From an uncultured Bacilli bacterium (GTDB lineage Bacteria > Bacillota_I > Bacilli_A > RF39 > UBA660), in contig CALVYL010000004.1 in the NCBI GenBank assembly GCA_944372215.1, positions 1 through 41,966 on the forward strand: a stretch of 41,966 bases of DNA. Reading direction: 5' to 3'. Positions 1 to 41,966 of the stretch are shown piece by piece; within the stretch, counting starts at the first letter, position 1, and each line of letters starts with the position of its first letter. Below the pieces are notes generated by a model. That model saw only the letters and a list, made by a program, of their open reading frames with translations. It had not been told where the DNA came from and did not search any database. A program made the translations under genes and the position numbers.

Positions 1-134
1 GAACTGCACTGAACTGCACTGAACTGCACTGAACTGCACTGAACTGCACTGAACTGCACTGAACTGCACTGAACTGCACTGAACTGCACTGAACTGCACT
101 GAACTGCACTGAACTGCACTGAACTGCACTGAAC
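1..134. repeat. 10-bp tandem repeat, 13 copies
   Basis: The unit GAACTGCACT is repeated 13 times without a mismatch, followed by a partial GAAC. The array runs into the left edge, so its full length is unknown. It has no start codon context. The last GAAC runs into an AT-rich stretch resembling the GAACAAAT half of the recA SOS box downstream. It may be a genuine minisatellite or an assembly end effect. Confidence 0.95.
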
Positions 135-174
135 AAATATATTTTTATTATAATTTGTATTTAATTTTAAAAAA

Positions 175-227
175 CGAACAAATATTTGTAAAAAAATATT
201 GACATTTTTTTTAAAGTATATTACAAT
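175..227 (+). promoter_or_regulatory. recA promoter with SOS box
   Basis: An SOS-type box CGAACAAATATTTG (175-188) matches the Bacillota LexA consensus CGAAC-N4-GTTYG with one change. Just downstream are TTGACA (199-204) and TACAAT (222-227), 17 bp apart. Transcription should start near 234. The coding frame is open from 199, inside the promoter, which supports the downstream start at 259. Confidence 0.85.
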
Positions 228-258
228 TAATTTGTATCAGAGTGTATTAGGAGGAATA

Positions 259-1302
259 ATGAAATCAGTTAAAGATGAAAAGAATAAAGATAAGGCACTA
301 GAACAAGTTCTAGCAGATATTGAAAAGCAGTTTGGAGCTGGTGCTATTATGAAATTAGGGGATAATGAACACATTGAAGTAGATGTGGTCTCTAGTGGTT
401 CACTTGCTATTGATATTGCTTTAGGTGTTGGAGGTTATCCGAAGGGAAGAATTATAGAAATATATGGACCGGAATCAAGTGGTAAAACAACAGTTGCATT
501 GCAAGCTATAGCAGAAGTTCAAAAAGCTGGAGGTAGAGCAGCATTTATTGATGCTGAACATGCTCTAGATCCCGTATATGCTAAAAATTTAGGTGTTGAT
601 ATAAATGAACTATTATTAAGTCAACCAGATACTGGAGAACAAGCTTTAGAAATTTGTGATGCTTTAGTTAAAAGTGAAGCTGTTAATTTAATTGTAATTG
701 ACTCAGTTGCAGCTTTAGTACCCCAAGCGGAAATTGATGGTGAAATGGGAGATTCTCATGTTGGTTTGCAAGCAAGACTTATGTCACAAGCTTTAAGAAA
801 ATTATCAGGTACCATGAATAAAACTAAAACAACTGCGATATTTATTAATCAATTACGCGAAAAAGTTGGAGTAATGTTTGGTAATCCTGAAACTACACCA
901 GGTGGTAGAGCACTTAAATTTTACTCAACAATTCGTCTTGATGTTAGAAAAGGTGAACAAATTAAAATGGGAGACCAAATAATTGGTAATAAAACCAATA
1001 TTAAAGTAGTTAAAAATAAAGTTGCTCCACCATTTAAGACTGCTACTGTAGATATTATGTATGGTGAAGGTATTTCTAAAGAAGGAGAAATTATTGATAT
1101 TGCTAGTGATTTAGCAATTCTTGATAAAAGCGGAGCATGGTATTCTTATAACGGTGAAAAAATAGGTCAAGGTAAAGAAAATGTTAAGGCTTATTTAAAA
1201 GAAAATACTCAACTTCGTGATGAACTTGAACAAAAGATTAGAGAACATTATGGTTTTGTAAAATCTAAAGACAAAAAAGAAGATAAAAAAGATGCAGAAT
1301 AA
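259..1302 (+). CDS. recA: Recombinase RecA
   Basis: RecA binds single-stranded DNA, drives strand exchange in recombinational repair, and acts as co-protease for LexA self-cleavage. The 347-residue product has the usual length. Walker A (GPESSGKTT) is at residues 70-78, the Walker B-type segment (NLIVIDSV) follows, and the loop 2 region around NPETTPGG is present. The C-terminus is Lys/Asp/Glu-rich as in other RecA proteins. The start at 259 is preceded by GGAGG; an upstream in-frame start at 199 would lie within the -35 box. An SOS box upstream predicts LexA control. The gene is monocistronic and ends in a hairpin shared with the convergent ABC genes. Confidence 0.98.
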
Positions 1303-1324
1303 AAAAGGTCGCAAGACCTTTTTT
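1301..1324. terminator. Bidirectional intrinsic terminator
   Basis: A perfect 10-bp stem AAAAAAGGTC / GACCTTTTTT closes a GCAA loop. A-run and T-run flank it, so it can terminate both recA and the convergent permease gene, whose stop codon directly abuts it. Confidence 0.9.
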
Positions 1325-4300
1325 CTATTCTACTGATTTTAATGAATCAATCATATTTACTTTTTTAAGAATAAAGTTAGTAATTATTTGAACAATTATA
1401 GTAAATATAACCATAATTACAACTGTTAAAATATAACTTAAATAATGTATTTGTTTAATGAATATTATTTCATCAGTCTCTGCAACTGTTAGAACAAAGG
1501 CATTTAGACCAATACCTAGAACTAAACCTATTAATATACCAATGATAGTTAGAATAATTGTTTCTCTATAAACATACATCGATATTTCTTTATCATTAAA
1601 ACCAAGGACTTTTAATGTAGCTATTTCTCTAGTTCTTTCTGAAATGTTAATAGTGGTTAAGTTATATAATACTGTAATAGCCAGAACTGATGAGAAGCCA
1701 ATTATTAAGAAAACTATATGGTTCATACTATCAAAAATATCTTGAAGCATTGATACACTATCTTCTGTATATTGAATATTGCTAAAATAATTACTTGCAA
1801 GAAGAGTATCACCTAAATCATTGATGTTAGCAATAATTGTGTTGTAGGAAATATCTCCAAAAACTAAATTGTAATAGTTAGTATTCATATAAACATAATT
1901 ATTAATATAATTTCTACTAATTCCAGAAATTTTTATTACATATATTTCATTGTTATTGTCTCGGAGAGTTATGGTATCACCAACCGAAACATCTAATATA
2001 TCAGCAATTTTTTCAGTAATTATTGCTCCTTCATCATCTAAAGATAAAGGATTGACATCTAAATCTTTTAAGTCATAATAATTACTAATATCATTATCCA
2101 TAAAGGCAATGGAGTAAACATCAATGTTTTTGTTATTGGCAGCAAAAGTTAATGTTTCCATGTGAGCATATAAAGGATTTTCAATATTATTATTTGCAAG
2201 TAAATTATTTATTTCGGTATTTTCTTCAGTAACACTTTCATTTAGGAATAACATAGAGTCGTATTTTTCTATTTCCCCATACTGTATATCAACAATTTTA
2301 GAAATGCTATCTTTTATACCAAAGCCTGTTAAAAGTAGGGCAGTACAACCAGATATACCAATTAGAGTCATAATGATTCTTTTTTTGTATCTAAATAAAT
2401 TTCTAATTGTAACTTTCCAAGAAAATGATATTCTTTTCCAAATAAAGTTTATTTTTTCCAGTAATACCTTACGACCATTTTTAGGACTAGCTGGTCTTAG
2501 CAGATCAGCAGGACTATTTTTAAATTTAACAGCTACAGCAATAAAGGTAACTAGAGACATGGTAATGATACAAACCTCAATTATACTTATACATATTGGA
2601 ATATTTGCATAAGTTTTTAATCCTGGAATTACATAAGCTTGAGTATAAACATTATATAGTACATGAGGTATTACTGTATAACCAATAGTTAAACCAATTA
2701 ATAAACCAAGTAAAGTCGCTAGGAGAACATAGAAAATATAACTGAATATTATTTTGAATTTACCAATTCCAAGGGATGTGAAAATACCAATTTCTGTTCT
2801 TTCTTCTTCAATCATTCTGGTCATGGTATTTAGACACATTAGGAAGGCAACAGCAATAAAAAATATTGGAAATACTGCAGCAATTGAATCAATTTTAGTA
2901 GCTGATTCTAAGAATGTTGTATATCCCGAATTATCTTCCCGGTCAAATAAATACCATTCTGGTTTTTCGAGGGTTGCAATTTCAGCTTCAGCATCAGCAA
3001 TTTCAGCTAGTCCTTGATTAATTTCTTGTTCAAATTCTGCATAATTAGCATTGTATTCTTCTAAACTTTCATTTAAAGTTCTTTGTTGTTCATCTAAAGC
3101 AGCTCTATTAGAATTTAGAGTATTTAATGTTTCGTTATATGTATTATTAAATTCTGTGCGAGCATTAGTAATTTCCGTAAAACCATTTTTTATTTCCGTT
3201 AAACTAGATAATAAAGTATTTAAATTATTAATAGTTTCCCTAGTTATTTGGTATTGTGGATTAGTTTCATCAAGTGTTGCCAGTAAATTATTTAGGTTAG
3301 TAATTTCGTTATTTAAAGCACTTATTGACTCATCTATGCTACTAGTGGTAATACCAAAATTTGTTAGAGAAGCATTAATAGTAGCTAAATTAGTATTAAT
3401 AGTAGCTTCATTAGTATCTAATTCATTTAATACTTGAGTTCTTCTTGTTTCTAATTCTTCTAAAGCATTATTTATTTGGGCATAGCCAGAGTTAATTTGG
3501 GCTTGACCATTATCTAATTCTTCTTTAGCATCACTAAATTTCTCTTCATTTTCTGCTCTTAAATTATTTATTTCTTCACGAGCATCATAGATTTCTTCCA
3601 TGGCAGCAGTTTTAATTTCTTCGTATCTAATTGTTTCTCTAATTGGTGCCAGTTCTTCAAGTTCTGTTAATAACTTATTTGTTTCTTCATCATAATCATC
3701 ACGATAACTTGTTGCATCAGTACTACCTTTAGCAATTAGATAAATTTCAGTGTAATACTCCATATTGAAATTTTCTTTGTTTATATATATAACATTATCA
3801 AGTTTGCCATCAGAAACAGTAGATATGCCAAGATTAGAATAAATATACATACTACTATTTACAGTACCAACTACTTGATAAGTATTATTTTTTAAATAAT
3901 CCCCATAATTTTCATCTTCGATTATTATAGTATCACCGATATTATATGAGCCATCTAAAACTAAACATTCATTATCTTCTTCGGGCATTCTGCCATCAAT
4001 TAAAGTAACATTGTTGATATTTTCAGTTATTCCATATATTTTAGTAGCATCGCCATCAATTACAGTTTCATAAGTATAGTTGGCATCAACAGCCTCGGCA
4101 TTATTCAAATTTTTAAGAGCAGTTAAGTCATCTTCCGTTAAGCCCATGGTACTAACAATGCGATAGTCCATTAACTTAGTTTCATCATAATATTCATCCA
4201 TAGTTCGAATCATATCGGATGATGTTTCTCTAACTCCGGCGAAAAATGCTGCTCCAATAGCAATAATTAAAATTAAAGTTATAAAACGACCTAAAGAATG

Positions 4301-4336
4301 TTTGATTTTTCGCAAAACATTTTTAAACATGAACAT
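1325..4336 (-). CDS. FtsX-like ABC transporter permease with long extracytoplasmic coiled coil
   Basis: Large permease (about 1003 residues) of an ABC-3/FtsX-like exporter, the membrane partner of the ATPase encoded just upstream. There is one N-terminal transmembrane helix (about residues 15-35), then a long extracytoplasmic part. Residues about 240-470 are rich in Glu, Asn, Leu and Ala heptads and should form an extended coiled-coil hairpin. A first FtsX block of helices follows (about 485-640), then a second single helix, a second extracytoplasmic domain, and a last FtsX block carrying the ISERTREIATLKVLG motif. The ATG at 4336 overlaps the ATPase stop codon (TAATG), favouring it over the TTG at 4342. 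The substrate is unknown; such permeases often export lipids or peptides, or act mechanically on the envelope. Confidence 0.9.
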   Translation of the reverse strand: MFMFKNVLRKIKHSLGRFITLILIIAIGAAFFAGVRETSSDMIRTMDEYYDETKLMDYRIVSTMGLTEDDLTALKNLNNAEAVDANYTYETVIDGDATKIYGITENINNVTLIDGRMPEEDNECLVLDGSYNIGDTIIIEDENYGDYLKNNTYQVVGTVNSSMYIYSNLGISTVSDGKLDNVIYINKENFNMEYYTEIYLIAKGSTDATSYRDDYDEETNKLLTELEELAPIRETIRYEEIKTAAMEEIYDAREEINNLRAENEEKFSDAKEELDNGQAQINSGYAQINNALEELETRRTQVLNELDTNEATINTNLATINASLTNFGITTSSIDESISALNNEITNLNNLLATLDETNPQYQITRETINNLNTLLSSLTEIKNGFTEITNARTEFNNTYNETLNTLNSNRAALDEQQRTLNESLEEYNANYAEFEQEINQGLAEIADAEAEIATLEKPEWYLFDREDNSGYTTFLESATKIDSIAAVFPIFFIAVAFLMCLNTMTRMIEEERTEIGIFTSLGIGKFKIIFSYIFYVLLATLLGLLIGLTIGYTVIPHVLYNVYTQAYVIPGLKTYANIPICISIIEVCIITMSLVTFIAVAVKFKNSPADLLRPASPKNGRKVLLEKINFIWKRISFSWKVTIRNLFRYKKRIIMTLIGISGCTALLLTGFGIKDSISKIVDIQYGEIEKYDSMLFLNESVTEENTEINNLLANNNIENPLYAHMETLTFAANNKNIDVYSIAFMDNDISNYYDLKDLDVNPLSLDDEGAIITEKIADILDVSVGDTITLRDNNNEIYVIKISGISRNYINNYVYMNTNYYNLVFGDISYNTIIANINDLGDTLLASNYFSNIQYTEDSVSMLQDIFDSMNHIVFLIIGFSSVLAITVLYNLTTINISERTREIATLKVLGFNDKEISMYVYRETIILTIIGILIGLVLGIGLNAFVLTVAETDEIIFIKQIHYLSYILTVVIMVIFTIIVQIITNFILKKVNMIDSLKSVE

Positions 4337-5037
4337 TACCAATCAATCTCCTCAACACTTTTAGGTTTTTTATGAATAATAATATCTTCAATTGTTCCGT
4401 TTTTAACACGGATAACTTTATCGGCAATTTGTGCAATTATAGCATTGTGCGTAATAATAATTGTTGTTGTTTTAGTTTTGTGACAAGTGTCTTGTAATAA
4501 TTTAATAATCATTTTGCCGGTTTTACTATCTAGGGCTCCAGTTGGTTCATCACAAAGCAAAAGCTTTGGATTTTTGGCTAAGGCTCTCGCAATTGATACT
4601 CTTTGTTGTTCACCACCAGAAAGTTGGGCAGGAAAATGATCCATTCTATCTTTCAAACCTACACTAGCTAAAGTTTCTTTGCTATCTTTGGGATTTTTAC
4701 AAATTTGATTAGCCAGCGAAACATTTTCTAAAGCAGTTAGATTACCAACTAAATTATAAAATTGAAAAACAAAACCAATATCATACCTCCGATATTTAGT
4801 TAGTTCTTTACGATTAAATTTAGAAATATCGGTTCCATCAATAATGATTTCTCCACTAGATGGCGAATCCATACCTCCGAGAATGTTTAAAATAGTTGTT
4901 TTACCGGCGCCGCTAGGGCCAAGAACTACAACCAGTTCACCTTCATCAATAGAAAACGAAACATTATCTAATGCTTTAATTGTTACTTCTCCCATTTGAT
5001 ATATTTTGGTTAAATTCTTTACTTCGATAAATGCCAT
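4336..5037 (-). CDS. ABC transporter ATP-binding protein (LolD/MacB-like)
   Basis: ATPase of about 233 residues that energises the adjacent FtsX-like permease. Walker A is GPSGAGKTT, the ABC signature is LSGGEQQR, and Walker B is [12 protein letters not shown], followed by the switch His (IITHN). The [11 protein letters not shown] segment is typical of the LolD/MacB/SalX-type family. The start at 5037 is chosen because GAGGG lies six bases upstream; an in-frame ATG two codons earlier overlaps that site. The gene overlaps the permease start by one base, so the pair should be translationally coupled. An AT-rich promoter region separates it from the divergent radical SAM gene. Confidence 0.93.
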
Positions 5038-5120
5038 AAGCATCCCTCAATTCTTTTCTTTACAATATTATTATAACTTAAAATTATTGTAAAATAAATA
5101 ATTTATTAGTGAAAACTTTG

Positions 5121-5135
5121 TGATATAATAGGATT
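5121..5135 (+). promoter_or_regulatory. Extended -10 promoter giving a leaderless transcript
   Basis: TGATATAAT (5121-5129) is a TGnTATAAT extended -10. Only six bases separate it from the ATG at 5136, so RNA should begin at or next to the start codon. No correctly spaced Shine-Dalgarno site exists; AGGA lies only two bases from the ATG. The lspA promoter has the same geometry. Confidence 0.7.
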
Positions 5136-5924
5136 ATGTATAAAAAAGTTTATGTTGAAATCACTAATATTTGTAATTTAAAATGTTCTTTTTGTATTCA
5201 TAATAAAAGAGAATCTAGTTTTATGAGTAAAGATAATTTTCAAGTTATTTTAGAAAAGTTAAAACCATACACAAAATATTTATATTTGCATGTAATGGGA
5301 GAACCACTAATGCACCCATATATTAATGAGTTTATTAATCTTGCGAGTCAATATTATTTTGTTAATATTACTACTAATGGTTATTTAATTAATAAAATAA
5401 GTAATAATAAAAATATTCGTCAATTAAATATTTCATTACATAGTTTTGATGCTAAATATAATAAAACCTTAAATGAATACTTAAGTGATATATTAGAAAC
5501 AACTAATATTTTAAAAGAGTATACTTACATCAATTATCGGATTTGGGTAAATAATCCTTACAGGGAAGATATTATAAAAATACTTGAAGATTATTATAAT
5601 ACAACTATTAATGGACACACAAAACTTGCAAAAAATACTTATATCGATTTTGATAGTGAATTTCTGTGGCCGGATTTTTCTAACAACTACTATAATGAAA
5701 TAGGAACTTGTTATGCTTTAAAAGATCACATTGCTATATTAGTTGATGGAACAGTTGTACCTTGTTGCCTAGATAGCAAAGGTATTATTAATTTAGGTAG
5801 TATTTTTGAAAGTAATATAGATGATATAATAAATAGTATGAGATATCAAGAAATGTTAGTTAATTTTAAGAATCATAAACGGTGTGAAGAGTTATGTAAA
5901 CATTGTAATTTTTTGAATCGCTAG
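5136..5924 (+). CDS. Radical SAM protein with SPASM-like C-terminus
   Basis: Radical S-adenosylmethionine enzyme of 262 residues. The N-terminal cluster motif is C13-x3-C17-x2-C20, which binds the SAM-cleaving 4Fe-4S cluster. A GEP-type motif (MGEPLMHP, about residues 55-62) contacts SAM. The C-terminus has further cysteines (GTCY, VPCC, then C-x3-C-x2-C near the end), suggesting an auxiliary cluster of SPASM or twitch type. The substrate cannot be told from sequence. The gene stands alone: the next gene has its own promoter and there is no obvious peptide precursor beside it. It could be a peptide- or sugar-modifying enzyme. Confidence 0.85.
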   Translation: MYKKVYVEITNICNLKCSFCIHNKRESSFMSKDNFQVILEKLKPYTKYLYLHVMGEPLMHPYINEFINLASQYYFVNITTNGYLINKISNNKNIRQLNISLHSFDAKYNKTLNEYLSDILETTNILKEYTYINYRIWVNNPYREDIIKILEDYYNTTINGHTKLAKNTYIDFDSEFLWPDFSNNYYNEIGTCYALKDHIAILVDGTVVPCCLDSKGIINLGSIFESNIDDIINSMRYQEMLVNFKNHKRCEELCKHCNFLNR

Positions 5925-5928
5925 TTTA

Positions 5929-5948
5929 TGGTATAATATTTAGGGAGG
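5929..5948 (+). promoter_or_regulatory. Extended -10 promoter and RBS of the HD-domain gene
   Basis: TGGTATAAT (5929-5937) is an extended -10 just after the radical SAM stop. It is followed by the Shine-Dalgarno sequence AGGGAGGT (5941-5948), with the ATG at 5954, so the 5' leader is only about ten bases. Confidence 0.6.
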
Positions 5949-5953
5949 TATTT

Positions 5954-7090
5954 ATGGATTATAAAGAAAATATGTTAAATCATAATAAAATATTAAGTAA
6001 ATATGCATGCCCAGATAGTGATGCCATATATTTACATGAAAACAAAGATGATTTTCGTACACCTTTTTTTAGAGATATAGATAGAATAATTTATACTCTC
6101 GCTTTTGTGAGATATTCTGATAAAACTCAAGTGTTTTCTTTTAAAGAAAATGATCACTTAACTAAAAGAATGATTCATATTCAGTATGTTTCTAAAATTG
6201 CTAGAACTATTGGCAGAGCCCTTGGTTTAAATGAAGACTTAATTGAGGCTGCAGCATTAGGCCATGACCTTGGTCATACCCCTTTTGGTCATGTGGGTGA
6301 AGCAATATTAAATGAAATAAGTGTAGAAAATAATGAAGGTTATTTTAATCATAATGTCCATAGTGTAAGATTACTTATGTATATTGAAAACTATGGCAAG
6401 GGTCTAAATATAACGCTCCAAACGCTTGATGCAATAATGTGTCATAATGGGGAATTTGCTAGCCAAATGTATGAGGTTAAGAAAAAGAGTAAAGAAGAAT
6501 TTTTGAAGGAATATGAATCATGTTATAAAGATAGAAATGCTATAAAGAAGCTTCGCCCTATGACACTTGAAGGGTCTGTTGTTAGAATTAGTGATTTAAT
6601 TGCTTATTTAGGCAGAGATATTGAAGATGCTAAAAGAATGGGATTAATTGATTTTTCCGATATTCCTTTAAGTATTAAAGAAAATTTAGGTACAAGCAAT
6701 AGAGAAATAGTAAATACAATAGTAATGGATATAATAAATAATAGTATAGGTAAAGATTATATTAAATTAAGTGATAATGTATTTAAATCAATTGTAGAAT
6801 TAAAGAAATTTAATTATGAAAATATTTATTATAAAGCTTATACCAATGAGGAAAAAGACAAATTAAAATTAATGCTAAATACTTTATTTAATAAATATAT
6901 GGCGGATTTAGAAAATAATAATACTGATTCTAATATAATTAAATCTTATTTAGCGAATATGAGTGATGAATATAAAAAAATTAATAGTAATGCCCGAATT
7001 GTAATTGATTATATCGCCGGCATGACAGATGATTACACCTTAAGAGAGTATAATAATTATTTAAATTTGGCACATACTAAATTTGAGTAG
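5954..7090 (+). CDS. dGTPase-like HD-domain phosphohydrolase
   Basis: The 378-residue product belongs to the deoxyguanosine triphosphate triphosphohydrolase-like HD superfamily, which hydrolyses dNTPs to nucleosides and triphosphate and so affects the dNTP pool. The N-terminal pattern (FRTPFFRDIDRIIYT) and the metal-binding series are visible: His in HLTKRMIH, then HD within GHDLGHTPFGH at about residues 108-118. A later conserved Asp lies in the RISDLIAYLGRDIEDA helix. The following M16 gene starts eight bases after the stop, so co-transcription is likely. The sequence shows no tetramer regulatory details, and a nucleotide other than dGTP could be the substrate. Confidence 0.88.
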   Translation: MDYKENMLNHNKILSKYACPDSDAIYLHENKDDFRTPFFRDIDRIIYTLAFVRYSDKTQVFSFKENDHLTKRMIHIQYVSKIARTIGRALGLNEDLIEAAALGHDLGHTPFGHVGEAILNEISVENNEGYFNHNVHSVRLLMYIENYGKGLNITLQTLDAIMCHNGEFASQMYEVKKKSKEEFLKEYESCYKDRNAIKKLRPMTLEGSVVRISDLIAYLGRDIEDAKRMGLIDFSDIPLSIKENLGTSNREIVNTIVMDIINNSIGKDYIKLSDNVFKSIVELKKFNYENIYYKAYTNEEKDKLKLMLNTLFNKYMADLENNNTDSNIIKSYLANMSDEYKKINSNARIVIDYIAGMTDDYTLREYNNYLNLAHTKFE

Positions 7091-7098
7091 GTGATTTA

Positions 7099-8370
7099 AT
7101 GGTTTATAAAACTTATAAGTGTAATTCTTATAATATCCATACAATTAAAACTGATAGATTTAAAACAGTACATATGGAAATAATATTTCGTAAAAATATT
7201 GTCAAAGAAGAATTAGTTAATTATGCTTTTTTAGTAGATATGTTAATGGAATCAAGTAAGAATTATCAAAAAAGAAAAGATGTAATTATAAAACTTGAAG
7301 AATTATATAAATTAGTAGTTTATGGTACTACTGTTAAGACTGGAAGCATTTTAAGTTCCAATTTCATGGCGGATTTTATTGATCCCAAATTTATTGATGA
7401 TGATACTTACCTAGAAAATGTTATTAAATTTATTTTTGAAATGATGGCAAGTCCTAATGCTACTAATGAAGAATTTGATTTAAAAGAATTTAATTTTGTT
7501 AAAGAAAGATTAAAAAGAGAAATAAAAAGTATTGATGAAAATCCTTTTAAATCAAGCATGAGAAAAGCTATTGAAGCAATGGATGCGATGAGTGTTACTG
7601 CTTATCCTTTAATGGGGTCAGTAGAAGAGTTAGAGGGTATCACTCCGGGGAGTTTATATAAATATTATAAAAAATTATTTAAAGATAATACTTGTGATAT
7701 ATTTATTATCGGTGATGTTGATTGTGATAATATAGTTTCATTAATTCAAAAATATTTTAAACATCGCTATATAAATTCAAATAAACTAGTTTTAAGAGTA
7801 GATAATAAATTTAAGAAAAAGGTAACTACTAAAGAAGATGTAAGTGAAAACTTACAAGCGAATTTAGTAATGATTTATAATATTGGAGAGCTGCCAGAGG
7901 TAGAGAGACATGTAACAATGCAAGTATTTAATTATATTTTTGGTAGTGGTGGGTTAACTAGCAAATTATATAAAAGAATAAGAGAAGAAAATAGTTTATG
8001 TTATAACATAAGTACTCTTTATTTAAAATATGATGAGTTACTAGCTATTCATATATCACTTGATACTGCTAATGTTAAAAGAGCGGTATCTATGGTTAAG
8101 AAATGTTTAAAAGAAATGCAAACTGGGGATTTTTTAGATAGTGATTTAGAAGACGCTAAAAAAAGTATTAGTTTAGCTTTAGATTTAACAAGTGATAATA
8201 ATTCATCTTTACTTAATAATTATGTTTTTCATGAATTTGATAATTTGCCACTAATAGATGAGAGAAAGAAAAGTTTAGCCAAATTAACTAAAGAAGATGT
8301 GGTAAATGTTTCTAAAAAGTTAAAATTAAATACCATATATGTGCTTAAAGGAAAGGAAAATATCGAATGA
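7099..8370 (+). CDS. M16-family peptidase-like protein, catalytically degenerate (YmfF-like)
   Basis: First of two adjacent M16 metallopeptidase paralogues, 423 residues. The zinc motif HxxEH expected in the N-terminal domain is missing; the corresponding region reads FLVDMLMES. The product should therefore be an inactive partner that completes a heterodimer with the next gene. Its overall M16 architecture is recognisable, including the glycine-rich FNYIFGSGGLTSKLYKRIREE segment typical of the C-terminal domain. The stop codon overlaps the next start by four bases (ATGA). Bacillota YmfF/YmfH pairs have this arrangement. Confidence 0.87.
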   Translation: MVYKTYKCNSYNIHTIKTDRFKTVHMEIIFRKNIVKEELVNYAFLVDMLMESSKNYQKRKDVIIKLEELYKLVVYGTTVKTGSILSSNFMADFIDPKFIDDDTYLENVIKFIFEMMASPNATNEEFDLKEFNFVKERLKREIKSIDENPFKSSMRKAIEAMDAMSVTAYPLMGSVEELEGITPGSLYKYYKKLFKDNTCDIFIIGDVDCDNIVSLIQKYFKHRYINSNKLVLRVDNKFKKKVTTKEDVSENLQANLVMIYNIGELPEVERHVTMQVFNYIFGSGGLTSKLYKRIREENSLCYNISTLYLKYDELLAIHISLDTANVKRAVSMVKKCLKEMQTGDFLDSDLEDAKKSISLALDLTSDNNSSLLNNYVFHEFDNLPLIDERKKSLAKLTKEDVVNVSKKLKLNTIYVLKGKENIE

Positions 8371-9650
8371 AAGAAATAATTTTAGAGGGTTTAAATGAGC
8401 GTATTTATGAACATACAACTAAAAGTGGTTTAAAAGTATATATGTGGGTAAATGAGAGAGTTACATCAACATTTATGTCTTTATCAGTTAAATATGGTTC
8501 AATTCATACTAAATTTAAAGTTGGTAAAAAGATTTTTGAAGTACCCAATGGTGTAGCCCATTTTTTAGAACATATTAAATTTAATATGGACGCTAGTACT
8601 GTTGCTCATGATGAATTTTATAAATTAGGGGCAGATTCTAATGCTTTTACAACATTTGAATATACCAGTTATATCGTTTATGCTACAAAAAATCTAGATA
8701 AAGTTCTAAATTTATTACTTGATTATGTGTATAATCCATATTTCACTAAAAAAATGATTACTAAAGAAAAAGGTATAATAATTGAAGAAGCTAATATGAC
8801 TGAAGATGATCCTTATTCTGTAATATTTTTTGATAACTTAAAAAGTGTTTTACAAAAAAGTAATTTTAGAGAGGTAATTACTGGTACTAAAGAAGATATA
8901 AAAGAAATAAACATTAATGATATATTAAATGTTTATAATAATTTTTATCATCCTAAAAATATGTTTTTAACTATTACAGGTAATATTAATCCTTATGAAA
9001 TGGTTAGAATTATTGATGATAATATGGATAAAAAAACATTTAAAAAATATAGTGAACCTACCATTATAACAGAATCAGAACCTAAAAAAGTAACAATTGA
9101 ATATCAAGAAATAAGAGTAGGGATAAACGATCCACAGATTAAATATAGTTTAAAGATTCCTATTAATAAATTTAAAGATATTGATTTAGGTGATTTAAAA
9201 ATGGCAATTAATTTAATTATGAATATCAATTTTGGAGCAACTAGTGATTTTCGTGAAGAATTAATTAGTAAAGGCTTAATTACTAGTACAAGTTATTATG
9301 TTGATAAATATGATGAATATATGGTAGTTACTATTAATGCTAATACCAATTATCCAAAAGAAGTTATCAATAAAATAAAAGAAAAATTAGATGATTTAAA
9401 TGTTAATGAAAAAGATTTAACAAGAAAGAAAAATGCTACTATTGCTACAATGATTTTAGATTATGAAGATATTGAAAATGTTAATATGAAGATTCAAAAT
9501 GATATAATTAATAATGGTAAAATAATTACTGATTTAAAGGCACGAGTTAGTAATTTAGATAGGGAAACTTTAGAGGGTGTAATGAGACATATTAATAATG
9601 ATAATGTAGCAGTTAATGTGTTTTTGCCAAAAGAAAACCAAGAAGGTTAA
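8367..9650 (+). CDS. M16-family zinc peptidase, active subunit (YmfH-like)
   Basis: Second M16 paralogue, 427 residues. It carries the inverted zinc motif H65-F-L-E68-H69 and a downstream glutamate pair (E140/E141 in GIIIEEANMTEDDP) that supplies the third ligand. The product is expected to pair with the degenerate YmfF-like protein in a clam-shell dimer that degrades or processes peptides. Its substrate is unknown. Translation is coupled to the upstream gene through an ATGA overlap. A hairpin directly after the stop codon ends the transcript and faces the convergent rpsD. Confidence 0.9.
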   Translation: MKEIILEGLNERIYEHTTKSGLKVYMWVNERVTSTFMSLSVKYGSIHTKFKVGKKIFEVPNGVAHFLEHIKFNMDASTVAHDEFYKLGADSNAFTTFEYTSYIVYATKNLDKVLNLLLDYVYNPYFTKKMITKEKGIIIEEANMTEDDPYSVIFFDNLKSVLQKSNFREVITGTKEDIKEININDILNVYNNFYHPKNMFLTITGNINPYEMVRIIDDNMDKKTFKKYSEPTIITESEPKKVTIEYQEIRVGINDPQIKYSLKIPINKFKDIDLGDLKMAINLIMNINFGATSDFREELISKGLITSTSYYVDKYDEYMVVTINANTNYPKEVINKIKEKLDDLNVNEKDLTRKKNATIATMILDYEDIENVNMKIQNDIINNGKIITDLKARVSNLDRETLEGVMRHINNDNVAVNVFLPKENQEG

Positions 9651-9661
9651 TTCTTGGTTTT
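9634..9661. terminator. Bidirectional terminator between ymfH-like gene and rpsD
   Basis: AAAACCAAGAA (9634-9644) and TTCTTGGTTTT (9651-9661) form a perfect 11-bp stem around a six-base loop. The arms overlap the last codons of the peptidase and the stop of rpsD. T-runs exist in both orientations. Confidence 0.85.
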
Positions 9662-10263
9662 TATCTGTTGTAAAATTCAACGATTAATTGTTCATTGATT
9701 TCTGAATTAAGTTCACTTCTTTCAGGAACTCTTACATACTTGCCTGATAATTTTTTCTTATCCATTTCTAAGTAAGCAGGAACTGTAGCATTTTGTTCAA
9801 TTGCATCAATTATAGCAGGATGGTTTAAAGAATTTTCTTTAACAGAAATGATATCTCCAACTTTTGTAGTGTATGAAGGGATATCTACTTTTTTACCATT
9901 TACTAAAATATGACCATGATTAACAATTTGTCTAGCACTTCTTCTTGTTCTTGCCATTCCTAGGCGATAAACCATATTATCAAGTCTTGATTCAAGTAAG
10001 ATTAATAAATTTTCCCCAGCTTTACCTTTCATCTTAGAAGCTTTATCAAAAGTCTTTCTAAATTGTTTTTCGTTTAAGCCATAAAGGATTCTTACTTTTT
10101 GTTTTTCTTGCATTTGAATACCATATTCACTTAATTTACGACGATGGTCTTTACCATGTTGTCCTGGTGCATAAGGTCTTCTAGCTAAATCTTTACCATT
10201 TTCAAGTGTTGAAAAACCTAATCTTCTTGACTTTTTATTAGCTGGTCCAGTATATCTTGCCAT
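9661..10263 (-). CDS. rpsD: 30S ribosomal protein S4
   Basis: Primary 16S rRNA-binding protein of the small subunit body. The 200-residue product starts with MARYTGP and runs through the S4 N-terminal domain into the S4 RNA-binding motif (about residues 92-150, [12 protein letters not shown] then [15 protein letters not shown]). The N-terminal zinc cysteines found in some S4 proteins are absent, so this is the zinc-free form. AAGGAG lies before the ATG. A leader of about 155 bases with hairpin potential precedes it. S4 often represses its own operon in Bacillota, so autoregulation is likely but not proven here. Confidence 0.98.
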
Positions 10264-10457
10264 AACTACTCCTTTCTAATATATTTTTTGCAAAAGTATT
10301 TATGGATTGTACCAATATTATAGGGAGTTTAAATTAATTTTTCTAGGGCAGTCCTAGATACTTTATTCCAAACGGTTTAAACACATTATAATTTAGTACA
10401 ACACTGCCTAAATAAACTTGCGAATATATTATATAATAAATATATGTTTAATGTCAA
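10264..10457 (-). promoter_or_regulatory. rpsD promoter and long structured leader
   Basis: On the minus strand, TTGACA (10457-10452) and TATAAT (10433-10428) are 18 bp apart, so RNA should start near 10420. That leaves about 155 nt before the ATG. The leader contains a CTAGG/CCTAG hairpin near 10343-10356 and flanking GTTTAAA-type arms that can pair. This is a reasonable candidate for an S4-binding autoregulatory leader. I did not match it to a known consensus base by base. Confidence 0.6.
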
Positions 10458-10498
10458 ACATTTTCCGTAATTAATGCGGTAAAAAGTTATAAAAAGAT

Positions 10499-10527
10499 TT
10501 GATTTTTTACAATATTCATAATATAAT
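10499..10527 (+). promoter_or_regulatory. Promoter of the DUF3644 gene
   Basis: TTGATT (10499-10504) and TATAAT (10522-10527) are separated by 17 bp. The RBS AGAAAGG (10564-10570) and the ATG at 10578 follow. This intact control region supports the upstream start and therefore the inclusion of the codons before the in-frame TGA. Confidence 0.65.
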
Positions 10528-10577
10528 ATTAAACAAAAACATAATTTTAAATTTATTGTATATAGAAAGGATGAAAA

Positions 10578-11570
10578 ATGAATAATAATTTAATCGACAA
10601 TTTATTAGAAAAAAGTCAAGAAGCTTTTTTGGTTAGTATTGAACTTTTTAACAAACCTACAATTAACTATCGAGCTGAAGGTTTTACATATTTTATTTGT
10701 AATGCATGAGAATTATTATTAAAAGCATATATGATAAAAACTAAAGGTAATAGTTCTATTTATTATCCAAATAAGGAAAACAGAACTTTATCATTATCTG
10801 AATGTGTAAAAAAGGTGTTTACTAATGAAAACGATCCGGTACGAAAAAATTTGGAAATAATTATTGAATTAAGAAATACTTCTACTCATTTTATAATAAA
10901 AGAGATGGAACAATTGTTTACAGCTTTTTTTCAGTCATGTGTACTTAATTATTCACAAAAATTATTATCCTTTTTTAATATAGACATAACGAATAAAATA
11001 AATGGCTCTTTTATGACATTAATCACAAATGTACTTGATTTTAAAGAAACTGATTTATTGGGAAAATATGGTAAAAATATAGTTGACAAATATTTAAAGA
11101 TGAAAAAAGAATCCGAATTAATTTTAGAGGGAAATAGAAATGAAAAATTGGCAATTGATATCAATATTAATGCAAAAATAGTAAAAGACGAAGAAAAAGC
11201 AGAATTTACCTTTAGAATTGCTAAAGACGGAGAAAATCCAATTGTTTTAATAAAAGAGCCTAAGGATATAAATATTCAATATCCTTTTAATCAGAATAAA
11301 GCTATAAGTAAAATTAATGATTTATTAAAGAAAAGAGGTATTTCTATTAAATTAAATGCATATCAATATCAACAATTATGTAAATATTATAAATTGTATG
11401 ATAATTTAGAGTTCTGTTATCCAGTTTTGATAGATAAGAACCCTAGAAAATTATTTTCAATGAATACTGTTAATTTCATTGTTAGTAACATAGAGACTAA
11501 TCCAAATATAATAAAAATTGCAATTTCTGAAAATAAAAAATGATTGACCCCAGGAGCAAGGGAATCCTAA
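10578..11570 (+). CDS. HEPN-type DUF3644 family protein with in-frame TGA codons
   Basis: The frame opened by the ATG at 10578 (RBS AGAAAGG seven bases upstream) runs 43 codons to TGA at 10707-10709 and then continues open. Reading that TGA as Trp gives FICNAWELLLKAYMI, the signature of the DUF3644 family. A HEPN RNase-like motif R99-x4-H104 (ELRNTSTHF) follows. The next TGA, at 11541, is again followed in frame by LTPGARES and TAA (11568-11570). There is no TGG in the frame at all. With both TGAs read as Trp the product has 330 residues; otherwise only 10731-11541 is an uninterrupted reading frame, with no RBS of its own. DUF3644 proteins are poorly characterised; HEPN relatives often act as RNases in phage defence or toxin systems. 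Either the gene came from a lineage where UGA means Trp, or it carries a nonsense mutation. Confidence 0.75.
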
Positions 11571-11632
11571 AAATCACTAATGATTTCTACTCCCATTTGG
11601 GAACCCAGCTTGTTTCCTTCACAAGTCAATCA
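11541..11632. other. 92-nt structured element with terminal inverted repeats
   Basis: TGATTGAC (11541-11548) and GTCAATCA (11625-11632) are perfect 8-bp inverted ends. Between them lie AAATCA-CTAA-TGATTT (11571-11586), TCCC-ATTT-GGGA (11591-11602) and CTTGT-N7-ACAAG (11609-11625), giving a multi-arm cloverleaf-like fold. The last stem has the 5-bp/7-nt geometry of a tRNA T-arm, but the invariant T-loop and D-loop bases are absent, so I do not call a tRNA. There is no T-tract, so it is not a typical terminator. It overlaps the final codons of the DUF3644 frame. Confidence 0.5.
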
Positions 11633-11703
11633 ATGTAACTATAGTATACAACAAACTAATAAGTTTGTCAATTATAGTATATGTTTAGATTAGAATTTTA
11701 TAC

Positions 11704-13509
11704 TTATTCAACTGTAACTGATTTTGCTAAATTTCTTGGTTTATCAATATCGCAGTTATTATTTTTAGCAACTTTATAAGCTAGTAGTTGCAGTGGTATA
11801 ATTGTCAGAATATTTTCAAGTATTGGATGAACCTCTGGTATTTTAATAAATTCATTATAGAATTTATCAACTGGTTCTATAAAACTTTCATAAATTACAT
11901 AAGCTCCACGCGCCTTTACCTCTTTGATATTACTTATTGTTTTATCAACTAAACTTTTATTAGTAGCAATTGCAATAACAGGAGTATTTTCTTCAATTAA
12001 AGAAATTGTGCCATGTTTAAGTTCTCCCGCTTGGTAGGCAACACTATTAATATAAGATATTTCTTTTAGTTTTAATGAGCCTTCAAGGGAGTTAGCATAA
12101 TCTAGGCCTCTGCCAATAAAGAAGATTTGTTTATTTTTATATATTTTATCAGCAATAGCATAATATGCTTGATAATTATTTATTTCCTCTTTAATTAATT
12201 TAGGCATTTTTTTAATATCTTTAAAAATATTTTCTAATTCATCCTTTTTAATTACTTTATTAATATATCCTAAATACATAGTTATTAAACTAAATACTGT
12301 CAGTTGTGATACATAAGCTTTAGTGGTGGCCACAGAAACCTCAATACCTGCTTTAGTATAAATGCAATAGTCTGATTCTCTAGCAACACTGCTACCAACA
12401 ACATTTACTATTGCCAAAGTTTTAACGCCATCACTTTTGGCTTTTCTTAAGGCTGCAAGAGTATCAGCGGTTTCTCCAGATTGCGATACTAATATTACTA
12501 AAGTATCTTTGTCATAGAAATTTTTTTGATAACGATATTCACTAGCAACTTCAGTATATACGGGGATATTAGCATAATCTTCAATTAAGTGTTTAGCAAT
12601 AACTCCGGTGTGATAAGCTGAACCACAAGCAACAATATCAATCTTTTTAAAATCTTTTAAGAAACCAAAATTCTTTTTTAGAGAATCTATGGTGCCATCA
12701 AAATAGGTATTAATTGTATTAGTAAATACTTTATCTTGTTCATTTATTTCTTTTAACATAAAGTGTTCATAACCATTTTTTTCAGCGGTGTTTTTTGAAC
12801 CTGTAAATGTTAGTGTTTCTTTATTTACGATATTTAAATTGGCATCATAAATAGTTATGGTATCTTTAGTAATTTTAGCCATATCAGTATCATCTAATAA
12901 CATGTATTTATTGGTATATTTAAGTATTGCTGGTACATCAGATGCTAAAAAGTTACCAGATTTGCTCTTAGCAATAATTAGGGGTGATGAATTTTTAAGA
13001 GCATAAATTGCATCATGATCATCACTGCAAATTATACCTAAAGCAAAAGATCCTTTTAATAATTTGGCTGCTTTATTAATAGTTGTTAATATATTTTTAT
13101 TTTCTTTATAATAATAATCGAGTAAAGCTGCAATTACCTCGGTATCTGTATCACTTTTAAACTTATAACCGTTGTTTATTAAATCGTTTTTTAAACTAAT
13201 ATAGTTTTCAATGATTCCATTGTGGACAACTGCAAACTTACCAACAGAGTGGGGATGAGCATTAATTTTATTAGCCACTCCATGAGTTGCCCAACGCGTA
13301 TGACCAATAGCAACATTAGTATTGGCATCAAAATCTAATTTTTCTTTTAAATTAATTAATTTGCCTTTTTCCTTAACAATATGTACTGTCTTATTTGAAA
13401 TATAGGCAATACCCGCGGAATCATATCCGCGATATTCTAGTGACTCAAGGCCACTATAAACTATGGGTATAGCTTTAGATGTACCTATATACCCAACAAT
13501 TCCACACAT
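11704..13509 (-). CDS. glmS: Glutamine-fructose-6-phosphate aminotransferase (isomerizing)
   Basis: Makes glucosamine-6-phosphate from fructose-6-phosphate and glutamine, the first step towards UDP-GlcNAc and peptidoglycan. The 601-residue product has the N-terminal nucleophile glutaminase domain: Cys2 after removal of Met, CGIVGYIG, then the GHTRWATHG motif near residue 75. Two SIS isomerase domains follow (about 285-420 and 455-590; SQSGETADT and the ending DKPRNLAKSVTVE). The start at 13509 fits the catalytic Cys2 and a GGAGG site; an in-frame ATG six codons upstream would bury the nucleophile. A glmS ribozyme precedes the gene. Confidence 0.97.
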   Translation of the reverse strand: MCGIVGYIGTSKAIPIVYSGLESLEYRGYDSAGIAYISNKTVHIVKEKGKLINLKEKLDFDANTNVAIGHTRWATHGVANKINAHPHSVGKFAVVHNGIIENYISLKNDLINNGYKFKSDTDTEVIAALLDYYYKENKNILTTINKAAKLLKGSFALGIICSDDHDAIYALKNSSPLIIAKSKSGNFLASDVPAILKYTNKYMLLDDTDMAKITKDTITIYDANLNIVNKETLTFTGSKNTAEKNGYEHFMLKEINEQDKVFTNTINTYFDGTIDSLKKNFGFLKDFKKIDIVACGSAYHTGVIAKHLIEDYANIPVYTEVASEYRYQKNFYDKDTLVILVSQSGETADTLAALRKAKSDGVKTLAIVNVVGSSVARESDYCIYTKAGIEVSVATTKAYVSQLTVFSLITMYLGYINKVIKKDELENIFKDIKKMPKLIKEEINNYQAYYAIADKIYKNKQIFFIGRGLDYANSLEGSLKLKEISYINSVAYQAGELKHGTISLIEENTPVIAIATNKSLVDKTISNIKEVKARGAYVIYESFIEPVDKFYNEFIKIPEVHPILENILTIIPLQLLAYKVAKNNNCDIDKPRNLAKSVTVE

Positions 13510-13574
13510 AAAATTTCCTCCATACAAAAAACATGTATATGATATATTTTTTGTTACAATTTTGATTTTGTTTT

Positions 13575-13672
13575 TTTTAATATATCTAACGACTATACTA
13601 ACCGTAACTACATCCGCCGAATATTTCGATAATAGTTAACCTCGTCACCCAAAGGCCTGGCGCTAAACAAAA
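13575..13672 (-). ncRNA. glmS ribozyme / riboswitch
   Basis: Read on the minus strand, the leader contains the glmS ribozyme signatures in order: TAGCGCCAGGCC around the cleavage site (between A13664 and G13663), GACGAGGTTAAC, a TATCGAAATATTCGGCGGATG core, and a closing GTTACGGTTAGTATAGTC segment. In this class glucosamine-6-phosphate acts as cofactor for self-cleavage, which lowers glmS mRNA. Position directly before glmS and the conserved core make this call strong; the exact ends are approximate. Confidence 0.93.
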
Positions 13673-13711
13673 TAATATTACCTCCATTTATTATTTTGTT
13701 TTTACATTAAT

Positions 13712-13741
13712 ATTATATTACATAAAAATATGTTTTGTCAA
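13712..13741 (-). promoter_or_regulatory. glmS promoter
   Basis: On the minus strand TTGACA (13741-13736) and TATAAT (13717-13712) are 18 bp apart. This places the RNA start about 40 nt before the ribozyme cleavage site. The divergent DUF308 gene has its own candidate promoter (TTGCAA 13744-13749, TATAAT 13767-13772), so the two overlap closely. Confidence 0.75.
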
Positions 13742-13789
13742 AATTGCAAAATTTATCAACTTATAATATAATTATGATGGAGGTAAAAA

Positions 13790-14365
13790 ATGAAAAAGAA
13801 AAAAGAAAAAGTTGAAGCAACTTTAGAAGAAAAAACAATAGATGTGCAAGCAGAAGTAAAAATTAGTAATAATGATGATATAAGTAAAACTTTAATTCTA
13901 GCTTTAATTGGTTTAGTGTTATTACTTCTTCCTAGTACTTTAAATAATATTATTGGCTTTGTTGTTGGAGGTTGTCTTTTAATATTTGGTATTATTGGCA
14001 TAATCAAATATATTAGAATTAAAGAATATAAATTTACTTCAAGTTTAGTATCAGGTATTTTATATAGTGCCTTAGGTATTATTGTTATTATTAATCCTTC
14101 ATCAGTTATAAGTTTAGTTACTATTTGCCTAGGATTATATTTGGTAATTAATGGAATTTTAAAAACAGTGTTTAGTTTTAATTTAAAAAAGATTACAACT
14201 AGATGGGGTGGAGCTTTAGTTATGGGTATTTTAACCATAATTTTAGGACTTTTACTTGTTATTAATCCATTTGGTAGTGCAGTAGCTATTACTAAACTTG
14301 CGGGAGCCTTTTTAGTAGTTGTTGCGATATTTGATTTAGTTGATAGATATATAATTATGAAGTAA
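13790..14365 (+). CDS. DUF308 / HdeD-like membrane protein
   Basis: The 191-residue product has a short charged N-terminus (Lys/Glu-rich, residues 1-35), then about six transmembrane helices arranged as repeated hydrophobic pairs. The repeats include GVLLL-like and GILYSALGIIVIINP / GILTIILGLLLVINP elements, the hallmark of the DUF308 repeat in HdeD-like proteins. HdeD has been linked to acid tolerance in enterobacteria, but the role in Bacillota is unknown. GGAGG precedes the ATG. It sits between the divergent glmS and the downstream ftsA, with no clear terminator before ftsA. Confidence 0.82.
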   Translation: MKKKKEKVEATLEEKTIDVQAEVKISNNDDISKTLILALIGLVLLLLPSTLNNIIGFVVGGCLLIFGIIGIIKYIRIKEYKFTSSLVSGILYSALGIIVIINPSSVISLVTICLGLYLVINGILKTVFSFNLKKITTRWGGALVMGILTIILGLLLVINPFGSAVAITKLAGAFLVVVAIFDLVDRYIIMK

Positions 14366-14423
14366 ATACTTGTAATAATTGAAGTTTTTAGTTATAATTA
14401 GATAGTAAATATAGGAGTGGGTT

Positions 14424-15665
14424 ATGCGCAAGATAATTGCTAGTTTAGATATTGGTAGTCATACAATAAAACTTGTAGTTGGAGAAATAGTTAAAAACAA
14501 ACTAAATATTTTGGCATGTGTTGATACTCCAGCAAGAGGCATTAAAAAAGGTTTTATAGTTAACCCTGAAAGTGCAATTGAAGCTTTAGAAGATGTATTT
14601 AAAAAGGGTGAAGAACAAATAGGGTTACCAATAAAAAAAGTAATTGTTAGTGTGCCCTCTAATGGAATTGATTGTTTCTTAAGTGAAGGTTATACTTCCG
14701 TTACTAATCCTGAAAAAGTTATAACTAGCAATGATTTAATTAGAAGCTTGCAAGCTGCCGTTTATAACAAGGTTTTGGATAATCAAGAATTAGTAACGAT
14801 ACTTCCTACCAAATTTTTGGTAAATGATACAGTAGTAACTGACTTACCAGTTGGCATGAAAGCCGAAAAATTAAAGGTTAAAGCGGTAGTTGTAACAGTC
14901 CCCAAGAAAAATGTTACTCCAATAATTAGGTGTTTAGAGAAAATTGGTGTTAGTGTTGTAGATGTTACCATTGGAGCATTGGGTGATTACTATGAATTTA
15001 AAGATAATAAAAATAGTAGTGAAGTTGGGGCAGTAATTAATATTGGGGCTAGTAAAACAACCGTTTCGATATTTAATAAAGGTATTATTACTGCAAGTGA
15101 GATTATTGATATCGGGGGAGATAATATTGATTATGATCTCGGTTATGTTTATAAGATAAATAGAAAAGATTCACTTTATATTAAAGAAAATATTGCTCTT
15201 GCTGATAAAAATATGGCTCAGGCTAGTGAATCAGTGATTGTTGAAGATAAAAATGGCGATAAAATTAAAATAAATCAGTATAGTGCTAGTGAAATTGTTA
15301 TGAGTAGATTAGAAGAAATATTAAATTTAGCAAAAAAACAAATAAATCTCTTAACAAAAAAGCAAATTAGTTATATAATTATAACAGGGGGAGTTACAGA
15401 AACTACAGAATTTAAAGATATAGTAAATTATATTTTTAAAGATGCTACTGTAGGTAATGTTTTAGAAATTGGTGCAAGATGCAATAAATATGCAACTAGT
15501 GTAGGCTTAATTAAATACTATGATAGTAGATTAAGACTAAGAAATAGGGATTTTTCAATATTTAATATCGAAGAACAAGAAGAATTAAGTGGAATACATA
15601 AAAAAGTAAATATAAATGATAATTCTATATTAGGAAAATTATTTGGTTACTTTTTTGATAATTAG
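14424..15665 (+). CDS. ftsA: Cell division protein FtsA
   Basis: Actin-like ATPase that tethers FtsZ to the membrane and recruits the divisome. The 413-residue product begins with the phosphate 1 motif (ASLDIGSHTIKLVVGE). The SHS2 (1C) domain insertion spans about residues 85-165, and later actin motifs include VINIGASKT and IIITGGVTE. The C-terminus (ILGKLFGYFFD) has the amphipathic character expected of the FtsA membrane-targeting helix. GGAGTGGG-like RBS lies before the ATG. The stop is 16 bases before ftsZ, the classic ftsAZ pair. Confidence 0.97.
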   Translation: MRKIIASLDIGSHTIKLVVGEIVKNKLNILACVDTPARGIKKGFIVNPESAIEALEDVFKKGEEQIGLPIKKVIVSVPSNGIDCFLSEGYTSVTNPEKVITSNDLIRSLQAAVYNKVLDNQELVTILPTKFLVNDTVVTDLPVGMKAEKLKVKAVVVTVPKKNVTPIIRCLEKIGVSVVDVTIGALGDYYEFKDNKNSSEVGAVINIGASKTTVSIFNKGIITASEIIDIGGDNIDYDLGYVYKINRKDSLYIKENIALADKNMAQASESVIVEDKNGDKIKINQYSASEIVMSRLEEILNLAKKQINLLTKKQISYIIITGGVTETTEFKDIVNYIFKDATVGNVLEIGARCNKYATSVGLIKYYDSRLRLRNRDFSIFNIEEQEELSGIHKKVNINDNSILGKLFGYFFDN

Positions 15666-15681
15666 AAGAGGAGTTTAGTTT

Positions 15682-16740
15682 ATGAATGGATTACAGATGG
15701 ATCAAATAGCTAAAATTAAAGTAGTAGGTGTTGGTGGTGGTGGATGTAACGCCGTAAACCGCATGATTGAAGAAGGAGTAAAAAGCGTCGAATTTTATGT
15801 AGTAAATACCGATTTACAAGTTCTAAATAGTTCACTTTGCCAAAATAAAATTCAAATTGGTAAAAACATTACTGGAGGAAGAGGAGCTGGAGCTAATCCT
15901 GAGGTTGGTAGAGCTGCTGCCCTAGAAAGTAAAAACGAACTTGAAGATGCATTGCAAGGAGCTGATATGGTCTTCGTTGCTTGTGGTCTTGGTGGTGGTA
16001 CAGGTACTGGTGCTGCTCCAATTATCGCCGAAATTGCGCAAGAACTTGGAGCTTTAACTGTAGGTATTGTTACTAAACCATTTAGATTTGAAGGAAAAAG
16101 AAGAATGGAAAACGCTTTAGTGGGCCTTGAAGAACTAAGAGGTCATGTTGACTCACTAATCATTATCCCTAATGATAAACTTCGAGATATCATTGATAAA
16201 ACTACTAGCTTTGATGATGCGTTTAAAGAAGTTGATAATGTGCTTCACCGTGGGGTACAATCAATATCAGACTTAATTGCTGTTACTGGAGTTATTAACC
16301 TAGACTTTGCAGATGTTAAGACAGTTATGGAAAAAAGTGGTACAGCAATCATTGGTATTGGTTGTAATGCTGGTGAAAATAGAGCTATCGAAGCGGCTCG
16401 TCAAGCAGTTGCCAATAGCTTACTGGAAGCAACCATTGAAGGGGCAACAAATGCAATTGTCAATGTAACTGGTGGTAAAAATCTTACTTTATTTGAAATT
16501 GAAGATGCTGTTGAAACGGTTAGAGAAGCAGCAAACTCTGATATTAATATCATCTTCGGGGCTATCAAAAATGAAAATTTAACTGATGAGGTTATTGTTA
16601 CAGTTATTGCTACGGGATTTGATGAACAAACTGGTGAAGAAGCATTATTCTCAGATGATATTCCTAAAAGAAGACCTAAACAACAAGAAATGGATGATGA
16701 ATACGAAATTCCACCATTCTTAAGAAGCGATAATTATTAA
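15682..16740 (+). CDS. ftsZ: Cell division protein FtsZ
   Basis: Tubulin-like GTPase that forms the cytokinetic Z ring. The 352-residue product has [13 protein letters not shown] near residue 15, the tubulin signature [10 protein letters not shown] near residue 105, and the T7-loop [11 protein letters not shown]. The extreme C-terminus (EIPPFLR) is the conserved peptide that binds FtsA and SepF; the linker before it is very short. GAGGAG precedes the ATG. Codon use is less AT-extreme than the neighbours, consistent with high expression. A strong terminator follows. Confidence 0.98.
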
Positions 16741-16748
16741 AAACAATT

Positions 16749-16774
16749 AAGGTGCGCAGAGGCGCACCTTTTAT
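16749..16774 (+). terminator. Intrinsic terminator of ftsAZ
   Basis: A 9-bp GC-rich stem AAGGTGCGC / GCGCACCTT (16749-16757, 16762-16770) closes an AGAG loop and runs into TTAT. Confidence 0.85.
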
Positions 16775-16919
16775 ATTTACATATCATATTCTTAGCAAAT
16801 TGTTTTGCTATTTTTTTTAAAAAAAACCAGTATTTATGGATATATTTAGGATGTTCAATTGTCTAATTTAGCTATTCCTCTTTTATGAGAATAGTTTGTA
16901 GAAAAAAACAAAATTTTTC

Positions 16920-17006
16920 CAATTTTAAAAATTAAAGCCTATTTGTTTGTTTTTTTCCAAAATTTTATAATTTTTTTTGTTAAAACGGCTTTAATTTTTA
17001 AAATTG
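16920..17006. repeat. Perfect 20-bp inverted repeat
   Basis: The arms at 16920-16939 and 16987-17006 are exact reverse complements (20 of 20), ending CAATTTT and TTTAAAATTG, around a 47-bp T-rich loop. This region between ftsZ and the DUF1016 pair otherwise holds only a short hairpin (CTATTC/GAATAG near 16871-16893) and the promoter at 17012-17040. It could be an mRNA hairpin or the remnant ends of a small mobile element. Confidence 0.85.
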
Positions 17007-17011
17007 CTAAT

Positions 17012-17040
17012 TTGCATTATATTTTTATATGTGCTAGTAT
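17012..17040 (+). promoter_or_regulatory. Promoter of the DUF1016 pair
   Basis: TTGCAT (17012-17017) and TAGTAT (17035-17040) are 17 bp apart. They lie about 40 bases before the first DUF1016 start and directly after the 20-bp inverted repeat. Confidence 0.5.
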
Positions 17041-17078
17041 AGAAAAATCACAACAATTTTATGAAAGATGGTGGAATT

Positions 17079-17963
17079 ATGAATTATTATAGCGAAATTA
17101 AAAATGAATTAATAAATAATGAAATAACTAAAAAAGTAAAAGATTATAGTAAGAACAAAAGTGATTTAACTACTTATTATAATGTTGGAAAATTATTAAG
17201 TGAAGCTGGTAAGCATTATAGTGATGGGATAATTAATGAATACTCTAAAAGATTAACTAATGAATTAGGTAAAGGATATAGCAAAAGAAATTTATGGTTA
17301 ATGTTACGACTTTTTAAATTGCGAGAAAAAATGCAGACAGTGTCTGCACTATTATCTTGGAGTCATTATGTTGAATTGCTATCAATTGATAATATAGATG
17401 AAATTAATTATTACATAATGATTACAGAACAACAAAATCTTTCAGTTAGACAATTAAGAGAAAAAATAAAAAATAAAGAATATGAAAGATTAGATGATAC
17501 TACTAAAGATAAATTAACAAATAATACTACTCCAGTAGTAACAGATTTTATTAAAAATCCAATTGCTATTAAAAATAATACTAGCAAAGAAATAATTTCA
17601 GAAAAAATATTACAAAAAGTTATACTTGAGAATATTCCTAGCTTTTTAGATGAATTGGGTACTGGTTTTACTTTTATAAGAAATGAATACAAAATTAAAA
17701 TAGGTAATAAATATAACTATATAGATTTACTTTTATATAATATTGAATTCAATTGTTATGTTGTTGTTGAACTAAAAGTAACTGAATTTAAAAAAGAACA
17801 TATTGGTCAAATAGAAATATATATGAACTATATTGATAAAACCCTAAGAAAAATAAATCAAGATAAAACAATTGGAATTATCATATGTAAGAAAGATAAT
17901 AAGTTTATAATGGAATATTGCAGTGATGATAGAATACTTGCTAGAGAATATATAGAAATATAA
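17079..17963 (+). CDS. DUF1016 / YhcG-family PD-(D/E)XK nuclease-like protein
   Basis: The 294-residue product has the DUF1016 N-terminal domain (about 1-150, with SWSHYVELLSI) and a C-terminal PD-(D/E)XK nuclease-like domain. The latter shows NYIDLLLYN, then VVVELK and IGQIEIYMNYID; Asp, Glu and Lys of the catalytic set are visible. The ATG at 17079 is preferred over one six codons earlier because the second copy starts at the same point; GGTGG lies just upstream. Family members are associated with DNA processing and defence-like islands, but no reaction is firmly established. The second copy begins ten bases after the stop. A 17-nt palindrome lies inside the variable part (17332-17348). Confidence 0.88.
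   Translation: MNYYSEIKNELINNEITKKVKDYSKNKSDLTTYYNVGKLLSEAGKHYSDGIINEYSKRLTNELGKGYSKRNLWLMLRLFKLREKMQTVSALLSWSHYVELLSIDNIDEINYYIMITEQQNLSVRQLREKIKNKEYERLDDTTKDKLTNNTTPVVTDFIKNPIAIKNNTSKEIISEKILQKVILENIPSFLDELGTGFTFIRNEYKIKIGNKYNYIDLLLYNIEFNCYVVVELKVTEFKKEHIGQIEIYMNYIDKTLRKINQDKTIGIIICKKDNKFIMEYCSDDRILAREYIEI
17332..17348. repeat. Perfect palindrome inside DUF1016 copy 1
   Basis: TGCAGACA-G-TGTCTGCA: two perfect 8-bp arms around a single G, which is the first base of the Val88 codon. A different but equally perfect palindrome occupies the same codon positions in copy 2. Confidence 0.95.
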
Positions 17964-17973
17964 AGGAGGGATT

Positions 17974-18642
17974 ATGAATTATTATAGTGAAATAAAAAAT
18001 GAATTAATAAATAATGAAATAACTAAAAAAGTAAAAGATTATAGTAAGAACAAAAGTGATTTAACTACTTATTATAATGTTGGAAAATTATTAAGTGAAG
18101 CTGGTAAACATTATGGTGAAGGTATTATTAAAGACTATTCTAAGAAATTAACTAAAGAACTTGGAAGAGGATATTCTAACACTAGACTTAAATATATGAG
18201 ACAATTTTATTTATTTGCTTCAAAAAGTCCGTCAGTGACGGACCTTTTAAGTTATACTCATTATTGTGAATTAATTTGGTTTGAAGATGTTAATAAAATT
18301 AATTACTATATAAAAATTTGTATTGAACAAAATTTGTCGGTTAGACAATTAAGAGAAAAAATAAAAAATAAAGAATATGAAAGATTAGATGATACTACTA
18401 AAGATAAATTGATAAATAATACTATTCCAGTGGTAACAGATTTTATTAAAAATCCTATTGCCATTAAAAATACTACTAATAAAGAGATAATTTCTGAAAA
18501 AGTACTACAAAGAATTATTCTTGAAGATTTAGATAATTTTTTAAAAGAATTAGGTAATTCATTTTGTTACATTGCTAATGAGTACAAAATTAAAATAGGT
18601 AATAGATATAACTATTTTGCTAAAGAATATTTAATAATTTAA
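17974..18642 (+). CDS. DUF1016-family paralogue lacking the nuclease core
   Basis: Tandem duplicate of the preceding gene, 222 residues, with a strong RBS (AAAGGAGGG). Residues 1-43 are identical to copy 1, the middle (about 69-120) is strongly divergent (for example TRLKYMRQFYLF), and residues about 120-165 are again near-identical. At YNY the frame jumps to FAKEYLII, which matches the copy 1 ending LAREYIEI. The net loss is exactly 72 residues and removes the whole D...ELK...Q catalytic core while keeping the tail. The product may be a non-catalytic partner or decaying. No other coding change breaks the frame. Confidence 0.8.
   Translation: MNYYSEIKNELINNEITKKVKDYSKNKSDLTTYYNVGKLLSEAGKHYGEGIIKDYSKKLTKELGRGYSNTRLKYMRQFYLFASKSPSVTDLLSYTHYCELIWFEDVNKINYYIKICIEQNLSVRQLREKIKNKEYERLDDTTKDKLINNTIPVVTDFIKNPIAIKNTTNKEIISEKVLQRIILEDLDNFLKELGNSFCYIANEYKIKIGNRYNYFAKEYLII
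18227..18243. repeat. Perfect palindrome inside DUF1016 copy 2
   Basis: GTCCGTCA-G-TGACGGAC lies at the same distance from the start codon (253 bases) as the palindrome in copy 1. Four of the eight arm positions differ from copy 1, and every change is compensated in the other arm. Confidence 0.95.
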
Positions 18643-18984
18643 TGAAAGTAAATAAATTGTTATATTAATGCGGAAAAAGTTAATTGTCATTTCGTATTTA
18701 AATGTAATTTGGTCGATAATATCTACCAAATCAATCGGTTAATCAAAAAGATGTGGCAATGCCATACTTATCAACTATTATCTATATTTCTTTTGTAAAA
18801 AGTGCTGACAATGTTGTAGATTAATTGTACGTGATTATTCTTTTATCTTAAATCAACTATTGCCTATTATAGTGGTGCTGGATCAATTAATTTACCCTAT
18901 AAAATAGTTTAAAATATTAACATCTTCGACATAAAGCAACAAGTTTTGTTGCTTTTTTGATGTATACTTATTAAGTGATTAATC
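18643..18984. other. Gene-poor stretch with possible decayed coding remnant
   Basis: No supported gene lies here. Short frames such as MPYLSTIIYISFVKSADNVV (from 18760) end quickly and have no RBS, so this looks like non-coding DNA or a decayed gene. The right end holds a terminator (18933-18958) and the spoIIGA start region: TATACT near 18963 and the weak extended RBS AAGTGATTA. Confidence 0.5.
18933..18958 (+). terminator. Intrinsic terminator before spoIIGA
   Basis: AAAGCAACAA (18933-18942) and TTGTTGCTTT (18946-18955) form a perfect 10-bp stem with a three-base loop and a TTT tail. It separates the DUF1016 region from the sporulation genes. Confidence 0.85.
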
Positions 18985-19788
18985 ATGAAAATATATTTAG
19001 ATTTAGTTTTTTTACTTAATTTTAGCTATGATTTATTGTTACTTATGACGGTGGATATAACACTGAAAAGACATGTGAAATTTAGAAAATTATTTATTGC
19101 AGCTTTACTTGGAGCTGTATCTCTAGTGATACTATTTATTCCTCTTAATGATATTGTATTATTTATATTTAAAATAATTATAAGTATATTAATGTTATTA
19201 ATATCATTTGGATATAAAAGCCTTAAATATATGGCTGATAATTTTACCTATTTATATATGACGAGTGTGATTCTTGGTGGTTTTTTATATTTTTTAAGTT
19301 TAGAATTTAGTTATAAAAATGAAGGATTAATATTTTATTTTGATGGTTTTAGTATTAATTATATTGTATTATTAATTATTGCTCCGATTATACTTTATTT
19401 ATATATTAAAGAACAAAAAAGATATAAAAGTACATTAAAGTACAATGTGAATGTTAGTATTTGTTTTAAAAATGGGAAAATTTTAGATTGTAATGGATTT
19501 TTAGATACCGGAAATAAGCTTAGAGATCCCATAACTCGTAAATATGTCATATTATTATCTAAAAAGTTATTAGTGCCATACATTAATAATAAAAGTCCTA
19601 TATATGTACCCTATAAAGTTGTAGGATATAGTGGAATAGTAGAGTGTTTTAGTATTAGATATTTAAAAATAAATAATTGTATACTCGAAAATTATTTAGT
19701 AGGAATAATTCCTGAAGGAATGAATAAAATTAGTATGAATTGTCTACTTAATTATAAAATAATGGAGGATATATGTTTAGAAAATTAA
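18985..19788 (+). CDS. spoIIGA: Sigma-E processing peptidase SpoIIGA
   Basis: Membrane aspartic protease that activates pro-sigma-E in the mother cell after septation. The 267-residue product has five predicted transmembrane helices in the first 145 residues, beginning MKIYLDLVFLLNF. A cytosolic protease domain follows with the active-site motif FLDTGN (D174), within GFLDTGNKLRDPIT. Length is slightly below that of Bacillus subtilis. The RBS is weak (AAGTGAT). The end of the gene overlaps sigE by 16 bases and contains the sigE RBS (GGAGG), so substrate and protease are translated together. Confidence 0.95.
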   Translation: MKIYLDLVFLLNFSYDLLLLMTVDITLKRHVKFRKLFIAALLGAVSLVILFIPLNDIVLFIFKIIISILMLLISFGYKSLKYMADNFTYLYMTSVILGGFLYFLSLEFSYKNEGLIFYFDGFSINYIVLLIIAPIILYLYIKEQKRYKSTLKYNVNVSICFKNGKILDCNGFLDTGNKLRDPITRKYVILLSKKLLVPYINNKSPIYVPYKVVGYSGIVECFSIRYLKINNCILENYLVGIIPEGMNKISMNCLLNYKIMEDICLEN

Positions 19789-20453
19789 TTGAAAAAATAA
19801 TAGCTAAGTATAATGATGTCTTATTTGTTGGAGCAACTGATAAGTTGCCACCACCATTAGATCGAGATAAGGAATTGGAGTATTTAATTAAAGCCAGGCA
19901 AGGTGATATGGAAGCAAGGAATAAATTAATTGAACATAATTTAAGGTTAGTAGTGTTTTTAGCTAAAAAATATGAAAATACCACTTATGATATTGAAGAT
20001 TTAGTCAGTATTGGTTCAATTGGCTTAATTAAAGGAATTAATACTTATAAAATTGATAAAAATATAAAGTTAGCTACTTATGCTTCTAGGTGTATTAGTA
20101 ATGAAATATTAATGTTTTTAAGAAAAAATAAGAGAAAGAGAAGTGAAGTTTCCTTAGAAGATGCATTGAACTTTGATAGTGAAGGTAATGAGTTACATTT
20201 AGAAGATATATTAGGTACAGATATTGATTTAGTACCCAATGAATATGAGAAAAAAGTAGATAAAGAATTTTTGAGTAAAGAAATAGAAAATTTGCCGGAT
20301 AGAGATAAAGAAATAATGACTTTAAGATATGGTCTCAATAATACTTTGGAATATACACAAAAGGAGGTCGCAGAAATGTTAGGAATTTCCCAAAGTTATA
20401 TTTCCAGAATTGAAAAAAAAGTAGTAAGGAAATTAAAGCAAATTATGCGTTAA
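19773..20453 (+). CDS. sigE: RNA polymerase sporulation sigma factor SigE
   Basis: Early mother-cell sigma factor of the sigma-70 family, made as an inactive precursor. The 226-residue product has an N-terminal pro-sequence (about residues 1-20) followed by VGATDKLPPPL, matching the processing-site region of known pro-sigma-E. Region 2 (AEARNKLIEHNLRLVVFLAKKY-type; here ARNKLIEHNLRLV and DIEDLVSIGSIGLIKGI) and region 4 (YTQKEVAEMLGISQSYISRIE) are complete. It overlaps spoIIGA by 16 bases. The usual next gene, sigG, is displaced by an inserted XRE/hypothetical pair. The stop codon overlaps the convergent XRE gene by four bases. Confidence 0.96.
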   Translation: MFRKLIEKIIAKYNDVLFVGATDKLPPPLDRDKELEYLIKARQGDMEARNKLIEHNLRLVVFLAKKYENTTYDIEDLVSIGSIGLIKGINTYKIDKNIKLATYASRCISNEILMFLRKNKRKRSEVSLEDALNFDSEGNELHLEDILGTDIDLVPNEYEKKVDKEFLSKEIENLPDRDKEIMTLRYGLNNTLEYTQKEVAEMLGISQSYISRIEKKVVRKLKQIMR

Positions 20454-20881
20454 TCCTTGCTACTTAACATTTCATCAACAGATAAATTATATTTTTGACA
20501 AATGGTATATAAAAAATCAGTTTTAATAATAACTTTTCCTGTTTCGTAGGCGGACCAAGTTGATGAGGTAGTATTTAAATAGTTAAATAATTCTTTCTGT
20601 GGTAAGTCTCTATCTTTTCGAAATTTTTTAAGATTTTTACCAATTATCTTAGCATTAATTGTAATTTCTTCATAGTGCTTATCTTCATTACTTAAGCCCA
20701 TAATGTAATCAAAGGAAACATTAAAACATCGGCATATGACATTTAATCTTACTAGAGGAATTGTATCTCTACCTGTTTCCCAACCGGTATAGGTGGAACG
20801 ATTTACTTTAAGGATGTTAGCAACATCTTCCTGAGTCATTTCTTTTTCTTCACGAATATCTCTTAATCTTTTTATTTTCAT
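20450..20881 (-). CDS. Tandem-HTH XRE family transcriptional regulator
   Basis: The 143-residue product has two HTH_3 (Cro/C1-like) domains: about residues 5-58 (TQEDVANILKVNRSTYTGWETG) and 82-140 (PQKELFNYLNTTSSTWSAYETG). MKIKRLRDIREE is preferred as the start over an upstream ATG because it aligns with the MITERLRDIREE start of the paralogue at 34.1-34.5 kb. The RBS is a weak AGTGAT. It is transcribed divergently from the hypothetical gene at 20978, with a dyad operator between them, and it ends against sigE. It probably represses itself and the divergent gene. Confidence 0.87.
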   Translation of the reverse strand: MKIKRLRDIREEKEMTQEDVANILKVNRSTYTGWETGRDTIPLVRLNVICRCFNVSFDYIMGLSNEDKHYEEITINAKIIGKNLKKFRKDRDLPQKELFNYLNTTSSTWSAYETGKVIIKTDFLYTICQKYNLSVDEMLSSKD

Positions 20882-20897
20882 ATTTATCACTAATGTT

Positions 20898-20951
20898 ATT
20901 TTCTCATTAATCATATTATTTCCACAAAATTGTGGGAAAATACGAGAAAAT
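20898..20951. promoter_or_regulatory. Nested dyad operator between divergent XRE and hypothetical genes
   Basis: An inner dyad CCACAA-AA-TTGTGG (20922-20935) sits inside an outer pair ATTTTCTC (20898-20905) / GAGAAAAT (20944-20951). A candidate extended -10 (TGCTATTAT, about 20952-20960) for the rightward gene follows. The symmetry and position fit a binding site for the tandem-HTH XRE protein. Confidence 0.65.
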
Positions 20952-20977
20952 ATGCTATTATTAAAAGGGAGGCAAAA

Positions 20978-21466
20978 ATGATTATAGTAACCAATGGCTT
21001 AGATATAATAAAAATAGAATCTAAATATCTTCAGAAAATTGAAGATGGCTTTCTAATTAAACCAGAATTTGATTATTGGATGATTAATTTAATAATTGTT
21101 ATAGAAAATAAAAAGATTACTAAAATAATTAAAACTTTACCATATGGCGAAAGAATTTTAGATAGTTTTAATAATTTAAATAAAAAAAGTGATGAAATAC
21201 TGCTTTCTGCCGACGAATTTAATAAATTTAAAAAATTATATGAAAACATGCGAAATAAGATTGATTTAAGGAAAAAAATAGTAATTGAAGCTGTAGCTCA
21301 AATATTGTCCTACCAGTATTATCAAGCTAAATGTTTAGAAGATAATCCTGATATATTAATGGATGAATTATTTGAATATGAAACACCAGTTGTCTATAAT
21401 TCTAAAGAATATCGTGAAGAAATATTTAAAAGAGCTAATGAATTGTTGGTAAAATATTATTTATAA
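20978..21466 (+). CDS. Hypothetical protein
   Basis: A 162-residue cytosolic protein I do not recognise. The start MIIVTNGLD at 20978 follows GGGAGG; an upstream in-frame ATG at 20930 lies in the operator dyad and lacks an RBS. The sequence is rich in Ile, Lys and Glu, with a predicted beta-rich N-terminal half and helical segments from residue 75 on (DEFNKFKKLYENMRNKIDL). It has no signal peptide, membrane helix or cysteine cluster. It is paired with the divergent XRE regulator and inserted between sigE and sigG. It may belong to a regulator/effector couple. Confidence 0.75.
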   Translation: MIIVTNGLDIIKIESKYLQKIEDGFLIKPEFDYWMINLIIVIENKKITKIIKTLPYGERILDSFNNLNKKSDEILLSADEFNKFKKLYENMRNKIDLRKKIVIEAVAQILSYQYYQAKCLEDNPDILMDELFEYETPVVYNSKEYREEIFKRANELLVKYYL

Positions 21467-21479
21467 TTGTATAAAAATG

Positions 21480-21517
21480 ATTCCTTTCAAACAAAATATT
21501 TTTGAAAGGAATTTTTT
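21480..21517 (+). promoter_or_regulatory. Hairpin that hides the sigG ribosome binding site
   Basis: ATTCCTTTCAAA (21480-21491) and TTTGAAAGGAAT (21501-21512) form a perfect 12-bp stem, nine-base loop, then TTTTT and ATG at 21518. The Shine-Dalgarno AAAGGA (21505-21510) lies inside the right arm. The structure can act as an intrinsic terminator for the upstream gene and as a translation block on any read-through transcript. A weak forespore-type promoter (GTATA at 21469-21473, then AAACAAAAT) would start RNA inside the loop and free the RBS. Confidence 0.75.
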
Positions 21518-22294
21518 ATGGCAAGATATAAAGTAGATATAACAGGATTAAATACTAGTGAAATTAAGGTGCTTACAAATGAAGAAATGACTAACTTATT
21601 TGTAAGACTTAAAGATGGCGATATTGATGCTAAAACCGAACTTATTAATGGAAATTTAAAATTAGTGTTAAGTATATTAAAAAAATTTAATCGTAGTGAT
21701 ATTAACATGGATGACTTGTTTCAAGTTGGGGTTATAGGGTTAATTAAAGCAATTGACAATTTTGATTTATCTTATGGCCTTAAATTAAGCACCTATGCGG
21801 TACCTCTGATTGTGGGAGAAATCAAGCGTTACATTCGTGATAATACCCAAATGCGAGTTAGTCGCAGCATTAAAGATTTAGCGTATCAAATAATTAAGTT
21901 TAAAGATGATTATATTAAAGAACACGGTATAGAACCCCCATCAGCTTTAATTGCGAGTCAGTTAGGAATTGAAGAATATAAAATTGCCTTTGCTCTTGAT
22001 GCTCTAAGAGAACCAACTAGCATATTTGAACCCATTTATAATGATGGGGGAGATACAATTTATTTATTTGATCAAATTGCTGATACTAAAGATAAAAACA
22101 GTGACAAAGATTTATTGATATCTTTAAGAAGAGCCTTACTTAAGTTGAAAAAACGGGAAAAAGATATATTATTAGAGCGCTTTATTGTTGGTAAAACCCA
22201 GATGGAAATTGCTCAAAACTTAGGAATTAGTCAAGCTCAAGTATCAAGGTTAGAAAAAAGCGCTTTGCTCAATTTAAAAAAACAGATTAAATAA
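21518..22294 (+). CDS. sigG: RNA polymerase sporulation sigma factor SigG
   Basis: Late forespore sigma factor. The 258-residue product begins with the SigG-specific N-terminus (MARYKVDITGLNTSEIKVLTNEEM). It carries region 2 (NLKLVLSILKKF, MDDLFQVGVIGLIKAIDNFD), region 3 (RDNTQMRVSRSIKDLAYQI) and region 4 (KTQMEIAQNLGISQAQVSRLEK). These features separate it from SigF. The start codon follows AAAGGA, which is buried in a 12-bp hairpin. It is separated from sigE by two non-sporulation genes. The downstream ylmC/ymxH-like gene is close enough to share a transcript. Confidence 0.95.
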   Translation: MARYKVDITGLNTSEIKVLTNEEMTNLFVRLKDGDIDAKTELINGNLKLVLSILKKFNRSDINMDDLFQVGVIGLIKAIDNFDLSYGLKLSTYAVPLIVGEIKRYIRDNTQMRVSRSIKDLAYQIIKFKDDYIKEHGIEPPSALIASQLGIEEYKIAFALDALREPTSIFEPIYNDGGDTIYLFDQIADTKDKNSDKDLLISLRRALLKLKKREKDILLERFIVGKTQMEIAQNLGISQAQVSRLEKSALLNLKKQIK

Positions 22295-22316
22295 CATATA
22301 ATTAAATGGTGGTTGT

Positions 22317-22538
22317 ATGTATTTAAGTGAATTACAAAATAAAGATATAATTAGTATTAAAAGTGGCCTTAATTTAGGGAGAATTGTTGATGTAGAAATA
22401 AATAGTGATGGTCATATTTTAGGTTTTGTTGCTGAAGAAAAAAAGTTTTTTCGCAAAGTTTTAAAAAATAGTGAAATGAATTTTAATTTTAAAGATATTG
22501 TAAAAATTGGTGAAGATGTTATACTAGTAAATAAATGA
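22317..22538 (+). CDS. YlmC/YmxH family PRC-barrel protein
   Basis: Small 73-residue protein with the YlmC/YmxH pattern: an N-terminal LSELQNKDIISIKSGLNLGRIVDVEI, then a short PRC-barrel-like beta domain ending GEDVILVNK. In Bacillota such genes lie near sporulation sigma factors or the ylm division cluster, and their biochemical role is not settled. GGTGG lies upstream of the ATG. Its position right after sigG suggests linkage to sporulation. The lspA promoter begins ten bases after the stop. Confidence 0.85.
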   Translation: MYLSELQNKDIISIKSGLNLGRIVDVEINSDGHILGFVAEEKKFFRKVLKNSEMNFNFKDIVKIGEDVILVNK

Positions 22539-22544
22539 AAAATA

Positions 22545-22559
22545 TGATATAGTAGAGTC
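22545..22559 (+). promoter_or_regulatory. Extended -10 promoter of lspA, leaderless geometry
   Basis: TGATATAGT (22545-22553) is an extended -10 separated from the lspA ATG (22560) by six bases, with no Shine-Dalgarno sequence. The spacing is identical to that of the radical SAM gene at 5136. Confidence 0.65.
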
Positions 22560-23021
22560 ATGAAAAAGAAAAGTTTAATTATAGCTACAATTATTATTGT
22601 GATTGATCAATTAATTAAAATATTAATCGACAATTTACTTTCTACTAGTATTGTTATTATTCCCAATTTTTTTAGTTTGCAAAAAGTTTATAATACAGGA
22701 GCCGCTTGGTCTATATTAAGTAATGGTACAAGTATTTTAATAATTATAGCTATTATTGCATTTTTATTATTGTTAAAATATCAAAATAAATTTAAAATAA
22801 ATTTTAGAAATACTTTAGCTTTCGGGTTAATTTATGGAGGCTTAATTGGTAATTTAATCGATAGAATAGTATATGGACATGTGATAGATTATTTAAGATT
22901 TGTACTATTTAATTATGATTTTCCCATATTTAATTTAGCGGATAGTGCTATAGTCATAGGATTTATTTTACTAATTTTGGCCATAATTAAAGGAGAAGAA
23001 AATGAAAATAGTAGTAAATGA
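22560..23021 (+). CDS. lspA: Lipoprotein signal peptidase LspA
   Basis: Integral membrane aspartyl protease that removes the signal peptide from prolipoproteins after diacylglyceryl transfer. The 153-residue product has four transmembrane helices. The two catalytic aspartates are in GNLIDRI (third conserved block) and NLADS (fourth). IDQLIK in helix 1 and YNTGAAWS are also family signatures. It overlaps rluD by 20 bases, the common lspA-rluD arrangement, so the two are translationally linked. An extended -10 with no leader precedes it. Confidence 0.97.
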   Translation: MKKKSLIIATIIIVIDQLIKILIDNLLSTSIVIIPNFFSLQKVYNTGAAWSILSNGTSILIIIAIIAFLLLLKYQNKFKINFRNTLAFGLIYGGLIGNLIDRIVYGHVIDYLRFVLFNYDFPIFNLADSAIVIGFILLILAIIKGEENENSSK

Positions 23022-23895
23022 AGATGAAAAGGTAAGAATAGATAAATATTTAGCCAGTGTAACAGATTATAGTAGGGAAACTATTACGAAGATGTTAAAC
23101 AATGATTATATTTTAGTAAATGGTAAAAAAGTTAAAGGTAGTTATAAACCATTATCAGGAGATACTATAGAAATTAAAGATGGCTTTGTTCAAGATACTA
23201 ATGTATCTGCAACAAAAATGCCTTTAAATATAGTTTATGAAGATGAATATTTAATGGTTATTAATAAACCTAGCGGTTTGGTAGTTCATCCTGGAAATGG
23301 CAATAAAAATAATAGCTTAGTAAATGGTTTAATGTATTATACTAAACATCTTAGTGATATTGGTGATGCCGAAAGACCAGGTATTGTTCATAGGCTGGAT
23401 AAAGATACCTCAGGTTTAATGTTGATTGCTAAAGAGAATAAAACTCATGAAATACTTGCCGAAGAATTTAAAAAACACAATATTCATAGAGAATATATAG
23501 CTTTAGTTGATGGCCTAATTGAGGTTTCCAAAGGAACAATTGATGCTCCAATTAAAAGGAGTAAAGATAACTTTCAGGTAATGACGGTTGCTGCCGGGGG
23601 CAAAAAAGCTATTACCCATTTTACAGTTATTAAAAGATATAAGCATAATACTTTAATAAGATTATTATTAGAAACGGGAAGAACCCATCAAATCAGGGTT
23701 CATATGGCCTATATTGGTTATCCTATTCATAATGATCCGGTCTATAACCAAAAAGAAAGTACCCCATTTGGCCAATTTTTACATTCTGAATATTTAAAAT
23801 TTATTCATCCTATCACCAAGAAAGAACTTGAATTCAGGTGCCCTTTGCCGGAGGAATTTCAAGATTATCTAAATACCTTGGAGGAACAAAATTAA
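23002..23895 (+). CDS. RluD-family 23S rRNA pseudouridine synthase
   Basis: Large-subunit rRNA pseudouridine synthase of the RluA/RluD family, 297 residues. The N-terminal S4 domain (about 10-65) is followed by the catalytic domain with the motif HRLDKDTSG, whose Asp is the nucleophile, and the GRTHQIRVH motif. The start at 23002 lies inside lspA and has AAAGGAG. Close relatives modify U1911, U1915 and U1917 in helix 69, but sequence alone does not fix the site. The 3' end overlaps the convergent small membrane protein gene by 27 bases. Confidence 0.93.
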   Translation: MKIVVNEDEKVRIDKYLASVTDYSRETITKMLNNDYILVNGKKVKGSYKPLSGDTIEIKDGFVQDTNVSATKMPLNIVYEDEYLMVINKPSGLVVHPGNGNKNNSLVNGLMYYTKHLSDIGDAERPGIVHRLDKDTSGLMLIAKENKTHEILAEEFKKHNIHREYIALVDGLIEVSKGTIDAPIKRSKDNFQVMTVAAGGKKAITHFTVIKRYKHNTLIRLLLETGRTHQIRVHMAYIGYPIHNDPVYNQKESTPFGQFLHSEYLKFIHPITKKELEFRCPLPEEFQDYLNTLEEQN

Positions 23896-24198
23896 AGTGT
23901 AGACAAAAAAGTAAGATACTATTAAAAGATAAGGTACAGATAATATTTGATAAAATCCTAAAATATTTTTAAATTCTTTAATTAAAAGGCCTGCAAATAT
24001 TAAAAGAATTAGAGAGAAAACCAAAGCAAATAAGTAATTGTGATAATAGCCAAAAAATAGAGCTGTGGTAATATTTAATATATAATTAGTAAGGAGTAAG
24101 AAAATAATATTTTCATTTAATAGATAATAATTGATAATTTTAAGGATAGGAAATAAGAGACAAATTAATGCAATAATGTAAAGAATATAGAAAAACAA
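23869..24198 (-). CDS. Small polytopic membrane protein, unknown
   Basis: A 109-residue, almost entirely hydrophobic protein with about three or four transmembrane helices (LFPILKIINYYLL, NYILNITTALFFG, LFALVFSLILLIFAGLLI, LIVSYFFVYTLILFL). I do not recognise its family. The TTG at 24198 is chosen because AGAGGTGAT lies at proper spacing; a GTG at 24207 overlaps the RBS. Its 3' end overlaps rluD in antisense, which is unusual for a real gene but tolerated at convergent ends. It could be a spurious frame, but the RBS and composition support a gene. Confidence 0.6.
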   Translation of the reverse strand: MFFYILYIIALICLLFPILKIINYYLLNENIIFLLLTNYILNITTALFFGYYHNYLFALVFSLILLIFAGLLIKEFKNILGFYQILSVPYLLIVSYFFVYTLILFLQGI

Positions 24199-24259
24199 AA
24201 TTATCACCTCTTTACTAAATATATGATTTATTGTAAAATAAAATGCGAGGAGTGATTTT

Positions 24260-25426
24260 ATGCCTTCGATAATAATAAGAAAAAATGAACAAATTATGAT
24301 GAGCTTAGTCCATTATTTTGTAACTAAAGAAAATTATTCTCCGATAAATGTTCAAGGAGTAAAAGATGAAATTTGGTTAGAAAATTTAGATGGACCATAT
24401 CGAGTTATTAGAATAAATTGTAATTCAATTATCAATGAAGAACAATATAAATTTGATTTATTTAAAGTACAACATATAATAAAACAAATAAAGAAAAAAA
24501 CTTTATCTTGGAAAATGAATGCTTTAAATATATGTTTAGATTTGGACAAAAAAGTTGAACCAAGACTATATAATCATATAGAAACAATCAACATAAATTC
24601 TATTAATGATATTAAGAAAAATAAAGAGTTAAAGGAAATATTTCCTGATATTGAAAATAATTTAATAGATACTAAAGATGGTTTAGATTTAATTATTAAT
24701 GTTACTCATGATATTAATGAAAAAACTTATAAAGATAACAAATTATTTGAAAAGGTATTTTCACCTAAAAGAATTATTATGACCAAGTTAATTATATTAT
24801 TATGTGTAATAATGTATATTGTCTCCGGAGTAATAAATGTTAGTGGGGGATTTTTAAGTATTAGTCCGACAACTTTAGTATATCTCGGTGGTAATATTAT
24901 CGGTGGCGTTCAAAATCTCGAATTATGGCGCCTTATAACAGCAGCGTTTTTACATGTTAATATAATGCATTTGTTAGTTAATATGTATTCACTAATTATT
25001 ATAGGTTCGCAAGTTGAAACCTTTATTGGTAGATTTAAGTTTGTGTTTATCTATATAATTAGTGCAATAGTAGGTAATTTATTGTCTTTAGTTTTTAGTG
25101 GGACAAATGTCGTATCTGTTGGTGCTAGTGGAGCAATATTTGGTTTAATGGGAGCTTTACTTTATTTTGGTTATCATTATCGTTTATATTTAAGTGAAGC
25201 TATCAAAAATCAAATTATTCCTGTAATTGTTCTTAATTTATTATTAGGATTTTTAGTTAGTGGTATTGATAATGCCGCTCATATTGGTGGTCTAATCGGT
25301 GGTTATTTAGCATCTATGGCTATAGGAATAGAAAACAAGAGTAAAGTAAGAGATAAAACTAATGGCTGGATAGTGTTAATATTGCTTATCGTATTTTTGA
25401 GTTACATAGTATTTTTTGTTAAATAA
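24260..25426 (+). CDS. Rhomboid family intramembrane serine protease (GluP-like)
   Basis: The 388-residue product has a soluble N-terminal domain (about 1-165) followed by seven transmembrane helices. Rhomboid motifs are in order: LWRLITAAFLHVN, the HLLVNMYSL segment, the catalytic serine in GASGAIFGLMG, and the catalytic His in NAAHIGGLIGGY. The long cytosolic N-terminus resembles the Bacillus GluP (YqgP) type, which takes part in membrane protein quality control. RBS GAGGAGTGAT precedes the ATG. The gene has its own promoter region after the divergent small membrane gene and ends in a hairpin facing lexA. Confidence 0.93.
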   Translation: MPSIIIRKNEQIMMSLVHYFVTKENYSPINVQGVKDEIWLENLDGPYRVIRINCNSIINEEQYKFDLFKVQHIIKQIKKKTLSWKMNALNICLDLDKKVEPRLYNHIETININSINDIKKNKELKEIFPDIENNLIDTKDGLDLIINVTHDINEKTYKDNKLFEKVFSPKRIIMTKLIILLCVIMYIVSGVINVSGGFLSISPTTLVYLGGNIIGGVQNLELWRLITAAFLHVNIMHLLVNMYSLIIIGSQVETFIGRFKFVFIYIISAIVGNLLSLVFSGTNVVSVGASGAIFGLMGALLYFGYHYRLYLSEAIKNQIIPVIVLNLLLGFLVSGIDNAAHIGGLIGGYLASMAIGIENKSKVRDKTNGWIVLILLIVFLSYIVFFVK

Positions 25427-25456
25427 AAAATGAACTTTTGATAAAGTTCATTTTTT
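25425..25456. terminator. Bidirectional terminator between rhomboid gene and lexA
   Basis: AAAAAATGAACTTT (25425-25438) and AAAGTTCATTTTTT (25443-25456) form a perfect 14-bp stem with a TGAT loop. A- and T-runs flank it in both directions. Confidence 0.88.
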
Positions 25457-25457
25457 T

Positions 25458-26078
25458 CTAAATGTTTCGATATAAACCTATAGCTTTACCTAATATAGTA
25501 ATATTATCAAAAATCAAAGGAGCTATTGTATCATTTTCCGGTTGTAATCTAATATGATCTTTTTCTTTATAAAATGTTTTTAAAGTTACCTCATCTTCAT
25601 CAGTCATAGCAACAACAATATCGCCATTATTAGCATTATTTTGTCTTTTGACAATAACATAATCATTATCATAAATGCCTTTGTTAATCATTGATGTGCC
25701 ACTGACATGTAAAACAAAGCAATCACCATTTTTAGGAATTAACGCTTGTGGTAAATCAAAAAATTCATCTGGTTGTTCGATAGCTGTAATAGGATTACCA
25801 GCAGTAATTTTTCCCAGTAAAGGAACTTTGACTACATCTTCATTTTTTTCTATATATTCATTGTCAACTAGTAATTCAATGGTTCTGAATTTATTGTTTG
25901 CCGTTTTTAAATATCCTTTGTTTTCTAAATTTTTAACATGTACAAATACAGTAGCAGGACTACTTAGACCAACACCAGCACAAATATCTCTTATTGCTGG
26001 TGGATAGCCGTGCTCCGCACTGTATTTTTTTATAAATGTTAATATTTCTTCTTGTCTTTTAGTTAATATTTCTTTCAC
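25458..26078 (-). CDS. lexA: SOS repressor LexA
   Basis: Transcriptional repressor of DNA-damage genes that cleaves itself when RecA filaments form. The 206-residue product has an N-terminal winged HTH (SPATVFVHVKNLENKGYL, residues 40-57). The scissile Ala93-Gly94 bond is in KITAGNP. The catalytic dyad is Ser129 (GTSM) and Lys167 (TLKTF). GTG at 26078 is the start, seven bases after GGAGG-type sequence. A promoter (TTGACA/TAAAAT, 17 bp) overlaps an SOS-like box, so lexA should regulate itself. It is divergent from a small membrane peptide gene, as lexA is from yneA in Bacillus subtilis. Confidence 0.97.
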   Translation of the reverse strand: MKEILTKRQEEILTFIKKYSAEHGYPPAIRDICAGVGLSSPATVFVHVKNLENKGYLKTANNKFRTIELLVDNEYIEKNEDVVKVPLLGKITAGNPITAIEQPDEFFDLPQALIPKNGDCFVLHVSGTSMINKGIYDNDYVIVKRQNNANNGDIVVAMTDEDEVTLKTFYKEKDHIRLQPENDTIAPLIFDNITILGKAIGLYRNI

Positions 26079-26118
26079 TTTGTACCTCCAATATAATTTT
26101 ACAATATATTATGTAAAA

Positions 26119-26173
26119 TGTCAAACAAATGTTTATATTTTTAATTGACACGAACAAATTTTCGTGATAAATT
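26119..26173. promoter_or_regulatory. Divergent lexA / micropeptide promoters with two SOS boxes
   Basis: Box 1, CAAACAAATGTTTA (26122-26135), differs from the LexA consensus only at the symmetrical second and last bases and overlaps the lexA -35 (26119-26124 on the minus strand). Box 2, CGAACAAATTTTCG (26151-26164), sits within the 17-bp spacer of a rightward promoter, TTGACA (26145-26150) and TAAATT (26168-26173). Bound LexA would block both promoters. Confidence 0.85.
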
Positions 26174-26197
26174 ATTTTTAGAAAAGAGGTAATTAAA

Positions 26198-26335
26198 ATG
26201 TTAGAAATTTTAAAAAAGTATAGTGGAGTATTATTATTTTATTTAGTTATCATAGGAATTGTTTTATTTATTAATACAACTCCTAACCGAGTAAATAATC
26301 AAACAGATATCATAACTTATGCCATTAGTGAATAA
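26198..26335 (+). CDS. SOS-regulated 45-residue membrane peptide (YneA-position)
   Basis: Short gene, ATG at 26198, RBS AGAGGT, stop TAA at 26333-26335. The product starts MLEILKKYSG and has one transmembrane helix (about residues 10-25: VLLFYLVIIGIVLFI). A short polar tail that should face outside ends in IITYAISE. The promoter contains a LexA box in its spacer, so expression should rise after DNA damage. In Bacillus subtilis the gene divergent from lexA is yneA, whose membrane-anchored product delays division; here the LysM domain of YneA is missing. Function as a division inhibitor is inference from place, regulation and topology. Confidence 0.75.
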   Translation: MLEILKKYSGVLLFYLVIIGIVLFINTTPNRVNNQTDIITYAISE

Positions 26336-26390
26336 GATTAGAGTAGAATAATTTCGGGGATTATAGTATAATTAAAGTGGAGTGAGAATC

Positions 26391-27527
26391 ATGAAAAAGA
26401 AAGTTTTAATAACCTATGCTCCATATGGTTCTGGTCATAAATCGATGGCTCAAAATATTTATAATTATTTTGTTGAGAATAGTGATTATGAGATAAAAAT
26501 ATTAGATATTGCTAAATATTCTAATTTTCTTGGCAAATTTACAATTAAAGCTTTTGATTTAATTATCAAGAAAAGATTTCATAAAACTTTTAATTTTATT
26601 TATGATATTGCCAATAATAAAGTTGCTTGTTTAAATCAGATGAAAAATATGAAAAGGTTATTTGATAATGATAAACTACGCACTGAGATTGTTGAGTTTA
26701 ACCCAGATATCGTAATATCAACTCACTTTGCTGGTTCTAATATTACATCTTATTATAATAAATTAGGTTTAACTCAAGCTAAAATTGTAACAGTGGTAAC
26801 TGATTTTGTTACCCATAACTATTGGTATAAAGATCATCAAAATCAAGATGCTTTTATCGTTGCTAATGATATTGTTAAAAATGTTATGATTAAAAAAGGG
26901 GTAGATACTGCCAAGATTTATGCTTTTGGTCTTCCTTTTGATAGAAAAAAGATGGATAATGTTGCTCCCAAAGAAGAAATATATTTAAAATATAATGTTG
27001 ATTCTACTAAAAAAACTTATCTTTTCTTCGGGGGAGGATCAGCAGGTTCAATAGCCAATTATGATTATTTCAAAGCTTTAATAAAGAAAAACTATCCAAT
27101 TAATTTGCTATTTGTTAGTGGCAAAAATAAAGAATTAGAAGAAAAATGTCGAAGGTTAGTAGTTCAAGAACATTTGAGTAATGTAACCGTTCTAGGTTTT
27201 GTTAATGATGTTTATAGTTTGCTTAACATTAGTGATATCGTTATTACCAAACCAGGGGGAGCAACTTTAACTGAATGTATTGACATGCGAGTTCCAATGA
27301 TTTTAATCCCCGGCAATGGCGGGCCTGAAAAATATAATGCCAAATATATAGTTAATAAAAAATATGGGGCTAAAGTAATTACGGCTTGGGGTATGTGTCG
27401 CATTGTTAAAAAAACATTAAATAATCCCTCACTAATTAGCAAATGGCAGAACAATTTAGCCAAAAACACTAAAAATGAATCAACCCGAAAAATACTAGAA
27501 CTTACAAATAAGTTGTTGGATAAATAA
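26391..27527 (+). CDS. MGDG synthase/UgtP-like glycosyltransferase
   Basis: The 378-residue GT-B fold glycosyltransferase resembles processive diacylglycerol glucosyltransferases and MurG. The N-terminal MGDG-synthase domain has YAPYGSGHKSMAQNI; the C-terminal donor-binding domain has FFGGGSAGS, ITKPGGATLTECIDM and LIPGNGGPEKYNA. Membership in this family points to glycolipid synthesis, making the anchor for lipoteichoic-type polymers or membrane glycolipids. The ATG at 26391 follows GGAGTGA; a GTG three codons upstream overlaps it. TATAAT (26367-26372) is a likely -10. A tRNA gene follows. Confidence 0.88.
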   Translation: MKKKVLITYAPYGSGHKSMAQNIYNYFVENSDYEIKILDIAKYSNFLGKFTIKAFDLIIKKRFHKTFNFIYDIANNKVACLNQMKNMKRLFDNDKLRTEIVEFNPDIVISTHFAGSNITSYYNKLGLTQAKIVTVVTDFVTHNYWYKDHQNQDAFIVANDIVKNVMIKKGVDTAKIYAFGLPFDRKKMDNVAPKEEIYLKYNVDSTKKTYLFFGGGSAGSIANYDYFKALIKKNYPINLLFVSGKNKELEEKCRRLVVQEHLSNVTVLGFVNDVYSLLNISDIVITKPGGATLTECIDMRVPMILIPGNGGPEKYNAKYIVNKKYGAKVITAWGMCRIVKKTLNNPSLISKWQNNLAKNTKNESTRKILELTNKLLDK

Positions 27528-27552
27528 CTTTTTTGTGATAATATATTTATGG

Positions 27553-27628
27553 GTCCTCGTAGTTTAATGGATAAAACAAGCCCCTCCTAAGGGTTAGAGT
27601 GGAGGTTCGATTCCTCTCGAGGACGCCA
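27553..27628 (+). tRNA. tRNA-Arg (anticodon CCT)
   Basis: A complete 76-nt cloverleaf. Acceptor stem GTCCTCG / CGAGGAC is perfect, and the D arm is GTTT-AATGGATA-AAAC. The anticodon arm has a 7-nt loop CTCCTAA with anticodon CCT, reading AGG arginine codons. The T arm GGAGG-TTCGATT-CCTCT is normal, and the 3' CCA is encoded. It has a short upstream GATAAT-like -10. Confidence 0.97.
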
Positions 27629-27639
27629 TTTAATGTTAA

Positions 27640-27668
27640 AAAAATAACCATTTTAAATGGTTATTTTT
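27640..27668. terminator. Bidirectional terminator after tRNA-Arg
   Basis: ATAACCATTT (27644-27653) and AAATGGTTAT (27655-27664) form a perfect 10-bp stem around one T, flanked by A- and T-runs. It serves the tRNA on the plus strand and the membrane protein gene on the minus strand. Confidence 0.85.
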
Positions 27669-29098
27669 GCAAATATAACAAAATATTCATCTTCATATAT
27701 TAATTGAAAATCATATAATGCTCTAGCATAATTATATAAATTATTTTCCTTACTAGCAATTATATGTGTAATATCATAATCTTTAATTATTTGATAAAAA
27801 TTATTATTCATATATTCAGTTAATATATCTTTAGTATTATTAAATTCAATGGTATAAAGATCAGCCCTAGAATCAATAAATACAGGAATATCATTAAATA
27901 TTAAATAACTACCATAATTATATTCATTAAGCAAGCGAATGTTTTCATAATCTAAATTTTCTTTTATAAATTTAGTAGCTTCAACTGGATAAAAATCTGG
28001 CTCAACAAAAACTTTATCTTTATTATTATTTATAGTTAAAACTAAAATTATTAGTAATATACAACAAATAATACCTATACCAATATTAGAAAAACTATAT
28101 TTTAATATATATTTATCAACATTTATTTTATATTTATTAAAAATATTATCGATTAATATAGCTATAATTGGAAAAACAAAAATAGTGTATAAAGCTATAT
28201 GACGATTAGATGTAAATGCCATAATAGTTAAGCCCATAATTAAAAATAAATGATGTAATTTTATTTTTCCTAAAATAATTAAAACAATAATGGCTAGGGA
28301 ATATGTTCCTAAAACAATTTGTTCCAATAAATCTGGTGGCAAATGTTCTTGAATAAATTGTTGACTACTACCTTGGAATGTGTTGATTAAATAAGTAAAT
28401 GGTGTATCTCCGATTGGGGTTAAAAATCCTGGTATTATACATATAAGCATAGTTATAAATAAATATTTAATATGTGAATAATTATTTATTTCGATACATT
28501 TAAATAATTTAGGCTTTTTAAATAATTTAGCTATAATTTTTTCAACTAAAAAAGGTAGAAAAATAATAAAGTAAAATGGCCAAACAGCAACATGCATATT
28601 ACATAATAAGCATGATAAAATAACTAAGCCAATAAGATATTTTTTATTAGGATTATTTAAATAATTAGTTATAAATATATATTCTAAAATAAAAATTATA
28701 TAACTGATAACTTGAGCTCTGGTAGCTATATATGAACTTAATGTTAAAATACTCAATATAGCAAAAATTAAAGATACAAATTTACTTGTATTGTTTTTAT
28801 AATTAAAGTAAAATATTAAAAGTATTATAACAATAAAACATAAAATATTAAAAATATATAAAGAGAATAAACCCGAAATGGTATAAATTAAGTAAATAAT
28901 ACAATCATATAACCAGTGGGGATAAGTATATGGTAAAGTGTGTATTGAAAAATGATCTTGCATATCAATACCATGATGGAGAATATAATCACCTATTTTG
29001 ATGGTATAAAAAGTGTCATTTTGAAAAGCTATTGGTGTCAAACATATACATAAAATTATAATTGTTATGATACTTATAATTAAATATTTTTTATTCAT
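27653..29098 (-). CDS. Polytopic membrane protein, GT-C glycosyltransferase-like
   Basis: The 481-residue protein has about 11-12 transmembrane helices and a soluble C-terminal part of about 110 residues. A first extracytoplasmic loop has GDYILHHGIDMQDHFS and YPHWLYD, consistent with GT-C type acidic loop 1 residues. The C-terminal region contains GSYLIFNDIPVFIDSRADLY, a motif seen in many uncharacterised bacterial membrane proteins with DUF2723/PMT-like topology. The substrate is unknown; transfer of lipid-linked sugar to an outer-surface acceptor is the reasonable guess. The start at 29098 follows AAGGAAGA; an upstream in-frame codon at 29137 has no RBS. Confidence 0.72.
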   Translation of the reverse strand: MNKKYLIISIITIIILCICLTPIAFQNDTFYTIKIGDYILHHGIDMQDHFSIHTLPYTYPHWLYDCIIYLIYTISGLFSLYIFNILCFIVIILLIFYFNYKNNTSKFVSLIFAILSILTLSSYIATRAQVISYIIFILEYIFITNYLNNPNKKYLIGLVILSCLLCNMHVAVWPFYFIIFLPFLVEKIIAKLFKKPKLFKCIEINNYSHIKYLFITMLICIIPGFLTPIGDTPFTYLINTFQGSSQQFIQEHLPPDLLEQIVLGTYSLAIIVLIILGKIKLHHLFLIMGLTIMAFTSNRHIALYTIFVFPIIAILIDNIFNKYKINVDKYILKYSFSNIGIGIICCILLIILVLTINNNKDKVFVEPDFYPVEATKFIKENLDYENIRLLNEYNYGSYLIFNDIPVFIDSRADLYTIEFNNTKDILTEYMNNNFYQIIKDYDITHIIASKENNLYNYARALYDFQLIYEDEYFVIFAKITI

Positions 29099-29188
29099 AT
29101 AAATCTTCCTTATATTAATTATATCATCTAATAACAAAATTATAAAGTGAAAAACATGTAAACAAAACGTAAAACGTTTGTTAATTTA

Positions 29189-29218
29189 TTGACGCGTTAA
29201 TTTTCCTTATTTTATAAT
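29189..29218 (+). promoter_or_regulatory. Promoter of the FIST-ALDH-SDR operon
   Basis: TTGACG (29189-29194) and TATAAT (29213-29218), 18 bp apart, precede the RBS AAGGAGGG and the ATG at 29270. Just upstream is an imperfect dyad, AACAAAACG / CGTTTGTT (about 29161-29182), which could be a regulator site. Confidence 0.65.
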
Positions 29219-29269
29219 AAAATTAGCTATAAAGTAGCAAACTAAACATGGTTAAGGAGGGATAATAAA

Positions 29270-30439
29270 ATGAAAACCAAAGTTGGTTATAGTGAAAATG
29301 TTGATGCATATGCATCTGGTGTTGAAACAGCAACTATGGCAAAAACAGTAGAAAATCCACAAGTTGGTTTATTATTTACTAGTTGTGTTCAAGACCAAAA
29401 TGAACTTATGAAAGGAGCAAAAAGCGTTTTAGGTGATGTGCCAATAATCGGTTGTACATCATCAGCGGCATTATGTACTCAAGACGGATACTTAAATAAA
29501 GAAACCGGATATTCTGGCATGATGCTTTTTGGTGGGGATGCCGAGGTAGTTGTTGCTGGATCTAAAAAAACAGATGAATCTCCAAGAGAAATAGGACGAC
29601 GTATTGCTAAAGAAGCAATATCTAAACGTAAGGGAGAAGACAAAGAACCAGATTTCTTCTTTATGTGTGCAAGTCCAGCCAATGAAGAAGAATATTTAAA
29701 AGGAATTGGGGATGTTATTGGTGATGTTCCTGTATTTGGTGGTTCTGCTGCTGATAATACAGTTGAAGGTAAATGGAGTATTTTAAATGATGGCGAATCT
29801 TTTGCTGATGGTTGTGTTATAGCAATATTCTATACTGATGGTAAGATGGCTAACATTTATACCGGAGCATATCATGAAACTGAAAATGCTGGTATCATAA
29901 CTAAAATTAATGGTAGTAGAACATTAGTAGAAATTGATCATGAACCAGCACTCAAGAAATATGCGGAATGGACAAATCAAAAGGTTGAAGACATAATGGG
30001 AGGTAACTTACTTACAGCAACAATTTGTGCTCCCCTTGGGGTAAAAGATCCAATCGGTAAAGTTATAGCAGTTCGTCATCCAATGGCTGGTAATAATGAC
30101 TTATCAATGAATATTGGTGCGGATTTAGCAGTAAATACTGCTGTAATTCAACTTACAAATACTCCAGAAGGAATTCTTAAAGCTAACGCTGAAACAATCG
30201 AAAAATTAAATGATTTGATGGGTGAAGAAGCTAATAGTTATTTCTTAGTTCATTGTGGAGGTCGTCGTTTAGGTTTAGCTTTAGCTAATATTGAAGATAA
30301 AATTTATCCTGAAGTTAAGAAAGCTATTCCTGATAAAGAATTCTTAATGGTATTCACTTTCGGTGAATATGGTAGAGGAGATCATTCATCTAACACAGTT
30401 GGTGGCTTATCCCTATCATATACTGCTTTTGGAAAGTAA
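29270..30439 (+). CDS. FIST domain sensory protein
   Basis: The 389-residue product has a FIST_N domain (about 25-215, with VGLLFTSCVQDQNELMKG, IIGCTSSA and VFGGSAAD) and a FIST_C domain (about 215-375, with FLVHCGGRRLGLA and FTFGEYGRG). FIST domains are predicted to bind small ligands, often amino acids, and are usually attached to signalling outputs. Here no kinase, cyclase or chemotaxis domain is fused, so it acts alone or with the neighbours. AAGGAGGG gives a strong RBS. The next gene, an aldehyde dehydrogenase, begins 26 bases downstream. Confidence 0.88.
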   Translation: MKTKVGYSENVDAYASGVETATMAKTVENPQVGLLFTSCVQDQNELMKGAKSVLGDVPIIGCTSSAALCTQDGYLNKETGYSGMMLFGGDAEVVVAGSKKTDESPREIGRRIAKEAISKRKGEDKEPDFFFMCASPANEEEYLKGIGDVIGDVPVFGGSAADNTVEGKWSILNDGESFADGCVIAIFYTDGKMANIYTGAYHETENAGIITKINGSRTLVEIDHEPALKKYAEWTNQKVEDIMGGNLLTATICAPLGVKDPIGKVIAVRHPMAGNNDLSMNIGADLAVNTAVIQLTNTPEGILKANAETIEKLNDLMGEEANSYFLVHCGGRRLGLALANIEDKIYPEVKKAIPDKEFLMVFTFGEYGRGDHSSNTVGGLSLSYTAFGK

Positions 30440-30465
30440 AAAATAAAGAATAAAAAGGAGAGAAA

Positions 30466-31902
30466 ATGAAAAGTTTAATAGGAAATACTTGGAGAGATTC
30501 AAGTGATGGCAAAGTAATTGAGGTAATGAATCCCGCAACAAATGAACTTGTTGATACAGTTCCATCTCTTACTAAAGAAGATGTAGAAGAAGCAATAAAA
30601 TATGCCCATGACCATCAAAAAGATTGGGAAAATTTATCCGTAGTAGCTAGATGTGAAATACTAACAAAGTTCGCCGCTTTAGTGGAAAAGAACAAAGATG
30701 AACTGGCAAAATTATTGTCAGACGAAACTGGTAAACCAATTAAAGAAGCTTATAATGAAATAGCTAACATTCAGATTGGTGTTCCAGCTTATGTCGAAAA
30801 AGTTAAGCATGAATATGGTAATATTATTTATAGAGGTACGGAAAAAGGTCAAGAAAATACAATTCAATATACTATTCAACAACCTCTAGGAGTAGTAGTG
30901 GCTATTATTCCATTTAATTTTCCAAGTGATATTTTTATCAATAAAGTACCACCAGCACTTTTAATGGGTAATTCAGTAATTTTAAAGCCTGCTAGTGCTA
31001 ATCCACTTACTTTAACTAGATATGTTGAATTACTTGTTGAAGCAGGAGTTCCTGCGGGAGTTATCTCCGTAGTTCATGGCTCTGGTTCAGTAGTGGGAAC
31101 AACTCTTACAAGTAGTAAGTTAGTTGATATGGTAAGTTTAACTGGTTCTACTGCTGCAGGTATTGATGCCGCTAAAAATTGTGCCGAACATTGTGCTCAT
31201 AATAGTCTTGAACTTGGTGGAAACGATGCTTTCATAATTTGTGCAGATGGTGATATCGACCTTGCCGTTTCCGAAACTGTTTGGGGAAGACTTTATAATA
31301 CTGGTCAAGTATGTTGTGCTAGTAAAAGATTCTTAGTAGAAAACTCTGTTAAAGACGAATTTATTAATAAAATGATTGCCAAAATTAAAACTTTAAAAGT
31401 TGGTATGACTAGTGAAATGGATACTGATATTGGTTGTCTAATTAGTGAAGATGCCGCAATTGAGGTAGAAAAACAAGTAAATAAAACAATTGAAGCAGGG
31501 GCTAAACTAGTTTATGGAGGTCGCAGAAAAGGTGCTTTCTATGAACCAACAATCCTAGATAATGTTACAAAAGATATGGATGTAGCTAAAGATATGGAAA
31601 TCTTTGGTCCAGTTATTCCTGTTATTGGTTTTGATACTATTGAGGAAGCTGTTGAAATTGCCAACCAATCAATTTATGGCTTATCTGGTGCTATAGTAAC
31701 TAGAGATTTCAATAAAGCTATTAAGGTAAGTGAACAAATGGAATGTGGAGGATTTGTCATTAATGGTGCCAGTTTCTTCAGATCATTTGAACAACCTTTC
31801 GGTGGTTGGAAATATTCAGGAATTGGCAACGAAGGTATAATGACAACCTTAAAAGAAATGTCTCATACTAAAACTGTTATTCTAAAAAATGTTACAAAAT
31901 AA
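30466..31902 (+). CDS. Aldehyde dehydrogenase family protein
   Basis: NAD(P)-dependent oxidation of an aldehyde to a carboxylate, 478 residues. The Rossmann and catalytic motifs are present: IPFNFPSDIF, the Lys in ILKPASANP, GSTAAG, the general base Glu in LELGGNDAF, and the nucleophile Cys in NTGQVCCASKRF (about residue 280). The C-terminal GGWKYSGIGNEG is typical of succinate-semialdehyde-like members. The specific aldehyde is not visible. It lies between the FIST gene and an SDR gene, probably one transcript. RBS AAGGAGAG is near-perfect. Confidence 0.92.
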   Translation: MKSLIGNTWRDSSDGKVIEVMNPATNELVDTVPSLTKEDVEEAIKYAHDHQKDWENLSVVARCEILTKFAALVEKNKDELAKLLSDETGKPIKEAYNEIANIQIGVPAYVEKVKHEYGNIIYRGTEKGQENTIQYTIQQPLGVVVAIIPFNFPSDIFINKVPPALLMGNSVILKPASANPLTLTRYVELLVEAGVPAGVISVVHGSGSVVGTTLTSSKLVDMVSLTGSTAAGIDAAKNCAEHCAHNSLELGGNDAFIICADGDIDLAVSETVWGRLYNTGQVCCASKRFLVENSVKDEFINKMIAKIKTLKVGMTSEMDTDIGCLISEDAAIEVEKQVNKTIEAGAKLVYGGRRKGAFYEPTILDNVTKDMDVAKDMEIFGPVIPVIGFDTIEEAVEIANQSIYGLSGAIVTRDFNKAIKVSEQMECGGFVINGASFFRSFEQPFGGWKYSGIGNEGIMTTLKEMSHTKTVILKNVTK

Positions 31903-31904
31903 TT

Positions 31905-31930
31905 AAAGGGCAAGTAAATGCTTGCTCTTT
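31905..31930 (+). terminator. Weak intercistronic hairpin
   Basis: AAAGGGCAAG / CTTGCTCTTT (31905-31914, 31921-31930) form a 10-bp stem with one G-T wobble and a TAAATG loop. The tail has only three T's, so it may attenuate or process the message rather than stop it. Confidence 0.55.
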
Positions 31931-31953
31931 AACAAATTAAGGAGGGAAAAATT

Positions 31954-32712
31954 ATGTTTGATTATAAAGGAAAAGTAGTAGTAATAACTGGAGCTTCATC
32001 TGGTCTAGGTAAACAAATGGCTAAAGGTTTTGCAGGACAAGGTGCAACCTTAGTTTTAATGGCCAGAAGATTAGAAAGACTAGAAGACTTTGCTAAAGAA
32101 TTAGAAAGTATGGGGGTTGAAGCATTCCCAGTGAAATGTGATGTTACAAATGTAGCAGATGTAAATGCCGCAGCTGCAGCTGTTGAAGAAAAATACGGTA
32201 AGGTAGATGTACTCGTTAATTGTGCTGGTAGTGCTAAAAATAATGGAGTACTTAATATGACAGATGAAGAATGGGAGTTTACTATAGATACTGATATGAA
32301 TAGTGTCTTCTATGTAACTAGAGCATTTGCGAGTATCATGAAGAAAAATAATTATGGTAGAATTATCAATATTGCCTCTATGTATGGTATGGTTGGTAAT
32401 ATGGCCATGGATACAGTTGCATATCACACAAGTAAAGGAGGAGTAGTAAACTTTACCAGAGCGGTAGCAGCAGAACTTGCTAAATATGGTATTACTTGTA
32501 ATGCTATATGCCCAGGTTATTTTGATACCGAACTTACTCATGAAACACTAATAACTGACTCATTTACTCAATATATGAAATCAACAATACCAGTTGGCAG
32601 ATATGGCCATGAGGGTGAACTTAATGCTGGGGCAATATTTTTAGGAAGCGAAGAAGCTAGCTATGTAACTGGTGTTATACTACCAATTGATGGCGGATAC
32701 ACTTGTGTTTAA
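31954..32712 (+). CDS. Short-chain dehydrogenase/reductase
   Basis: Classical SDR, 252 residues. The cofactor site is TGASSGLGK near residue 12, with NCAG near residue 90. The active-site Ser is in NIASMYGMVG, and the catalytic pair is Tyr/Lys in YHTSKGG. The C-terminus (GVILPIDGGYTCV) is characteristic of the FabG/gluconate 5-dehydrogenase-type subfamilies. The true substrate is unknown. Arg-rich ARRLER after the second beta strand suggests NADP preference. GGAGGG precedes the ATG. It is the third gene of the FIST operon and is closed by a terminator. Confidence 0.9.
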   Translation: MFDYKGKVVVITGASSGLGKQMAKGFAGQGATLVLMARRLERLEDFAKELESMGVEAFPVKCDVTNVADVNAAAAAVEEKYGKVDVLVNCAGSAKNNGVLNMTDEEWEFTIDTDMNSVFYVTRAFASIMKKNNYGRIINIASMYGMVGNMAMDTVAYHTSKGGVVNFTRAVAAELAKYGITCNAICPGYFDTELTHETLITDSFTQYMKSTIPVGRYGHEGELNAGAIFLGSEEASYVTGVILPIDGGYTCV

Positions 32713-32733
32713 AATTTAATTTATAATTTGACC

Positions 32734-32780
32734 AAATTGCAAAATTGGCTAAGAGAAAGTCATATTTTGCAATTTTTTTT
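32734..32780 (+). terminator. Intrinsic terminator after the SDR gene
   Basis: AAATTGCAAAAT (32734-32745) and ATTTTGCAATTT (32764-32775) form a perfect 12-bp stem with an 18-base loop and a T tail. Confidence 0.85.
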
Positions 32781-32814
32781 GATTTATGGTAAAATATAGC
32801 CCAAGTGATTACAT

Positions 32815-33666
32815 ATGGAGAAGAAAATTAGTTTAATTAGTTATATAATTGTTATATTTACTGTTATTTTATGTTATTCTTTATTTTTTGATTTTGATAC
32901 TTATTTTCTATCGACTGAAGAAAGTTTAGCTAAAATAAGTTATGACGAAATAACTAATGAAGATGTTAAAATAATAAATGATCAAATCGATTATTATCAA
33001 GAATATTATAATGTAACAATTAATTTAATAGATGATATAAATTTAAACAGTGGTAGTTATGATATTGATTTGGACTATAATAATTATACAGTAACTGAAA
33101 CATTGAATTCTTTAGGTAATTATTTTAAAGTGTTTAATCAAGAATTTTTCAATAGATTTTATGAAAATAATATGAATGGGTTAAATATTTATTTAGCAAA
33201 TGATATTTCTAGTAATGATGATTATGGTAATAATGCTGATATTGTTGGATTATTTTTTGTTCAAGATAATAAATATATAATTATTTTAGATGTTACTAGT
33301 AATGAATCCGTAGTAAAAATTGCTTTTCATGAAACCATGCATGCTATTGAAGAATATTTAAATTTAAATAATATTTACTTTTCTAATTGGAATAGCTTAA
33401 ATTATTATGGCTTTACTTATCCCAATAATTATAGTAGTAATTACTTTGGTGATGTATTAGGTAATAATGTCAATCGTAACAATATTTATTTTGTGGATAA
33501 TTATGCTCGTAGTTCAGCAGTTGAAGATAGAGCCAGAATATTTGAATATATATGCTTAGGATATGATTTTTCGGGATATCCAAGATTAAATGAAAAAGCC
33601 AATTATTTAAAAAACATAATTTTTTCTTATCTTCCAGAATTAAGTTATTCAAAATATATAGGATAA
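32815..33666 (+). CDS. Membrane-anchored zinc metallopeptidase-like protein (HExxH)
   Basis: The 283-residue product has an uncleaved signal-anchor helix (about residues 6-25) and an extracytoplasmic domain. H172-E173-T-M-H176 is the zinc-metalloprotease HExxH motif, and E237/D238 in AVEDRARIFEYI is a plausible third ligand, giving a gluzincin-like set. The ectodomain is very Asn/Tyr-rich. There is no lipobox. A short RBS AAGTGAT precedes the ATG, with TAAAAT as a likely -10 upstream (about 32790). Neighbours give no functional hint. A secreted or surface peptidase is likely, but the substrate is unknown. Confidence 0.75.
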   Translation: MEKKISLISYIIVIFTVILCYSLFFDFDTYFLSTEESLAKISYDEITNEDVKIINDQIDYYQEYYNVTINLIDDINLNSGSYDIDLDYNNYTVTETLNSLGNYFKVFNQEFFNRFYENNMNGLNIYLANDISSNDDYGNNADIVGLFFVQDNKYIIILDVTSNESVVKIAFHETMHAIEEYLNLNNIYFSNWNSLNYYGFTYPNNYSSNYFGDVLGNNVNRNNIYFVDNYARSSAVEDRARIFEYICLGYDFSGYPRLNEKANYLKNIIFSYLPELSYSKYIG

Positions 33667-33669
33667 TTA

Positions 33670-33698
33670 TTGTAATTTATTTAAAATTTTGGTATATT
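33670..33698 (+). promoter_or_regulatory. Promoter of a short antisense RNA
   Basis: TTGTAA (33670-33675) and TATATT (33693-33698) are 17 bp apart. RNA should begin near 33705, just before the hairpin GTTACCTG-TATT-CAGGTAAC. Confidence 0.55.
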
Positions 33699-33704
33699 AT
33701 ATAT

Positions 33705-33773
33705 GTAAGTGTTACCTGTATTCAGGTAACGCCTAAAAGTTTGTTTGGCGCTATTTATCAGCGCCTTTTTTTT
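33705..33773 (+). ncRNA. Candidate antitoxin small RNA
   Basis: About 69 nt with no reading frame of note. The 5' part is a perfect hairpin (GTTACCTG-TATT-CAGGTAAC, 33711-33730). The 3' part is a strong intrinsic terminator (GGCGCT / AGCGCC, 33747-33765, followed by eight T's). The end overlaps the 3' end of the opposite-strand toxin frame by about 23 nt. The sequences CAGGTAAC and CGCCTAAA near its start recur at 33919-33926 and 33909-33916, inside the toxin mRNA leader, so the two RNAs can pair there. This layout resembles par/Fst-type antitoxin RNAs. Confidence 0.65.
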
Positions 33774-33834
33774 GGTTACCATAAATAATGATAACCAGAA
33801 TTATAATTACTTGAAGAAAAATATCTTCGTTCAT
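33751..33834 (-). CDS. Candidate 27-residue type I toxin peptide
   Basis: A 27-residue peptide: MNEDIFLQV, then a hydrophobic IIILVIIIY core that should span the membrane, and a charged KKGADK tail. The ATG (33834) follows a full-strength AAAGGAGG eight bases upstream. A leader of about 94 nt lies between the promoter and the ATG, and it contains CTCCTT (minus strand of 33879-33884) that can pair with the Shine-Dalgarno. Size, topology and layout match Fst/Ldr-like toxins; a longer in-frame extension upstream (to 34032) has no RBS and lies across the promoter, so I do not use it. The stop lies inside the terminator hairpin of the opposing sRNA. Confidence 0.65.
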   Translation of the reverse strand: MNEDIFLQVIIILVIIIYGNQKKGADK

Positions 33835-33908
33835 TGCATCATCCTCCTTTACGGAATAACCTTCCTCACCCCCAAAAGAAGGAGAAGAAAAGTTGGATAA
33901 CACGGCGC

Positions 33909-33926
33909 CGCCTAAATACAGGTAAC
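33909..33926. repeat. Repeat pair shared with the sRNA 5' end
   Basis: CGCCTAAA (33909-33916) and CAGGTAAC (33919-33926) repeat 33730-33737 and 33723-33730 in direct orientation. In addition 33915-33926 is the exact reverse complement of 33711-33722 (12 of 12). Because the two RNAs are made from opposite strands, the direct copies provide complementary RNA. Confidence 0.9.
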
Positions 33927-33934
33927 AATTATCT

Positions 33935-33962
33935 ATTATAACTGCTATTTTTATATTTTCAA
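33935..33962 (-). promoter_or_regulatory. Promoter of the toxin mRNA
   Basis: On the minus strand, TTGAAA (33962-33957) and TATAAT (33940-33935), 16 bp apart. RNA should begin near 33928, starting with GTTACCTGTATT, the same 12 bases that begin the opposing sRNA. Confidence 0.65.
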
Positions 33963-34062
33963 GCAAATCGACAGGACTCGGCAAAAGTTTTAAAAATTCG
34001 ACATCAAAAATTATATTCTTCCTAAAATCCAATCATAAAAGTTTATCAATATTTTTATATAT

Positions 34063-34494
34063 TTATTTTGTTCTACCACATAACCAATCTAATGATATAT
34101 GATATTTCTTAACAATCTGAATAGCAAAAGCTGTAAGTAGTGTAGTTTCGCTTGATTCATAAGCGCTAATTGTAGAGTGGGTTGTATTTAAAAAATTCGC
34201 AAGTTCTACTTGAGTAATGCTATGTTCTTTTCTAAATTTTTTTAAATTATTGCCAACAGTTTTGCTATTTAATTCGTGTATTCCTGTACTAGTATTATTT
34301 CTAGTTATTCCGATAACGTAATCCATAGATACATTAAAATAATTACAAAATATTGTAAGTTTTTTTAAAGGTATTAATTCTGTTCCATTTTCCCACCTTG
34401 AATAATTTGCTTGAGATACATTAAGTATTCTAGCTACATCAATTTGTCTTAAGTCTTTTTCTTCCCTTATATCTCGTAGTCTTTCTGTTATCAT
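34063..34494 (-). CDS. Tandem-HTH XRE family transcriptional regulator (second copy)
   Basis: A 143-residue paralogue of the regulator at 20.5-20.9 kb, with the same two-HTH architecture: RQIDVARILNVSQANYSRWENG and TQVELANFLNTTHSTISAYESS. The start MITERLRDIREE is preceded by AGGTGAT at normal spacing. The leader shares AATGAGAAAAT (minus strand of 34514-34524) with the other copy, followed by similar sequence to the start codon. A perfect palindrome ATAATTGCAATTAT (34531-34544) lies upstream and may be its operator. It has no divergent intact partner; a surface-protein fragment lies upstream. Confidence 0.87.
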   Translation of the reverse strand: MITERLRDIREEKDLRQIDVARILNVSQANYSRWENGTELIPLKKLTIFCNYFNVSMDYVIGITRNNTSTGIHELNSKTVGNNLKKFRKEHSITQVELANFLNTTHSTISAYESSETTLLTAFAIQIVKKYHISLDWLCGRTK

Positions 34495-34514
34495 GAGTAA
34501 TCACCTAGTTATAA

Positions 34515-35174
34515 TTTTCTCATTTTAACAATAATTGCAATTATAAATATAATAGTAATTTATTAGGAACAGGAGGAGCATATAGCTCATATACATATAG
34601 TGCAAGTAGTTATGGAAATTATACAGGAAACTTAACAACAATAAATAGATATCAATGGAATAATGATACAGATACAAATACATGGCGTGAATCTAATTTA
34701 AATACAACAAATTTAAATACAACATTTTTGAATAGTATAAGTTCAACTTACCGGAATCAAATAGCGGATGCCACATGGTATGTTAATGGATATAACACAA
34801 TAAATGCAACGCCAGCAACATGGTATGCAGCAGAAAGTACAGGAACAACCTGGACAGGAAAAATAGGATTAATGTATGTATCCGATTATGGATTTGCCGC
34901 AAATCCAAGCTCTTGGACAACATACATAGGTTCTTATAGAAGTTCGTCAATTACTAGTAATAACTGGATGTACATGGGGCTTTACGAATGGACTGTTTCC
35001 CGCTATTCGAGTGGCACTACGATTGCGTACTATGTGGACAGTAATGGCGGTGTCTTCGACATTGGCGTGAGCATGATTTACTATGCGATTCGTCCTTGTT
35101 TTTACCTAACCTCAGATGTTACATATGTCAGCGGATCTGGAACTAGTAGTGATCCCTACATAATAGGAATGTAA
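34515..35174 (+). pseudogene. Surface-protein C-terminal fragment without a start
   Basis: The frame is open from 34515 to the stop at 35172-35174, but no ATG with RBS starts it; a TTG at 34728 without RBS is the only automated option. The sequence is Asn/Thr/Ser/Tyr-rich (GGAYSSYTYSASS, NLNTTNLNTTFLNSI). It ends in a block KIGLMYVSDYGFAANPSSW ... NWMYMGLYEWTVSR ... AIRPCFYLTSDV ... GSGTSSDPY that I recognise from many repeat-bearing surface proteins of uncultured gut Bacillota. The last third (34981-35100) is about 47% G+C, compared with about 28% in 34561-34680. It seems to be the remnant of a large surface protein gene or a recombination cassette. Confidence 0.7.
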
Positions 35175-35238
35175 TATTCCTATTTTTTAATGCAATAAAT
35201 TAGTTTTTATGATAAAATGGTAGTGGAAGTGATTAATT

Positions 35239-36654
35239 ATGAAAGTAAGAACTAGATTTGCTCCAAGTCCTACCGGATATATGCATATTGGTAATTTAAG
35301 AACAGCTATATTTGAGTATTTATTAGCTCGTAAATATAATGGTGATTTTATTTTAAGGATTGAAGATACTGATCAAGCCAGAAAAGTCGACGGGGCAATA
35401 GAATTTATTTATAAAACTTTAGAATTGTGTGGTTTTAAAATAGATGAAGGTCCAATGAATGAGGGTAGTGTTGGCCCATATATTCAAAGTGAAAGAAAAG
35501 ATATCTATAAAAACTATGCGGAAGAATTAGTAGAAAAGGGTAAAGCCTACTATTGTTTTTGTACGGAAGAAGAACTTAATGAAAGAAGAAAAATAGCTGA
35601 GTCTCGTAATAAACCATTTATGTATGATGGTAGATGTTCAAAACTAAGTAAAGAAAAAATAGCAGAGAATTTAGCTAAAGGTATGCCTTATGTTATAAGA
35701 CAAAAGATGCCAAAAGTTGGCCAAACTATTGTGGAAGATGTAATATATGGTAAGATTAAAATAGATAATAGTATTTTGGAAGATCAAATTTTACTTAAAA
35801 GTGATGGTTTTCCAACTTATAACTTTGCTAATGTTGTAGATGATCATTTAATGGGTATTACTCATGTTATCCGTGGTAAAGAATATTTAGATCAAACCGC
35901 TAAATACAATTTGTTATATGAAGACTTTGGTTGGGAAAAACCGACATATATTCATGTTGCTATGGTTCTTGGTAGTGATGGTACCAAATTATCTAAAAGA
36001 AATGGTGATGCCTCATTTATGGATTTATATGACCAAGGATTCTTACCAGAAGCTATAGTAAATTATTTAGTATTACTAGGCTGGAGTCCTTCTATAAACG
36101 GGGAAGTATTTAGTATGGATGAACTTATTAAAAACTTTGATGAAACAAGAATTAGTAAATCAAGTAGTCAATATGATGAAAAAAAACTAGAATGGTTTAA
36201 TCATCAATATATTAAAAAAATGGATGATGATAAATATTTAAATTGGGTTAAGAATTACTTTACGAGAGATACATCTTCTAAGAGTGAAGAATGGGTAGAT
36301 AAATTATTACTTATTTATAAAGATCATTTAAATTATGGTAAAGAAATAGATGATGTAACTAGTAATTTCTTTGTTGATTCCATAACAATTGATAAAGAAG
36401 AGTTAGAATTTTTAGAAAGTGATGAAATAATACCTAAAGTACTAGAAGCTTTTAAAGAAGAAATAAAAAATATTATTGATTGGAACATAGAAAACATTAA
36501 TATAGCCATAAACAATGTTAAAGAAAAAACTGGAGCTAAGGGTAAACTTTTATATATGCCAATAAGAATCAAAGCTAGTGGTTTTATGCATGGACCCGAA
36601 CTTGCTGATACTCTATATTTAATTGGTAAAGATACAATAATAGGTAGATTATGA
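35239..36654 (+). CDS. gltX: Glutamate-tRNA ligase
   Basis: Charges tRNA-Glu with glutamate. The 471-residue product has the class I signatures HIGN (in FAPSPTGYMHIGNLRTA) and KLSKRNG in place of KMSKS. The GluRS-specific stretch IEDTDQARKVDG is present and the C-terminal anticodon-binding domain spans about residues 320-470. The product may be discriminating or, if glnS is absent, nondiscriminating, which sequence alone does not show. RBS GGAAGTGAT precedes the ATG. Its stop overlaps the next gene by four bases (ATGA). Confidence 0.97.
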   Translation: MKVRTRFAPSPTGYMHIGNLRTAIFEYLLARKYNGDFILRIEDTDQARKVDGAIEFIYKTLELCGFKIDEGPMNEGSVGPYIQSERKDIYKNYAEELVEKGKAYYCFCTEEELNERRKIAESRNKPFMYDGRCSKLSKEKIAENLAKGMPYVIRQKMPKVGQTIVEDVIYGKIKIDNSILEDQILLKSDGFPTYNFANVVDDHLMGITHVIRGKEYLDQTAKYNLLYEDFGWEKPTYIHVAMVLGSDGTKLSKRNGDASFMDLYDQGFLPEAIVNYLVLLGWSPSINGEVFSMDELIKNFDETRISKSSSQYDEKKLEWFNHQYIKKMDDDKYLNWVKNYFTRDTSSKSEEWVDKLLLIYKDHLNYGKEIDDVTSNFFVDSITIDKEELEFLESDEIIPKVLEAFKEEIKNIIDWNIENINIAINNVKEKTGAKGKLLYMPIRIKASGFMHGPELADTLYLIGKDTIIGRL

Positions 36655-37046
36655 AGAAACTAATTAATATAGTAATTATTTTAGTTATAATTTGGTTAAT
36701 TGGTTTTGGAATTTATAAATTATTTATTGATGGTGAAAAATTAAATAGCTTTTTTGACAGAGAAATAACTTTAAATATTTGGGATCAGGTTAATGTTTCT
36801 GATGCTGTAACTGTAAAGTTAATTAGCATTAAAGATGAACGATGTTTGGAAAGCGATTGTTTAAGAGAAGGACAATTTACCGCAAAGTTTTTGGTATTTA
36901 ATAGTAAGAAAATAACATATATTGAATTAGGTGAGCTCGATCCTCAAAGAATCACAATTGATAAAATAAGTTTAGAATTTAAAATTGAACTTATTGATGT
37001 AAGTGATGATGGCAAGAGCGCCACAATTAAAGTAAATGAGGGATAA
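36651..37046 (+). CDS. Small membrane-anchored protein, unknown
   Basis: A 131-residue protein with one N-terminal signal-anchor helix (residues 4-25) and an extracytoplasmic beta-rich domain. Within it, DERCLESDCLREGQ has two cysteines arranged like the DxRCP-x(n)-CxWxGE element of small bacterial surface domains. I do not recognise a named family. It starts inside the gltX stop (ATGA) and ends two bases before cysS, so it is sandwiched between two tRNA synthetase genes in one operon. This position is unusual and may indicate co-expression only. Confidence 0.72.
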   Translation: MKKLINIVIILVIIWLIGFGIYKLFIDGEKLNSFFDREITLNIWDQVNVSDAVTVKLISIKDERCLESDCLREGQFTAKFLVFNSKKITYIELGELDPQRITIDKISLEFKIELIDVSDDGKSATIKVNEG

Positions 37047-37048
37047 TT

Positions 37049-38440
37049 ATGAAAATATATAATACATTAAGTAGAAAAGTAGAAGAATTTGTTCCATGGA
37101 ACAAAGATAAAGTTAGTTTTTATACCTGTGGGCCTACAGTATATCATTATGCCCACATCGGCAACATGCGAAATTATATTGGTCATGACATTTTAGATAA
37201 AACATTAAGATACTTAGGATATAATGTTACTAGGGTTATGAATATTACTGATGTAGGACACTTATCTAGTGATTCAGATTCAGGTGATGATAAAATGGTT
37301 GCTAGTGCCAAAAAAGAAAATAAAACAGTTATGGATATTGCTAGATTTTATACTGATGCCTTTTTTAAAGATTTTGAAGCTTTAAACAACAGAATGCCTG
37401 ATATTGTGAGTCCAGCAACAGCTAATATTGAGGAATACATTAAAATAATTACTAAATTACTAGATGATGGCTATGCTTACTCTTCTGGTGGTAATATTTA
37501 TTTTGATACAACTAGATTAGATGATTACTATCAACTTACTAATCATAAAGTTGATGAAATGGTTGTTGGAGTCCGCGAAGGTGTCGAGGAAGATCAAAAT
37601 AAACACAATCAAAATGATTTTGTTTTATGGTTTACCAAATCTAAATTTGAAGATCAAGAATTAAAATGGGATAGTCCTTGGGGTCTAGGCTATCCAGGTT
37701 GGCACATAGAATGTTCTGGTATTAGCATTAAATATCTTGGAGAATACCTAGACATCCACGGCGGCGGTGTAGATAATATATTTCCGCATCATACTAATGA
37801 AATTGCACAAAGTGAATCTTACTTAGGTCATAAATGGTGTAAATATTGGTTTCATAACGAACATTTAAACGATGAAACCGGTAAAATGAGTAAAAGTCAT
37901 GGAGCTATACTAACGGTAAGCCTTTTACAAGAAAAGGGCTATAATCCCTTAAGTTTTAGATATATGTGCTTAATGAGTCATTACCGTAAACAACTAACAT
38001 TTTCTTATGCATCTTTAGATGGGGCCGAAAATGCTTATAAAAAACTTTTAAATAAAACTAAAGCTTTAAAATTTAGTGAACATTATAATAAGGAAGAATT
38101 TGCTAAATGGGATAAATTATTTAAAGAATGCTTAGAAGATGATTTAAATACCGCCAATGCGATAACAGTTTTATATGACTTGCTTAAAAGTGAGGTTGAT
38201 GCATCAACAAAATATCATTTAGTTTACAACTGGGATCAAGTACTTAGCTTAGAACTAATTAAAGATATTGATGATAATACGGAACATGATGAAGAAATAC
38301 TTAAAAAAATAGAAGAAAGAAATATAGCTAAAAAGAATAAAGATTATACTACTGCTGATAAAATAAGAGATGAGTTATTGCATCGTGGAATAGTTTTAAA
38401 GGATACTCCTGAAGGAACTATTTATGAATATACTAATTAA
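37049..38440 (+). CDS. cysS: Cysteine-tRNA ligase
   Basis: Charges tRNA-Cys. The 463-residue product has the zinc ligand Cys of [16 protein letters not shown], in which HIGN is the class I HIGH motif. Later zinc residues are in WHIECSG and [10 protein letters not shown], and the KMSKSHG loop is intact. The C-terminal helical domain ([23 protein letters not shown]) is the canonical CysRS end. It begins after a weak AGGGATAA site and overlaps the following dacA-like gene by 17 bases, so translation is coupled. Confidence 0.97.
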
Positions 38441-39617
38441 AAGAGTAGTTAGTCTTATTCTTTTAATTATTTCTTTTTATTCTATTAATGTTTCTGCAGA
38501 AGAGTTTTCAATAACTGCTGAAAATGTTATTCTTTATAATTTAAATGATGATAGTATCATTTATGAAAAAAACAGTGAAGAGAAGGTAAGCATTGCTAGT
38601 ATTACTAAAATCATGACTGCTTTAGTAGCAATAAATAATATTGCTGATTTATCAGATACAGTGGTAATTACCGAAGATGATTTTGCCTATACATCTGGTT
38701 ATTCTAAGGCTGGTTTCGGGGTTGGGGATACAGTAACTTATGAAGATTTATTATATGGTATACTCTTACCATCGGGAGCTGATGCTGTAAATGCCGTGGT
38801 TAATAATACTTTAGGATTTACTGATTTTGTTGAAGAAATGAATGCTTTAGCCCAAAGTATTGGCATGGCTAATACAAGTTTTTCTAATCCCGTAGGTAGA
38901 GATAGCGATACTAATTATTCAACTGCTAAAGACGTTGCTAAAATGCTTGAGTATGCCCTTAATAATCCAGAATTTAAAAAAATATTTACAACCAAAGAAT
39001 ATACAACAACTAGTGGTTTAACTCTCCAAAGTACCCTCATGCCTTATAAAGATATCTTAGATATTAATTTAATTGCTGGTTCTAAAAGTGGATTTACAAA
39101 AAGTGCAGGCAGATGTCTAGCAAGTATTACCACTTTAAATGATGTTCCTTATTTATTAGTGGTCTTAGATTCTAGTTTGGATAATAATTATAGTGCCGTT
39201 TTAGATTCTATTACAATATATGATTACTATTCGAATAATTATAGCTATCAAACAATATTGAATGATGCTTTAGTTATCGATTCTATTCCAATAAATTCTA
39301 GTAAAACTAAAGAATATGAAATTAAAGCTAATGAAGACATATCTATGTATTTACAAAATGACACTATAGATGATTTAACATATGAATATGCTGGTGTAGA
39401 AGAAATTAAATATAATACTAAAAAGGGGAGTAAATTAGGTACAATAAAAGTTTATGACGATGAAACACTACTTTATGAAAGTGATGTTTATTTAGATAGT
39501 GACATAGAATATTATAATTTTTATTTAATGGGTATCATTGCTGTAATATTTCTATTTATTGTAGTAATAATTTGGAAAACTAAAAGAAGAAAACGCCATC
39601 GGAGAAGAAAAAGATGA
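38424..39617 (+). CDS. D-alanyl-D-alanine carboxypeptidase (PBP5/DacA-like)
   Basis: Serine carboxypeptidase that trims the terminal D-Ala from peptidoglycan stem peptides on the outer face of the membrane. The 397-residue product has a signal peptide (cleavage likely after VSA at residue 25). The motifs are S59-I-T-K62, SGA in place of the usual SGN (LPSGADAVNAV), and KSG in place of KTG (AGSKSGFTKSAG). The C-terminal PBP5-like beta domain is followed by a transmembrane anchor and a very basic tail (KRRKRHRRRKR). GAAGGAAC gives a weak RBS. It overlaps cysS and is ATGA-coupled to the next gene. Confidence 0.92.
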   Translation: MNILIKRVVSLILLIISFYSINVSAEEFSITAENVILYNLNDDSIIYEKNSEEKVSIASITKIMTALVAINNIADLSDTVVITEDDFAYTSGYSKAGFGVGDTVTYEDLLYGILLPSGADAVNAVVNNTLGFTDFVEEMNALAQSIGMANTSFSNPVGRDSDTNYSTAKDVAKMLEYALNNPEFKKIFTTKEYTTTSGLTLQSTLMPYKDILDINLIAGSKSGFTKSAGRCLASITTLNDVPYLLVVLDSSLDNNYSAVLDSITIYDYYSNNYSYQTILNDALVIDSIPINSSKTKEYEIKANEDISMYLQNDTIDDLTYEYAGVEEIKYNTKKGSKLGTIKVYDDETLLYESDVYLDSDIEYYNFYLMGIIAVIFLFIVVIIWKTKRRKRHRRRKR

Positions 39618-40018
39618 ATATATTAAATATAAAAAATCAAAACATTGAAGAGGTAATAAAAGAGGCAATTGAAAAAGTAAAAGAAAAATTACAGGGCCTC
39701 GATTATAATCAAACTTGTTTAATTTATAGTAGTGCTTTGTTTGAAATATTAAAAAGTAAACATATTTTAGTCCATATTATAAATACTTTAGATTTAGGCT
39801 ATTCCTTTGAACATCAATTTCTATTGGTATATGATGGAAATAAATACTATCTAATTGATTTAACATATAGACAATTTAATGATGATTACTTAAATGATTT
39901 AAATAATAATGGTTATATAGAAACAGATAATAATACTTTTAATTATTATTTAAAAATTGTTACTAATAATAATTTAGCTATAGATTTAAGTGAGGCGTTT
40001 TTAAAAAAAGGAAGGTAA
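39614..40018 (+). CDS. Small protein with Cys-His-Asp arrangement (transglutaminase-like)
   Basis: A 134-residue protein without signal peptide. It has Cys in NQTCLIYSSALFEIL, His in EHQFLLVYDG, and Asp in YYLIDLTYRQF, spaced as in transglutaminase/cysteine-protease-like folds, where the last segment resembles the YLIDPTYRQF element. Catalytic activity is not proven. The start overlaps the dacA-like stop by four bases (ATGA), so it is in the same operon. It could act on peptides of cell wall origin, but this is inference from the neighbour. Confidence 0.65.
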   Translation: MNILNIKNQNIEEVIKEAIEKVKEKLQGLDYNQTCLIYSSALFEILKSKHILVHIINTLDLGYSFEHQFLLVYDGNKYYLIDLTYRQFNDDYLNDLNNNGYIETDNNTFNYYLKIVTNNNLAIDLSEAFLKKGR

Positions 40019-40021
40019 TAT

Positions 40022-40052
40022 TTGACTTAAAGTAGGCTTTAAGTAGTATTAT
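40022..40052 (+). promoter_or_regulatory. MerR-type promoter with 19-bp spacer and dyad
   Basis: TTGACT (40022-40027) and TATTAT (40047-40052) are 19 bp apart. The spacer holds a perfect dyad ACTTAAAG-TAGG-CTTTAAGT (40025-40044). This overlong spacer with a centred dyad is the textbook target of a MerR protein that untwists DNA to activate or autoregulate its own gene. Confidence 0.88.
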
Positions 40053-40070
40053 TATGTAGAGGTGATTATT

Positions 40071-40412
40071 TTGAAAATAAGTGAAGTTGCCAAAAAATAT
40101 GGTTTAACCACTGATACCTTAAGATATTATGAATCATTTGGTTTAATTGATAGTGTAAAAAAAGTATCAGGTATTAGAGAATATAGTGAAAAGGATTTAG
40201 ACCGAATTGAATTTATAATATGTATGAAAAATGCTGGTTTAAGTTTGGAAGATATCAAAGAATTTATTGCTCTTGCTAGTCAAGGTGATGAAACTATTGA
40301 TAAAAGAATAGAACTTTTAGAAAAACATAAAAATTTATTAGAAGCAGAAATTAAATCTAAAAATGCTATACTAGATTATTTAAATAAAAAAATAGAATAT
40401 TATAAGGGATAG
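40071..40412 (+). CDS. MerR family transcriptional regulator
   Basis: The 113-residue product has the MerR winged HTH (KISEVAKKYGLTTDTLRYYESFGLI, then GIREYSEKDLDRIEFI) and a long C-terminal coiled coil (about 75-113) for dimerisation. Its effector-binding domain is minimal and lacks metal-binding cysteines, resembling AdhR/YfmP-like members. The TTG start at 40071 follows GAGGTGAT at proper distance; an in-frame GTG at 40062 lies inside that RBS. The gene is preceded by its own 19-bp-spacer dyad promoter. murI follows three bases after the stop, so the regulator may also control glutamate racemase. Confidence 0.9.
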   Translation: MKISEVAKKYGLTTDTLRYYESFGLIDSVKKVSGIREYSEKDLDRIEFIICMKNAGLSLEDIKEFIALASQGDETIDKRIELLEKHKNLLEAEIKSKNAILDYLNKKIEYYKG

Positions 40413-40414
40413 CA

Positions 40415-41140
40415 ATGATTGGCATATTTGATTCTGGTATCGGCGGAGTTACAATATTTAGAGAAATACTAAAAAGTATTCCTAAAGGACATTTTATATA
40501 TTATAGTGATTCAATTAATAATCCCTATGGTGATAAAAGTAAAGAAGAAATACTAACTATCCTTGATAATATTGTTACTAAATTAATAGATATGGGTTGC
40601 CTCATAATTGTTATAGCTTGTAATACGGCGAGTAGTATTGGGGTAAGCTATTTAAGAAAAAAGTATCCCCAAATTTTATTCATCGCCACTGAGCCGGCTT
40701 ATAAAATGGTTCATGATTATAATCCTCAAGGTAAAACTTTAGTTATGGCCACTCGAGGTACAATTGAAAGTGAGAAATTTTTAGAGTTATATCATAAATA
40801 TGATAATCATAATACTATTTTACTTCCTTGTATAGGACTCGCAGAATTAATTGAAAATAATGGTAATGTTAGTGAATATTTAAACAAAATTTTAGGCCAA
40901 TATAAAAATATTGATAATGTGGTTTTGGGTTGTACTCATTATCCTTTAATAAAAACGGAAATTAAAAAGGTATTGAGTAATGTAACATTTTATGATGGTG
41001 CCAAAGGAGTAACTAAAGAATTATTACGCGTTTTAAAAAAATATAATCTAAATTATGAATTTGCCAAATTAGAAATACATTTTATTGATTCAAGTCAAAA
41101 CAAATTTAAAGAAAAAATATTTTGGGAGTTGTTACAATAA
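40415..41140 (+). CDS. murI: Glutamate racemase
   Basis: Interconverts L- and D-glutamate for peptidoglycan. The 241-residue product shows IGIFDSGIGG (Asp6, Ser7), YYSDSINNPYG, the first catalytic Cys69 in VIACNTAS and the second, Cys173, in GCTHYPL. It is slightly shorter than most MurI proteins, with a reduced C-terminus. It follows the MerR gene after two intergenic bases, with RBS AAGGGAT inside the end of that gene. A terminator hairpin ends the transcript. Confidence 0.95.
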   Translation: MIGIFDSGIGGVTIFREILKSIPKGHFIYYSDSINNPYGDKSKEEILTILDNIVTKLIDMGCLIIVIACNTASSIGVSYLRKKYPQILFIATEPAYKMVHDYNPQGKTLVMATRGTIESEKFLELYHKYDNHNTILLPCIGLAELIENNGNVSEYLNKILGQYKNIDNVVLGCTHYPLIKTEIKKVLSNVTFYDGAKGVTKELLRVLKKYNLNYEFAKLEIHFIDSSQNKFKEKIFWELLQ

Positions 41141-41148
41141 AAGATATG

Positions 41149-41175
41149 AAGCAGAATAAAAATCTGCTTTTTTTG
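41149..41175 (+). terminator. Intrinsic terminator after murI
   Basis: AAGCAGA (41149-41155) and TCTGCTT (41163-41169) form a 7-bp stem, seven-base loop, followed by a T-run. Confidence 0.85.
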
Positions 41176-41292
41176 TAGTTTTCGAGTATTTTTGCCAAAC
41201 GCTCTAAATATTCGACAAAACAAGACAAAATAAACTCTTGACGATTATTTTTAGGTTGTGTTAGGATATAAAACCAAGAAACGAGGTAAAAT

Positions 41293-41817
41293 ATGAACAA
41301 CAAAATTAAAATTAAACAAAACCGCCGCGATAAAATCTTGAGTGGAAAATATCCTATTATGCTTGATGATCAAGTATTTAAATTTATATTTTCGCATGAA
41401 GAGATAGTAAAATACTTACTTGATGCAATAAATGATTATTTACATCTCAATTTAAAATATGGTTGTGTTTTAAAAAGTGAACCACAAAAATTAGATATGG
41501 CAGATAGTGTATTAAAACAAGATTTCTATCAAGACATACTAGTTATGACGGATAAGGGTGATATCATATTGTTTGAAGCTTACAATCAATTTAGATTAAA
41601 AGAATATAAGAAGAGCGAGGCATACCTAGATAGAGTATCATCGAGTAGATATGAGAAAAATAATAAAGATAATTTTACTGATGATAAGAAAGTAATGTGT
41701 TTTAATTTTGTCCCAAGAAAAAGAACAAATAAAAAAATTATTAAGAAATATGGAGTAGTAGATTTAGAAACATTAAAAGAACCATTTAAAAAAACAAATG
41801 TATATAGTTCGGGTTGA
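41293..41817 (+). pseudogene. Rpn/PDDEXK_2-family nuclease, 3' end likely cut by IS
   Basis: The N-terminal 174 residues of a recombination-promoting nuclease (Rpn, transposase_31/PDDEXK_2-like) family protein. It shows FKFIFSHEEIVKYLL, then the nuclease core DILVMTDKGDIILFEAYNQF and the Tyr/Arg-rich AYLDRVSSSRY helix. Full-length members are usually around 250-300 residues; this frame ends VYSSG just before an IS-end-like sequence (41825-41848), so the 3' part is missing. ACGAGGTAAA provides a weak RBS. Rpn genes move and vary widely, and their role is linked to DNA breakage and phage defence. Confidence 0.7.
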
Positions 41818-41824
41818 CACAAAT

Positions 41825-41848
41825 GGTTCTGTCCCAAAAGGTGTGGGA
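41825..41848. mobile_element. Probable inverted-repeat end of an ISL3-like element
   Basis: GGTTCTGTCCC then AAAAGGTGTGGGA lies seven bases beyond the Rpn stop and six bases before the transposase stop codon. GGNTCT-type starts are usual for ISL3-family termini. The other end lies outside the window, so the match cannot be tested here. Confidence 0.5.
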
Positions 41849-41854
41849 AATAAA

Positions 41855-41966
41855 TTATTTAGTATAACTAACATCAATTATTTTTAGGTAGAAATATTCA
41901 TCATCTGGGATACCATAATGTTGTCTTCTTAATGTCTTTATTTTATTATTTATTCCTTCAACTTTT
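41855..41966 (-). CDS. ISL3-family transposase, C-terminal end (partial)
   Basis: Partial reading frame on the minus strand, open to the right edge and stopping at 41857-41855. The encoded end KVEGINNKIKTLRRQHYGIP and DDEYFYLKIIDVSYTK matches the conserved C-terminus of ISL3-type DDE transposases (EGINNKIK, then an aromatic Y/F-rich tail). The catalytic domain lies outside the window. Adjacency to an IS-type terminal sequence supports the call. Confidence 0.75.
   Translation of the reverse strand, partial: KVEGINNKIKTLRRQHYGIPDDEYFYLKIIDVSYTK

Follow-up and report, generated by a model that had tools for sequence, protein, structure and literature searches.

The ParB–parS and Noc–NBS systems pair a DNA-binding domain with palindromic sites on which its structure has been solved, and a parS site lies within spo0J itself. 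In autoregulating repressors, such as phage repressors and the C proteins of restriction-modification systems, a helix-turn-helix protein co-evolves with a linked palindromic operator. Homing endonucleases are site-specific nucleases with long recognition sites; their genes are found on mobile elements, and the homing gene splits the site that its product recognises. Palindromes also occur within protein-coding genes as the Rickettsia palindromic elements (RPEs), which are 100–150 nt long and scattered through many genes (PMC4316617). In ParB and Noc, at position 173, the start of the recognition helix, arginine reads G and glutamine reads A (PMC7383237).

The YhcG/DUF1016 family spans bacterial phyla and archaea and includes E. 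coli yhcG; its function is so far unassigned. The N-terminal domain of YhcG has been called 'unknown, mainly alpha-helical' (PMC1189080), and deleting yhcG was reported to cause synthetic lethality in combination with weakened parE, dnaN and dnaB (PMC2672614). The protein family and its nuclease fold are both familiar, as is DNA reading of the ParB type. In the literature searched, from which subscription papers and most preprints fell outside, we found no report of a DNA site, a palindrome or an N-domain fold of YhcG/DUF1016, nor of a nuclease family with its own co-evolving recognition sites in coding sequences. Here we describe two adjacent members of the family and their palindromes in a stretch of 41,966 nucleotides from an uncultured Bacilli bacterium (contig CALVYL010000004.1, forward strand; hereafter the window), and compare them with relatives across bacteria, archaea and viral contigs.

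Two adjacent genes with palindromes at the same codon

Both genes lie on the forward strand of the window and are members of the YhcG/DUF1016 family by sequence (PF17761 and PF06250 in Pfam, PDC-S02 in PADLOC). Copy 1 (17079–17963, 294 aa) comprises a DUF1016_N domain and a PD-(D/E)XK YhcG_C domain and scores above the Pfam gathering level for PF17761 (87.2 bits, 1.4e-24) and PF06250 (127.7 bits, 4.8e-37). Copy 2 (17974–18642, 222 aa) also scores above it, with 87.9 bits for PF17761 and 35.6 bits for PF06250, the nuclease part of the latter being truncated. The model of the phage-defence candidate PDC-S02 was matched at 8e-62; the defence role is putative, the papers found on it being correlative. 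Pfam and comparison with copy 1 show that most of the nuclease domain of copy 2 is deleted: about 210 bases of coding sequence are gone, ...NRYNYF is joined to AKEYLII, and the catalytic D and the E-x-K region are absent.

The palindrome of copy 1 (ATG at 17079) is TGCAGACA-G-TGTCTGCA at 17332–17348, and that of copy 2 (ATG at 17974) is GTCCGTCA-G-TGACGGAC at 18227–18243. The original prediction, made from the letters of the window, had these sequences and coordinates exactly. Each palindrome begins 253 bases past the ATG and, as had also been stated, has its centre in both copies at the first base of the GTG that forms codon 88. Of the eight arm letters, four differ between the copies, and the opposite arm matches each time, which bears out the compensated change that had been claimed. 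The functional unit is longer than first noted. It extends over 17328–17352 in copy 1 (centre 17340), as delimited by the alignment of 146 sites described below, and over 18223–18247 in the sequence of copy 2 (centre 18235), with a fixed A at −12 (17328 and 18223) and a fixed T at +12 (17352 and 18247). The palindrome of copy 2 is still perfect. With its self-site and its recognition helix retained, copy 2 may be a DNA-binding-only paralogue or a decaying copy. Elsewhere in the window, a hairpin (AAGGTGCGC-AGAG-GCGCACCTT, 16749–16770) lies directly 3' of ftsZ and is likely to be the ftsZ terminator.

Anatomy of the site

Alignment of 146 unique sites on their centres gave the dyad consensus RAWWN-N6-CR-n-YG-N6-NWWTY, with a length of 25–27 bp. 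Counted outwards from the centre, offset 1 is R..Y and unpaired (AT 97, GT 20, AC 19, GC 6), and offset 2 is a fixed C..G in 139 of the 146 sites. The letters at offsets 3–8 vary and are 95–98% complementary. Offsets 9–11 are often unpaired, with W..W that does not pair at offsets 10–11; offset 12 is A..T in 145 of 146 sites and offset 13 is R..Y. Mismatches within offsets 2–8 are A.C in 21 cases versus G.T in 4. Codon phase is 0 in 174 of 181 sites. The excess of A.C over G.T mismatches, the unpaired offsets 10–11 and the fixed offset 12 together argue for a duplex read by a symmetric dimer rather than for a stem. The anatomy thus fits a palindrome that is read as double-stranded DNA, presumably by a dimer.

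The original prediction had pointed instead to a DNA cruciform or an RNA hairpin, and the mismatch counts and the pattern of offsets 9–12 speak against both. An mRNA hairpin that is read by a protein or slows translation would benefit from the arms of up to 17 bp, which would give stable hairpins, and the site lies within the transcribed strand in most genes. A structured RNA should however show G-U as well as Watson–Crick changes, and the observed mismatches are the opposite of G-U tolerance; offsets 10–11 remain unpaired while offset 12 is fixed, and some copies of the site lie upstream of the start codon or past the stop codon. We therefore regard an mRNA hairpin as very improbable.

Selection on the DNA letters beyond coding

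When codons were resampled with per-gene usage and the protein was kept, 1.6 of the 146 genes were expected to be perfect at all seven offsets from 2 to 8; the observed number is 108, in a set preselected for at least 6/7, so that 108/146 is not a prevalence. In the genus alone, 40 of 57 cores are perfect versus 0.7 expected under the same resampling. Codon choice within the site is similarly skewed. The centre Val codon is GTG in 46 of 46 cases (6.8 expected from the same genes), the centre Leu codon is CTG in 66 of 71 (9.3 expected), Leu at +12 is TTR in 93 of 93 (52.8 expected) and Thr at −3 is ACR in 104 of 105 (46.6 expected). In 103 genes of the wide sweep, the density of palindromes is 7.8 per kb in the loop, defined as the stretch from the recognition helix to the W-S-x-Y motif, whereas the remainder of the gene has 0.19 per kb and the flanks have 0.31. 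The view that coding does not force the palindrome is thus upheld: palindromes are far commoner than in the codon-resampled controls. Synonymous resampling, the codon tests and the silent-position test described below rule out coding constraint alone.

A code between recognition helix and site

The protein segment that precedes the site has the form G-[FY]-s0-x1-x2-N-L-x3-x4-M-R. Among 134 non-redundant pairs of segment and site, the mutual information between x3 and base −8 is 0.85 bit above shuffles (z 21) and that between x2 and base −7 is 0.61 bit (z 17). The corresponding values are 0.44 and 0.45 bit for x4 with bases −6 and −5, and 0.37–0.50 bit for s0 with bases −6 to −4. Individual residues go with individual letters. 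At x3, K is accompanied by G at −8 in 19 of 19 pairs, F, Y or W by T in 24 of 24, E by C in 18 of 22, R by G in 17 of 29, and Q by G or A. At x2, R goes with G at −7 in 34 of 41 pairs, T with T in 23 of 27 and Q with C in 9 of 10. The letters of both window genes fit this code. The recognition helix of copy 1 (residues 69–81, K-R-N-L-W-L-M..., 17283–17321), assigned from an AlphaFold2 model and from mutual information with the site bases, has R70 as x2 with G at −7 and W73 as x3 with T at −8. That of copy 2 (N-T-R-L-K-Y-M..., 18178–18216), placed by homology to copy 1, has K as x3 with G at −8 and T as x2 with T at −7.

The code can be carried from one set of genes to another. A table derived from the wide set is right about base −8 for 46 of the 51 genes from the window's phylum, where the best constant guess would score 24, and prediction in the opposite direction, from the window-phylum genes to the wide set, also works; the phyla of the two sets are mostly, not strictly, different. 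For base +8, which falls on the silent third position of codon +6, x3 gives the correct letter in 75 of 95 four-fold cases versus 33±4.4 when x3 is shuffled within residue. Since a silent base is predicted from x3, the correlation between helix and site is not one between protein and protein. In 65 disjoint sister pairs picked by the nuclease domain, changes in the class of x3 coincide with changes at base −8 (26/6 versus 3/30, odds ratio 43, p=2e-9), and changes in x2 with those at base −7 (18/8 versus 13/26, p=0.005). The association is weaker in off-diagonal controls (p about 0.02). In one pair of genes with 97% identity (L114/L113), x2 changes from Q to R and base −7 changes with it, C being replaced by G; x3 and base −8 are identical in the two genes. 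Cross-lineage prediction and the disjoint sister pairs rule out shared descent as the sole cause of the correlation. Mutual information, the silent base and the sister pairs strongly support the conclusion that the protein helix and the gene's own site evolve together by a readable code; the original prediction had raised, as one hypothesis, a self-recognition site that co-evolves with the specificity of the nuclease-like protein.

The code also bears on the cruciform, in which the palindrome would be kept as a four-way junction cut by a resolvase-like nuclease domain. The PD-(D/E)XK domain has been likened to Holliday-junction resolvases (PMC1189080), and the arms are long and perfect. A cruciform does not account for site letters that track the recognition helix, and unpaired offsets 9–11 inside a fixed offset 12 are unexpected for a stem. 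We find this reading highly unlikely.

Predicted structure of the protein

In the AlphaFold2 model of copy 1 (mean pLDDT 86.7), helices 49–63 (17223–17267) and 69–81 form a helix-turn-helix within a ParB/Noc-like fold. Residues 68, 69, 70, 73 and 74, which correspond to s0, x1, x2, x3 and x4, lie on one face of the second helix, and the residues encoded by the site form the loop preceding helix 94–100. Comparison with VIA-align matched residues 1–138 to ParB–parS, Spo0J–parS and Noc–NBS complexes (6t1f, 4umk, 6y93, 6s6h) at Z 8–9, a match at the level of the fold only and of modest, mid-range score. Among the VIA-align matches listed for the N domain, ParB/Noc was the one family that stood out. 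The modest Z gains weight from the palindromic sites that ParB and Noc read and from their use of arginine for G, which parallels x2. Searches of PDB sequences with the single protein gave nothing useful, and a profile of 69 family members, at sequence level, recovered no ParB at E up to 5, so that any homology to ParB would be distant; the fold search alone gave matches. The ParB_N CTP-binding domain was not found by Pfam, and the protein of copy 1 starts with the DNA-binding domain. Given no sequence match to ParB and no ParB_N domain, we do not class the family as ParB.

The nuclease domain of copy 1, assigned from Pfam, the AlphaFold2 model and the fold search (residues 162–294, 17562–17960), matches EndoMS/NucS at Z 12.7. 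It has D216 and E231-L-K233 in the nuclease fold and is a predicted PD-(D/E)XK nuclease. Shedu SduA was also among the fold matches (Z 8, with a poor rmsd). In the predicted structure, DUF1016_N is thus a DNA-binding domain of the ParB/Noc type, and the nuclease to which it is joined resembles EndoMS/NucS.

Distribution across the family and within genomes

DUF1016 was matched a dozen times in the source genome (1.01 Mb in 68 contigs, 73.5% complete), and most of these matches form tandem arrays, on contigs C4 (the window), C40 and C45. Several copies in this genome have palindromes that are longer still at this position, among them AATTGTTGGCACA-C-TGTGCCAACAATT, TCAAAATATCCGTCA-G-TGACGGATATTTTGA and GATAAATTGGTCGCCA-T-TGGCGACCAATTTATC. 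Most of 80 distinct motif-bearing genes of the genus have a palindrome, with dozens of arm sequences, and the wide sweep added genes from Proteobacteria, Acidobacteria, Cyanobacteria, Planctomycetes, Chloroflexi, Bacteroidota, Elusimicrobia, archaea and viral contigs. Absence from other members, which the original prediction had named as evidence against itself, is not what we found: when sites are scored on a 12-point scale, 206 of the 238 sampled DUF1016_N genes have one in the ORF and 6 more in a flank only. Several of the remaining 26 have palindromes of variant centre.

The linkage of the sites to the family is nearly exclusive. The copy 1 site occurs once in the source genome with up to 2 mismatches allowed, and the copy 2 site only in copy 2 itself and in its nearest paralogue. 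The commonest class, AWWNNNCAGACRNYGTCTGNNNWWT, has 32 matches in 20 other genomes (93 Mb) versus 0 for the control, and all 32 are inside ORFs with a DUF1016_N match. Under a strict letter-free definition, all loci together have 191 distinct sites inside DUF1016 ORFs and 15 elsewhere; two controls gave 0. Most of the 15 lie no further than about 550 bp from a DUF1016 gene, before or after it, and flanking copies are equally often 3' and 5' of the gene. The family is present on plasmids and phages.

In one subgroup (L016/L021, L019, L020) the gene itself contains no site, and its flanks hold several even-centred palindromes, with no central base and the same half-site layout (L016:2246–2683 and 3879–3908; L019:1100–1123, 1315–1334 and 2497–2713; L020:2139–2355). 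Genes of the KNNAYRKVNEE type (L068, L070, L076, L043) have intact sites 70–520 bp outside the ORF, on the upstream side in 3 of these loci and on the downstream side in 1. In L149, L173, L151, L176 and others, the loop holds 2–3 palindromes whose offset-7 letters differ (A, C, G, T) and which look like accumulated sites of other specificities.

Short mobile palindromic elements, similar to RPEs and inserted in frame at a tolerant loop, would accord with the 2–3 loop copies in several genes and with a 78–80 bp block, containing two palindromes, by which E. coli strains differ. A dispersed repeat would be expected in many unrelated genes; the sites are confined to DUF1016 genes or their close flanks, and the genome scans rule such a repeat out. 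The placement of every AWWNNNCAGACRNYGTCTGNNNWWT match inside a DUF1016 gene, the fixed position and codon phase, and letters that track the helix make mobile elements a barely credible source of the sites.

Exchange of helix and site, and paralogues within genomes

In the E. coli K-12 yhcG gene, three palindromes occupy the homologous position (L088:6116–6240), and a fourth lies 16 bases past the stop codon. The core of this post-stop palindrome, TGCAGACAGTGTCTGCA, is identical to the core of window copy 1. The noncoding site after yhcG exists as TGCAGACA-G/C-TGTCTGCA and as TCCAGACA-C-TGTCTGGA in near-identical flanks, the variants being compared with outer bases counted from the same start. 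The change between them is compensated, from G.C to C.G at offset 7, and lies outside any protein. The central base of this palindrome is G or C depending on the strain (L091 and L270 versus L088), which could reflect either a point mutation or an inversion of the palindrome. Some O157 and O111 strains (L092, L093, L095) lack 78–80 bp holding two of the three yhcG palindromes; the loss is in frame in O157 strain 611 and annotated as frameshifted in others.

The two window copies are 97–100% identical over their first 120 bases, 55–63% over bases 181–360, which contain helix and site, and 83–95% over bases 361–540. E. coli K-12 and ECE204 show a similar profile: identity is 58–70% over bases 241–420 and 87–90% from there to base 540, with 95–100% outside. 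These profiles show that the segment of helix and site is swapped as one cassette. The original prediction had spoken of a self-recognition or recombination site; the data strongly support self-recognition and do not show a recombination site, though the cassette of helix plus site is exchanged.

Paralogues of one genome do not share half-sites. The count is 0 of 229 pairs versus 5.4 expected (p=0.0018), a deficit that may partly reflect near-identical copies collapsed in short-read assemblies; among pairs from different genomes, 67 of 2621 share a half-site.

Proposed mechanism

Each palindrome is very probably bound, as double-stranded DNA, by the protein of the same gene. Two protein subunits would each read one half-site, with residues at the start and in the middle of the recognition helix picking the letters at offsets 4–8, and invariant parts of the domain reading the fixed C at offset 2 and the A/T at offset 12. 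Lying within about 100 bases of each other, helix and site form a single specificity cassette that is passed on and swapped as a whole, and the paralogues of one genome differ in specificity. The nuclease may tether to its own gene and repress or limit the expression of that gene in cis, a control that would move with the gene whatever promoter the gene lands behind. The output we favour, by a small measure, is self-control in cis, in which a potentially harmful nuclease would be repressed or tethered; it fits the gene linkage, the insulation of paralogues and the transfer between hosts. Flank sites are as often 3' as 5', and a simple promoter operator does not account for them. In many genes the 2–3 sites differ in their offset-7 letters, so the match between helix and site is not strict for extra copies.

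Alternatively, the site could serve as a self-tag that marks the gene, with the nuclease attacking other DNA that carries the same site, such as competing copies, plasmids and prophages, so that copies of the same specificity would be incompatible in one cell. The absence of a common half-site among paralogues, the presence of the family on plasmids and phages together with its PADLOC candidacy, and sites that are internal, 5' and 3' of the gene are all in line with this. Against it, the gene's own copy would also be cut unless a methylase or some other means protected it, and copy 2 still has a perfect site after the loss of its nuclease domain. We consider such exclusion rather unlikely. The synthetic lethality of the yhcG deletion points to DNA metabolism without deciding between self-control and self-tagging.

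Several known systems resemble DUF1016 in part, and it differs from each of them. The family shares with ParB and Noc the predicted fold, and variable residues of the recognition helix set its predicted specificity, with arginine for G as in those proteins (PMC7383237). Unlike ParB and Noc, it lacks the ParB_N/CTPase domain in Pfam and a sequence match to ParB and is fused to a nuclease, and its sites, very diverse in their letters, lie in or beside their own gene and not around the origin. As in autoregulating repressors, the protein co-evolves with a linked palindromic site; in contrast to them, the DUF1016 site is intragenic and translated, flank sites may be 3', and the protein carries a nuclease domain. 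The predicted site-specific nuclease, the long recognition site and the occurrence on mobile elements resemble homing endonucleases, whereas the DUF1016 dyad is intact within the gene. RPEs likewise lie within protein-coding genes, but the DUF1016 sites are about 25 bp long and restricted to one family.

Implications for the family

Beyond repression, DUF1016 proteins could be self-addressed nucleases: the coding sequence of each gene would spell the address for its own product, helix and address would alter as a unit, and arrays of paralogues would be mutually blind, acting in self/non-self discrimination or copy competition. We offer this broader role as a tentative suggestion. One coding sequence would carry two messages, the protein and a predicted binding site, with selection that can be measured. 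Because each protein comes naturally paired with its site, the family also offers data from which the DNA choice of helix-turn-helix proteins may be learned. As these genes name their own target, the function of yhcG becomes directly testable.
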